Made by a program: the position numbers and the translations under genes
Notes under the pieces: generated by a model
Seen by the model: only the letters and a program-made list of their open reading frames with translations
Told to the model about the DNA's origin: nothing
Database searches by the model: none
Source of the DNA: Cliona cf. orientalis
Taxonomy: Eukaryota > Porifera > Demospongiae > Clionaida > Clionaidae
Direction: 5' to 3'
NCBI GenBank assembly: GCA_963930775.1
Contig: OZ005691.1
Span: forward strand, 6,073,000 to 6,136,999
Length of the DNA stretch: 64,000 nucleotides
Shown: positions 1 through 64,000 of the stretch, piece by piece
How positions within the stretch are numbered: position 1 is the first letter of the stretch
How the letters are laid out: each line of letters opens with the position of its first letter

Positions 1-6
1 CGGGTT

Positions 7-300
7 GGTCGTGGCATGGCACACAGCATGCGTGCTATACATATAATATATATATATGGTGCAAGGCTAGCTTTATTTATCCACGGGATTACGTCAGCCA
101 AGAGAACGCATGAAGTTCGGCTGACGGTACTTGTCAGAGAAAGTAGCACTCAGCTTGTAATGTATTCGCTGGATTCATGCATCAGATACTCTACATATAT
201 TATACCGATTTTCATGTCTCAGAAAGACTCCATGGAGGCCCTGAATTTCCTGGTAATTATCTCATAGATTATATCATCATTACCTAATAACCGCAGAAAA
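7..300 (+). repeat. Dispersed repeat A (partial copy)
   Basis: The segment from the GGCATGGCACACAGC stretch to the end near ACCTAATAACCGCAG recurs at about 31960-32860 and, in the opposite orientation, at about 60165-60840. Shared blocks include GGCTAGCTTTATTTATCCA, GATTACGTCAGCCAAGAGAA and GAGAAAGTAGC. No coding capacity is convincing. It lies upstream of the first visible PIGM exon, so it is probably intronic. Confidence 0.8.
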
Positions 301-777
301 TAAAATTACTACCGAGCATGTAATTATTAAAAAATTGAGAGCATAATAATAAAACAATGAGCATAATTGGCTTGGTGCTAGGAGTTATAATAAGAACTTA
401 AAAGTATAATATGCGTGTCCCTAACAAAAACCCTGGTCACATTATTATCTAATCATAGAAGAATGAATGATTAAAATTAAGGGTAGTCTTATGGCCTATA
501 ATGCTGCAAACTAGTGCCCTCCCGACATCTTCCTCTACCTATGACGATGTAATTATGTGAATGATAAGTATGTACATGTACATACTATTTAGATCTGGGG
601 AATAATTATGGTTCTATATGATTTTGATAGATCACTGGTACGCAATTTAAAGATTCCAGCACAGCCAAGCGTCCCAACATTATCATTGCCCATAATATGC
701 ATGCAAACTCACCCTTATAGCAGATAGTTCAGCAAAATGAAAAATTTTTATGTGACATATAATTTCTCCATATGCAG
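301..777. other. Probable PIGM intron sequence, nothing recognised
   Basis: AT-rich, with no coding frame resembling the upstream part of PIGM. I looked for the exon that should precede 778 and did not find it, so it probably lies left of the window. Confidence 0.5.
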
Positions 778-1290
778 TATTTCCTGTGGTACCTGTGTCT
801 GCTACCCCTCATCCTCCCATTCTCCACACTATGCCTCCGTGATGCGGTTGTCATGGCAACCCTTTGGTTCTTTGGACAGGTATAGACATGATTTAAATAT
901 TAATTTTATTAATTAGTTTATTAAGAGTGCACCAGTATATAGATACACAATATGGAACCTCCTTACATTGGGGGGGAGGGGGGGGCTATCCTATATTATA
1001 GCTAGTTGTGCTGTGTGCTTAAGGAGTGTTGCTTCTGTATCAAAGTCTGTACATCATTATCTCAGTAAAGTGCTACTATACAGGCATCTAATGAATCACT
1101 ACAGGGTCTATGGCTAGCTCCTGCATACTTTCTGGAGTTCCAAGGAGTCAACACCTTCTCTCTGATATGCTTGGCAGGACTGATCTTCTTTGCTATCAAT
1201 GTATATATTCTTGTCAAGATCACCAGCCATCATCGCTTTTTGCCAACTTTCAATAAAGGACACATTTTAAAAAGAAAATTTGGAAACTAA
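778..1290 (+). CDS. PIGM: GPI mannosyltransferase 1 (PIG-M), last two exons
   Basis: PIG-M adds the first mannose to the GPI-anchor precursor in the ER lumen, using dolichol-phosphate mannose. Two exons are visible. Exon 778-879 (34 codons, after TATGCAG, before GTATAG) reads [14 protein letters not shown], then ends in LWFFGQ. Exon 1105-1290 (61 residues plus TAA) starts [14 protein letters not shown] and ends KRKFGN. These match the last transmembrane helices of the PIG-M family, including the W-x-x-PAY-x-LEFQG segment. The join is phase 0. The 5' three quarters of the gene, including the lumenal catalytic Asp motif, lies outside the window. Part of the upstream intron is occupied by repeat A. 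A possible poly(A) signal AATAAA is at 1414-1419. Confidence 0.9.
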
Positions 1291-1484
1291 CGTATGTACA
1301 TGTAGGATCAGTATTTACACTAAGTAGCAGTCTGTACATGTACATGTACTGCATGTGACATCACAGTGGCTGTGTACACATCTTTTCAGTGAAATACTAT
1401 TACTTATCATTGAAATAAAAAGATGTATAGGGATGTAACATGCATGTAGTGTAAGTGTAACTCTTGCTTGTATACTTTTTATGC

Positions 1485-1804
1485 ACCTACCAATTGTATG
1501 CCTTACTACCCCCCACCCGAGGTACGTGTATACCTGGGCAAGGTGCGGATTTGACTAATCAAGTTACATGTATCAAGCGCCCCACCCACGGGTTCATGTT
1601 TCTCATCAAATCCCCAGTGCTATCCCACCATCAAACCAGGGGGAGAGAAGGGGATTTGACTAGGCCAGTTTACAGACGTTACTGGTTGGAGTATATGGCT
1701 ATATCAATCGCCTGCCTGCCCCCGGGGAGAAAATCTTGATCAAATCCCCCTGGAGTCCCAAGGTAACGCTCGAGAGGAGGGTAGTGGGCATACAATTGAT
1801 AGGT
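1485..1804. mobile_element. MITE-like inverted-repeat element
   Basis: The left end CACCTACCAATTGTATGCC and the right end (reverse complement TACCTATCAATTGTATGCCC) form imperfect terminal inverted repeats of about 25 bp around about 270 bp of non-coding DNA. Inside, ATTTGACTA and TCAAATCCCC blocks recur in both orientations. No clear target duplication was found. Confidence 0.6.
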
Positions 1805-2478
1805 ACATTAGTACTACCATCCCATTTAAATTAATTTTTGTACTTGTACAATTGCAAGTACAAGTCCACCATATTATAGCATTTGGTTCATTTTTAATGT
1901 GCCACTGTTGATAGGTATTGTGTCGTGATAATAATTATTATATAAGTGGTGATTGGAGAACCATGGACTCACATTGTGATAGAACGTGCACATATTAATT
2001 ATTATAAAGCTGTTATCGTGTGCTCCTCATATGCTCCAGAACGCCATCGAAGGACAAAGCAAGGACTTAGGTAGTCATGGCGTTGCTAGAGGACTGGAGT
2101 TTCTGTCTGTGTTGCTGATCGAAAAGTGGCTGCCAGATTTCAATCTAATGGGTGTGGTTTTATCACATGTGACACTAGTATAGCTCTTATATCATGGCGC
2201 AATACCTTTAAGGTCTTGACATTAAATTTTAATATCCGCATGTATGTGACAACCTGAATTATTATGCTATGATGTCATATTCTTTGCCAGCACATGCATG
2301 TGTACATATAAGTCAATTCCATCAACTTTCTAACACCTTTATACAATAAATGATCTTGTACCTTAAGTTTTTTACACGATAAAATTTAAAAATGCAGTCT
2401 GTGTATTGATCTCAATTGTTATCTAAGCTGGCTGTACATGTACATGTACTGTGACTGACTATTATATTGTTTCATGTA
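1805..2478. other. Intergenic, nothing recognised
   Basis: AT-rich DNA with short TGTACATG-type palindromes. An open frame at 1986-2183 has no family resemblance and no splice or start context. Confidence 0.5.
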
Positions 2479-2641
2479 TCAAGGAGTCTCTACAAATTTG
2501 GGTATCTTTGGTTGCACAAACTCGTAAGCCACATTCTCAGCCAGATCAATTTTGTGATCTGAGTAGTGGTTTGCAATCATTTCCGAAGTTACAGCTTCGT
2601 ACACATGACCAGTGCTAGCACGACTCGACTGATGATGGCTG
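2479..2641 (-). CDS. Possible orphan terminal exon with Tyr-rich tail
   Basis: On the minus strand a CCGTTAG acceptor is followed by an open frame of about 53 residues ending in TGA at 2479. It contains GHVYEAV, NHYSDHK and ENVAYEFVQPKIP, a spacing of Tyr motifs seen in cytoplasmic tails of receptor-type proteins. No upstream exon was found, and a dispersed repeat begins about 20 bp beyond the acceptor. It could be a stranded last exon or a chance frame. Function unknown. Confidence 0.3.
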
Positions 2642-2661
2642 CTAACGGAGATATTATTATT

Positions 2662-3240
2662 AACCCTCGCTGCAAAGCGTAGGCGGAGGGTTACAGCAAT
2701 CGTTTGGCAATTTTTGTCCGTCCGTCTATCCATCCGTCGCAACCCTGTTTTGCTAAATGGTAAGGGTCGTCATAGAGAAAGTACGCATTCTAGGTATACG
2801 TGGCATAAAGGAAGAGTGGTCATCCTGCCCAGTGAAGCCAGTCTGTGTTCACATGGCACCTACCTTAACTACATGAATGATTGCCTTTCTGTGCTTTGCT
2901 GGTCAGTTGTCAATGCAGTGACAGTGTAAACAGGCAGTGGCTCTCAAGTGCATAATTCAGTTGAAGTATGTCACAGAGGCTTTCAGTTTATATAGTGGCA
3001 TAGCCAGGTGCCTCAGTTCCCCCAACTCTTAGATCACTGACTCTGAAGAGAATAGTACCAGAACCCTGTTTAGGTGCAGGGTATGTACCTGTTCAGGTGT
3101 ATGGTATGTACATGTACACATGTAGTTCAATACTGCTGATATTGAATATGCACAGTAGTATACACAGTGAGCCATGCTATAATAAATTATGCATGCATGT
3201 AGCGGTGAGGGTTCTGCACTCCTGTGCATTCATTATTCCT
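2662..3240 (+). repeat. Dispersed repeat F, copy 1
   Basis: Starts with the foldback ACCCTCGCTGCAAAG / AGGCGGAGGGTTA and ends near AGCGGTGAGGGTTCTGC. A second copy with the same order of blocks lies at 56848-57385. Shared internal blocks include TTTTGTCCGTC, GGCATAAAGGAAGAGTGGTC, AGGCAGTGGCTCTCAAGTGC and ACCAGAACCCTGTTTAGG. Copy 1 carries an extra stretch with TGTACATGTA repeats near 3080-3125. Open frames in it are not conserved between copies. Confidence 0.85.
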
Positions 3241-3509
3241 GCATTCAAGGGACTCTGTGGGTCTTGGATTTCTGCCAGGTGCTAGTCGACATAGACCACA
3301 GATGCAGTAATTGAAACAATGTTGAAGACAGTCACAGAGGATACCAGGGTTATTATGAGTCCATCATATATGCCTCTAGACTTGCCATCTGTATGTTAGT
3401 TTATTATGATATAATTTCATATGTCCACACATGTGTGAGGAACATATTGTCCATGCAATGCTTGTGACCCAATACATATTATAATAATTATAATATATAT
3501 TATTATGAA

Positions 3510-4240
3510 TACCATAGTGTCCCGGGTAAGCGCCCATGTACCCCATTAAATTAAATTAATTTAATTTAATTTTAATTATTATTTTCAAATGTAGCAGCTT
3601 CTATATAAATGTGTGTATAGTTATGTGATCAGGGTTATTTTGCATATTATTACTGTGTTTATGTGCAAGCTAAAGATATTAATTATAATTTAAATTTTGC
3701 GCGATTTTCTGGTCAAGGTCGTCACGCACTCCATTAAGATACACTATGAAAAATCCTAGAACGCGAATTTTCTTGCGCTAATTAGATCATGCGTTCTATT
3801 AGCATAAACACGATATTATGCAAGCATGATACTGTGTTTATTAGGATATTAACTTTTATGTCCAGCCATGTGTAACTACCATAATTCATGTTAACTAATT
3901 TTTATTCACAAGATTTTTGTGTAACATGGTTACTATGATTAGCAGCCAACTCCAGGGTAAGTACATAGCATGGTCCATCCCAAATTGTGCTCTGCTGTGT
4001 ACTTGATGTTGTATACTTGATGTTGTTCTCTTAGTCCATATCAGCAATAATGTATTAATTATGCTAAAGTTTTCCCTGTAATTGTACTGAAGTGTATAGT
4101 CATGTATTAAATTCACATAAATTGATTACTGAAAAACAGACGCTTTTTTGGTAAAGGTCGTCAAGTGCTCTATATACACACATTATGAGAATTCCTAAAA
4201 TGCTAATTTCTTGCATTAAATTTAATGTGAACATTAATTA
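3510..4240. repeat. Repeat fragments (families D and G)
   Basis: 3512-3545 is one end of family D (TGTCCCGGGTAAGCGCCCAT), and family D also occurs at 9578, 16972 and 24198. Two related stretches, about 3690-3800 and 4130-4220, share TTTCTGG(T)-AAGGTCGTCA and TTATGA(G)AATTCCTA(A/G)AA-type blocks with about 32155-32250 (family G). No coding signal. Confidence 0.55.
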
Positions 4241-4395
4241 CATTCCAATGTGTCTACGTAGGCAATTATTGAATTCTGCTGCGACAACTCATTGTACACA
4301 ATTTTACCAGACCCCTTTTTCGTGTGCATTTTAGGGGGCTGGGACACGAGACACTGTGCCCGGGGTGCGGCCACGGTACGAGGCTAGATAACAAC

Positions 4396-4757
4396 GATAA
4401 GGATCTCGTTATGTTCAGAGATCCTATGAGAACTTAGAAAATGTTCGAGAAGTGAAAAAAAAAGATCAAAGTATAAAGCGAGATTTGAACCCGACACATT
4501 CTGTTCCACCCACAAAAGCCTCAAGCACTACACCACTGCTGTTATCGCTGCTGCCAATCATTATTTTAGCTACCCCTTTCATAGACAAACCCTAGAGACT
4601 AACCCTGCTACCATTGGCAACCCATCCCCAAACCCCCAGCCCCTCCCATCCATACCGCGTATATTATTATTATACGTTATATGCGTGCGTGATTGCGTCA
4701 TAATCACACGCCAATAATCTAATTAGGATCTCTGTACATAACGATTTCGGATAATGA
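4396..4757 (-). mobile_element. Inverted-repeat element with tRNA-like core
   Basis: Ends are GGATCTCGTTATGTTCAGAG and its imperfect inverted partner CTCTGTACATAACGATTTCG. Inside, on the minus strand at about 4470-4560, is a degenerate tRNA-like head with a GTGGTGTAGTGCTTGAGG-like A box and a GGGTTCAAATCTCG B box. Either a SINE fragment captured in a MITE or a chance tRNA-like stretch. Confidence 0.4.
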
Positions 4758-6010
4758 CGAACTAATGAGGGGCGTGGCTATGACTATTGCGCACTCGATA
4801 GGGTAGAGAAGGAAAGATAGCACTATCACCAACAAAAAGAGCAGCACTATATTATTGCAAATAATAATTATGCCACGTATAAGTAAGACAGACTCAATTA
4901 CAGCCTACAGAAAGACCCCTTACCCATGTCTCCACCCACCTCCGTTCGTGCAAGCGGGTAGCAACTACCAAGTATAGCTGGTAGAGAATGGACAACGGCG
5001 CATGCCATTACTGGACGCGGATGATAAATTTTACACGTTACTGTTGCTATTGTGAATACAGGACACGTAAATGGCCTAGAAGGCATCTCCTTGCTTCCTG
5101 CTTTTAGATTTGAAGATCCATCTAAAAATTGTGTGAAACAGAATGTGAATACGCAATATTTACAATGTCCATAAACTACCTCTTTTGGTTTATGCTTAAA
5201 ATTAATATGATAATCCTTTAAAAACTAATGGCTTCGTGTGGTCTACAAATAACGAGAAATCTTAGGAAAACAGCTGTTAAGTTGCAACTGCTTAAGTTAG
5301 AGTGGTGCTGTGTTGCTTCTATATCCCTGGCCCACCAAAATGAGATACAGAATAGTGCTTTCATTGTCCCTGCCTCATGGCAAGTGGTAAAGGATTACAT
5401 ACAATAACTATGTCATACATGTATAAATTATGTGCGAGGCATCCATTAACTGCAGCTATACTTCTGTCTGGAAATATCCTACCCTACAGTAACTCAATCT
5501 CTACGTATAATATGAGTTAATGGGGAAAACCATATCAGGTGGCATTGATGCATGAACTAGAGCTCTCTCAAGCACAAAACCCTCGGCGTGTTTCATAGCA
5601 TTAGCTAGCTATGGCTGGGGACAAGGCTAATGTTATGCTTGCACAGCAGTTTTGTTCAAGGTTCAACAGCTAGCTCACAGCAATGACAATCTCAGTGTAT
5701 TGTATCAAGCCCCACACTGTGGTGCCAGCTATTGCATATCCAATATTATCACTGCAGGTTGCTTACATATTATGGGTCCACTGAAGCACTGCATGCATGC
5801 ATACATGTACAAGCTTAGCTAGCCAGCCTTAATCTGGGTGAAGGGGCTGGCAACATACATGTAGCTACAAATTGAATGTAGACTAGTCCAGTCTATGCTA
5901 GCAGCAGTGTGTACTGAACAAACTACTCCATAATTACAAGAATACACACACATAATATGCATGCACGTGTGTGTGTGTGCTTGATCAGCAGTTTATTATG
6001 CACAAAGAAA
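4758..6010. other. Intergenic, nothing recognised
   Basis: No exon, RNA gene or repeat I can support. Short GCATGCATGC palindromes occur near 5793 and 5958. Confidence 0.5.
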
Positions 6011-6350
6011 GTATATTAAAGCCAAGAAGCGTTGTTGATAGTCTACTGTAATCAGTGATGAGTCAGTCAAGTTATAAGAACTATCGCTAGACCTACACAC
6101 TAGTTTTCTTGAAAAGAAGCTATCGCTGCCTCTTTTGTCCATTGTGAGCTGGTCAAGAAGCTAAGAAGGCTGTAGTGGTCAGCAAATATCGCCAGAACTT
6201 CTGAACAAATTTAGCGTTTTCAACAAAATCCACACAATGCATATGTTGAAATCAGCATAGAAAGCCTAATGATACCTGATTTTCAACGTATAAATGAGGT
6301 ATGTAGCAGCTAGCTCGATAACAGAGAGACAGACAGACACATGCATACAT
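6010..6350 (+). repeat. Dispersed repeat C, copy 1
   Basis: Blocks GTGATGAGTCAGTC, GTTATAAG(A/G)ACTATC and AGACCTACACACT recur in the same order at 22485-22690, and the downstream AATGAGGTATGTAGCAG block recurs at 23640-23665. This copy provides the uninterrupted version of the site (TTTTCTTGAAAAGAAGC, about 6108) that carries a 48-bp hairpin at 22578. Confidence 0.75.
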
Positions 6351-6711
6351 ACAATATTTGAATTAATATCACCATCAACAGGTGCATGATAATGGAGAAA
6401 AGCAAGCGTAGGGATATATAGTGGATGTGATTATCCCTACAAATCTTGTTTGTGTATACTTTTTGACCCTGCCATCCTTACTTCATCTTTCAATAACGTT
6501 TTTTATGCTTATAATGAAGTAAGTGTCATGCTTTTGGTTTGTAGTTATACCACGCTTTGGAGGAAGTCATACTGTCAATAGCTTTGCATGGTCGGACAAT
6601 GGACCATATCCATTATGCAGAAAACAACGCACACCATGTTCTGGGGGGTACTGCCTGTGCATGCTCAAGCTGCACACAGGATTTTACAACAATTTCAGAG
6701 AAGTATAGCTG

Positions 6712-6938
6712 ACAATTGAAGGGCTGAGAGCCATAGTCACAAATGTTGAATTAGCCCCCCGAATCTTGAAAATATGTTTAAAATGTGTTTCATGAGCTAC
6801 AGAAAATTCACATTTCTGAAAATTTCAGGAACTTGGTAGAGTACAATGTATGGTTTTTAGTCCATTTTTGGGCTTTTTAGACAATTCCCCACATTTAATT
6901 TGGGGTTAGCCCACTATGGTTCTCGGCCCTTCAATTGA
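6712..6938. mobile_element. MITE with about 25-bp inverted ends
   Basis: The left end CAATTGAAGGGCTGAGAGCC and the right end, whose reverse complement is CAATTGAAGGGCCGAGAACC, enclose about 180 bp without coding capacity. Confidence 0.75.
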
Positions 6939-7633
6939 GACAAGTACACACGTTATAATACTTTGTTGAACATGCATTCAAGTGAAAGAGCTACTCAAGA
7001 AGAGGCAGAAAAGTCTTACTTGACAACCTGAAGCATTCTCTACGAAGTGCAATCCACCTCCCAGTGAAGGCGCTTTCATGGAGAGCTGTTTCTGAGATGT
7101 TTCAGGGATTCGAACAGTTTCTATATAGGTGGGAGAGATAAAGAAAAAGAGAGAGGGGGGCACGTCGAGTGTTTTCATGCATCAAAAATGCACGTTGGAA
7201 GAGTATTTCATGCATCCGGGAATTCGAAAACGCACTTCGGGGCAAGATGAACATCGTTCACAGTCGGCCAGGGTCAATATGTACCATGGATAGTTAGTAT
7301 CCTTCTCAGCCACCATACTCTCTTCCTCAACGTCTTGGTTTCGGCAAAACTGGATCATGGAGATGCCTGCAATCGATCAGACTGCGCAATAACTTGTACC
7401 AGTAAACGATTAAATTTAATTACAACAACATGTCACGTTGAGGTTCGCTTTAATTGATGAAGATGCAATTAAATAATAATTATTATTGATTACATCAATG
7501 GTAAATCAAGGAATTAAATCTATAAGTGATCACAAAATCTGTGGTAGTGTGGTCTGTCTCAAACTAGAAATGTGAATAATACAGAAACAAAAGATTTAAT
7601 TAATATATAAAAATACAACTTCACTTAGTAAAT
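6939..7633. other. Intergenic, 3' of the Death/ANK gene
   Basis: No supported feature. TTTAATTAAT-rich sequence just left of 7633 would hold the 3' UTR of the minus-strand gene. Confidence 0.4.
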
Positions 7634-10600
7634 TTAGGATGAATGAACTTTTAAATACTCTACAACATGATGATGACCATGGCTACGTGCCATTTTCCTT
7701 GGTGTACCATTGTGCTGCCCTCTGATGTTTGGAGGACAGTGGAGCACTTCAACGAAGAATTTGACAAGTTTTAGGTGGCCGCATCTGGAAGCATCATGAA
7801 GAGGAGTGTTGTTATCTGTGGCAATACACAGTGGGTCACAGTGCTGCTTCAGGGTGAGGTACTGCACTACCTCAAGATGACCACACTGAGCTGCGAGGTG
7901 CAAGGGCGTTACTCTCTCACTGTCCAAATGGGATGGATTACATTTACACTGTTCTACTAAGTATTTGATGATGTGCAGATGTCCTCCTTGGGCAGCAGAA
8001 TGGAGGGCAATTCTACCTCCAACTCCAGTAGTCCTACCCTGGTACTGAACAGGTAGAGCAATATTTGGGTCACATTTTAGGTCTGTGATGAAGTATTCGA
8101 CTAGCTGTAAGTGTCCTTTTAAAGCCGCGAAATGGATAGGATTTGCTCCACCTATACCTCTGCTAGTAACTATATTCCTGAGTGGAAGAAACTTGCTTAG
8201 TTCATTTACCAGATATCTCACAACATTAATATCCCCAGCCTGAGAAGCAAGATGCAGTGGAGTAGTGCCATTGTGAGCACAAGACAGTGGATCCATCTGT
8301 TGCTCGGCAACCAGATAGCGGACTATATCAAGATGCTTACCAGCTGCTGCATAGTGAAGAGGTGTCGCACCTCGAATGTCTTGACTTGCTGGATTACATC
8401 CCTTTTCTTCGATGAAATATCTCAGCACTCTTAGCTGGCCACCCCAAGCTGCACAGTGAAGTGCATTCCTTCCAAATATGCCTTCTTTCTCCAATCGATC
8501 AAACCGCCACTTTTCAGTTACTTCCTTTACTTTCTTCAAATCTCCTCTTTCTGATGCTATATGTAGTTCAGTTTCACTAGGTATAGTGAACTGGTAGTCC
8601 CCACAGGAGAGCTGAACAACACCTACACTGGATAACTCGGCTTCCTGCTCGCTAGAGAGAGGAAAGATGGCTTGCTGGACAGAGTGAAGAATTTGAAAGA
8701 TCAGCTTGATGCTTCCAGGTTTAATGTAACACAGTCGTAGTGTTACATTGGAGATGTTCAAAACATTCTGTAAGTTGCTGACAAATGCTGATAAATGGTT
8801 CACATTGCACTTGTCAAATGAATCATCCAGTGTCACAAGCATATTTGCTTGTCCTTCATAACTTTCACCGACTTCTGATGGGCACTCGAATACATGGCGC
8901 TCCCCATACTTAGCGAAGTCCTCCTCGTACTTGGCTAGCTTCTCTTTGTCCTGCTCAGTTCCTAGCTTCTGTATGATGTGTGCCACCAGTCGATAGTTAA
9001 AGAACGAACAGTATTTATTGACAACTGACATGGCATCATCGACTGACTCAGACTTCCTTAGTTCTGGTAATTGATGTCTGAAAACAGGCTCACCGGAATC
9101 ATCAAATGTTGGCTTTAACTGTCCTAGGCATTCTAAATGACGAGCCAATTCTCTTACTGGAATGTTACTTCTTTGTAAAGAATCAGTTGTTGATGAAAAA
9201 AGTTCTTGGAATTTATACATCATTTCTTCAGATTCAGCATAAAGCCTCTGGTGAAGTTCTTGTTTTTTTTCATCACTCATATCTTTCAGATTCAAGCAAT
9301 GGAAAGTAAAATGAGGCTTAGCAACATCAGAAGTTGGTACATTGGTCTCCGGAGTAGCTGATAGAAAAAATGTTTATGTAAAGCAAATTAATTTATAGGA
9401 GATGATGCAATACCTTGTACACACAGATCAACTTTTGCCTGTGAGTCACTACCTTTATCATTGGAAGCTACAAGTATAGAGAATAATATTTACAGTAGCA
9501 TCATCCCCAGGCCTTCTGATTGGGGGGGGGGGGGGGAAGACCTAGTGAATGAGCATGTGCCGTTATTATACACATTTTGAATACCATTGTATCCCGGGTA
9601 AGCACCCATGGGTGCTTAAACGTAACTCGCAGTTTTGCCCTGCATAGGCGCTTACCCAGGATATAACTTATGTACATATTCTGCCTAGTATACTTACTCT
9701 TCATTTTTAATTCCTTGCGTTCATCGGACCTGCAAACGGCAGGCTTGGACAGTTCGAATGTGAATGAGATTTCGAGGTAGCTAGAGCGACGTTGTCGTAT
9801 CAATTGACGAAGGCCTCTTAACAGTGGGGACACTGTCAGGTGTTTAGTGTACACAGGTCAGGAGGTCATTCTTAGACATATGGACCATTTCAGTTGTCAG
9901 CACGTGGTAAGGATTAGTGTGTGGACGGTAAATTATATGGAAAATGTAGCGCATGCATGCGCATGCAATGGATACCAGGGCTTCTCTCCCCCTCCCCCAA
10001 GCCTGGGGACAAGTCTGTATTTACAGTAACCATAAACCTACCATCTAGTACCATAACAGTCTGAGAATGCTTAACAGCCAGGCTTTCAAACAAACGCTTG
10101 TCTACTTCAGCCACAGCTTTGAGAAGACTCCTCCATGAAGGTCTACCGAATGTATCTGTGTTGTAATTTTGCCTGATCCAGTGTTTGAGGGCTTCGCTCC
10201 AACAGTGGTAGTTGTCACCAGAGCCCTTAATGTTATCAATCACATCACATGACAGGCCAAGGTATGTGCTCAACTGCTCCCATTTGGCAGCTAGTGACTT
10301 ACACTCTATCACAACAATATTCCAGTCCTCTATTTCTGCAGTGATAAAAAATGAGTTGCCTAGTCATGTCAGACTGCAAAATTAATATTGAAATTATACC
10401 AAAAGTTTTCCTCTCAACAGTCATAAGAATTTCTTCAATCTTTTGATCTAAATAAAGAAAATCCATTACAACACATTCTGCTAGGCACTGATTCCAGTAT
10501 TGAGGGGGGGGGGGGGCAGGGGGAAGGAGAGGCTGCTAAATTTGTAATGTAATAAAACGACGGGTTGAAATACCTATTCAATATCAAGGCAAGGCAATAA

Positions 10601-11833
10601 AGGAGGACAGAGCTCGTTGTCAATCACAGTCAGCGCAAGGAGCGGAAGCTATGCGTTGCCAGACTACAGTAGCTATATTTGCATACAAAATAGACACTAC
10701 GTGGAAGGGGCTATCAGGCAGGCACATGGCAATAATGACTGTCATGGCCTGGTTGGATCTGTGTTAGTGGTCTATCATGGCATGCTATGGGTTTAAACTT
10801 AGTTTTTGAGTTGCAGCTATTCCAGTCCGACAAACTCTGAGACTTTTGCTCAGGCTTGCCCCAAACAGGCTCAGCATGACACTAGTAGCATAAGTATAAG
10901 CAGGAGTACATTACAAGGAGTGTGCAACACACACAGTCTATAGTAGTACAAACATCATTTTCCAGATATGATATCACAACCACCCTTGTACGTACGTACA
11001 TGGGCCTGAATATCATTAGAAGGTACTTAAGTTCAACCACTGAGTTACATTCTGTATAGCTGCAGCTGCAGCTAGTTACTATCAAAACACTGGTTTTAGT
11101 GGTTGCATATTAATGATATTCTGTGACATCAAATCTGGAAAGAGATGATTGTACTATTACTATGTGGGTTGCATACTCCTAGTAATGTACTCCTGGTATA
11201 AGTCATGATCTCACTTGGTCCAGGGTTGAGTTCCACATCTCCAGACATGATGAGTCGTTGACGTATGACCAACTGTGTTGATCGAGGCTGGAGTGACCCA
11301 GACCACACTGACCCCACTCCAGAGTACATGAATACTTCACAAAAAGCATGGCAAACTAGCCGCTCCTTGGTGACCTTTGACCCCACCATATCACGGCTCT
11401 GTCCAGTACCTGTCACATTGTAGTCTAACTGTCTGCAAAGTTCTCCCGTTAGGAAACACCGTTTCAGAAATAGCCACAGAACGAAAAAAAATTTATAGCC
11501 GATCACCAATGTACCACACAGTGCTGCCAACAATTGAAACAGTTTCTCTATGATCCTCCAACAAAAATCTAGTAGCAAAGAGACAAAGAAGACAAGAAGC
11601 CAATGGCGTCTCTTGAACGACCGCCAATGCTTGGAGTGAATCACGTGATTCAGGCAACAGATGAGAAGGAATAGCAACATCCATCCACTGCACACACCCC
11701 CCTCGCTCATCTGCCTCTTGTAGTGCTGGCTGGACATCCTCCTAATTGCAAGGATCCCTCTAATCCGGCGACGATCATACTTGTCAGGGAGGTCGGAACG
11801 AGCCTGGGAAACGTCGAGATCAATTCCATCCAT
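7634..11833 (-). CDS. 2A-containing membrane/Death-domain/ankyrin protein
   Basis: Five exons join in frame into 912 codons: 11833-11215, 10447-10400, 10335-10042, 9467-9414 and 9357-7634. All four introns are phase 1. Exon 1 (206 residues) has hydrophobic stretches at about 51-66, 78-93 and 97-124, then ends in SGDVELNPGP, a canonical 2A-like motif. Exon 3 is a Death domain (about 230-310; LAAKWEQLSTYLGL, CWSEALKHWI, GRPSWRSLLKAV). Exon 5 has a region of about 240 residues I cannot name (VNKYCSFFNYRLVAHIIQ), then about nine ankyrin repeats (about 601-905). If 2A works, ribosomes release a 205-residue membrane peptide and then make a 707-residue soluble Death/ANK protein starting at Pro. Death domains recruit signalling partners and ankyrin repeats bind protein. 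The start ATG at 11833 is the first in frame in the visible context. Exon joins are inference. Confidence 0.8.
9524..9537 (+). repeat. Poly(G) run in an intron
   Basis: About 14 G in the intron between the Death-domain exon and the next short exon. A similar run lies at about 10503-10516 in the exon 1/2 intron. Such runs are frequent in this window (21219, 44905, 54574). Confidence 0.8.
9578..9668. mobile_element. Family D palindromic MITE fragment in intron
   Basis: GTATCCCGGGTAAGCACCCA at the left and GGCGCTTACCCAGGATA at the right form inverted ends. It lies in the intron between exons 3 and 4 of the Death/ANK gene. Confidence 0.7.
11216..11239 (-). other. 2A-like ribosome-skipping motif (DVELNPGP)
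   Basis: The minus strand encodes D-V-E-L-N-P-G-P as residues 199-206, preceded by TQLVIRQRLIMSG. This matches the consensus D-(V/I)-E-x-N-P-G-P used by 2A and 2A-like peptides to skip the Gly-Pro bond. A GTGAGA splice donor follows one base after the Pro codon, so the motif sits exactly at the exon end. Confidence 0.85.
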
Positions 11834-13403
11834 CAGCGAAGGAGCACTGGTGCTGGGCACGAGACTAGACGAGTGTACATGTACAAGAAGCAACAAATGG
11901 CGGATGTTTATCTACACAAGATGATTGTTAGATCTATCATAAACCTCTTCACCGATATGGAGATAGTTTGTGAAGTGCAAACAACTGTATCAAAGCTGAG
12001 ACACTGCCACTCATGAGGTGGGGCTCGTCAAGTAAAAAAAATTACTGATTCAGCACAAATTTTGGGGTCTGGATCGGGAACGAGACACGAGTCTTGCCGG
12101 TAACTGTGACGATCTTTTCCATACATAGACTTGCATATTAATTTTGTATTTTGTGCTGAGTAGCTAGAGTAGAGGAGCTATAAAGGTACTGAACAACACA
12201 TAAATTGGGCTATTCCAGTTAATTAGGGTAGCTACACCACTATGGAACATTCACGAGAAGCCTGATAGTCCATGGCATGACGTCTTCAGGGTTTTTTAAT
12301 TGAATCTTGAATATTTAGCTATACCTTGAGGGTAGCTAAATAAATGGAAGGGATGATTATTAAAATTAGATGAAATTCTAGTTGTATTCGCTAAAATGAT
12401 AGTTGGATAGCCAAAAATGTGTAACAAATTTGAGATATAGCTAATACAATAATAATAATAATGTAATAGCTGGAAATAGCTGATTTTAAGGTTCTGGACT
12501 CGATAGGATCAAAAATTTTTTGCGCGCTTCATGCGCAGTTATCACAAAGCTGCCCCACTTTGAAGGTCATGTCTACGCCCTTGAAATGAGGGAAAATTGA
12601 TGGGTCATGAGGGGTCCAGCAGACCTTATTAATTGCTTCTGAGGGATGGTAATAAACTTACTGAGCCAATAGCTAAATTCATTGTTTTGAATGGAAATGC
12701 CAACTTCAAAAAATTTTTTTGTCTATAACAGTTTCTGCATGATGTATACAGTGGCATACATAGATAGCTATAAGCTAATACAAGTATGTAGCCGTAAATT
12801 GCCTTCCATAGGGGTGTATAAATGTTCAATGTCATGCCTTAAGCCATGTATCACTGACTGTAAAATTCCGTACATAATTGGAATAAATATGGATCTAGCT
12901 ACTCAACATGCAAGTCCATCCACGAGGTCTGGCCTGAATCATATGAAGTGAAAGAGCGAAAATTTGAAGCATGCGAGATATAGCTAAGCCCACCAAATAG
13001 TGACCCGCCTGTCACAAACTCTGCAGATAAGGTACAGGATTAAGCTGACTAGCTAGATGTTGTTGGAGTGGATCCTGGACCTCGATCCAAAATACAATGA
13101 AGCTTTACATCAACCCTTAATTGCTGTGCCTCTAAAAGTTAATTCCAAAAATTATTTGTTGTCATTGTTTGGTTTCATGATATTGTGTATCAAACCCATA
13201 ATATAGCTACCAAGAAACTCATAATAACAATATAATTGTACACACTGATCTAAATGTCATCTTGCTCGTGGAAGATTATGCAGTGGACACTGATTTTAAT
13301 AGGATTAATAGTATATTAAATTATCACTTTCATAGCTATAATAAGTGACTTATATTCAGCTTACAGAGGCATATTATTAATTTTAGCTATTCAGTAATTA
13401 TAA
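11834..13403. other. Intergenic between Death/ANK and beta-helix genes
   Basis: Contains the presumed promoter of the Death/ANK gene just right of 11833. No exon or repeat recognised; short open frames near 12629-12951 show no family resemblance. Confidence 0.45.
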
Positions 13404-14507
13404 TCATATAATAATATTATCTCCAAATTGCACTCGCTTGATATTGGTACGCAGAGTGTTAGTAGAAGACCCAGAGGAATCAATGCTTTGCATGACCTGA
13501 ATGCCATATCTATCAAGTGGCATACTGCTGTTCTGAAAAACCGAGTCCAATACGTTGAGCTCAACATCCACATGATCGTCAGAGCCAAGAAGGATGGTCG
13601 GTGGGGCAGAATTATTAGTGAAGTTTGTGTGCACTATAGTAAAGTTCACAGATACATTGTTGCTCTTTTCAGCTCTAAAAATTGGCAGGATTCTACCCTT
13701 CATTGAGTTGTTGGCAATGGTACAGTTCTCAACAATGATGTCATAGTGGATGGAGTAGTTCCGCTGCAGGCCATTCAGGTCAAATATCATCATGCCATTT
13801 CCAATATTGTTAGAATCCGTGGAATTATCCAGCAACCCCCTGTTGTTGACGATCTGCGAGTTTCTTATCACAATGCTTTGCTTCTCCGATGTAACTGCAG
13901 CAATGATGGATGTTGCCATGTAGACCAGCACTGGAGTCATTGTCCCATTTAGCCTTTCAAAGACACAGTTATTAACGGTCACATCTTCCACCAAAGCTAG
14001 ACTAACAACACCTCCGTCACGAAAGGTGCAATCTTCGGCAATGAAAACCTTGAGGTAAGCAACTATGAATCCTATGCCATCATCATCCGTGCGGCAGTTT
14101 TCAAAATGTAGTCCCCTCATACGAAAAATACTGTTGGTGTTTGCATAGATAAAGTTGAGGAAGAGGGATACTCCATCGTTGCACCTAAAGGTTACCCCTT
14201 TCTTGCCAATGATGGTCACACTTGGAGTCCATGATATGTATCCTTCCGACGAGGGTAGGGTTTGATTAGTAGACACCACTATTCTTACAGAAGGACGCTG
14301 CTGCTGTAGCAAATTCCTTAGTACATAATCTATAGTGAGGCAGGGAGTTTTGCCTCCTTGCAGACAATCCGTAGTGTCCTTGCCGTTCTTTGCGACGTTG
14401 ACAGTAAAGCGCTCGTCAGCGTGGCAGAGACTAAGCAATGAGATAAGGACCAAAACGAGCTTTTCAGATCGAGACATCAGCAGCACAACAGGAGGGCTGT
14501 AGATCAC
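13404..14507 (-). CDS. Secreted beta-helix-type protein, intronless
   Basis: A single open frame of 367 residues from 14507, or 357 from the ATG at 14477, which gives a cleaner signal peptide (MSRSEKLVLVLISLLSLCHA). The body has repeated short strands with N-glycosylation sequons, e.g. FENCRTDDDGIGFIVAYLKV, EDCTFRDGGVVSL and VENCTIANNSM, typical of right-handed parallel beta-helix repeats. It has no C-terminal membrane segments, unlike the larger relative at 36512-41655, so it may be a secreted or shortened member. Its start is only about 120 bp from the syntaxin start on the opposite strand. Exact function unknown; binding to surface glycans or other ligands would be a guess. Confidence 0.75.
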   Translation of the reverse strand: MIYSPPVVLLMSRSEKLVLVLISLLSLCHADERFTVNVAKNGKDTTDCLQGGKTPCLTIDYVLRNLLQQQRPSVRIVVSTNQTLPSSEGYISWTPSVTIIGKKGVTFRCNDGVSLFLNFIYANTNSIFRMRGLHFENCRTDDDGIGFIVAYLKVFIAEDCTFRDGGVVSLALVEDVTVNNCVFERLNGTMTPVLVYMATSIIAAVTSEKQSIVIRNSQIVNNRGLLDNSTDSNNIGNGMMIFDLNGLQRNYSIHYDIIVENCTIANNSMKGRILPIFRAEKSNNVSVNFTIVHTNFTNNSAPPTILLGSDDHVDVELNVLDSVFQNSSMPLDRYGIQVMQSIDSSGSSTNTLRTNIKRVQFGDNIII

Positions 14508-14629
14508 AGATTATCCCCTGCAATATGAGAAGACTACGAGCCCCGCCCACTTTATCTTGCGATATTGGCGACCATTACCGTTTGAGAGTGCGCATGCGCT
14601 GAGAGTTGCTCAGTGACACCCTGTGTTAA
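14508..14629. promoter_or_regulatory. Candidate bidirectional promoter
   Basis: Two genes start head-to-head across about 122 bp. The palindrome GCGCATGCGC at 14590-14599 is the core of the NRF-1 site, a factor common at TATA-less bidirectional animal promoters. No TATA box is evident. Regulation is inferred from position only. Confidence 0.5.
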
Positions 14630-17600
14630 ATGGAGTCTGCTGTGGCTCTAAAGGACAGGCTTCCCGCTCTTAAAGAAGTAAGTTTTGGCACCGTCTTAAA
14701 TCGTTTCATATAAAATTATGCACATGGCCCCGTAAGCTATATTAAATAGCTGTTATGACATAATATGTGTGTAGCAATGGAGGTTTCTATGTGATTTAGA
14801 AGACCAAAGGACTCTATATAGAATCCCGAGCGAAGCGCAGGTTCTATGAGAGCCCTGAGGTCTTATAAATCACATAGAAGCCGACTGAACAGTGTCTAAC
14901 AAGTTTAGATCATATAGCTTTGTATTGCTAATGGGTGACTATGAAAATCTTGTAGGTGACTATGAGATATAGATACCTGTCAGTAGCCAATCAAATTGCA
15001 GTATTTGTTACAGCTATGATCTAAAGATCTATTAATCTTCAATACGATGATTGATAATAACCAGAACTTTAGGTAGTCTAGTATATGGAATAAGCATTCA
15101 TGGGCTGTGATGAAGGAATTTATTTATCTATAGACTGAGTACTTCCAACTTTATATTTCTATCTGTAATATGCTAAATTTTGCAGAGAGTTAGTCGAGCT
15201 GATTCAAGATTTTTTTCCGCTGCTCCACCTCCACCGATTGAAGACGAAGACGATGGAGGTATTCACGGGATTCTTCAAACTGTAAGTGTATAAGAAATCG
15301 TTTTAATAGTCAATTGCTGCTCATGTCTGAATAATTTGTTGACAACAGCTGCTGCTGTCAACTTCAAAGCATTGCAATGCCAAAATTTAATGGAGAAGCT
15401 ATTAATATGGCAGCACTAGTTGATAATGGAAAGACTCGGTGTTGAAGTGTACATATAGGTACATGAAATAGTTGGGAGTACCCATCTCGGTAATCTGTAG
15501 CTATCATAATTATTCTTGGTGGCCTCAGTTTAAGATAGCATCACATGCATGGCTATAAATTAGTAGGATTAGCTCATAAACAACTTATAATTTATTCCGA
15601 TCAGATTCAGTTATTTGCTATTACTGACTATTCCTACTATTTTCCTCTTACTGCACCCAAATATACTATCATTTATACTTGTACTGCATGTGTATAAACA
15701 GAAAGAGTTTCAGTGTCATTAACATGCATACATACTAGATCTGTACATAGTACATGAAGTCAGTTTTGAATGTCTTGCCTAGCCTAGATACTGAGTTTAG
15801 ATAGCGACCCATAACAAACATAGTGTATGTGTGATGATTTGAGTCAAAATTTGTCACTAGTTGAATAGTATTTTTAATTCTTTTTGGCTACGAGAACTGT
15901 ACCTCATGGATATTAAGCCCTTACTACCTTTTGTCACTACTCTATAAATACTGCCACAGTGTACATACGTCAGAAACATTCCGAGCATCGTGCTTTGTGA
16001 TTGCAAATTCCTGTATGCTATACTCACTGTACTCATAATTAATTTTTGGACATCAAAATTCAGGGACAACATTAATAGTGTACCTAAGTAACTTAATCCG
16101 CAACCTTGCCAAAGCATGTGACTAGACATTTCTGGCAGGTGGATGGAATTAATTATTCAATGAGGGAGATTGCTGACAAGATTATCAAGCTCAAGTTCAG
16201 TCATGCTATCATATTATCCAGTGTTCAAAACCAAGGTAATAACCATTGACCATGCAAGGATAGTAACTTGAATATGATAGTGTGAACATAATAATATTAT
16301 TATATTATGCATAGTCATAAGCACACTTCACAATTTGAAAATAGACTGATTCAGAACCAGTAGTGTTTTATTGACATAATAATAATATTATTATGTAGAT
16401 GCTCGTAATGACAGTGAACAGCTCAACTCAGAAATCAAAAAGTTGTCACGTACAATTCATGGTCAGCTAGAACGTAAGTACTCGAGAAACTTCTTAAAGT
16501 GGAAGTTTTACTATGAAAGCACATACACTGGTAGAAATGAAGGATTCGTTAGAAAAGCACGAAAGTGGCCACCAACTCGCTGATTACCGAATCATGGAGA
16601 CACAGGTGACTTGTGTGTTATTATTTTTCCTGCTCCGTGTGATGTAATTTAAACAGTATTCAGCACTTTCTCGGAGGTTCAGGAGTGTCATGGATGAATA
16701 CAATGCTGCTCTGGAGAGCTTTAGAGAAAAGAATAAGGACTGCATAGTAAAACAGCTAGACTATGGTGAGTGTATGCAAAGTCATTATTATAGAACAGGT
16801 TATGGTATAAGCATGATTCCTTGAGGATGGTACTGTAATCAATTATTTCATAGTGAATTACATCAAGTTAGTGCCGGAGTGAAAGAACTTTAATTTCAAG
16901 TAGTGAAGATTGGTCGAATATTATGAAAACTTTAGCTCAAGCTGCATGCATGTGGAGCACATGTACTGTAGTGTCCCGGGCTAGCACCCACTCCTGGGTA
17001 AGTGCCCATAGACCATATTTCAAGGGGCTACTGTAGCAGCTTCTATTTTGATCCCCGGTAAGCACCCATGCGTGCCAAATCGCGAATCATGTGGGCACTT
17101 AATTACCAGGGAAACTACGGTATATTCATGTTAATCAGGCTCAAAAACTGGGAAGAGCTGTACAAAGATACATATGATCTCCTATAACAATTATGGCAAT
17201 TTATAGCTAGTCGCCAATGACACCATCCCCACTGTCCCTAATTGTATGTTTAGAGGGAAAACCAAAAGTAATTCTTCGTTAGTGTCTAGATATTGGCTTA
17301 CTAGTTACTGTTTACTACAACATCAGTTAATGTACATGTACAGTGATTCAGAATCAGTAGAAGTACGAATCCCTGTAGTAACCTATGTTACAGTAACTAG
17401 CTACCTGCAACAAAATTATTATAGTAAGAGTACTAGTTATGCACTCTGCAGTGACTATAATTTTGTAGTATCATTGCATGGCTTCCACATGCACCCCACT
17501 GCAACAATGCATAGTGTATGTATACATGGCTCCACTCCCCACTGCTGCAGAAGACTAGCATTAAATACCACATAAGTATAGTCAAAGGAGGTGTGGCTTC

Positions 17601-18578
17601 AAGTTGTATATTAATTGATGCCATGACAGTATAACAACATAATAATGGTCGGCCGGATTATGGTGTACACTGATCAATAATCTCCTTGGAATTACAATGT
17701 ATACAAATTCAGGGTTGACGGACTTAATTAACTCTAGAGTCTACCAAAATTAATTTTTGATTTTTCAGCTAAAGAAAGTTTATCTGATGCTCAAGTGGAG
17801 TCCATGCTGGAATCAAATGACACCCATATCTTTGCAAAGGATGTATGTAAATTAATCTTGACCATATCAAGTAAATGTAGTATTAAATTTCTGATCCGTG
17901 CTTGTGAATACGTTTTACACATCTTTATTGCATGACCAGATGTTTATTACTAATGAGGAGCTATACCCAAACAGGCACTGCGATGTCACAATGATAGAAT
18001 TAATTTGCTATTGCACAGGCAACTGCCTGCAGCTTATTATAATATTATTATTATTGGATGAAATTTCAGATTCTATTGGACGCATGCACAGAAGACAAGA
18101 GGATTGCTTTGGGTGAAGTGGAAGCAAGACACCAAGACATACTTCAACTAGAAGATGATATCAAGGTTCTCTATTCCAGTAATAAAATTATCAGAAAGCA
18201 CTATATATACGGAATAGTTATGATTGTATGCATAATTGTAATAATTTGAGTGATCACTTATTTCCCAGAAAATCGGATAACATTGTTATTATAGAGATAC
18301 CACCTACAGTCTACCTTGATTACAAGAATCAATATTATCCAATATCTGTAGGAACTCCATCAAATGTTCTGTGATTTAGCTCTTCTTGTTGATGAACAAG
18401 TAAGTAAGTAATATTATTCATACAAAACATAGTAATTAGACCACACCAAATTAGTCAATAATTGGTCAAGGGATCACCATGGAAAGATCAATAAACCTGG
18501 GATCAAAGCAAGAAAGTGGGGTTTTATCCATAAAGATGCACGAGAAAGCATATCCTCCACAAATTCCCTGGCTTCCTC

Positions 18579-18676
<98 letters not shown>

Positions 18677-19753
18677 ATGTGCATGACGAAGCCTTTCCCT
18701 CACAAAACAATTTGGAGATAGAAAATAATTATTTCATATCCAATAGCATATCTACTTTGAAATTCTAGATACGTAAGATTCACTTTTCCATCATTATGCT
18801 TATGGTAATTTTCCTTATCATATCAGATTAGTGCAAAGCTTCAAGGAAAACTATACCATAGGTCGGGTTTTAATTGTGAGTATCTATTAATAATTATTGC
18901 GAATTGCGAGTTTTTCTACGTTTCGCAGTTAATAGATTCGCAAACATAAACGTGCATGTATACTACATTACAGTACGGGGTCGTCTATCGCAATTATTGG
19001 ATTCGCAATTTGGCCTGACTTGACTACAACGCAATTATTAAACTACGCAATTAAAACCCGTCCTACGGTAGCTAGCTATGAGTAAATGATGAATGAACAG
19101 AAAGAGTGGCAGAGTCCTTCATTACATCGATCAAATATTATAGTAGGATCAAAATTAAACTAAAATAATTATTAATGATTGGAATGGGCTGTGCATGCTT
19201 TTGACTTCCATAAACATTAGGATAATATATTATTACATCCCAATAGCTAGTAGCAATTTACTTTTCTGAATAGTAAGGTTATCAAATCATAAGGGGATCG
19301 AACTGTAAAATTTAGCACAGATACAGATGAATATATATGTCATCCGTTTCATTTTCAAGTTATTCCACTTTAAAGCATTTGACGATTATGTAACATACCG
19401 GTAATTGCATAACTTAATATACGTATTGACCCTTTACCATATACAATTAATGAAGCTACTAGGGATGTGGTAATCATTAAATTTTCATGCTATAAGTTGC
19501 CACTTATACCACATTTTGGGTTACGTACTATAGGGAGAAATGATTGATCGCATTGAAACAAACATAGAAAATGCTGCTGTTTGGATCCAGGAAGGTGCAA
19601 GAGAGGTGGCCAAATGTGTCAACATCGCAAATCAAAGGGTTTGCATAATATTATTATTATTATTATAGTGTGATTATTAATCTAGTCTACCTTATAATAA
19701 TAGTCTTTTTTACCCTGTATATGCAGCCAAAGATATGCTGTTGTTGCTGGTAG
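14630..19753 (+). CDS. Syntaxin (Qa-SNARE) with Cys-rich tail, no membrane anchor
   Basis: Eleven exons join in frame into 281 residues: 14630-14677, 15186-15281, 16139-16235, 16399-16473, 16535-16605, 16657-16765, 17769-17842, 18070-18165, 18352-18399, 19534-19638 and 19727-19753. The N-terminal part matches the syntaxin Habc helices (e.g. KKLSRTIHGQL, QYSALSRRFRSVMDEYN). The Qa SNARE motif runs about residues 190-255 (HQDILQLEDDIKELHQMF, DEQGEMIDRIETNIENA), with the central-layer Gln in DEQGEM. Plasma-membrane syntaxins end in a transmembrane helix; here the last exon encodes PKICCCCW and a stop, recalling STX11 and STX19, which lack the helix and carry palmitoylatable Cys. The exon 8 donor (AAG/GTTCTC) is weak. 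An undetected alternative last exon is the main caveat. Confidence 0.85.
14785..14880. mobile_element. Short hairpin MITE in syntaxin intron 1
   Basis: TTTCTATGTGATTTAGAAGACC and the inverted GGTCTTATAAATCACATAGAA enclose about 45 bp rich in ACTC/GAGC. Confidence 0.7.
16972..17117. mobile_element. Family D element in syntaxin intron 6
   Basis: GTGTCCCGGGCTAGCACCCA at the left and a degenerate inverted end (TAATTACCAGGGAAACTACGGTA) at the right. Internal blocks (CTGTAGCAGCTTCTATTTTGA, ATCCCCGGTAAGCACCCATG) match the copy at 24198. Confidence 0.75.
18581..18672 (+). repeat. (CA)n microsatellite
   Basis: About 45 uninterrupted CA units in the intron between syntaxin exons 9 and 10. Apparent proteins across it (poly-VC, poly-TH) are artefacts. 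Confidence 0.98.
18854..19070. mobile_element. TACCGTA-type MITE, family H (copy 1)
   Basis: Ends are TACCATAGGTCGGGTTTTAA and (inverted) TACCGTAGGACGGGTTTTAA. The interior has GCAATTATTGGATTCGCAAT and GATTCGCAAACATAAACGTG blocks. A second copy lies at 52650-52856 in the opposite orientation. Located in the syntaxin intron 9. Confidence 0.9.
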
Positions 19754-19989
19754 CCATACTGGACATGTACAAGTAGCAACTGATTTTGAAATGTCAGCCT
19801 ACATACCTTTGTATGCATACACTATACACACTGCTTGATATAAATTAATATATTATACAGATACATAACGATAATATTATTATACGAGATGTTTACTGCT
19901 ATATACATGTATAGCTACTATATCACATGGTTTAGTCACACTAATTAATTTCTAGCAGACTGTAACGAACCTGTCAATGAAAATTATAG

Positions 19990-20170
19990 TGCATAGGTAC
20001 CAGAAGTGCCCATGCATGTACTGCATTTCAAGGGGTCAATTGCAATGCATATATACAAACATGACATTGTGCAATTTAATTATAATCACGTCCTGGGTAA
20101 GAAGTACACGTGGGCCAAAACTGCAAGTTATAATAATTGTTATTGTGTAAGCACCCATGGGCATTACATT
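19990..20170. mobile_element. Degenerate family D element
   Basis: Blocks AGTGCCCATGCATG, GTCCTGGGTAAG, CAAAACTGCAAGTTA and GTAAGCACCCATGGGCA match parts of family D in scrambled or decayed form. Lies between the convergent syntaxin and PDE12 genes. Confidence 0.45.
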
Positions 20171-20352
20171 GGACTCTGCAGTATGCAATGACACACGATT
20201 GGAAACAGTAATAACCATTATTACATGATTGATATGCTACTTTTGTGGATATTGACCCTTTCTTTCACAAGTTCTTTATCATATTCACTCAACAATGTAT
20301 ACAAAGGTTCACTTTGGCATCCCATAATATTTAATATTCCAACAGTTAGTAC

Positions 20353-23300
20353 TTATTTCCACTTTAAGTCGGCAATTAAGGCTAAGTGGTCTGATGGAAA
20401 GTAGACGGATGGAAGGGCTACAAATTCAGTTACTTCTTCATGTGAAGGGAATGGTATTACCCTTGATACACTCAAGTGATCAGAGTCACTGAATATGTAG
20501 TCCAGCACTCCACTATATCCGCTTGTAAAGTTGGTATAGTGACTAGAGCCGTATGCATTCTGAAAACTAAAGCCATGCTTCAAGTCGAGTCCTTTGAAGT
20601 TGTCTACTGTTGAAGGTCTCCTTTTATAGAGTGGCTCTGTGGGGACAGCATCCTGCTCCTCTTCTGACTCATCCGATGATGACAACGCTTCCTGCATCAG
20701 TGGCTGTTTGCTGTTGCAGTTGCAGCGTGGCACTTCACTCAGTTTATACACCATCCAGTCCCGATGATGCCTACTGACATGACCCTTTACCATGTACTCG
20801 TACGCAGCGATACACGGACAACTGTTCAAGTCACCACAGAGCATTGTGGCAACCTTTGCATGTGATCCAACTGATTGTAGAAAATTATCTAACTTGCTCC
20901 GGAGGAAGTTCAGCACAATGGCAAGCTGCATTAGCCTGACGTGGTCACCCTTGGGGTGGTAGTAGAGATGAGTGGTGGCAATGAGGAGGTAGTGATCGGG
21001 CATCTCCAGACTACGCAGAAACGCTGCGAGAACAATGTTGTGCTTCTTTGTGACCTCTCTAAAGAAGTATGGTGCATCCTTGAGTCCCTCACAAAGCTGT
21101 GAGCAAGAGGGGTCATTCTGAAAGAATTCACTGAGAGAAGCACTTTCTGTTGATATGAAAGCAAATCTTGAAGTATCAAAGAAAATGGCTTCACCTTCAT
21201 GGATCTGGAATGTGTGTGGGGGGGGGGGGGGGGGAGAATAATAAAATTGATGGTATAAACCTGACAAAAAAAGTATAGGGTACTAACATCATCCAGGACA
21301 CCCACAGTATTATTATGGTAGCCATGCTTGTGTTGGGGGGGGGGGGGGAACTCTCTCCCCCCCCCCCCCAAAAAAGAGTTCTAGGGACTACCCGAGGAAC
21401 AAACTTTGAACACCTAATCTATTTCCCACAATTTTTATGGTATTGATGCTTACTCCTATTTCAATTTTGCATGGAGTACTATACCTCTGGGGCACACTCT
21501 GGCATCCAGTTGTATATACTATACGGTACATGGCAGATGGGTATCTGTTTCACGGAGAGCTGAATATCTGCTATTAAAGGTATCTTTGCATAAGGTTTTC
21601 GAATGATTCGATTAAATAAATGGGAAAGCTTGCTCCAAACCCCCTAGATTGATTCAGATATAAAACTATACTATAATAATGAACACCATTGGTGTTAAAC
21701 CCTCGGTGCTGTGAGATTTATTAAAATAATAGTGACATAATATTATATAGAGTAATTTACCGATCATCGGATATCGTCGAATCCCGGACATGCGGTTTTA
21801 GATGAGTTTGGCCGGAATCATAGTCATGGTAGGCCATATACTAAATGATTTCATGCTTCCTACAACTTTCTTTAGCTTTCAAGTGGAGCTAGCCAGTAGT
21901 CATCCTCTATTTGCGTCCGATTCATCGAAAATGTTTGGGTGGAGTCCCACTGGTGGGCGTGGCTAAACACGATCGAAATGGTGGACCGGAGTTAGCTGCT
22001 AGCGCATGTACCTGTAGCAGCGTTGACCGATTCTGATCATCACCAAGATAGAATATACAAGCATGTCCGAGATTTGAAGCGGAGGTCCGGTTTGTAAATT
22101 TCTAACACTGTCTCTTTGAGCACAATTTGCACGCGTTGCAACAAAGATTGGGACATACGGTTTGCGTCATTCGTTAGCTGACTGGTAGCTCTATCTACTG
22201 AGTACTCTATCATTTAAAATCATTGTTATGTCCGAAAGTTATGGGTTGCTTTATAAAAACGGTCCGGATTTCGATGATCTACTCTACATGTATAAAGGCA
22301 CAGGTAGCTATATCTAGCAGTATGTATTCTACCGGTTGCAATTTTGTAATCTAAGCCATGGAGGCATACATTGTAGATCTACAGTATGACAGAACAACAC
22401 TGTTGCTCAGTGTTGGCAGTATGGATAGTGTAGGTAAAGGTCGTCAGGCTAAAAAAGAGGTCTAGCTTGAAAACTCATGATTCAAGGAAGAATAGTTGAT
22501 TAGCTTGCTGTGACCAGTAATGAGTCAGTCGAGTTATAAGGACTATCACCAGACCTACACACTCGCCTTCTTGAAATCATAGATAATACAGACTACGTAA
22601 GGTTACGTAGTCTATATTATCTATGTTGAAATGAAGCAATTGCATATCCATCTACATGTAGATCTTGTCAAGAAGCAGTGCCCCTGGGGACGAGGCTATC
22701 TGTTATCAAGCTAGATGCTACCGTGATACCTGGTACCGTATTTCTTCTAAAAATTCGGCTCTTCTAATTATTCGGCACCCTTTACTGAATGATTGAAAAT
22801 AGTCTCTAATTTTCGGCAAAAGGTCGTCACGCGCATATGCTATAAACGGGAATAGAATGCGCATGCAGACAGAATGTTGAACATTAACCTCTAATTCGGC
22901 GAAGCTAAAGCAATATTATTATTTTCATGCTGAATTTTTAGAAGAAATACGGTATATACATTGAAAAGAAGGTGCTGTTAGATTTCTTATGTCATTTGGT
23001 AAGCATTGTGTAGATTTGTTAAAACAGCTAATTCTGGCGACATTTGCTGGTGCCTCTGCCTCTGACCATGTGTGACTACTGTATATAACTCTCGCGTATG
23101 CGCCGATGGTTAAAAACATACATGTACATACCGTAAATGCACTGTTCGTGCATGACTTTACGTATAAATACAAGGTTGAGTGTCGAAAGTCAAGAAGCTT
23201 TGCATCAGCAAATATGACACCAAAGCTGGAGAACCAAGGGCGGATCCAGGATCTCTGGAATGGGGGTGCTTAGGTAAAAGAATGCGCACGAAATTTTTGG

Positions 23301-26300
23301 ACCATGCCTCCTTGTTTGTGAGCCACGCCCACAAACGAGCATGGCGGTGCTTTTAAATAGAAAGATTTAGCCACAGTTCGTGGAGACTAGTAGAGAAGAC
23401 TGTCCATCATCGTTTGTGTTCATCTTTGATATCAATAGAAAATGGTTTGCATAAAATTATTAATAGTGAGTGAGACTCACTAGGCAGCTGTATCATGCCA
23501 GTGCAATAGGCTAATAGCTCTGATAGTAACTGACTCAGTGTCAAGCCCACTGAGAACAAAGCATTTTCAGCGAAATCTACACAATATAAATTATACGTTT
23601 GGAATGCCGTAAGAAACCTTATAAAACTGCATTTTGGACTCGCAAATGAGGTATGTAGCAGACACACAGATACACACTCACGCACACAGAACGACTACTG
23701 TAACCCTTGTGCATGCGCTGAGGGTTAATGAAATACAGAGAAGAACACTGCCCACCTCAAACATAGTTACACCATAGCAACTAGTTCCAGTCTGTGGCAT
23801 CCACAAAAAAGTAACTGGTAGCTACTTGCTAGGATACCAGTAGTGCTGTATAAAATGGACATACCATATAGCCGGAAAATTTGGCGGGGAATTAAATTTG
23901 GCGGTTTGGCGGTTGATATTACAACCGCCAAATTAAAATCCGCCAAAATTTCATACTCGGATATATACGTATGGCGATCCCGTACCGAACCGCCAAATTT
24001 AAATCCACCAATATTCTTGCAATAGCTATTTTGGACTCAACCGCCAAATTTAATTCCCACCAATATTTCCGGCTATATGGTACTATTATCCAGAGCATTT
24101 GCTGATTATTTATCATGAAGGGACAGACGGCACTACTATCCTAGAATCTATTTTTGTTGAAAGATTAGTACACACTGGTACATGTACATGTACATGTACC
24201 GTACTGTCCCGGGCAAGTGCCCATGGGTGCTTAAACGTAACTTGCAATTTGGCCCACATGGGCACTTACCCAGGATCAAAATCCCACACATTTGTATAGA
24301 AGCTGTTACAGTGGCCCCATGGTAAGCGGTACATGGGTGTTTACCCGGGAGTGGGCGCTTGCCTGGGACACTACGGTACATGCAAATGAGAAAAAATAAA
24401 TTCACTCAGCATCAGTAATAGCGTGGTAAGGAACGATAAATGGTAACCATTGGTGTTTAGCTTACCATGCCAGACTTCTGCTGGTGATATCCATCATAGC
24501 CTTTATCCTTCATGGCAGGAAGCATGAACCTCTGAAATGTCTTGAGATCAACCTCCTGAAGACACACTACATCCGCATTGTAGCCAAGCAGCTCATGCAC
24601 AATGAGACTCTGTCTGTAGTCAATATCCAATGCACTCGGGTCACAGTATGGGTAGAGAATCTCATGGGCATACGTCGTTGATGTGAATGGCTCGGCTAGA
24701 GTGTTGTAGGTCACTACACGGAGCTCATCAGGAGCCGCTAATCGAGAAGGAGTGAATAAATGGCGTCTGGTGATTGGGTTCACACCAGGTCCATCAGTGA
24801 CTACTGGAGATATGGTAGAGCTCTGGGTCCCAATGCACTTCTGTGAGGCTGGGGTACACTCAACCAGCAGCCTGTGCCCAGTGTCATCCTCAGTAGGCCA
24901 ATAAACGTAGCATTTGTTGATTGTCTTCAAGGTGGAGCTATCAGGGAGTGGGGCGGCAGGATCAGAGACAAGTGGGTATCTCTTCCAGGTCCACTCACTG
25001 GAGTAGCAATCGGCAAATTCTATTTCTACCTGCAAACGAAAGAAGGTACCATAGTGATTTCAATATTAGGCCACTCCAAGTCAATTAGTAGTTTCTCATA
25101 CCAGCACAATACAAAAGTCTGCCTCAATATTTTGGCCTGCTGAATTTATGGTTTTGACGACCATTTCCCATCAAACTTGTGATGCCCGCATCAGTTTTTG
25201 GGATGAGAAACAATTTGGAGTGGCCTTATAGGATACTACACCTATTTATAATAAATATCCTCTACAAAGTTCTGTCATCTCTATGGCATAATTCACTAGA
25301 TCAGAGTTATACTACTAGTCCATGCATGGTAAGGAACAAAGTGATTGGTTTGTCCCTCTACCTGTCTGTTCGTCTTATCTGTGGATATAAAAATCATCAG
25401 ATATTAGAGATTTAGGAATGCAAGCTAGTTTCTAAGTTTTTGATGGCACTGAATTGCCTAGGATAGGTCACAAACACTCCCTTTGTACGGCCATACCATT
25501 AACCACATCACCGTCATGGGTCTGGTACAAGGCTATAGCACACTGGTGCATTATTGGCAATAGCAGTGGTGATTGGTGCATTATTGACAATAGCGGTGGT
25601 GATGTCATACAGTGCATGCGACTGAAGAGTATGTGAGAGCCCAAATTCAATTAAGGCCGTGGCTAGAGTGCCGGCACCGGTGTAGGAGCGATATGGGCCT
25701 CCCCGCAATATAGGCCCCCCTGTACCCCATATCGCTAGTGATATGGGGCCGTAGGGGGGCCTATGCAGCAAGCGGTTTGGGTGTCCCCCACGATGTGGGC
25801 CCCCCCCCCCCCGGCCTGCTTCTAATGGGCGAAGCAGCGCCGTAGGAAACGCATAGCTAATGGTTCAAAGCCGAAGGTCGCCGCCTTTTTGACACCTGAA
25901 GACTATAAAACGAGGGTTGTATAGAGCCAGCGGTACAGTTTCAGATCCTGTGATGCATGTCAGCGACAGAATCACAAGCTCACCAAAACTTCTGCAGCAC
26001 TTCATCCTATACGGGTGGAAGGTGAGGCATGGAACCAGCTAGCTGGGGATGGACCTTGTTGGTCCCCTCCACATAACACCAAGGGGGAACAAATACATTA
26101 TGACCATCACAGACTATTATACCAAGTGGGCAGAAGCAGAGCCACTGAAAGACAAAACAGCAGCATCTGTGTCAAGTGTGCTATACACTGTAAGTGTTAA
26201 ATGGAATGTGCGAGTACACTTTATGGATCAACTGTAAAGAACGGCACCTACCCTCTGCGATTGCAAATCACTCCTATGGACGACCAGGTGTCCTCCACAA

Positions 26301-29300
26301 GTCACTCCAGTCAAGCCACTCGCTATAAAGCGTTTGCAACGCAAGCGAGTTGTTCTGATTATGGGCGTGGCTATATTGACGACCTTTTACCACATGCATC
26401 ATTACGCAGCTACTGGGAACATGGTCAAGTTACATTTTTGAATATAAATATCGATCAAAACTGGAACAATTGAATTGAAGATTGAGTGAACAATGATGCA
26501 GGCTATGGGGGAGGCAGATGTTAAATGAAGCCTTAAACCGGGTATTGAGTGGCGATGTCGCTCATTATTTGATGGAAGGAGGTGGCAGCTCCACGACCAT
26601 GCCTTTCTCGCCACATAAATTCATCAAGGTATGATGGCAGCTGACTGGCATGACACCCTCTCATTCTCTTCAGCTTCGTCTTAACACGGCTCCAGTAAGA
26701 TTCGATATTCTGTGTATGTACACCAGTGGTCGGATCCACAAAGTGAAGGGAGTGATTAACCACTTCGTGTGTTATTGTTGGAATTGAGCTGATCCGATTG
26801 TATGCTGCCCACTGATCTGAACGAATGGTGGTGTTTGGTGCAGTGTGAGCTTGTATGATGGGCAGGAGGGTTGCAGCATTCCGACTGGGTACAATCTCCA
26901 TGTATCCCAACGCAGGTGTTTGAGATGTGTCCACCATACCGAAAACCCACACCTCTCTTGTTGTTGCTCTTCCGCGATGATACTAGAAAAGAATAATAAA
27001 AATTTAAGCATAATAGTGACAGTGATGATGATGTTTGCCACCTTTGGTTTGTGCCGGAAAAGTGACTCATCAATTTGCACAGTCGACCCAGGACCTCCAA
27101 GGACAATGGGTCCATCAGTAATGAGCCGGGTTGAGCACACTTCACGCAGCCACTGATATACATCAATGGCTGTCTTTTCCTGCACCTCTGCTTCTTCTGC
27201 TGCATCTTTCACTGGGTATTCTCTCGCCCACATGTACATCAAGATCAGCCACTTCTGAAGCGTCAGTCTTGACTTGGAAAAGAAGCTGCCTTCTCTGATC
27301 GTCTTTCTGCCCTTACACCTACTGCACCACCAGCTCTCACCATCAGTGACATCACTCCTCGATCTTAGCACCATTGGTACACCACATCTAATTATTGTTG
27401 AATTATCATGCATTAGCTATTACTATGTATAGCTGTCGAGCACAGTCATAACTAGCTATCTGCATCTTATATATTGCTTTTAATGACCCTATAAGTATGA
27501 CTATTTGCATGCACCTTGTACAGTTCTTGTTTGCTGCAAGCAAGTGTCGAGCTCGGAGGTAGCTGACAATACGACCAGTTCCTCCAAACATCACAGGACC
27601 AACACTCAGTAGAGACATGGCTACCTTCAAACCCGCTTCTTTTTTACCGCCAAAACGATATAATTATAATGGTCATTGCGCATGCTTTGTGGCAATAGTA
27701 ATATATCCATTGTAAAAGACAAGCATTATTGTAGGTCTAAAATAAGTTTATCGTGAATTCGGTGGCCACGCCCACGAAGATTGCGTCTCCGTCCCCATTT
27801 CCGCGATCGCTGATCCTGGGAATTTATAGTGATCGAAGCGAGAGCACTGTTGTGACAGCCTTTAAGTCGCCGTCTTGAAGGATTGGCTTGATAAAATCAT
27901 CATCTTGAAGGATTGGCTTGATAAAGTCACCATCTTGAAGGATTGGCTTCATAAACTTAGTCACCATCTTGAAGGATTGACTTCATAAAGTCACCATCTT
28001 GAAGGATTGGCTTGACTGGAGGACACCTGGTCGTCCATAAGAGTGATTCGCGATCGCAGAGGGTAGGTGCCGTTCTTTACAGTTGATCCCACTTGGATCT
28101 GAAGGATTGGCTTCATAAACTTAGTCACCATCTTGAAGGATTGACTTCATAAAGTCACCATCTTGAAGGATTGGCTTGACTGGAGGACACCTGGTCGTCC
28201 ATAAGAGTGATTCGCGATCGCAGAGGGTAGGTGCCGTTCTTTACAGTTGATCCCACTTTATCATGTACTTAATTACAAAAACAGCTATTCTGTCAATTCG
28301 GATGTCCATCTGTGATCATCAGCGATCAAGGCAGGGAGTTTGTGAACAATCTCACAAGTGTCCTGTTCAAGAAAACCAACACTGTCACATCACCGTATCA
28401 CCTCAGCATATCACCCTCAGGTATATATACTAAACTTCATAATAGCACTGATAATTTTACTTTTGCAGACAAAAGGCCTGACAGAAAGGTTTAACCAGAC
28501 ACTCAGTCGTTCACTGGCAAAGCTAGTCAATGATGAGCAGGACGACTGGGACGTGCACCTGGAGACAATACTGTGTTCATATCGAGAATCTTAGCAAAAG
28601 TCAACAGGCTACTCGCTATTCTACATGATGTTTCACTGCCATCCTCGCCTTCCAATTGACTCAGAGCTGAAACAAAGCGAAGCCGATAGTGGTAATCAAG
28701 TGTTAGAGTCCAAATATCATGAAGCTTTCATAGAAGGAATATTTCAAGTTCAAGAGGAGATAAGAGCTCAAGCATGCAAAAACATCGAGGAGGCTCAACA
28801 AATGCAAAAAAAATAATTATTATGACCGTAGGCACTTACCAGAGGTAAGAAACATGCATGCATATAGACATGCTTGTTTACTTGCAGCATACACATACTG
28901 TCATTACGAATTTATGTTATTCTTTTCTAATAGTAGATCCAAATTGGAACAAAGTGGTACCATACTCCCGATGTGGTGTTCGACAAAAGCTATAAACTGA
29001 ACTGGTTTGTAGCCATTGTGTATAGTGTAATATCAAGTTTCTTCGTGTTTATATCAAAGCTGATTAAGTTTCTTCATAATTTTTATATCAAAGCTGATTA
29101 AGGTTTAGCTTTAAATTCGTTATGTTTATCTCAAGGATCAGAACAGATCGATCATAATGTCCGGGGCATTGACAAGAATTACAAATCATAATGCATGCAG
29201 CTCTCAGTGCAAAAGTGGTCATCATAAGACTCGGCAGAGAAAGATGAATCCATCTAGGCAGCAAACAGCAAATGTGATCAAACTGTCCAAGAAAGAGATC

Positions 29301-30985
29301 AAAAATCACTATTAAAGTGAAGGTGCTGGCCATGTGAGACTAGACAGCCACCTGATGCCCGTCAGCAGCATCGGCGCGGAGGGGGGGGGGGGGCACGTAT
29401 CCCTAGTAGGCCCCATATCTCTAGCAATATGGGACCTGGTAAGGGGTCACATATCGCTAGCGATACAAGTCCTGGGGGGGCGTGTATCCCTAGAAATATG
29501 GGGCCGAGGGGGCCCCAAAAAGGTGGGGGCCTAGATCGCTACTACACCGGCACTCAAACATAAGGATTAAAGAGCCGGCAATAAAGCCCGCCAAAAAACT
29601 TAGAAATTTTTCAAAAGACCCTAGTCCGCTCATCCACCCGGCTCGCCGCTGGTAGCTACCGTTTTTTGCCAAATTTATACACCTTAAACACATAATACTA
29701 ACCCTCGTCAATAACCAATTACTGAAACTCAAACCCCTCAAGCTCGTCAACAACCGATCACCAAAACTCAAACCCCTCGTCAACAACCGATACCTAAACC
29801 CAAACCCCCGCTACTAGCCGCACTTGCCGTGTATCGCTCAGTAATAGCTTGTTCTATATTATTATTATTAGCTACCTATAGATCCCAGCCCCCCTTCGGG
29901 GGCTGGGTATAGATCACGCGAGTTATGCCGGCTCTTTAAGCCTTATATTTGGGTGCTGGTGCCGGCACTCTAGCCACTGCGTTCAATTAATGAAATGATC
30001 TACTGTAAAAGTTCTAATTACAGCGCCAAAAAAAATAATTCTAACCTTCGTGTGGCGCTTATATTAGAACGTAAAAAATTGCATTAAGTAGCCAGTGGCG
30101 CTTAGATTAGGGCGGCGCTTACTAATTAGAACGAACTAGCCGTGCTTTGAATCGCGCCGTACCTGTACTTACCGGTTACAGATATGCCGGGTGATTTTGA
30201 AGTCAGCTTTTATGCTGTGGTACGTGGCTTTCATGTGTACTAAACTATTTGGATTCCTACAGTCGGAGAAGCACTAGCAACACAGCGGGAGCACAGTAAT
30301 CCCGAAGATGCTTATGCAGTGGCCGTTTACCACGTTCTAATTATAAGGGCCAGTTTTAATATTTCTGACTGGAGGTTGGCGCTATATTTAGAACAGAAAA
30401 AATATGATACAATGCCAAGTGGCGCTTAAATTAAAGTGGCGCTGTAATTAGAACTTTTACGGTACTCACCTCAGGCACTGCAGGGCAATTGGACATGATG
30501 AATCTGGGCATTTTCAGGGACAGCAGAGTGGGAACGTTTACGTAGACTGTAAATTGGGCATCATCGACAACCAGCACTCGTCCCTCCAACCAGGCCTCAC
30601 TGTTTGGTGTATCGCCAGCGACTCTCTGTGAACCAGCAAGGAGATACGCTTCAATAGTAGCCATGTGTTCATTTTGACTCTGTATGTGCCTTCTCTCACT
30701 TCGTTTTAATTTCTGAGGTCTAATAGCAGTGATGGAAATTCTATTGAGAGTCTTGCTCAGTGCCTCAGTTTTGTGTCGAAGCAATTTGTGCTTCTTTCCC
30801 TTCAAGACGTAGGACAGGTTCAAATGCTCGTCTTCTTGTATCAACCTCACTGTCAGCATTTGTGAAGGGGTGACAGGAGCACCGCTCTCCTTCACAGACT
30901 CTTCCTTACATGCCATGCTCCTGCAAATGAACAGCACAGTGGGTGTGGTCACTACACGACCCCGCCTCTCAGGAAAAAGAATCAC
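20353..30985 (-). CDS. PDE12: 2',5'-phosphodiesterase 12 (PDE12)
   Basis: Three exons: 30985-30470 (172 codons), 25029-24466 (188) and 21204-20353 (283 plus stop), all joined in phase 0 to give 643 residues; human PDE12 has 609. The enzyme degrades 2-5A and trims oligo(A) from RNA, in mitochondria in mammals. Exon 1 has NLSYVLKGKKHKLLRHKTEA and PRFIMSNCPAVPE, matching the N-terminal region. The endonuclease/exonuclease/phosphatase fold follows with YNTLAEPF, the catalytic-Glu motif VCLQEVD, THLYYHPKGD, LCGDLNS, GVLDYIFSDSD and the terminal PSDHLALIADLKWK. All expected catalytic motifs are present. Intron 1 is about 5.4 kb of nested transposons. The start ATG is uncertain; another in-frame Met (MACKEESV) lies 23 codons in. 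Confidence 0.93.
21219..21236 (+). repeat. Poly(G)/poly(C) tract at a PDE12 splice acceptor
   Basis: Read on the minus strand, a run of about 18 C followed by CACACACATTCCAG forms the polypyrimidine tract of PDE12 exon 3. Homopolymers of this size vary in length, so the tract may be polymorphic. Confidence 0.8.
21761..22281. mobile_element. Inverted-repeat element in PDE12 intron 2
   Basis: Left CGATCATCGGATATCGTCGA...ATCCCGGAC and right GGTCCGGATTTCGATGATC pair as imperfect inverted ends with a 10-bp insertion in the left one. The interior repeats GAT-TTG and GGTCCGG blocks and has no open frame of note. Confidence 0.5.
22485..22690 (+). repeat. Dispersed repeat C, copy 2, carrying a hairpin insertion
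   Basis: Matches 6050-6160 block by block, and is interrupted at 22578-22625 by a 48-bp palindrome. Confidence 0.75.
22578..22625. mobile_element. 48-bp palindromic insertion with 7-bp target duplication
   Basis: Arms CATAGATAATACAGACTACG... and its inverted partner pair over 23 bp with one mismatch, around a GG centre. It is flanked by TTGAAAT at 22571-22577 and 22626-22632. The related copy at about 6108 has the sequence without insertion. Confidence 0.8.
22736..22952. mobile_element. TACCGTA-type MITE
   Basis: Terminal inverted repeats CCGTATTTCTTCTAAAAATT at both ends, flanked by TA on each side (22734-22735, 22953-22954), as for TA-targeting elements. The interior has ATTCGGC blocks. 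Confidence 0.9.
23180..23725 (+). repeat. Repeat C-like composite
   Basis: Contains AGAAGCTTTGCATCAGCAAATAT, TTTTCAGCGAAATCTACACA and AATGAGGTATGTAGCAG, shared with 6150-6320, and ends in the foldback TAACCCTTGTGCATGCGCTGAGGGTTA. Confidence 0.6.
23864..24080. mobile_element. MITE made of CCGCCAAATT repeats
   Basis: Ends CCATATAGCCGGAAA, TA on both sides (23862-23863, 24081-24082). The body is built from repeated ACCGCCAAATT(T)AA units in both orientations, so it can fold into several alternative hairpins. Confidence 0.9.
24198..24383. mobile_element. Family D MITE (fullest copy)
   Basis: Starts TACCGTACTGTCCCGGGCAA and ends with inverted TGCCTGGGACACTACGGTA. The interior has two nested stems (AAGTGCCCATGGGTGCTTAA and its partners). 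Located in PDE12 intron 2, just left of exon 2. Confidence 0.9.
26533..27618 (-). CDS. Merlin (IS1595-type) transposase
   Basis: Three exons, 27618-27515, 27387-27042 and 26982-26533, give 299 residues with no stop or frameshift. It catalyses cut-and-paste transposition. An N-terminal zinc ribbon (CTRCGVPM and WWCSRCKGRK, about residues 33-62) is followed by the DDE catalytic residues in VQIDESLF, TIRSDQWAAY and TQNIESYWSRVK. The exon 1 ATG at 27618 is the first in the frame. Introns are short (127 and 59 bp). It may be active or recently active, but transposition cannot be judged from one copy. Confidence 0.88.
27870..28253. repeat. Tandem repeats and duplicated right end of Merlin
   Basis: Units of about 28-33 bp built on CATCTTGAAGGATTGGCTT occur about eight times. 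In addition a block of about 155 bp, from GATTGGCTTCATAAACTTAG to the end GTTGATCCCACTT, is present twice in a row (about 27940-28094 and 28103-28257). The first copy thus includes a complete internal TIR and part of the target sequence. Confidence 0.85.
29548..29968. mobile_element. Nested inverted-repeat element
   Basis: CCGGCACTCAAACATAAGGA...AAAGAGCCGGC at the left pairs with GCCGGCTCTTTAAGCCTTAT...GGTGCCGG at the right. Between are repeats of AACTCAAACCCCTCGTCAAC (three copies near 29695-29800) and a strong hairpin CCCAGCCCCCCTTCGGGGGC at about 29885-29910. Confidence 0.65.
30001..30464. mobile_element. MITE with captured HIRAN-like fragment
   Basis: Termini are TACTGTAAAAGTTCTAATTA and (inverted) TACCGTAAAAGTTCTAATTA; both sides carry GGCGCT blocks. 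The interior 30184-30345 (+) encodes MPGDFEVSFYAVVRGFHVY, a stop, then VGEALATQREHSNPEDAYAV, which resembles the HIRAN-like domain of many invertebrate transposon-linked proteins. The right end lies five bases into PDE12 intron 1. Confidence 0.75.
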
Positions 30986-31247
30986 CAGGTTGGCCTTTCA
31001 AAGGGTCTGGCACCTAGATAGTATTTACAAGTTATTAAACAGTAAATGCATGTTGCTTTTTTATTAAAAGGGACTTGAAGGAATGAGCTGAAAAAAGATA
31101 GACACTGAAATTATGTTTGGTAAGTAGCTATGCTGCAACTAATTATCGTAGAAAAAGTGCGAACTAGTTTCTTCTTGGATTTATTAATGTGTTTGTATCC
31201 AGCGTATCACCCTAGTGCCACTTCGTAGATTTACACATATAATTTGT

Positions 31248-31920
31248 TACATCCCGAGTCCCAATCCACAAAATAATTCGGCCAACCGATGAGGTAAGGC
31301 CACTTCAATTTAGTATTCTGTTTCTCGGGCTGGCATCTCCTCAGGATAGGGTCGGTAGGCCAGCTTGTAAATGAAATTAATTGGGCGTGTCCTAGGTCAA
31401 TAATCAAGTCTTATCTCGAAAAACCTATTGCGCATGCTCAGAACGTAATTAAACCCGACCTCTGACCTCAAAACTAACAAAAGTTTTCTCAGAAAGTGGA
31501 GTCGGGCGGGCCCGAGAAACAGAGTATTAAGTTGAAGTGGCCTAATTATGATGAAATGATGATGAAACCTATGATGAAATTATGACGAAATTGCGGTGAA
31601 AACTGCTTCAAAATGTTTAACTCGCATGAAAGGTTGTTGAGACCTAGAAATCGAACTAGCGTAGAAGAGATCGAGGAGTATCAATGATATATGGCGATTC
31701 TCTCAGTTTGCTTTTTTTGGCGAGCTCACACTCGAGGGAGGGGGGGTGGGATTTCCCTATTCAGTCTAGTACATGGTAGGTGGAGGTCATGTCCGGGTCA
31801 ACTGGCTTAAGCCGTGCTCCCCAATATAGGATCATACGCAGTTTGTCGATGAGTCCGAGGTCCATAATGGTGGCGTACAATAGGTGCAGTGAATACTTTT
31901 CATGAGGAATGAGGGATGTA
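31248..31920 (+). repeat. Single unit of the 57.7-60.1 kb array family
   Basis: Starts TACATCCCGAGTCCC and ends GAGGGATGTA. Internal blocks (GGTTGTTGAGACC, GAACTAGCGTAGAAGAGATCG, ATTTCCCTATTCAGTC) match the array units. About 425 bp without the 245-bp insertion at 31298. It runs directly into repeat A, as the array does. Confidence 0.88.
31298..31542. mobile_element. Harbinger-like MITE, TAA target duplication (copy 1)
   Basis: Ends GGCCACTTCAATTTAGTATT and (inverted) GGCCACTTCAACTTAATACT. Flanked by TAA (31295-31297, 31543-31545). The empty site GAGGTAATTATGA is read in the array units at 57750 and 58150. A 3-bp TAA duplication is typical of PIF/Harbinger. A relative of 247 bp lies at 51581. 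Confidence 0.9.
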
Positions 31921-31949
31921 GTCTAAGTTTTTCATTACATCCCCAGTTG

Positions 31950-32860
31950 TTACTTTTCTGCAGTTATTAGGTAATGATGATGTAATCTATGATGTAATTA
32001 CCAGAAAACTCGGGGCCTCCATAAAGCCTTTCTGAGACTTGAAAATTGGTCTATATGTAGAGACAAGTACAATATTATGCTAGCATTTGCTTTGGGCATA
32101 ATACCGTACTTAATACTACGTATGGAAAAAAAAATAATTGAAAAACACACAATTTTCTGGTAATGCTCGTCAATCGCTCCATATATATACGTTATGAGAA
32201 TTCGTAAAATGCTAATTTCTTACATTTGATTGGATCATATGTTGTATTCAACTAACTACGGTAGATGTTTTTATTATCCCGGCATAATGCTGGCATAATA
32301 GGATAAGGTATAGTCAGGTAATTGACTGAGTACATAGTATGTTTCTAATGTTTAGTAAGTAGCATAGTCTAGTATGGCCATAGCTTGCCTTTTCTGTGAA
32401 ATTAAGCTACATGTATCATGAAGTGCAAGTTTCACGAATTGTCCTAGATTAATAGAGAAATTCAGAGCATAATGCTGAGTGCTACTTTCTCTGACAAGTA
32501 CCACCTCTCGATCTCGACAATGACAAGTTTCAATCACAGGAGACGAATTTGACAGCGCCATGAAGTTCTAAACATTTGTTTGGTCGCGGCATGGCACGCA
32601 GTGTGCGTGCTATATATAGCACAAGGCTAGCTTTATTTATCCATGGGATTACGTCAGCCAAGAGAATGTGTGCCATTCGGCCGTCAGTCTCAGACTCTAT
32701 CTCTGCGATTGAGGCGCCAGCATCAATGTGGCTTGAACGGTGTATGCACTACATGTATATTGACGACCTTTTTACCATATGAACCATTAGAACTATGCAG
32801 CTACTGGGGATGTGGTCAAGTTTTTCATATTAAACAGCAATTGCAATTTGGCTATTTCAC
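31950..32860. repeat. Repeat A, copy with internal insertion
   Basis: 31960-32060 matches the start-of-window copy (TGCAGTTATTAGGTAATGAT to the TATATGTAGAG block). 32457-32830 holds the rest, including the intact target site GTGCTATATATAGCACAAGG. About 390 bp between them is an insertion that includes a family G fragment at 32150-32250. Confidence 0.8.
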
Positions 32861-32869
32861 GTGATGATC

Positions 32870-33060
32870 CAGCACGCATGTACAAGGGGTAAAGTAATCA
32901 GTTTTGTCTCTCTTGTCATCCATCAGCACAGCCAGATCTGGAGAGTTAGGCATCTGAGTGACTCGTAAGTACAATCTATTGAAATCATCTTCAGTATGCT
33001 TCACAAACTGTTTGGCCAGGCCCATGAGCATCATAAACACCGTGACTGTATTTTGTGTCC
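32870..33060 (+). repeat. Fragment of repeat B family
   Basis: Blocks CAAGGGGTAAAGTAATCAGTTTTGTC, CCAGATCTGG and AGGCATCTGAGTGACTC resemble the 5' part of repeat B (34195, 45558) and of 43530-43690. Confidence 0.5.
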
Positions 33061-33088
33061 TTAAGGTATATAATATATAGACACTATA

Positions 33089-33561
33089 CAGGGTTTCATT
33101 TAGGATTTTCGTCAAGGGGGGACAAACGCGACAATTCCAGAGTTAAGGGGGGCAAAGACTATAGTATGTTTTTCCATCCGTGAAGAATGACATGCTCATT
33201 AACTTAATTATGTTAGGGGGCCTGGGGGTACGTTCCCCCAGGAAAATTTTTCAACGTTTCAACCTCTGAGACTCTTTCTGGTGGCTTCTGAGCACTCGGA
33301 TGGGGAAAGTCTGTCAGTAATATCCACTGGTTCCCCTCTATTTCAAGTCAAATGTTGCAAGGATGTACTATATGTCTCCTACCACGCATAGCGCGAAGCT
33401 TTAGCTAATTTATGGCTTAAAAATGAGCAAAACTGCTGCTTTGGATACTTTCACCATCTAAATCTTTTACTTGTGCATGTATTGCATGTATGGATGGTGG
33501 CTACTCTCAAGGGGGGGGGGTGAATGACCCCTTCCGCCCCCCCCCCCTAAATGAAACCCTG
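33089..33561. mobile_element. MITE with CAGGGTTTCATTTA ends
   Basis: Inverted ends CAGGGTTTCATTTAGG / CCTAAATGAAACCCTG, with CTATA on both sides (33084-33088, 33562-33566). CAGGG ends are common in hAT-type elements, but the duplication found is 5 bp rather than 8. The interior has polyG/polyC runs and no transposase. Confidence 0.75.
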
Positions 33562-33589
33562 CTATATACCTCAAGGACACCTTTGTTTA

Positions 33590-33775
33590 CGGGTACTAAA
33601 TTTAGCAAAGTTAGCGATTTGCCTAAGTTTTGCTAAAAATTGTACCTGCGAATATTAAATTTTTCAACATTTTCGAATAAATAGAATGTAAAAATTGCTA
33701 AAATGATTACCCGCTAAATGTACTATTTGCGAAATCCGCTAAAATTTGTACCTGCAAATAATCATAGCCCTAAGG
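33590..33775. mobile_element. Degenerate MITE-like stretch
   Basis: GTTTACGGGTACTAAATTTAGC at the left and repeated GCTAAAATTTGTACCTGC-A blocks at the right; it has the low-complexity, both-strand-repeated look of the TACCGTA families but without clean ends. Confidence 0.35.
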
Positions 33776-33952
33776 TAAATGCCATTGCTTTCTGCTTGTG
33801 TACAACCTAGCACTATATGTACCATGTTTATTCTAATAGAACACAAGCTAAAAAATAATTACAATTTTAACCATCAGTCATTTTTCTGGTAAAGATCATC
33901 ACACTCCTAGAACTGGAATCTTCTTGTGCTTATTAGGCCTGTTTTATTATAG

Positions 33953-34033
33953 GTAAAAATCATCAACGGGCTCATGAGTGCTGCTACAGCTCTCCAACAT
34001 CTCCGTGCAGATGGATGCGGATACAGCACACAG
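33953..34033 (+). CDS. Isolated candidate exon (27 codons)
   Basis: TTTTATTATAG precedes and GTATGTAA follows an 81-bp phase-0 open stretch encoding VKIINGLMSAATALQHLRAD then GCGYSTQ. Composition and splice sites look like a genuine exon. No neighbouring exon was found, so the gene is unknown; it may be a relic or part of a gene with long introns. Confidence 0.35.
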
Positions 34034-34194
34034 GTATGTAAAGCTCTAGTCTTAACTTGCAATGCTTGGACTTAAATTATTCTTATGTTTGGCTATGTCC
34101 CATGCCATAGGCACAAGTGATGGAAGATGTTGGGAGTAGGGAGGGAGGAGGGGGGCACTAGTTTGCTGTATTATAGTACACATAAAGCTATCCT

Positions 34195-34625
34195 TAAGTA
34201 CTCCATGAGCATGCGCAAGGGACAAAGCAGTCAGTTTGTCTGTCTGTCATCGTCGTTGTCATTATTGTCGGAACAAAAATCGCCAGATCTTGCGTTCTAG
34301 GCATCTGTTGGTGCTATAACCAAAACTAATCAGTAGATATTGATAGAAAACCTGGTTTATACATGCTTCAAATTGCTCAAAAAGGCTTACTAGCACTATA
34401 AATCGTGCATTTTCTGTTCAGTATGCTTGTGATTTATCAATTGCACCCACTCTACTAGCATGTGCTGATATGACTATGCATATTCAAGCTCATGATCAGT
34501 GTAGGAAAGGGTCATGAAATCATAAAACAGCACTGCAGTCGGGTGTTGCAATTGCTACACTACAGTGGCCATAGACTGAGTGCGCAGAGTATGGGGTATG
34601 TGCTGTACAGAGCTCTAGATGATCA
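34195..34625 (+). repeat. Repeat B, copy 1
   Basis: From GAGCATGCGCAAGGG to TACAGAGCTCTAGAT. The same order of blocks (CATCTGTTGGTGCTATAA, AAAAAGGCTTACTAGC, TGCATTTTCTGTTCAGTATGC, GGAAAGGGTC) occurs at 45558-45945 and inverted at 50425-50815. Confidence 0.88.
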
Positions 34626-35274
34626 TTCATTGTTCCACGTTTTGATAATAATGTGACCAGGTTTTTTACTTACACAAAATCAAACAACAATTACATAATA
34701 TAATTTTATGTAATATAGTATCGATAACATAATATATTTGCATGGGGGGGAGCCTATTGGCTGCTATTCATAACAAGGATCACATGCACTAGAAATAGTG
34801 ACAAGTGCCTAGAAGTAAATTTATACTACTGTGACACTTGTCACATTGAATTTTCCTCTAGAGATCTCCCTATCTGGTAATTATTGTATGGATAAAACAC
34901 AACCAATTACCCCTTGCACATGGATACGGGGTAAAACTTAATTATAGACCTATCATAGGTGGCAGAAGCAGAGGGCACATGCTCCCCAACCAGCCTGAAG
35001 TAGGGATAGTGCCCCTCCATGCATGCATGCATGCAAAACTGTACAATCATGTTGTTGTAATAGTATATTGTACAAGGAGCTCGCTCGCTTTGCTCTCTCA
35101 TCCTGCATTTACTCTATCAGCACAGATGAGAGCTGCAGCAATATTATGCATGTGACCGTTGATGAACTTTACCCCTTGCGCATGCATGCATAGAGCACAT
35201 GCGCATCCTGGCTGATCATATGACGAGGGCTCCCAAGACAATGATGGCTTGCGAAGGCTCCCACGAAAATACAC

Positions 35275-35445
35275 TTAGAATAGAATCACTCCCCCCCCCC
35301 CCCCCACCCCCCATGGAAAGTACTTGTGGACAATATCGACTCCAGAACGTTGCTCTTTTATGTTCACCAGTACACTGCGATCTAATTCTGGCCCTGCTGT
35401 CCCTGCTGTCCCTTTGAAAACGCTCACTATGTCCATGCTCCCAGG
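35275..35445. other. Unclassified spacer with poly(C)
   Basis: Contains a run of about 16 C at 35291 and no convincing coding frame. Confidence 0.4.
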
Positions 35446-35447
35446 GG

Positions 35448-35600
35448 CTTGGTAGCTTAACTGGTAGTGAATCACACCAGAGATGTGCGTGAGTGTGTGG
35501 GTTCGATCCCCACTCAAGTACTAGGATTCATGAAAAAGTATTTTGGGACTTGTAAACAAGTTCTATTGCTAATCTTTCGTGTCTACCTGCGACAGTGATG
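35448..35600 (+). repeat. tRNA-derived SINE-like element
   Basis: A 77-nt tRNA-like head (about 35451-35527) has an A box TAGCTTAACTGGTAG and a B box GGTTCGATCCC with a perfect T-arm (GTGGG/CCCAC). The acceptor stem pairs at only about four of seven positions, so it is not a functional tRNA. It is followed by an unrelated AT-richer tail. Confidence 0.55.
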
Positions 35601-35918
35601 CTTCGATTTATTTATTGACCCTTCCCCAAGTATGGGTTCAATGTAAGGTGCACTGCCCATGGGCCCTTTTTCACAAAGGTACTATAATATTTTACCATAA
35701 TATTATTTTTTAACAGCTGAGTAATGTCTTTGAGTGATTATGTTACACACCTAGTGTGTATGTTGCACTTGGCTGTCCAATGATAATACCTTCTCCAGTG
35801 TTTGAATCATCCTTTAACCATAGATTGCCCTTTATTGCAGTTTTGTATTTGATACATATTGCAACTTTTTGATTTTAACATCCCTTTTCCCTATTATGGT
35901 GCACAGTATTTCTTCAAT

Positions 35919-36265
35919 AGTAGTCTCGTCCCCAGATCCCACTCTCAAGAGGAGGGAAAAGGATCTGGTGACTTTGGGCCATTTTCTCTGTTTGGCCAGC
36001 TCTGGGGGCGTACGCCAACATAGGTGCACGTGAACAAAGCTTGGATCTGATTGGCCAGCAAGGCTGCGTAGGCGATTCAAATTTGTATAGCAGGCAATGG
36101 CCCTGCTACATTCCTGTGGCTAGCGAGTCATCTGACTGAGCTAAAGCTGCGATCTGATTAGGACGAGCAAATTCCTCCACGGGTCATCAACTGGACCAAG
36201 CTTTTTGCTCAAAGTCACCAGACCCTTTTCCCTCCTCGAGGGTGGGGTCTGTGGACGAGACTACT
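35919..36265. mobile_element. MITE with about 60-bp inverted ends
   Basis: AGTAGTCTCGTCCCCAGATC and the inverted AGTAGTCTCGTCCACAGACC start arms that continue through GAGGAGGGAAAAGG and TCTGGTGACTTTG. Flanked by TCAAT on both sides (35914-35918, 36266-36270). Lies about 250 bp upstream of the broken beta-helix gene. Confidence 0.85.
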
Positions 36266-39084
36266 TCAATAGTGACTAAATTAAGCACTAAGTGTATATT
36301 ACGTAATTCAATCAACACACAGGACTTATAATTTTCCCAAAGTATGGAGTTTGATGCTATGGGACTAAATATTGTTTTGATGTTTAAAGCTACAGTTAGT
36401 TTCAACTTCTTTTTCCCCAAAATTAATCATTATTCAATCGAAATATTATCAGAAATAAAAGTGAGAAGCTAATCGAAAGATAGTTGTAGAAAAACTGATC
36501 AATGCATAGCCATGTATACTAGTCTATGTATTGAGATACTCTTAATAGCCTTTTTGCTCATCGGTGATTTCAGCGATAGCACCAAACAGAGAACCATCTA
36601 TGTCACACCTGATGATATCAACTCCCAAGTCGATTGCCCTATGGATCACTGCTACCATCTTCAAGATGTTATACTGGGCTATCCGTCCCACTTTTATTAC
36701 TCGTATAAAACATTGGAGCTACTACCTGGTACATACAACATTCCTGAAATGTCAGTCAGTTGATTCTTGTTGATGTAGAAAATTTTGTACTCAGGGGTTC
36801 ATCATCAAATGTGAGTATTATTTGTCAACCAGGTGCTACGTTTGGATTGGTTATTATCAAAAGCAAAAACGTTGAAATATCTAATCTTGAAATCAGTCAC
36901 TGCTCTGCAAAACTGCTACTGAAAGAAAGCAATAGTGCAATTCTGAAACGGTACAATAGACAAATTGCACAATCGTTGGGATATAATTTAAGCCTTTGTG
37001 ATGCAAACCCTAACAGCCATCCAGCCTGCTATACTTTTCTTACTAGCTTTGAAAACAAAAATATCACCGTACATGAAACTTCTATACTTTATTCCAGGGG
37101 AGTTGGTATTTTTAGTCTTCACAGCACAGATTTCAATATATCGAAGACTGTTTTGGCGTATAATCAGATTAACTGCATACATTTCATGCGATCTCATACA
37201 AGCACTAATTTTAATGTCGCAGTCTCAGATAAAATTTGGACTAACAAGTTCCTATAGCTATGAATTTGCATCGGGACTGAATTTGTTGGTGTATTTGACA
37301 CAAGAAACACATAACATAAGCTTAACAAACACTACATTCGAAAATAACGGAGGTATACAGCATGGAAACTTCTATATGGCGATAACTGCTCTATCTACAT
37401 CCCTCAGTCAAGAGGATATTGATGTGAATATACTTATCACCAATATATTATCAATCCAGACAATGACGGGCTCACCTGGCATAGTTATAAAATATACAGT
37501 CAACCTCATGAATACCACTAAACAGGTTAGGAGCAATTTACTATATCCTCCAACTTGGTTTCAGGATTTTCCTGCCGGTGTAAGCTATAGATGTAACAGG
37601 TTCGATTCGCTTTATGACCCTAATTGCTACTCAAGGTTACCTGGTCAGGTTAGGGAATATACAATAACACAGTTGAAACGTGTAAGCATAATATTGCAGA
37701 ATAGTTACTTCATAGGAAGTTGTGTGACCATCAGAAATTCAGAATTGTCGATTGAACATTCATGGTTTAGGTTTGAGTTAAACAATATCACAATAAGTGG
37801 AAGTATGTGTCGGGCAGCTCTTTCTGTAGTTAATAGTGACACCTACAACTATGTACGACTATCAAACCTGACCATTATCAGTAGTCACAACAATATACTT
37901 TCAGTAAATATTGATAGTTCAAAACTGATACTATCTGGCCATACATCTTTCTTATCAAACCAAGGATCTGTTTCACTATCGAACGGAGCAATTGAATTTA
38001 GAGACTTCGTCTTGATTTCTGATAACACTGCACATAAGTATGAAAGTGTATTTCAAGTTAGTGATTTAAGCCGTGTATATTTCATTGGTGAAATTATGTT
38101 TGCCTATAATACCGGAAGGCAGGGCGGTGCTATATCTGCATATAGCTCAGATTTGTATTTTGGAGGCAACATCAGTTTCATTGGCAACTCAGCTGATAAT
38201 GGCGGAGCAATCAGTTTGAAGGAAGGTGCAGTAATCAACTTGAAAGAGGACTCAGAAATTGTTTTTACTGCAAATGTTGCAGAATCATATGGAGGTGCAA
38301 TATATATAGAGGATGCAGATTTATGGTTACGGAGAATGGTAAATTGTTTCCTCTGCGTTATAAATGAAAGTGGAAACTATGCTGTGCAGTTTGAAAACAA
38401 CACTGCAGGAGTAGCTGGAGCAGCACTCTTTGGAGGATGGATAGACTTATGTAGGACAAAAAAATGACATAAAGCCCAGCAGTATCTTAGATTTCAAAGC
38501 AGAAAGTAGTGTAGCATCAAATCCATTCAGAGTGTGTATGTGTGAGAATTCCACTGTAAACAAGCAAGAGAGTGAGACTCAAATAGAAATATTTCCGGGA
38601 CAAACCTTTCAAGTAGAGATAGTAGCAGTTGGTCAAAGGTTTGGAGTGGTACCAGCATCTATCAGAGCAGAAACAGGGATCAATGTTATTGATCACTTGC
38701 AAAAGTTACAGGATGTTGAAGATCATTGTACTAAGATAGAATTTACAGTTCGATCGTCTAGCAGAAACGAAACCATTCTGTTAGGTATTGATGGACAAGC
38801 CTTACCTGCATGGATCAATGAAAGCATCAATATACCAGATGAGCTGCTCCAATTCAAGGTATTCATTCAATTGAAAGATTGCCCACTAGGCTTTCAATTT
38901 GATGACAGGCAAAACATTTGCTCATGTCACCATTACCTTGATGCTTTTGGAGTGCAGTGCAATTTTACCACCTATAAGTTGAATAGACATGCACAACAGT
39001 GGATTGGGTTAGTAAGTCCTACTAAAACCATAGCCATTTGTGAGCATTGCCCCTATGATTATTGCAAATCTTATTCCCTTTCAC

Positions 39085-40090
39085 TTTTTTTTTTTTTTTT
39101 TTTTTTTTTTTTCTACTTGTTGTGTAACTATAACAATTTGTAGCATCGCTACAGGAGAACCCAATAGCCAAAGGCTAATGCGAGGGGTGCCCCTTGTACA
39201 ATAAACAACATAATGTCACACATGAGATCAACAAAACAAATCTTGCTACGTAATGTCTCTGCTAGTTCTTGAGCGAGTACGAGCTGCAATTGGTGTTGAA
39301 AACCAGGCAGACCCACAGCGAATGCTAGCTTGCCAGCCAGAGTCTTCATTACAAAGAATGCTGATCTTCTTGCACTTCTTTAAGTAGTCTACACCATACT
39401 CCTCTCCCTCAGTTGAATAGCGGTTGGTAACTCTGATGGGTGTCCAGCCAACTTTTCCCTTAATTGTGTGCTTCACTACTGGTTCTTCATCCTTAACCTC
39501 AAATTCAATAGAGTCTGCATCGTCAAGATGCTGCAAGGAGTCCGCTGTTTCAAGACTCACATCACAGTTGGGGCTCCTGGTGGCAGTACTTTCAACAGAT
39601 ACATTATCAGTGGTACTGCTATCAGCTAGCTCAGGAGAGACTTCAAGCTTAGACGTGGAAGGGGACACAGCAACTGGAAAGCTAGTGACAGCTGATGGTA
39701 GAGGATGGTGGGCATTAGCTGGAACAATCTGAGACAGGGAGGGTGAAGCTGATGCTGGTAACGTAGCAGCAGATGGAATATCAGATAGCTGTTGATCACA
39801 ATCACTATTAACATATTTAGGAACTTGCTGGGGTTTTGGCTTCCTTCTCCTGCGCCTGTACCTACGACGTTGAGATGTAAGGACTACTGGCCAGAAGAAT
39901 GAAACTGAAAACCCGGCATCTGAGCGGCGAGACGACCACTTTGCGTTATCTAAGCGAAGACCACGCTCCTGCAACTCTAGCACAAGCGAGGCAGGGAAGC
40001 CCAGAGTAGATAGCTGAGCATATTGGCCCTCTAGCACATAGACACGGATCGCTGCACTCGACGCCATTTGGTAAAGGTCTTAATTGAAGT
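39085..40090 (-). mobile_element. Poly(A)-tailed retroposed insertion
   Basis: A run of 28 T at 39085-39112 is the poly(A) tail of a minus-strand insertion. Upstream of the tail lie a short 3' UTR (TTTGGCTATTGGGTTCTCC, resembling non-LTR 3' ends) and an intact open frame starting at 40067. The right boundary is approximate. No clear target duplication was found. Confidence 0.75.
39246..40067 (-). CDS. Open frame of retroposed insertion, unknown function
   Basis: 273 residues with an ATG (MASSAAIRVYVLEGQYAQL) and no defects. Features are a basic patch RRRYRRRRRKPKPQQ at about residue 68-82, a Ser/Pro/Thr-rich middle, and a C-terminal Cys-containing segment (KKCKKISILCNEDSGWQASI). No domain recognised. 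It could be a retrocopied host gene or an ORF1-like protein of a non-LTR element. The surrounding host gene is dead, so expression is doubtful. Confidence 0.6.
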   Translation of the reverse strand: MASSAAIRVYVLEGQYAQLSTLGFPASLVLELQERGLRLDNAKWSSRRSDAGFSVSFFWPVVLTSQRRRYRRRRRKPKPQQVPKYVNSDCDQQLSDIPSAATLPASASPSLSQIVPANAHHPLPSAVTSFPVAVSPSTSKLEVSPELADSSTTDNVSVESTATRSPNCDVSLETADSLQHLDDADSIEFEVKDEEPVVKHTIKGKVGWTPIRVTNRYSTEGEEYGVDYLKKCKKISILCNEDSGWQASIRCGSAWFSTPIAARTRSRTSRDIT

Positions 40091-41655
40091 TGTATATGTT
40101 GCACTTAATTTATCTGCTCCTGATGAACAGTGTTCCTTCAATCGATCTGGCATTCTCTGTGGTTCTTGTAAATCGGGTCTTAGCCAAGTATTAGGTACTT
40201 CAAACTGCAAACAATGCTCTAATCTATGGCTGCTACTCATAATTATCTTTGTTTTGGCAGGAATGTGCTTAGTTGCAGGGTTAGTATTACTTAATCTCAC
40301 TGTTTCCATTGGAACAATCAATGGAATAATCTTCTATGCCAACATAGTCAGAGCCAACACTGCAACCTTCTTTCCTGACAAGACAGCTAATACCTTCCTT
40401 AGTTGGTTCATAGCATGGCTCAACCTTGATATTGGAATTGAAACATGCTTCTACAATGGTCTTGATGGTTACATGAAGACCTGGCTCCAATTTACATTTC
40501 CTTCATATATCTGGTTTTTAACAATTTTTATCATCATTTCAAGCAAGTACTCAAGGAAAGCAGCTAGTTTATTCGGGATGAATACTGTCCAGGTACTGGC
40601 CACCCTGTTTCTTTTTTCCTATGCGAAACTACTTCGACTTACAATCACTGTATTTCAGCCAACTCAACTAACTGATGGTCTCAAGGTGTGGCACTATGAT
40701 GGAAACATACCCTATCTTGGCAGTAAACATATCCCGCTTATGCTAGTTTCCTTGTTCTTTTTTGTACTGTTCTTTATTCCATACACCCTAATCATATTTG
40801 GTATTCAATGGCTTCAGATATTCTCCCACTGGAAGCCATTTCGTTGGGTCAATAAGCTCAAGCCTCTCTTTGATGCTTACACTGGCCCTTACGAGGACAA
40901 GCATCGCTACTGGACAGGTCTCCTTCTACTGGTACGTATTATTCTTTTTTTCTTTTTTTTTTGTATATAATATTTCATGTCCAAGGTTACGACAAAGGAT
41001 GCACAAATAGCAGATATTATGCTAACACAAATGAGCACCCTTGCTATACAAAGAACTAATAAAATAATACAGTACAAGAGAAATGACATAACCCGTAGAG
41101 GTAATACATAGATGTAATAGTATGATATTACAGTTTAGTACACGGACTATATCTTACGTACAAAACTTATATACAGTAACATGTATTCTTTTCACTGTAT
41201 TCTCAACAAACACTTCCGGAGATCCAGCCATCAACTTGGTAGCCATTACCATAGTTGTTCTGTGCTTGTTTGTATATCTTGCCATGCTTGGTGGGGTTTA
41301 TAAGAACTGGTTACTCAACATGTTAGAATATTCTTCATTACTAAATCTGGCAATTTTATCTGTTATCATGCTTTATACAACATTGACCAATAAGACGAAT
41401 TTTGCAATTGCTTTCTCACAAATATCGGTCAGCATCACACTGTGCACTACTGTGCTCGTTATTGCTTATCATAGCTTGGTCATAATTTTGAAGGCATTAA
41501 AGATAGATCCAAAGGTCATAGCGATTTGGAGCTATTGCAAAAATAAGGATAGAGATCTCGATCTGACTGAGACCACGACTGTGTCGCAATACAATTTGAA
41601 TTCTTCTGTCACACACTCTGTCATTGAACTGAAAGAACCACTTCTTGAGTGCTGA

Positions 41656-43530
41656 TTCAGTATAATTATGTAACATTGTGAGTACTGTAGCTATTTCATC
41701 TTGAAACAACTCACAGGCTTCAATATTTTGTTTATTGTATTAATAATACGTTTAATAAGTTATAAAACAGAATTGATGGATGAAGTAGGGATGATAGTGC
41801 CAAAAAGTACACTAATAAGATTGTAGGGATAATCAAATCCACTATACAATCCTAGGATTGCTTTTCTCGATCAATATGCACCTGGTGATGTTTACCCATT
41901 GGTACTATTCTTAACTTGAGTCTTCTATGCATGTGGGAGTTATCCACTATAATATGGCTCATGAGGGGGATAATCAGCTTTGATTGCGTAGATTGTTGCA
42001 TTACTGTCCAATTAATTATAGCAAGCATAGAGATGTATGCAGTGGAACCCCGCTTAACGAACACCCCTCGACTGTATAGACACCTACGATAGAACAGACA
42101 ATTCTGAATGCTAAGGCAGCCTCTACTTGAATTGTAAGCAAATACTGCTAACATGGCAACACAAAACCTGTTAGCATAAGTCATGGGTGAACTTTGCTCA
42201 CTGACTAGGGTATTCATATTGAAGAGGAAAGGAAGTAGTTTAATAAAATCATGAGTTACCATGGTAACATTGTTAATTAACTTAGATTAGTGGGGATCAT
42301 AATTTTCTGACTATGCTTGACTAGGCGGGTACCAAAACGGCCACAGATACAGAAGATTCAGGATTTGAACAAAAGCATGCGCAGACATTAACAATTTCTA
42401 AAAATTAGGTGGAACGGTTGCAAAAGCTAAACATTCGAAAGCTTATGTAATGCTATGTATTTAGTGCTAAAATCGATCTCATTAAATATCCATGAGAAAT
42501 AATTTGGGAGCCGTTTTGCTAGGATGTTGGTCAATGGCCGACCATTATTTCACATTATGATATAATCAGCAATTAGAAATATGTACAAGGAAGAGTTGCA
42601 CTTCCAGAGTCTGAGTGTTTGGCTACTTTATGATAAAGATGTGGAATAGCTACCACAGGATAAGCCCCAGAAATTCTCACTTGACTAAGTGCCTATGCAT
42701 GGGTTATATTATGCTGACACAAGACATACTTTAGCGTATCTGAGATTGTGTAATGTGCACAAAACTCTTTCCTATCGATGGTTTCTGTGGGTGCTTATTT
42801 GTCAGAGATAAACAGTTTGGTGTGAGTTTGACATTAAGATAGATTTATAATGCAGTGCTATTCTGTATGCTGCGCATTCTTTTGATATGTCTAACAGCAA
42901 TTAACCACTGTAGCAGTTCTCTCATTCGGTTGCAATTTCACTGCACTGGATAACGGTGTACATATGCTGAGGGTTTTGCGGTATAGTATATCTGACTGGA
43001 TTAAGATGCTTCACTGTGGCTTCATGAAAACATCATCAATCTGATTCTGTGCCGCTAACATGACAATAGTTAAGGAACTTCTTTGAGTTAGCAGTGTGTG
43101 TACTAGTGTATACTTGTGATGCATGATTAAAGTTATCATCAAAATATTTTGATCTGTTTATCAAACTTGCAGTGAATATTCAAAATGACAAAAACTAATG
43201 GAATCTGAGCAGTAGTATACTAAAATTTATGCGTAATTAATATAAGTGTTGATTAAGACTAATAGACTTTAGCGTGCCTTTGTGCAGTACCAAGTCAAAA
43301 GCATGCCTATAATATATTGAAAAGGCAATGCAGATCTCTTTGCCTTGATCAAAAGACTGAGGCACAAACAATCCTGTGCACATTACTGTAGCTATCTTAA
43401 TCCAAACACTGTTAATTTGGCCACCACTACATTGAATACAGACATAGCATTAATTGTCTCAATATGTATCAACACCTTGGAGAGTTTCTCTGCATCTTAA
43501 GAGTTACAATGCCAATGTAATTACACGCAT
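41656..43530. other. Intergenic, mostly unrecognised
   Basis: At 42041-42085 GTGGAACCCCGCTTAACGAA with CACCCCTCGACTG resembles a terminal sequence shared by many DNA transposons. The rest gives no supported gene. Confidence 0.4.
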
Positions 43531-43690
43531 ACGCAGCAAGGGATAATAAAAAAGCAATCGGTTCTGTCCGTCCATCTGTCTGTCTGTCTGTCTGTCTGTC
43601 TAATAGTATCAGCACAATAATCGCCAGTTCTCAAGATCTAGGCATCTGAGCGATTCACAAGCATAATGAATCTGTCGAATAGGATTTAAT
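43530..43690 (+). repeat. Repeat B-like fragment with (TCTG)n
   Basis: CATACGCAGCAAGGGATAA, a run of TCTG units at about 43572-43600, then AATCGCCAGTTCTCAAGATC and GGCATCTGAGCGATTCAC. Confidence 0.6.
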
Positions 43691-45180
43691 TTACTGGGAA
43701 TGTGCCGTGCTGTTGCCGAAAATTATATTTGGCCGCACAAACAATAGCTGTTGGAGCAATTGCATAATCTTTGGACATTTGGATGTGCCGGTGTGGATCA
43801 TATATAGTCGCTGTCACACATGAACGTGATACACATTTTTGTCCATAGGTGGTCCCCTGTTGCAGCTGCGAGTACAATCAGAAATAGATATTTCCATTGA
43901 ATGCTGCAACTAATTTGATCTGCTGACCAGCATTTTTTTATCAAAGTAGCTAGACTCAATATGCTATTGTGCCCAAACTGTCTGTGAAATATTTGAGTGT
44001 TGTTCTTTGTATCCACTTTGGGTGCATAAAGAAACTCGTGCCATTCCAGTCGCAAAGGAAGTGGCGCCACTACTGAATATCTTTGATGAAGCAGTCGTTG
44101 AGAGTGATGTTGTCGTCTGGAGTTGGAACAGAAGTGTTGTGTCAGTCATCCTTCTAAGGAAAGTGCAGCCCAGTGGTACAAATTTTATGGCAAATGAAAT
44201 GAGACCAATCAGCAATAACAGTTCCCATTTTGTGCAAGAAGTCCTGGCTACCCATGTTGCCAATTTTTTTTTTTTTTTTTATCTGGGCTAGCATGTCAGG
44301 TGGCAGCCTTGGTTCTAGCCTCTCTATATCTAGCAGAATTCCCAAGAAAATAATCAATGTTGCTGGGCCTTCTTACTTTTCATCCGCTGTTGGGATATTA
44401 AGCTACTGCAACAGGTTTTGATGGAATGAAGGTTGCTTCGGCACTGTTGGGTACCAGGGAGCCTAAGGGTGATAAATCATCAAGATAATAATTATTGGTA
44501 GATATATTTAATATATACCATAGTTGGTTGGCAGAATCCAACAGAGGGCATCTGCAACACAATTGAATATGTATGGTGCCAATCTGAGGCCAAATGGCAA
44601 TACTTTGTCAAAGTAGTATTTACCATCCCACTGTATGCTGAGGTAAGGCCAGTCTTTGGGCCGTACAGGACAAAAATCTGAATGCTGGTTTAATGACATT
44701 GTCTATTTTCGCCAGTTAATAGGGCACCACGACCCACTGCTATGGCTGTGTCTACTGATATGTACTTGAGGTAATACTCCTCTTTTGGGATTCCATCATT
44801 CACGCTACCACCTGGAGGGTACAACAGGTGCATGATGAGTCACCATTTGCCGGGTTCTTTCTTTGGAATTACACCCAGGGGGCTTACGTGGATTGGGGAA
44901 ATGGGGGGGGGGGGGGGGGGGTGGGAGTGTCAAAAGGGCCGGCTGTGTGATCTGCCCAACATTCTGTTGCTAAGTATTTGGTGATGATGCAAGGGAATTT
45001 AGAGGCCAATTATTTGAGATTGGGAGGGGCATTTTCTAGAGGGGAGCCTTGATAGCCTATATTGAAACCATTTAAATCCATTGATGATGTATAATGCGAG
45101 TATTTTGTTCGGGTACTGCTGTAATTCTTTAGCTAATGCGTTTACTTAATAAGTGTTAGTGATATAGTGCGAGGTACAGT
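43690..45180 (-). pseudogene. DIRS-type retroelement relic (RT and RNase H)
   Basis: Minus-strand fragments in order: SPLGVIPKKEPGKW and YPPGGSVNDGIPKEEY (about 44880-44770), LSIQWDGKYYFDKVLPFGLR and APYIFNCVADALCWIL (44650-44520), FLGILLDIERLEPRLPPDML (about 44350-44295), ELLLLIGLISFAIKFVPLG (about 44225-44170), then RNase H-like pieces to 43690. These are characteristic of DIRS-like reverse transcriptase/RNase H. Many frameshifts and stops. It includes a poly(T) stretch at about 44265. Confidence 0.8.
44905..44922 (+). repeat. Poly(G) run
   Basis: About 17 G inside the retroelement relic, next to GGGATTGGGGAAATG. Confidence 0.8.
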
Positions 45181-45557
45181 TTATGCTGTGTTATTTGGCT
45201 TTTCAAGGGGACAGTTGGAGCTTAGGGCATTCAATATAGGGGTGGTCTCCTTCACATCTGACTGTAAAGCATTTGTGTCTCCTAGGACAGGGGTTACGTT
45301 TGCATATGCCTCTGCAGATTGCTTTGTGGCTGCTATTTGAGGGGCCAGTCGGGGCGGCACTATAGGTGTGGGCTGACCCTGGGGTATATAAAGGACAAGA
45401 AGTAGTTGCATGGGATGTATCTAGACATATGTTGCAACGTGTGGACTCGATATCTGCCCATTTTGTCAGATGTTTACTGATATTGGGTGTAGATCATTTA
45501 GGACTTGGTTATCAGGAAGTAAGGTGGAGAGCTCCACAAACTGAAGGGACAGAATCT
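45181..45557 (-). other. Possible 5' part of the DIRS relic
   Basis: A minus-strand open frame of 76 residues (45411-45181) abuts the retroelement. No motif identified. Confidence 0.3.
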
Positions 45558-45945
45558 TTACCCTGTGCGCATGCACAAGGGGTAAAGCAATCAGTTTGTC
45601 CATCTGTCGTCGTCATCATCGGCACGAAAATTGCCATATCTCGCCTTCTAAGCATCTGTGCGTGCTATAAGCACAATCAGTCGTGTGTGTATGTTTCAAA
45701 TTCCTTAAAAAGGCTTACTAGTGCTACAAATTGTGCATTTTCTGTTCAGTATGCCTGTGGTTTATTGACCACACCCACACCATTGGCATAATATGCTGAT
45801 GCGATTGTGCATACTCAAGCTCAGTGTTGGAAAGGGTCGTCAAGTCATATGCTGCAAAGTGTGGAGGGGCCAGGGCAGAGTACTACGCTACAGTGGCTAT
45901 ATACAGAGCGCATGGGGTATATGCTCTACAGAGCTCTAGTTTAAT
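45558..45945 (+). repeat. Repeat B, copy 2
   Basis: TGTGCGCATGCACAAGGGGT to ACAGAGCTCTAG. Best full-length relative of 34195-34625; includes GCACGAAAATTGCCATATCTCG and ACACTTTGC-type blocks. Confidence 0.9.
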
Positions 45946-46600
45946 ATGGCATAGTTTGTGTTGTTATTGTTGGTGAGAGCTTGCTGAACAGCTGACTGCG
46001 CCGCTTGTGTGGCAAGTTTGGAGCCAGGAGGCGGTTCCCAAGATTTGACAAATACGGAGGTAAGCTACCTGAGCTCACTAGAGAGATTGACAGAGTTGAC
46101 GTATTGGCAATGGTTGTCACAGTGTAGTACTTGATGATGGCGAGGAGATAGTTGGTACACTCGACACTGGTGCTAATAATGGCTGGATTCGAGCGACAAG
46201 GTCTGCTTTAGTACCAGTTGCCTACAAACTCAAGTGGGAACAGTAGCGTTGCAGTTGAGGGTGCCTCAGATTTTATAGGTTAGCACAACGTAGCTCTCAG
46301 AGAGCAATGTTCCAATCAGCCATCATTGGTGGACAATATGATAAGATGGACGACAAGGATGGATAGAGAGAGACAAGAGAAACAACCCTGAGTTCCTTTA
46401 CCACGTGTTTTGATTAAAATTAATGCTGTCTTAGCCAGTCTCGTGCACGTCGGCTGTATGTGTTGGAATTGTAGTGGGTGTGGTTGTTAGTATCCTGGAT
46501 ATGATGTGGCCATTAATCCGGTAATTATGCATCCCTAACCTATATACCTCTTACATGTATACCATAAATAAACTATTGACAATTCTGGTTCATTAAGAAT
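45946..46600. other. Unrecognised, between repeats
   Basis: Low-coding DNA, possibly more retroelement debris. No supported exon. Confidence 0.35.
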
Positions 46601-46604
46601 GTTG

Positions 46605-47913
46605 AATTCTATATGTGCAGAGTGCAGTGATAACGGTGTAGGATGGGCACTTTACTTATTTGTAGTTCTCTTTCCAATCACTGTATTTTACATCATTGCC
46701 ATCATATTCAACATCCATGCCACAGCTCCTCCTTTCACTGCATTTGTGATGATGTGTCAGGTATACTGCACAATTGAGCTGATACACGTGCCACTGCAAA
46801 TGAAATTGAAACATGCAATCTCTTTCATTGTTGATTCATGTTGATCGAGTACTGACTGGAATATGGAATCTGGATTTCTTTCACTATCTACTTCCGCCAT
46901 TCTGTGTGAGTAGTCATCTCAGTAACATACAGGCTCTTAATCTCGATTATGTTATTATAATATGTCCTTTCTTGTTAATTTTATTTACTTCTCTGTGTAT
47001 TGAGCTTCATGCTAGAAAGTTTAGGCCAATACTGTTACTATGGAAACCATTTCACGGGGTGGTTATCCGCCTGAGAAGATCTTGGGACCCAAGAGCTTCC
47101 ATCATCAATGCATTTTCAACATTTTTATTACTTATCTTATCAAAGAGCATTATGATAAAATTAATATCGTAAACACTTACCCTGTATGTGAAAAAATACA
47201 ATACAACTCATTCTTATATGCAGATCCAGTAATTCGTGCGTATTCCAAACAATATCTTCCCTACTTACTAAGCTCAACTTTACTCCTAATTACGCTCTTT
47301 GCTCTCCCTAAACTACTGGTTTGTCTCTATCCTACAAAAATCCTTCGAAAGCTAGCTACTCTCCAGCTGTGTCTCAGTACATTGGCAACAAGCCATAGGT
47401 GCATTTGTTGATACATTTCAAGGCCACTATAAGGATGGAACTAATGGAACTCGAGACTACAGAGCAGCTTCAACTATTCACCTTTTTGTTATATTTCTAA
47501 TAATTAATCCTAGTGCTGGCTGCCATAGGAGATATTTTATACTTGATTATATACAATTCGGCTCTGTAGCTGTGTCACTGTTCTATTCTCTAGCTCGCCC
47601 CTGTAAGAAAAAGTATGCCAACATTATCCAAAGCCTTTTGGTTGCTCTGACTGCTTTCGTGATATTTATAATTACTCCAGCACGCTCTCACAAGCATACT
47701 GCAGTATTTCTCCATTTCTTGCTTGTGTTCTTGTGTTTGCTAACTCCTCATATTGTTTTGTCCATCTATGTGATTTACAAGATCTTTAGACTAGATTCCT
47801 ATCTCTTACGGAAGTTGTCATGCCAACTTGGCTCATGTTTGTATCAACATCAACATCCTAATGAACAGTCTCCACTGTTAACTGTAAATAGTGCTGAAGA
47901 AGATAGCAGTTAA
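46605..47913 (+). pseudogene. Truncated copy of Cys-rich multi-TM gene
   Basis: Closely matches 63105-64000 at the nucleotide level (CAGAGTGCA(G/A)TGATAACGG onward), but starts abruptly about 425 bp into the gene. A 2-bp deletion near 46815 (CATGCAATC for CATATGCAATC) shifts the frame, another defect lies near 47165, and one base is extra near 47381. It continues past the end of the window copy: FVDTFQGHYKDGTNGTRDYR, TM helices, then SPLLTVNSAEEDSS and stop at 47913. It carries about 181 bp (47348-47528) that the 62675 copy lacks. Confidence 0.88.
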
Positions 47914-49170
47914 CTGTGACGAAGTTGCAGTATAGGAATACTTTAGTAATTACAACACTGGTAACTTTACATGCAGTATCCCTTTAGTAACTAGGTGTGT
48001 ATTAGTAATATTGAACATAATATTATTATTTTGCTGAGGATATACTGACTGTGACTCTTGGCACTGCTTAGTCGCTAATGCTATCAATTTATAGGAGGTA
48101 CCAAACACAATTAGCTTCCCTATGGTTTGTTGTGGCCCAAATAGTGATCGGACATATTTGCTGAACAGCATGCATGCAGACATATACCCTTTAGAGAATG
48201 TTCAAAGGTCATGACCATGCACATGGACGTGGATGTCAACTCACACTGTACCTAGCTAGCAGGCATTTATCAACAGCTTGGAAGTTTCTGTGAGCTAATT
48301 TTTAGCAATTTTGTGGTTTTCTGTTGTGTCTATACCTTCCCATGCAGTGAGTTATTGTGATTCAGATTCCCTTCACAAGTTGAAATGGAGCAACTAGACC
48401 TGGTCACTCATAATTCTGTTCAATATTTGTATGCATACAATCGTAAAGTGAAATTCTTTGATTCCTTTTTGAATATAGGCATAGTTAGCTTTCCAATCCC
48501 TGAATTATAACTACCTTAAATCAAGCTATAGACACCACGTTTCAGGATAATGGGGACAGATTATGTGATGTGTCCTTATCGAAAGGAAGTGGCCTTTCAT
48601 ACTTCACTAAAATATCCTTGTATCTTCCTTGCTACACGTGATAGCTAATTTTACGGTAGTCATTTTGTGTGTTGTGTGCATGCATGTGCATGTGTGTGTC
48701 TGTCTGTCTATTACCAAGCTCCTTATAGCATCCCAATGCATGATTTGTGTGGATTTCTCCGAAAATGCTTTGTTCACCAGTACTGGGGTCATTAAATTTT
48801 ACTGATACTAAGTTTCTTGACTTTTCTTGAGCTAGCGATAGCATAATTTTACATAATATGTAGAAGGTTACATGTCACACAAATTATACGGTAAGTATGT
48901 AGTTATGTGCATGCGCTTTAGGCATGATTGCAAAAATTATTGACACTGGTTACTGCTACTGCCTTCCTTACTCAACTCACTAGCGAGCTTTTGACGATGA
49001 CAGTCCATGGGTTCTTTTCAACTCTGTATGTTTAGCTACCATTCCATGTGCATTCTTGTGGTATACCCTTTGACTCTCGGTGAGGGAAATTTGATGTCAG
49101 TAGTGCAGAGCTAGATACAATACACCATGGTTACTGTTGCTGTGAGCCATTGAACTTTGAACAATACTGC
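47914..49170. other. Intergenic, nothing recognised
   Basis: Contains GTGT/TCTG microsatellite-like sequence at 48667-48712. No supported gene. Confidence 0.45.
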
Positions 49171-49874
49171 TACAGTGCAACCAAGCAAGAGAGCAAAACT
49201 TTTTTATTTCAGAATTTGAGCCTATGTTGACTCATAAAATAAAATCTATTACAGATAAGAGTTTGAAATTTGGTACCAATCTTCTTCAACATAAACTCTA
49301 CTTAGAATTTAAATTATGGGATGTAACCATGAATACTTCCATTTATATGGCTTCATAAGATAACCCGGCTCTCCAAAATATGTTAGGCACATTAAATGAG
49401 TATTGTTTTCGGTTAAGGGTGTGCGCTCTACCCAGTGATGCACATTCATATGAAGTTAATTTGACATGAGTGTAGAGGCTGTGCAGTGCATTGCTAACCA
49501 GATATTATCCATAAATCCCCTTCGGAGGGCCAAATATGTTAGGCACATTTTTTCCTATTTAGTTCTAGTTAAGAAATTCCTCTTGGTGGGCTGATAGCAC
49601 TTGTATTAAAGTTACTAAATCCCAAATTTGAAGTCTTGACTCCTTACCACTTCCGAGATATAACCACTTTTATCCAAAATCAGTGAAAAATCTATGAAAA
49701 CTTGCCTGCACATATGTGGCTTCTGTATTAGCTATATATGGGAAATTTGCAATTTTATAAAACACAATAAAAATGATTGTTGTGGCCATTTTGATATCAA
49801 GTAGGTCTATTTGTGTAGTTTTTAACCCAAAAATATGGTTTTAAAAAGTTTTGCTCTCTTGCTTGGTTGCACTG
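49171..49874. mobile_element. MITE of 704 bp with TA target duplication
   Basis: Ends CAGTGCAACCAAGCAAGAGA and its inverse match over about 30 bp. TA on each side (49169-49170, 49875-49876). No transposase in the interior; it repeats ATATGTTAGGCACATT twice (about 49378 and 49537). Confidence 0.85.
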
Positions 49875-50424
49875 TATACAAGTATAACATTTGCCTCATC
49901 CCCAGCCCTTAAAGTTCTAGTAGCCTCACCCCCAGCCCTTTCCCTCTTTTCTGCTATAGCTAATGCCATGCAACGTGCCAAGGGTTTTGTGCTCAAGGGA
50001 GCTCTGATTATTATGGTAACTACATGTATGTATACAGATGATTTCAATTTGGTTATGTATATATATAGCTACATTCTCCTTGTATCGACTTTAAAATTTG
50101 AGTAGATTAGGATAAGAGTGTTGAACTAGTAGAATAACGTTCCAGTAGAATGACATCACAGATGCGTAGCTAAATGAACTCTACAGTGTTACAGTAATGA
50201 TAATAATGTAGTACACGACAGTTTATGCATGTGACCATTGGGTCATGCCCTACTGTACAGTGGATAGTGCAGCACTGCAGCTGTGTTTGCAGTGCTAAAC
50301 CACTAGTGAGACTGATTATTACTTCTGCTTGCATCATTCTGCCAGAACGTTGTGTAGACTTTTCTATAGTAGTTCATCTTATCCTTGTTTTCGCATAAGC
50401 CAGGCTGTCCGGAAATATTTAACA

Positions 50425-50815
50425 ACACTAGAGCTCTATAGAGCACATACCCCCCGTGCTCTATAGCCACTGTATAGTGTAGTATTGCAACACTCTGCGG
50501 CATAGCTATTTTAATGACTTGACGACCCTTTCCAACACTGAGCTTGAGCTGCATCAGTATACTATTATGCTAAAAGAGTAGGTGTGGTCGATAAACCACA
50601 GGCATGCTGAACAGAAATGCACGATTTACAGCGCTAGTAAGCTATTTTCAGCAATTTGAAGCGCATAGAAACTAATTTTTCAACGATATGTACCGATTGG
50701 TTATGATTACAGCACTTATAGACACCTAGAACTCAAGATCTGGCAATTTTGGTGCCGGCGACGACGACAGACGGACAAACCGATAGCTTTACCCCTTGAG
50801 CATGCACTCAGGCTA
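50425..50815 (-). repeat. Repeat B, copy 3 (inverted)
   Basis: Reads CTAGAGCTCTATAGAGCACA to CTTTACCCCTTGAGCATGC, the reverse complement of copies 1 and 2. A fourth fragment (GAGAACTAGAGCTCTATAAA) is at 54874-54925. Confidence 0.9.
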
Positions 50816-51171
50816 AAAATATTCATATTTTACAGTAGCTACTGTATTACCTGTATACATTCATTTTTATAACTAGTAGTTTGCTACCATATAATTAGTA
50901 TTGCATGCTAAAGCTTTTGTTCACATGCCCATGGAATTTAATTGACATAAAGAAGAATAATTGTACTTCATAGACATTCAGTACTGTAACAGTAACTATA
51001 GGTTAGATTATTCAACTAGCTATAGTATAGCTACTAATTTCTACATACATAATGCTATACTATAATGCTAATATCCACTGTCAAGAGTCCAGGAAAACAA
51101 AAATGGCTTAAGCATCTGTAAAGAGATTATTATAGTCAATATCTAATATTGAATAAAGCTTTCTAACCCAT

Positions 51172-54100
51172 TCATTCTCCAGTGCAGTACACTTTATCCA
51201 ACCACTGCCAGTCAAACTTGGAGAGACCATTCCTTTGTCCAACTTTTTCTTTTGTTGGGAAAAGTACTGACATAGTTGGTTTACCATTGTTACTGAACGC
51301 ATTAAGATCATAGTGCATGATTGAACCATAGTCATATGGTAGATTTTTAGTATCTGCCTCCATCATAGCAAAATTGAATTCCCGGCCTATGACAGTGGTA
51401 GTAAGCATAATAAATGCAATTCTAACAGGAGTGTTTGTACTACAGTATGTGGCAAAGGAAGGCGTAGTGTTCATGGGTTTAGCCTAACAGGTGTTTGGCT
51501 TATTTGTTTTATTGTAGTAAATTTATTGTAGGTGGATTAAGTAATTCCATTATCCCAGTGCCTTAATGATACCTAGCTAAGGCCACACAAACTTGAATAT
51601 TAGTTTCTCGTCACCTCCCGCGTCTGTTTCAACCTACCGCTTCTACCTTCATTATTGCCTTGAAACACCAGCCACACCTCTTTTTTGCTAATTATTTGGG
51701 CGGTTCCAGGAAACCACACCCTCAAAATACCATAATATTGAATAATGAATAATGAATAATGACCGCCCGCCCGCATAGAAATATAAAAACGGGTGGACGA
51801 GAAACTAACAATGTAGTTTGATTGGCCTAATTTGTGCTTATTTCAATAGCTTTTAATACGAAACCCACAAGCAGTTTAAGAATCGAAGCTTATGTAGCTA
51901 AGCCTTTTTGTGCCATAGATCAGCTGATGAGGTGGTAGCCAATTGTACTGCAGTGACAAGGCTCAATTAAGATGAACTTTTGTGAATTAGGATATTAATT
52001 TTATTCAGAGGCACTGTGTCATGCTATAGGCACTGATTGTCTGCTAATTGCGGTAATTAACACTGGGCGTGGCAGATGGCTGGGTGTTCAACTTTTTAGT
52101 ATCATGTAGGCCCTCGATCCTATACTTAAGTATCAGTATTCGATCTCTTTACTAGCTATCCACTGAAAATTGTCTTTAAAAAGTGAGCATTGAACAGACT
52201 TTTCTATGGAAATTGAACACTTTTGCTCTTGACCTAATCTACTACGCATATCTTTAATTATAACTGACAGCTCTAGCTACCATGCATGATTAGTCAGCAA
52301 ACTGGTAGTAGCTGATAATAATTATCAGCTACTACCCAGTTACAGTTACTGTAGTCTTGTGCTTCACCTCAGTGCACATTCAATTTGTGCACCTGACAAA
52401 CTTAGTAGCCTAGTGTAGTTTTTAATTTATTTAGTGTACCTTGCTGAATATTTGCTTCATTAATACGGACGTAAAATTCCCTATCTGGACGACTTTGTTC
52501 ATGAACTCGACCCAAGGCATGGAGAATTTCATGTTGCACCAGACCTTTATACTCACATCCAGTTCCAATATTGATGACTTGTTTATTGCCAATCATTCCA
52601 ATATATGATAAACACCTGTAAAGTATGATACAGATAACATAATTATATACCGTAGGACGGGTTTTAATTGCGTAGTTTAATAATTGCATTGTAGTCAAGT
52701 CAGGCCAAATTGCGAATCCAATAATTGCGATAGACGACCCCGTACCGTACTGTAGTTTACATGCACGTTTACGTTTGCGAATCTATTAATTGCGAAGCGT
52801 ACAAAAACTCGCAATTCGCAATTAATAGATACTCGCAATTAAAACCCGACCTACGGTATTATATAGCCAGAATATTTAAAAGGGAATGAAATTTGGTAGT
52901 TAGTGTTGGTGGCTTTATAACAACTAAATTTAAAAAAAACCTGCCAAAATTTTTACAATAATTAGCACTGCTGCACTGAATTTGCAACTAAATGTTTGTA
53001 CTTTTGCAATGTACCTGTACATTTGTATTACCAGTATTATCATAAAATTCACTTACTGCCAATGGTCATCACCACGCTATAGTACACACTAGCTATACCA
53101 TGTTGTAATATTCGAATATATTAAATAATGTTATTGCACATTTACCCCGGCAAAGGTTCAAAAGACACATAATTTGGATACATCCCTCGGTTTATTGAAG
53201 TTCTTTGTACAAAACGAATACAGCTTTTGGATTCAAGTTCTTCAATTGCACGATTTATTGCATCTGTAGCCTTTGCATCTATAGGATAAAAAAGTATAAC
53301 CGCTCTAATCATTGCACCGCAATGCCATAAGCACAACATCATCTGTAGTCTACTAATTGAAAGTAATATCACTGCTGGTGCCATCTAAGACTCACGTGGT
53401 ATACAACTCACTCAGTGTAGAATGAAGCTCATAAGGCACTTTAGCATCTGGCCATCTGGTTGCATATTCAGAAAATCCTTGCATCAAGCTTTGTTTACTA
53501 TTGGGAATGAGGAATTTCTTTTGCTCAGGAGTCAGAACTATGTCTCCAAACACATTTGGCCTATTTGCAACACCATTTCCTAAAAAATTGAGTGAGCTAA
53601 TTCACTTGACATGCAATTGTGCATAGCTCAACTCACTTTCATTGATCATTTCTTCATCAATTGGAGGTGTACCTGCGATAAAGAAACCCGTACATACTAT
53701 ATATCATTTATGCATTCATCCTCTTGCAAATTGTATTACACATGGTTCTCTGTATAATAAAATTATATGCTGTAAGCACAATAAGTAGCTTAATAATTAA
53801 GAATCAGTTGTGTGAGCAAGATTGTAGCCACATGTTTACCTTGCATTACCACTTGCTCATCTTTCATTAATTCATCGACAAATTTTTCAACTGTAAATTT
53901 AAAATTTTGTTACATGGCATGCTTTGCAGATAATAATATTATAGCCATAATAGAGTTTACCTGAGAGATCCCAATCCATCATTGATGCAGATGTAATCTT
54001 ATTTTTGGCAAGTTCTTTTATGAGTCCAGTCATAAACTCTAGATATGTGTCAAAAAATGTCATAACAAGATTATGGAAATCAGTGAATAGCTATTATATA

Positions 54101-54222
54101 ATAGCTAGTGGCAAAATTGATATACCTGATGCTTCATACAGCAATGGTCTTGCATTTACATGTACAATCCAAAGCTGAGTACTTGTGAAGATAATGCAAA
54201 TCAAGATAGCTACATTCATCAT
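51172..54222 (-). CDS. Astacin-family metalloprotease, minimal form
   Basis: Eight exons join in frame into 317 residues: 54222-54126, 54038-53961, 53890-53840, 53672-53637, 53579-53412, 53278-53146, 52615-52440 and 51386-51172. A secretion signal (MMNVAILICIIFTSTQLWIV) is followed by a propeptide with the F-x-G-D aspartate switch (VFGDIV; Asp100). The catalytic domain starts near residue 125 (RWPDAKVPYEL). The zinc site HEILHALGRVHEQSRPDR has His216, 220 and 226 and Glu217; the Met-turn is SIMHY (Met270, Tyr272). The protein stops right after the catalytic domain (WLDKVYCTGE) with no EGF, CUB or ShK domain. All key residues are present, so it should be active after pro-peptide removal. Introns hold two MITEs. 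Confidence 0.9.
51581..51827. mobile_element. Harbinger-like MITE (copy 2) in astacin intron
   Basis: Ends GGCCACACAAACTTG and (inverted) GGCCAATCAAACTACATTG both lead into TTAGTTTCTCG. TAA on each side (51578-51580, 51828-51830). Similar length (247 vs 245 bp), TIR start (GGCCA) and target to 31298-31542. Contains three AATAATG(A) units near 51741. Confidence 0.8.
52650..52856. mobile_element. TACCGTA-type MITE, family H (copy 2) in astacin intron
   Basis: CCGTAGGACGGGTTTTAATT at the left, inverted CCGTAGGTCGGGTTTTAATT at the right; TA on each side. It is the inverse of 18854-19070 over its length. Confidence 0.92.
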
Positions 54223-55849
54223 GATCAGATTCTCTGAGATTGTTCAGGCACTGCCAGGCTATCACCACTGTGCTATTGGCCGCACTGAATCATGATTTTT
54301 TCTTATTATAGTCAGTCAGATAGGAAAACAGAATACCTGCATGCATGGTAATTATTGAAGTTTGCCCAATACTGACATTCACGTACAGCACTGCAGTATT
54401 AGCTACCTGGAGGACTATTACTGGTCTAGTTACACCCAATACTTTCACTTCCTATAGACACACTTTACACAAGCTCACTATAATAGCTACTAGTATACAG
54501 TGTACACCTACTTTCTTACGACTATAGAAAGGTGGAGTAGCTATATTATTGTATTCATCCAGAAAAGATATTTGGGAGGGGGGGGGGGGGGGGGAAGAGT
54601 AGACATGGCAGTTTTCTCATCATGTCCTCCCTTCCCAAATAATATTATGTGCTTTTGGGTGTCACCAAGGTATTAGCTACGTGGTTTTATCTGGTGCTCT
54701 TAAATAATTTTATGTGAGTAACTAGCTTGTCTTGGGGGATTACTGATCAGTCTGGCACCAAATACACATGCACTCCCCGCTCCCACCTACTAATATGGGT
54801 AGGTAGCTGCACTATGACGACAAAATTTTGAGCATACCCCCGGTACTAGGTGTGAGTAAGCATTCATTTTGAGAACTAGAGCTCTATAAAGCACATAATA
54901 TTATATACCCTGTGCACACATTGTGCAACATGTACAGAGATGACAATGCCACAATTCTTGAAATTTTTATGTGCATGGCTATGACTTTAGGGAAAAGGAG
55001 GCATAGCTATAGCTCTAGCTAGGGGTCTTCCATGATATCAGCCAAGATATTATACTAAAACCATGCTGGCCATGCTCTCTCTGGCCCAGACCAGTAGGGG
55101 GACTTCTATTTACTGATATCTACATTTGATTATCATCTTGCACTATGATTTGTCCCATGGGGCTTCACATTTCTGTCAGTGGCTAGCAGCCAATACACTT
55201 TGGTGATCTTTACCATAAAGGAGACCATGCAGTAGTGGTATAGAATTCAGCTAAAACCACTTGAATGCTCCTCAAAGAAGTATCACAGAGTCTCAATAGT
55301 ACTCTCTTCCAGTGGTTCATATGGATCACTGTAATTCAAATTTCCTTTTTCAGCAGATAAACTCTTCAAGTTGCTACCACATATGTGTGTATCAGCTAGC
55401 TACATTTAAAGCCTACTGCATGGATGGATCAAAGTGCGACTTCCACTATATGCTATAAAGCTTACCAAGGCGAGGGCAATTAATACTCATATCACCCAGG
55501 ATGTGGTTAGGGCAATATGAGTAATGCCCAGCCACTCTTGCGCCGGCCAAGAGCTTTGCCATAGAATGTCCAAAGCAATATCTATGTATGTTAGACGGGT
55601 GTTATGGATGTTTTTGACTGTATTGACTAGCGATTTAATCGCTAGGTTTGTAACTTGAAGGACTTGCACTGCAGCTAGTTACTGCCTATTATTAATTTTA
55701 ATAAATCTCAGGGAACAATCAACAGTGTCAATATTAAATTTAGATACTGTATGTAGAGAATTGATAGTCTCAGTTTTTGATTGAGGCAAAGATCTGCACT
55801 GATTTTTCAAAAAGCATGCTTTTGACTTGGTACCACACAATTTTACAAG
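54223..55849. other. Intergenic upstream of astacin gene
   Basis: Presumed astacin promoter near 54223-54330. A poly(G) run lies at about 54574-54593 and a fragment of repeat B at 54874-54925. Nothing else recognised. Confidence 0.4.
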
Positions 55850-55851
55850 TA

Positions 55852-56037
55852 CCGTAAATCGCGAATATTTCGATGTTAAAATATTTTCGGACAGCCTGGC
55901 TTGTGCGAAAATTAAACGCACGAAAATACATGCGAAATTTTAACGATAATAGGTACAGGGTCGTTTGTCTGAAAATTATTTAACGTGAAAATATATCGCA
56001 TGAAATATTTTAGACACGAAATATTTGCGATTTACGG
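55852..56037. mobile_element. TACCGTA-type MITE
   Basis: CCGTAAATCGCGAATATTTC and inverted CCGTAAATCGCAAATATTTC with TA on each side (55850-55851, 56038-56039). The interior is built of CGAAAAT / ATTTTCG units. Confidence 0.9.
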
Positions 56038-56248
56038 TACTAGTATTAGTGTGCCTGTCATCACACAGTACATGTCAAATCCAGACTTAATATAATTGTG
56101 TGTGTGCACTAACTCAAGCAGCTCAGCACAAACTTAGCTTTCAGCATAGTACAAACCATCCACATACCGTTATCTAAGAGTACAACTGACTGAAACTGCA
56201 ACGAGAGAACTGGAAAAGTTGTTGATTGTTGTTAGATACATCAAAAGA

Positions 56249-56402
56249 ATGTCAAGTAGTCAGATTAGTGCTGCGTTACAAATCTATCTTCATGTCAAAC
56301 GTACATCAATCTTTTTTATCTCCGACAAAGAGACACCCACAGAAACCATTGACAGATTGAAAGTTATGTGCACATTATACAATCACAGAAGCTCTATAGT
56401 AA
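56249..56402 (+). CDS. Possible first exon of a ubiquitin-like protein
   Basis: An ATG followed by about 51 codons (MSSSQISAALQIYLHVKRTS, then IFFISDKETPTETIDRLKVM) ends at a GTAATA donor. The pattern of strand, turn and helix recalls the start of ubiquitin-like folds such as elongin B. No second exon was found. Low confidence. Confidence 0.22.
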
Positions 56403-56456
56403 TATGTTATTAGCCTTGTTCCCACAAAAGACATCTATTGTTTATAGCTAACCAAC

Positions 56457-56754
56457 CAGGGTTCTATCTATTGAGGGGGGAAGCTTCCCCCAAAGCAACC
56501 AGCTTCTCCCCCCAAAAAAGAGTAGCGAGAGGAAAAGAGAGAGGGAGAGAGAGGGAGAAGGTGGGGAACGTATACTATTTGGGTGCCATGATAGCTACTA
56601 CATATAAATAGCATTCCTCTAAATTAATGTCAAGGAGTATACTATGTTACACCTAAGACCCACAAATACCCATTTATGGTTTGGAGGAGGGGACTGTGTG
56701 TGAAAGTGCCACACCCCCTTCCACCCCAAACCAAAATTTCTAGATAAAACCCTG
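56457..56754. mobile_element. MITE with CAGGGTT(T)TATCTA ends
   Basis: CAGGGTTCTATCTATTGAG at the left and CTAGATAAAACCCTG at the right, with a G/A-rich centre (GAGAGAGGGAGAGAGAGGG). Similar end type to 33089-33561. Confidence 0.7.
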
Positions 56755-56847
56755 CCAAATGCCAGAATATTCCTTACATTAAATATTCCTCTATGTATAC
56801 ACACAGCTATTTAATCCAGTGAGAACCTCTGAGGTTTGTCTTTTATT

Positions 56848-57385
56848 AACCCTCGCCGCAAAGCGTAGGCGGAGGGTTACTGCAATCATTTGGCGATTTT
56901 TGTCCGTCTGTCGCAACCCTCTTTTGCTAAATGGTAAGAGTCGTCATAGAGAAATACACATTCTATGTATACATGGCATAAAGGAAGAGTGGTCATGTTA
57001 AGTCATGCCCAGTGAAGTAGTAGTGTGCAGCTGTTGCAACCTGTCAGTCTTTGTTTACATGGCACCTACCTCAACTACATGACCGATTGCCATTCTGTGC
57101 TTTGTTGGTCAGTTGTCAATGCAGTGACAGTGTAAACAGGCAGTGGCTCTCAAGTGCATAATTCAGTTGAAGTATATCACAGAGGCTTTTAGTTTATATA
57201 GTGGCATAGCCAGGTGCCTTCACTCAACTCTGACTTAAGAGAACAGTACCAGAACCCTGTTTAGGTGCAGGGTATGTAGTTCATGATACTCCTGATCGAT
57301 CTTGAACATGCAAAGTAGTATACACAGTGAGCCATACTCTATGTATGCATGTAGCGGTGAGGGTTCTGCACTCCTGTGCATTCAT
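56848..57385 (+). repeat. Dispersed repeat F, copy 2
   Basis: TAACCCTCGCCGCAAAGCG to GGTGAGGGTTCTGCACTCC, colinear with 2662-3240. Confidence 0.88.
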
Positions 57386-57710
57386 TTATTTATGGTAACT
57401 ATGATGGAATTATCACTCAAAAAACACTCACAGTACACTTCTCATTCTGTTCATGCCAATAACCTTTTGCACATACCCAATTTGAATCATATCATTACTC
57501 TTTTGTACCCCGTACCATTTCAATTTGGAATACAACTACCTTATTTGTTAAGTATCTCCTTGTGCTGTTTTAAACGTCATAGCTAATAATGTATTTAACA
57601 CTAAAATTTAATGTTGTGCATAGTATCACTGAATTATTGTATCATTAATTAGGGTCCACACCTATCTGCTAATGCTAACTGTCTGCCCAAAATCTATTGC
57701 ATAAACCTGT

Positions 57711-60138
57711 TACATCCCGAGTCCCAATTAGAAAAAAACAATTCGGGCGCGCGATGAGGTAATTATGACGAAACCTATGATGAAACCTATGATAAAATGT
57801 TTAGCGCGCATGACAGGGTGTTCGGACCCAGAATTCGAACCTAGCGTAGAAGAGATCGTGGACTATCGATGACATATGGCGATTCTCTCAGTTCGCTTTC
57901 TTTGGCGAGCTCGCACTCTGGGGGGATTTCCCTATACAGTCTAGCACATGGCAGTGGAGGTCACGTCTGGGTCAACCGGCTCAAGCCGCGCGCCACAGTG
58001 TACGCGTGTACGGAGCATGCGCACAGTTTATCGATGTGTCCTAGTTCGAATTTATGGCGGCTACTTTTCATGAGGGACTCGGGATGTAGTCTCTAAGTTG
58101 TTCATTACATCCCGAGTCCCAATTCACAAATCAAAATTCGGCCGCTCGATGAGGTAATTATGACGAAACCTATGATGAAACCTATGATGAAATTATGATG
58201 AAATTGGGGTGAAGACTGCTTCAAAATGTTTAGCGCGCATGACAGGGTGTTGGGACCCAGAATTCGAACCTAGCGTACAAGAGATCATGGACTATCGATG
58301 ACATATGGCGATTCTCTCAGTTCGCTTTCTTTGGCGAGCGAGCTCTCTGGGGGGATTTCCCTATACAGTCTAGCATATGGCAGTGGAGGTCACGTTCGGG
58401 TCAACCAGCTCAACCCGCGCGCCCCAATATACTGCGTGTACGGAGCATGCGCAGTTTGTCGATGTGTCCAAGTTCGAATTATGGCGGCGTACAGTAAGCG
58501 CGGTGCAATACTTATGAGGGACTCGGGATGTAGTCTAAGTTGTTCATTACGTCCAGAGTCCCAATTAGAAAAAACTATTCGGCTGACCGATGAGGTAATT
58601 GTTATGTAAAATATGACGAAAATGCGGTTAAGACTGTTTCAAAATGTTTAGCACGCATGAAAGCTTGTTGGGGCCCAGAATTCGAGCCTAGCGTAGAAGA
58701 GATCGTGGACTATCCGATGATATCCTTATGGCGTTTCTCTCAGTTCGCTTTCTCTAGCGAGCTCGCTTTCAGGGCAGGGGGATTTCCCTATTCAGTCGAG
58801 CACGTGGCAGGTGAAGGTCAACCGGCTCAAGCCGCGCGCCCCAATATTGTACGCGTATACGGAGCATGCGCAGTTTGTCGATGTGTCCTAGTTCGAATTT
58901 ATGGCGGCGTCTTCATGAGGGACTCTGGACGTAGTCTCTAAGTTTTTCATTACATCCCGAGTCCCAATTAGAAAAAAACAATTCGGCCGCACGATGAGGT
59001 AATTATGATGAAACCTATGATGAAACCTATGATAAAATGTTTAGCGCGCATGACAGGGTGTTCGGACCCAGAATTCGAACCTAGCGTAGAAGAGATCGTG
59101 GACTATCGATGACATATGGCGATTCTCTCAGTTCGCTTTCTTTGGCGAGCTCGCACTCTGGGGGGATTTCCCTATACAGTCTAGCACATGGCAGTGGAGG
59201 TCACGTCCAGGTCAACAGGCTCAAGCCGCGCGCCGCAGTGTACGCGTGTACGGAGCATGCGCGCAGTTTATCGATGTGTCCTAGTTCGAATTTATGGCGG
59301 CTACTTTTCATGAGGGACTCGGGATGTAGTCTCTAAGTTGTTCATTACGTCCAGAGTCCCAATTAGAAAAAAAGAATTCGGCTCTCGCTATGATGAAATG
59401 ATGATGAAACCTATGATGTAATTGCTGTGAAACTGTTTCAAAATGTTTAGCGCGCATGAAAGGTTGTTGGGACCCAGAATTCGAACCTAGCGTAGAAGAG
59501 ATCGTGGAATATCCGATGATATCCTTATGGCGTTTCTCTCAGTTCGCTTTCTCTAGCGAGCTCGCTTTCAGGGCAGGGGGATTTCCCTATTCAGTCGAGC
59601 ACATGGCAGGTGAAGGTCCGAACCGGCTCAAGCTGCGCGCCCCGATATTGTACGCGTATACGGAGCATGCGCAGTTTGTCAATGTGTCCTAGTTCGAATT
59701 TATGGCGGCGTATTCATGAGGGACTCTGGACGTAGTCTCGAAGTATTTCATTACGTCCAGAGTCCCAATTAGAAAAAAAGAATTCGGCTCTCGCTATGAT
59801 GAAATTATGATGAAACCTATGATGTAATTGCTGTGAAACTGTTTCAAAATGTTTAGCACGCATGAAAGGTTGTTGGGACCCAGAATTCGAACCTAGCGTA
59901 GAAGACATCGTGGACTATCCGATGATATCCTTCTGGCGTTTCTCTCAGTTCGCTTTCTCTAGCGAGCTCACTTTCAGGGCAGGGGAATTTCCCTATTCAG
60001 TCGAGCACATGGCAGGTGAAGGTCAACCGGCTCAAGCCACGCGCCCCAACATTGTACGCATATACGGAGCATGCGCAGTTTGTCAATGTGTCCTAGTTCG
60101 AATTTATGGCGGCGTGTTCGTGAGGGACTCTGGACGTA
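57711..60138 (+). repeat. Array of six units with matched inverted ends
   Basis: Units: 57711-58088, 58106-58532, 58548-58933, 58951-59328, 59346-59734, 59752-60138 (378, 427, 386, 378, 389, 387 bp), separated by 15-17 bp spacers (GTCTCTAAGTTGTTCAT-like). Two subtypes by their ends: type I TACATCCCGAGTCCC / GGGACTCGGGATGTA (units 1, 2, 4) and type II TACGTCCAGAGTCCC / GGGACTCTGGACGTA (units 3, 5, 6). In each unit both ends match. Internal conserved blocks: ATTCGAACCTAGCGTAGAAG, TTTCTCTCAGTTCGC and CGGAGCATGCGCAGTTTGTC. Open frames of about 75-110 residues in the units shift frame between subtypes and are probably not proteins. Confidence 0.92.
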
Positions 60139-60164
60139 GTCTCAAAGTTTTTCATTACTTGCCC

Positions 60165-61025
60165 AGTAGAAATTTACTTTTCTGCGGTTATTAGGTAATG
60201 ATGACGTAATCTATGAGGTAATTGCCAGAAAATTCAGGGCCTCCGTGGAGCCTTTCTGAGACTTGAAAATCGGTATATATGTAGAGTATCTGACGCATGT
60301 ATCCAGCGAATACATTATAAGCTGAGCGCTACTTTCTCTGCAAAGTACCGCCGGCCGAACTTCACGCGTTCTCTTGGCTGACGTAATCCCGTGGATAAAT
60401 AAAGCTAGCCTTGTGCTATCAAGAGTGTATTAGGAAGAGTACGTAACTGCGTGGGCGAGCAAGCTCTACACTGTGAAATGGTGGCGTCATCCTACGTGTG
60501 CCAGCCTAACCATAGCTATGCAGAATCCATGTTTCGTTTACACAGTGATCATACACGTGGCTGTGTGGTTGCAGGTGTGCTGCACAATGTCTGACTAGAA
60601 CTACCCACCAAGGGACTACCCTACAGTATTATTCATAGGCTTGTGGCCACACTGTTTTCACAAAGTCATGTACTTGTACAGCATTTATCTGGTATCTACT
60701 ACGTGCTGTGACGCTATCATCACACTGCATAAGCGCAATACTAACATACAGGAGCTACGTACTCTTCCTAATACACTCTTGGTGCTATATATAGCACGCA
60801 CGCTGTGTGCCATGCCGCGACTAACCTGATGTTCAGAAGCTGTCAAGTTCGCCTCCTGTGATTGAAAATTGTCAGTGTCGAGGTCGAGAGTCGGCCGCGG
60901 TAGACTCTCAGACTCCATCTCTGCGATTAAGGCGCCAGTATCAATTTGTGTACGCACTATATTGACGACCTTTTACCATATGAACCATTATGCATGCAGC
61001 TACTGGGCAAGTGGTCAAGCCTTTT
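60165..61025 (-). repeat. Repeat A, split by an insertion
   Basis: 60165-60419 and 60782-61025 together match the copies at 7-300 and 31950-32860. The array above leads straight into it, as the single unit at 31248 does, so the units and repeat A behave as one composite element. Confidence 0.85.
60420..60781. mobile_element. 362-bp element, 26-bp TIR, 7-bp target duplication
   Basis: Ends CAAGAGTGTATTAGGAAGAG continuing to ACGTA, perfect for 26 bp at both sides. Target GTGCTAT duplicated at 60413-60419 and 60782-60788. The empty site is present once in the copy near 32610 (GTGCTATATATAGCACAAGG). No coding capacity. Confidence 0.93.
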
Positions 61026-61202
61026 CATATAGAGATAAAAAAACTGTCCACATTGCATACATTTTAACTATAATATAGCTACAGTGTAGTCCACATAAAT
61101 AAAATATAGAAATCCATGAAAAATATTCATCCTGAGTAGTAATTACAATATATGGTTAAAGTGTATTATCGTATATTGAACTTTGACCCGTAATACAAAC
61201 AT

Positions 61203-61792
61203 ATTATTATTATTATTATTTTTCACACACCACTTGAGGTGCAAATGTAAAATACAGTATATAATAATTAATTTAGAGTAATAATATAAATTGTTAGTGA
61301 TTTAGATTAAGTACAGCACATAATATAGTTTATGTCCTCCATAAGATGATGATTCATATCAGGATTCAATCTGGCATCACGGATGAAATTGGCACAAAGC
61401 TTATCACATTCTGAATAGGATTTCCAGTGGCGGGCAGCGTTACGACGGTTGTACCCAAAACTAGTGTACATTAGTGTTGAGGCTTCAGTGAAGACCTCAG
61501 CCAGAAGACAAGACCCAGCTTTTTGAGCAGAAGAAATTAGCTTGTTAGATCTGGTGATAACAATATTGTGTATTCCTTGAAGACCACCAACACAATGAAG
61601 AATGGCAGTGTGACAGCGAAGGGGAAGGCTCCAGATCTTCCTTAATATGTTGTTAAAAGAAACTGCCAAGGAGTGTAGTTCTGAAGAAGAAGCCGCCCAC
61701 AGTGCTGAACCATACAGAGAGAGACAGAAACTCTGCATGAGTTTGCTTTTAGTGTGAGGATCACAAGACCTGGGAAACGCGTGGGTGGCAAC
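61203..61792 (-). pseudogene. 5'-truncated non-LTR retrotransposon (RT C-terminus)
   Basis: The frame 61738-61307 encodes MQSFCLSLYGSALWAASSSE, NNILRKIWSLPLRCHTAILH and a tail to CCT-stop, matching the region after the reverse transcriptase of CR1/L2/Jockey-like LINEs. In-frame codons continue upstream (DPHTKSKL) to about 61792, where it is cut off. The 3' side ends in an (ATT)n tail at 61203-61222. Confidence 0.75.
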
Positions 61793-62132
61793 ACGTATGA
61801 TAATTTCCCATATCAGTCGTGTTCGTCACGTGCAAAATCCGTGTTCGTCACATGATCGCCATATAGCTACTATAACAGTGTTGAAACTTTGCCAACACGT
61901 TGAGCGCCATTCACTCGCACAGAGGAGAAAGTGGGTTGCTGCTATCAGTCATTTTCGTTGCCTGAGTTAGATAAATGAGCCACGGTGCCGCTGCCCTTAC
62001 CTTACTTAGCTATACGCCTTAGTCTTCGGTGCCTGAAATGACAGCGGCCATCGCCAAAACCTAAAGCAGTCCCTTGTTAGCTTTGCCGCTCGAGCTACTA
62101 AAGCTCCAGGCTTCTTGAATATACGATAAATA
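61793..62132. other. Unrecognised spacer
   Basis: Contains the near-repeat GTGTTCGTCACGTGCAAAAT / CGTGTTCGTCACATGATC. No gene found. Confidence 0.4.
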
Positions 62133-62283
62133 CCTTATTGCCATAGTAGAACTACAATACCTCGGAAATACCACTCGTTCATTGCCTTTTGCATTGTTAC
62201 TCGTGCCGAGTCGCACTCGTAACAATACGCGGCAATGAACTCGTGATATTTCCCGGTATCGTCGTTCTACTATGGCAATAAGT
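62133..62283. mobile_element. Long-hairpin MITE
   Basis: CTTATTGCCATAGTAGAACT at the left and its inverse at the right; arms of about 65 bp run through GAAATA(C/T)CAC and TTCATTGCC, around TGTTACTCGTGCCGAGTCGC. Almost the entire element can fold on itself. Confidence 0.85.
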
Positions 62284-62674
62284 ATATATTATTATAGCTA
62301 TATGGAAGAAATTACAAATTTTGCATGATTCGTAACTCTGTTTTCTCAATTTGGATTGATTTGAATAAAGCAATACTATGCATAATATTATGAATAGTTA
62401 TAATGCATTCACTGCACATTGAGCATCTCATTAAAATATCAGGATAGTTGAATGCTGTTTCAGTCCTCATTCCACAACTGAAACTTAAGGCTTTGGTACA
62501 TGTCATCATGTCGCATAGTATGCTGCATCACTATACTCTGTTTCCGTGTACTTACTACAATGATAACATTAGGAAATTGAACCAGATATGATAAAGCGAA
62601 TGTAAACGTTATTGCAGCTACTCATTTTCTTGTCAGTACATAAGTAAGAGCTACTGTTTACCTTTATCTACATA

Positions 62675-64000
62675 ATGGCTATTTTGTATGAATTCTTTGT
62701 AGCTATAGTATTGACTTCGTCTCACCAGTTAGTAGGCCAGGAGATATTTTACACTGATCATAATAAAATACCTGCTACAACCTGGTTAGACAAGGATATC
62801 AACTTGACAGTTGGTGATATCTGTCAACATCTTAGAGATTTTTTCTGCATTCTGAGCGATAGTGTATACATACGCGAAGGAAATTGCCTAACAAGCCAAG
62901 ATGGCACCATTGCAGATGTTGGTTTATGCCCATACTTTCCAAATGAGTTGTCTCAGTTGAGGCTTTCTGATTACTATTCTCTTCCATCAAACCATACTCT
63001 GATGGAGCACTCAAACCTGACTTGTGGACCATACAATAGGGAAGGTCTGCTGTGCAGTAAGTGTAAGCCTGGGTATGGCCCTGCTGTGTACTCCTTCAGT
63101 CTGATGTGTGCAGAGTGCAATGATAACGGTGTAGGATGGGCACTTTACTTGTTTCTGGTTCTCTTTCCAATCACTGTATTTTACATCATTGTCATCATAT
63201 TCAACATCCGTGCCACAGCTCCTCCTTTCACTGCATTTGTGATGATGTGTCAGATATACTGCACAATTGAGCTGATACACGTGCCACTGCAAATGAAATT
63301 GAAACATATGCAATCTCTTTCATTACTGATTCATATTGATCGAGTACTGACCGGGATATGGAATCTGGATTTCTTTCGCTATTTACTTCCGCCATTCTGT
63401 GTGAGTAGTCATCTCAGTAACATACAGGCTCTGAATCTTGAGTATATTCTCATAATATATCCGTTCTTGTTGATTATATTTACTTCTCTGTGCATTGAGC
63501 TTCATGCTAGAAACTTTAGGCCAATAGTGCTACTGTGGAAACCATTTCACAGGGTGGTTATTCGCCTGAGAAGATCTTGGGATCCAAGAGCTTCCATCAT
63601 CAACGCATTTTCAACATTTTTATTACTTATCTTATCAAAGAGCATTATGATTACAAGTAATAGTATCATGAGCACTTACTTAATGCCTATGAATCCTCTA
63701 CGTGACGAAATACAATACAACTCATTCTTATATGCAGATCCAATAATTCGTATGTATTCCAAGCAACATCTTCCCTACTTTCTATGCTCGATTTTACTCC
63801 TAACATTACTTTTTGCTCTCCCTACACTACTGCTTTGTCTCTATCCTACAAAAATCTTTCGGAGATATTTTATACTTGATTATATACAATTCGGCTCTGT
63901 AGCTGTGTCACTGTTCTATTCTCTAGCTCGTCCCTGTAAGAAAAAGTATGCCAATATTATCCAAAGTCTTTTGTATGCTCTGACTGCTTTCGTGATATTT
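62675..64000 (+). CDS. Cys-rich multi-TM protein, incomplete at right edge
   Basis: An ATG at 62675 opens 442 codons with no stop to the window end. Signal peptide (MAILYEFFVAIVLTSSHQLV), a short ectodomain, the Cys motif CGPYNREGLLCSKCKPGYGP, then CAEC followed by about seven hydrophobic helices from residue 150 onward, e.g. WALYLFLVLFPITVFYIIVI. Same family as 36512-41655 and 46605-47913 but without beta-helix repeats. It lacks the block with FQGHYKDGTNGTRDYR seen in the 46605 copy (join at KIF/RRYF, in frame). No known function; a receptor or transporter role would be a guess. Confidence 0.8.
   Translation, partial: MAILYEFFVAIVLTSSHQLVGQEIFYTDHNKIPATTWLDKDINLTVGDICQHLRDFFCILSDSVYIREGNCLTSQDGTIADVGLCPYFPNELSQLRLSDYYSLPSNHTLMEHSNLTCGPYNREGLLCSKCKPGYGPAVYSFSLMCAECNDNGVGWALYLFLVLFPITVFYIIVIIFNIRATAPPFTAFVMMCQIYCTIELIHVPLQMKLKHMQSLSLLIHIDRVLTGIWNLDFFRYLLPPFCVSSHLSNIQALNLEYILIIYPFLLIIFTSLCIELHARNFRPIVLLWKPFHRVVIRLRRSWDPRASIINAFSTFLLLILSKSIMITSNSIMSTYLMPMNPLRDEIQYNSFLYADPIIRMYSKQHLPYFLCSILLLTLLFALPTLLLCLYPTKIFRRYFILDYIQFGSVAVSLFYSLARPCKKKYANIIQSLLYALTAFVIF

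Follow-up and report, generated by a model that had tools for sequence, protein, structure and literature searches.

Does a sponge message that opens with a membrane leader and runs on into a Death-domain protein make one protein or two? The question is raised by a gene in a 64,000-nucleotide stretch of chromosome 3 (OZ005691.1, positions 6,073,000 to 6,136,999) of Cliona cf. orientalis, hereafter the window, to which the coordinates below refer. We found that this gene, which lies on the minus strand, can be modelled as four predicted exons (11833-11215, 10447-10400, 10335-10042 and 9357-7634), with all three introns GT-AG, every junction in phase 1 and a joined frame of 894 codons before the stop, free of internal stops. 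Exon 1 (11215-11833) encodes a leader of 206 codons plus one base, with an MDG start common to most of 20 paralogous leaders. The leader carries three hydrophobic segments by the Kyte-Doolittle scale only (residues 43-61, 77-95 and 101-119, at 11651-11707, 11549-11605 and 11477-11533, respectively) and ends in the StopGo (2A) motif SGDVELNPGP (11245-11216), whose final codon, CCA, occupies 11218-11216. A single further base, 11215, precedes the phase-1 donor GT (11214-11213), and the open frame of the exon closes 28 codons past the motif. An earlier note, made from the letters of this DNA, had described exon 1 in these terms and had placed all downstream exons in phase 1, and our model agrees with it on both points. 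With predicted splicing, the StopGo core, (D/G/C/N)(V/I)ExNPGP, is coding in frame on both sides, the predicted skip falling between G205 and P206. When up to one mismatch was allowed, the core pattern occurred once in the window, as against an average of 0.01 occurrences in dinucleotide shuffles.

Downstream, exon 2 (10400-10447) is a symmetric phase 1-1 micro-exon of 48 nt, (N)QKIEEILMTVERKTF, exon 3 (10042-10335) encodes a Death domain, and exon 4 (7634-9357) encodes a linker, a TRADD-N-like domain, ankyrin repeats (7664-8599, extent approximate) and the stop. The Death domain is assigned by homology, as the window exon scored 16.2 bits in Pfam Death, under the cut-off of 22.6, and its relative at locus L009 exceeded that cut-off with 26.8 bits. 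A profile of 46 Death-like exons (the window exon and 45 others downstream of 2A sites) matched FADD in the PDB at 3.8e-6 and, weakly, CRADD and RIPK1 (0.05-0.07). The TRADD-like_N match (PF20694, 8612-8794) reached 23.1 bits against a cut-off of 23.7; among eight paralogous exons, two were over the cut-off (L046 and L048), four were below it and two had no match. When the spliced protein was used as query (with words taken from residues 1-450), the ankyrin ORF of the window was the one protein returned; ankyrin words had probably filled the candidate list. The Death-domain and ankyrin partner proposed in the earlier note is thus upheld, the Death domain by homology, with the window copy under the Pfam cut-off. 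By the same homology, the window gene has the Death domain of the Death-TRADD-N-ankyrin family. The expanded proteins of this family in Amphimedon have an N-terminal Death unit, TRADD-N and an ankyrin C-terminus (Kaur et al. 2021, PMC8195603), an order that the window gene repeats with a TRADD-N-like match below the cut-off; the accessible part of that paper mentions no 2A leader for them, whereas the window gene has one. Two further features were seen around the gene. Intron 1 (767 nt) is longer than its counterpart at most of the 25 loci compared and carries a MITE-like nested inverted repeat (10901-11195, arms 84-89% complementary), and upstream of the gene a minus-strand frame of 368 residues (13404-14510), without a Pfam match, has a signal-peptide-like start.

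We consider it highly likely, on the evidence of sequence, that the gene is a member of a large family of immune-type Death/TRADD-N/ankyrin genes in sponges, and that its first exon is a membrane leader with a functional StopGo signal. One message would then probably make two proteins, from the window gene and from dozens of related genes. As published 2A biology on skipping and restart leads us to expect, the ribosome would fail to form the G205-P206 bond and would release a membrane leader of 205 residues, and translation would resume at the proline to give a separate cytosolic Death/ANK protein of 689 residues. The leader length is that given in the earlier note, and its 707 residues for the downstream product become 689 in the present model. 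A minority of ribosomes would make the fusion, which would follow the leader into the membrane system; unskipped chains have been shown to stay fused for sea-urchin leaders (PMC4981915, in the part available). With 87 residues between the end of segment 3 and the skip site, and 65-70 as the cited figure for residues held in ribosome and translocon (PMC2978324), the long leader should be in contact with the translocon by the time the skipping decision is made. Other loci have leaders of about 20-50 residues, and these should not yet be in the membrane machinery at that point. According to the accessible text of De Felipe et al. (PMC2978324), skipping can be inhibited by certain sequences that lie upstream of 2A and are passing the translocon, a point against our reading. 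The engagement of the leader with the membrane could therefore bias skipping, and we hypothesize that long leaders may tune it by translocation state.

Is the motif in the window an accident of one gene? We searched the Cliona cf. orientalis genome (217 Mb; 216.79 Mb in 149 contigs as searched, the published assembly having 217.17 Mb in 307 scaffolds, PMC12639293) and found 105 sites for DVExNPGP (GAYGTNGARNNNAAYCCNGGNCC) and 47 for DIExNPGP, 152 core sites in all. The reversed patterns gave no site in either case, and a chance motif was rejected. A single odd gene was likewise rejected, given the 105 DVE sites, the roughly 24 copies of exon 1 and the many Death-exon homologs.

The DVE sites are associated with Death exons. 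Among the 104 of 105 that were placed (100 from the site list and 4 from the search for exon-1 copies), 50 were followed on the same strand, at a distance of no more than 3 kb, by a homolog of the Death exon of the window, compared with none on the opposite strand and one upstream; 1000 random shifts gave an average of 0.8 such sites and a maximum of 11. For DIE sites the figure was only 3 of 47. We read 77 of the 152 sites, namely the first 30 DVE sites listed, 19 further exon-1 loci, 6 of DIE type and 22 in 20 chosen loci, with loci overlapping the same exon-1 copy left out, and removal of two sites at L076 leaves a set of 75. In this set, which is no random sample and whose paralogs are not independent, a Death-like ORF lay within 1.5 kb downstream of 53 sites, but upstream or antisense of none (0/75 each), as judged with a local Death profile seeded with eight of these exons. 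With the independent Pfam Death model, a threshold of E≤0.01 was reached by 23 of the 51 downstream ORFs chosen and by 0 of 94 control ORFs; the other 28 downstream ORFs fell short of it. Of the 22 sites lacking a Death ORF within 1.5 kb, seven have one 1.6-9.9 kb downstream, two are retroelement frames (L020 and L097) and 13 are unexplained. The ORFs behind L084, L085, L087 and L089 had no Pfam match. Viewed from the other side, the best 150 of 317 candidate Death-exon homologs divide into 54 that have a 2A site no more than 3 kb upstream and 96 that have none there. Extrapolation of 53/75 read sites to 152 would give perhaps a hundred such loci in this one sponge.

The neighbours of exon 1 itself point the same way. 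A whole-genome search found about 24 copies of the exon-1 leader, including that of the window, on five chromosomes. A Death-exon homolog lies downstream of all 21 copies examined; an exon-4 homolog, in the flank examined or in an adjoining locus, accompanies 17 of them. Two of the roughly 24 carry an in-frame TAG (L064 and a copy in L071), and in another, L048, the N-terminal frame is shifted. Death-exon homologs also stand behind leaders outside the exon-1 type (L009, L026-L028, L030-L032 and L034). A micro-exon of like kind and similar length, between splice-site consensus sequences, could be read at 25 loci (for example, QKIEEVLMTVDDKTF in L045, EIEKILSEVDDTCF in L062 and EIEVILYTVDDTTF in L030), among them loci whose leaders are not of the exon-1 type. 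Conservation of such a micro-exon in frame requires that a coding exon in phase 1 precede it, and the leader provides one.

A G stands directly before the core at 77 of 77 sites read, and that G is preceded by S, A or C at 76 of the 77, with mostly leucine-rich sequence ahead. In the window the core is preceded by RLIMSG, which fits the functional leucine-rich context ending in (A/S/C)G before D. Judged from sequence, the context at the sites read is that of the leucine-rich, LLLLSG-like class of StopGo upstream contexts, as described in the accessible part of Li et al. 2026 (PMC12846837). Moreover, the best-scoring donor, 0-5 codons past the proline, is in phase 1 at 71 of 77 sites, where one third would be expected of random GT, though the score is a simple one, by which even L020, a retroelement frame, has a phase-1 donor. 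Exceptions were seen at six sites: L082 (where a phase-1 GT is also present), L086, L089, L097 and the two L076 sites.

Leaders of this kind are also found among public proteins. A profile of the leader drew 279 of them, with the core motif in 116 of the 120 among the matches listed, and a second leader type drew 345, with the motif in 119 of the 120 listed; the motif was among the search words, so that these motif-bearing counts lean upward. At least 95% identity to the Cliona loci examined was seen in 18 of the 120 listed homologs of the first type, and 38 were under 70% identity, the motif being present in 38/38 (a count subject to the same upward lean). The exon-1 type was looked for through the whole Cliona genome, so that other sponges are very probably the source of its low-identity homologs. 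For 14 of these, chosen for their low identity (56-73% to the nearest Cliona locus examined), the last ten residues are those of the window, and the whole leader averages 55% identity.

If skipping takes place, is the released leader of any use? It could be that the 2A is active and its leader product inert, the exon serving only to set the amount of Death protein or to allow different promoters, a reading that is compatible with skipping. It would account for the variety of what stands in front of the Death exons. Apart from three long-leader subfamilies, the leader types showed no mutual similarity by blastp at 1e-3. Two tandem 2A leader exons precede one Death exon both at L080 (C10:760125 and 760495) and at L081 (C10:773803 and 774007); a putative phase-1 acceptor at the second of them would allow three products, or else alternative starts or first exons. 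Further, one Death paralog without a 2A site, L099 (C10:8744700-8746450), resembles the others in its micro-exon and Death exon; in place of the 2A leader, a frame that codes for a further Death-like domain (21.0 bits against a cut-off of 22.6) is located upstream of its micro-exon, and we infer this frame to be the first exon. L099 is the one read among the 31 chromosome-10 copies that, in the best 150 Death-exon homologs, have no 2A site within 10 kb upstream. The 2A leaders thus look exchangeable among Death genes, as far as their sequences tell; that the window gene is one of many with such leaders goes beyond the earlier note.

Against an inert product stands the leader itself. An N-terminal block of approximately DxDVxQAR...DK...R...RL...H before the first hydrophobic segment is common to the three long-leader subfamilies (30 sequences). 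By pairwise counting, without a significance test, dN/dS was 0.49 over the leader in 20 paralogs, 0.36 in the chromosome-18 group of leaders and 0.12 over the last 11 leader codons (again in the 20 paralogs, which are those left from the roughly 24 exon-1 copies after omission of L064, the TAG-bearing L071 copy and two others). A ratio below 1 together with the conserved block points to a function for which the leader itself is maintained, and we regard an inert product as unlikely. As to its topology, judged from hydropathy and charge, positive charge flanks segment 1 on both sides, and an N-glycosylation sequon follows segment 3 in 10 of 19 aligned leaders. No family was found for the leader in Pfam or NCBIfam.

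A second reading does away with skipping altogether. The leader would be an ordinary signal-anchor, NPGP being kept for a turn, a protease or a retention signal, and the product a membrane-bound Death/ANK protein. Many leaders are indeed hydrophobic, and sponge gene models have led to the proposal of membrane-bound NLRs (PMC12909245, in the part available). An anchor, however, does not readily explain why leaders that are otherwise dissimilar (blastp, 1e-3) share a nearly identical end of 14 residues, why this end matches the published context of active StopGo (PMC12846837, as far as its accessible text goes), or why it also terminates frames that, counted from the first Met, are no longer than 20-21 residues (L021 and L080). 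We therefore hold this reading to be improbable. Least credible of all is that exon 1 stands outside the gene, as the exon or remnant of a non-LTR retrotransposon with a 2A, an alternative that the earlier note had named as fatal to its proposal. The genome does have a PHD/endonuclease element with an in-frame DVEVNPGP (L020) and a look-alike (L097), and exon 1 is multi-copy (about 24), but 21 of 21 copies examined precede a Death-exon homolog, the micro-exon recurs at 25 loci, and the four window proteins scanned with Pfam matched neither endonuclease nor reverse transcriptase. The open frames of L020 and L097 continue past NPGP and exceed 490 codons, whereas exon 1 stops at a phase-1 donor.

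How does a leader that would be split off by StopGo compare with known systems? Its nearest precedent is SpNLR2A, the N-terminal 2A signal sequences of S. purpuratus NLRs (Roulston et al. 2016, PMC4981915, from which the comparisons here use the portion available), where an N-terminal 2A leader is likewise found on Death-containing immune genes. The SpNLR2A primer, translated by eye, ends in LLMRSGDVETNPGP, close to LLMRSGDVEMNPGP of the sponge locus L080. The sea-urchin leader, however, is a simple signal sequence of 26 residues, whereas that of the window has 205 residues and three hydrophobic segments; what follows is Death-NACHT-LRR in SpNLR2A and Death/TRADD-N-like/ankyrin in the window gene, in another phylum. 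On their sequences, then, the long multi-segment leader, the other domains and the exchangeable first exons appear to be new relative to the sea-urchin leaders. One Cliona locus, L018/L100 (C1:10023000-10027721), has a 2A leader, two Death-like domains (under the Pfam cut-off) and a NACHT domain (2e-18, over the cut-off), and shares the combination of the sea-urchin NLRs. The 2A of non-LTR retrotransposons has the same core motif as the window (PMC4981915, same portion), but the window motif is at an exon end with no endonuclease or reverse transcriptase found beside it. Viral 2A/StopGo also shares the core octapeptide and the LLLLSG-like context, but the window motif lies in a cellular, intron-bearing gene (PMC12846837, as available). 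Our literature search, with most subscription papers outside its reach, showed, among the matches listed, no report of sponge 2A or of leaders on sponge Death/NLR genes.

In the text available of Li et al. 2026 (PMC12846837), cellular use of StopGo is called rare, with sea-urchin proteins named as an example, yet one sponge has 152 core sites, 53 of the 75 examined standing just upstream of a Death ORF. A question that can now be put to the test is whether ribosome skipping serves animal innate immunity as a standing device, and natural 2A leaders of graded length become available for the study of skipping at the ER. The transmembrane segments in sponge NLR models (PMC12909245, in its accessible part) may partly be separate leader peptides, and these models deserve re-reading. 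A wider proposal, possible though doubtful at this stage, is that Death-fold immune genes of animals make wide use of StopGo leader exons as an exchangeable first-exon module, dating from early animals or evolved repeatedly, in which 2A would act as a switch between a free cytosolic and a membrane-routed Death protein and might sense the state of translation or of the ER in infection.

Some of the 2A core sites belong to mobile elements. The in-frame DVEVNPGP of L020 reads on into a PHD finger and an endonuclease (Pfam), and the frame of L097, also with DVEVNPGP, looks like it; both are of retrotransposon type. In addition, 13 DIE sites, all on chromosome 1, have nearly identical codons. At the one place read among them, L076/L077 (C1:18011878 and 18012826), GDIEVNPGP occurs twice, 948 nt apart, with helix-turn-helix matches, in what is apparently a mobile element.
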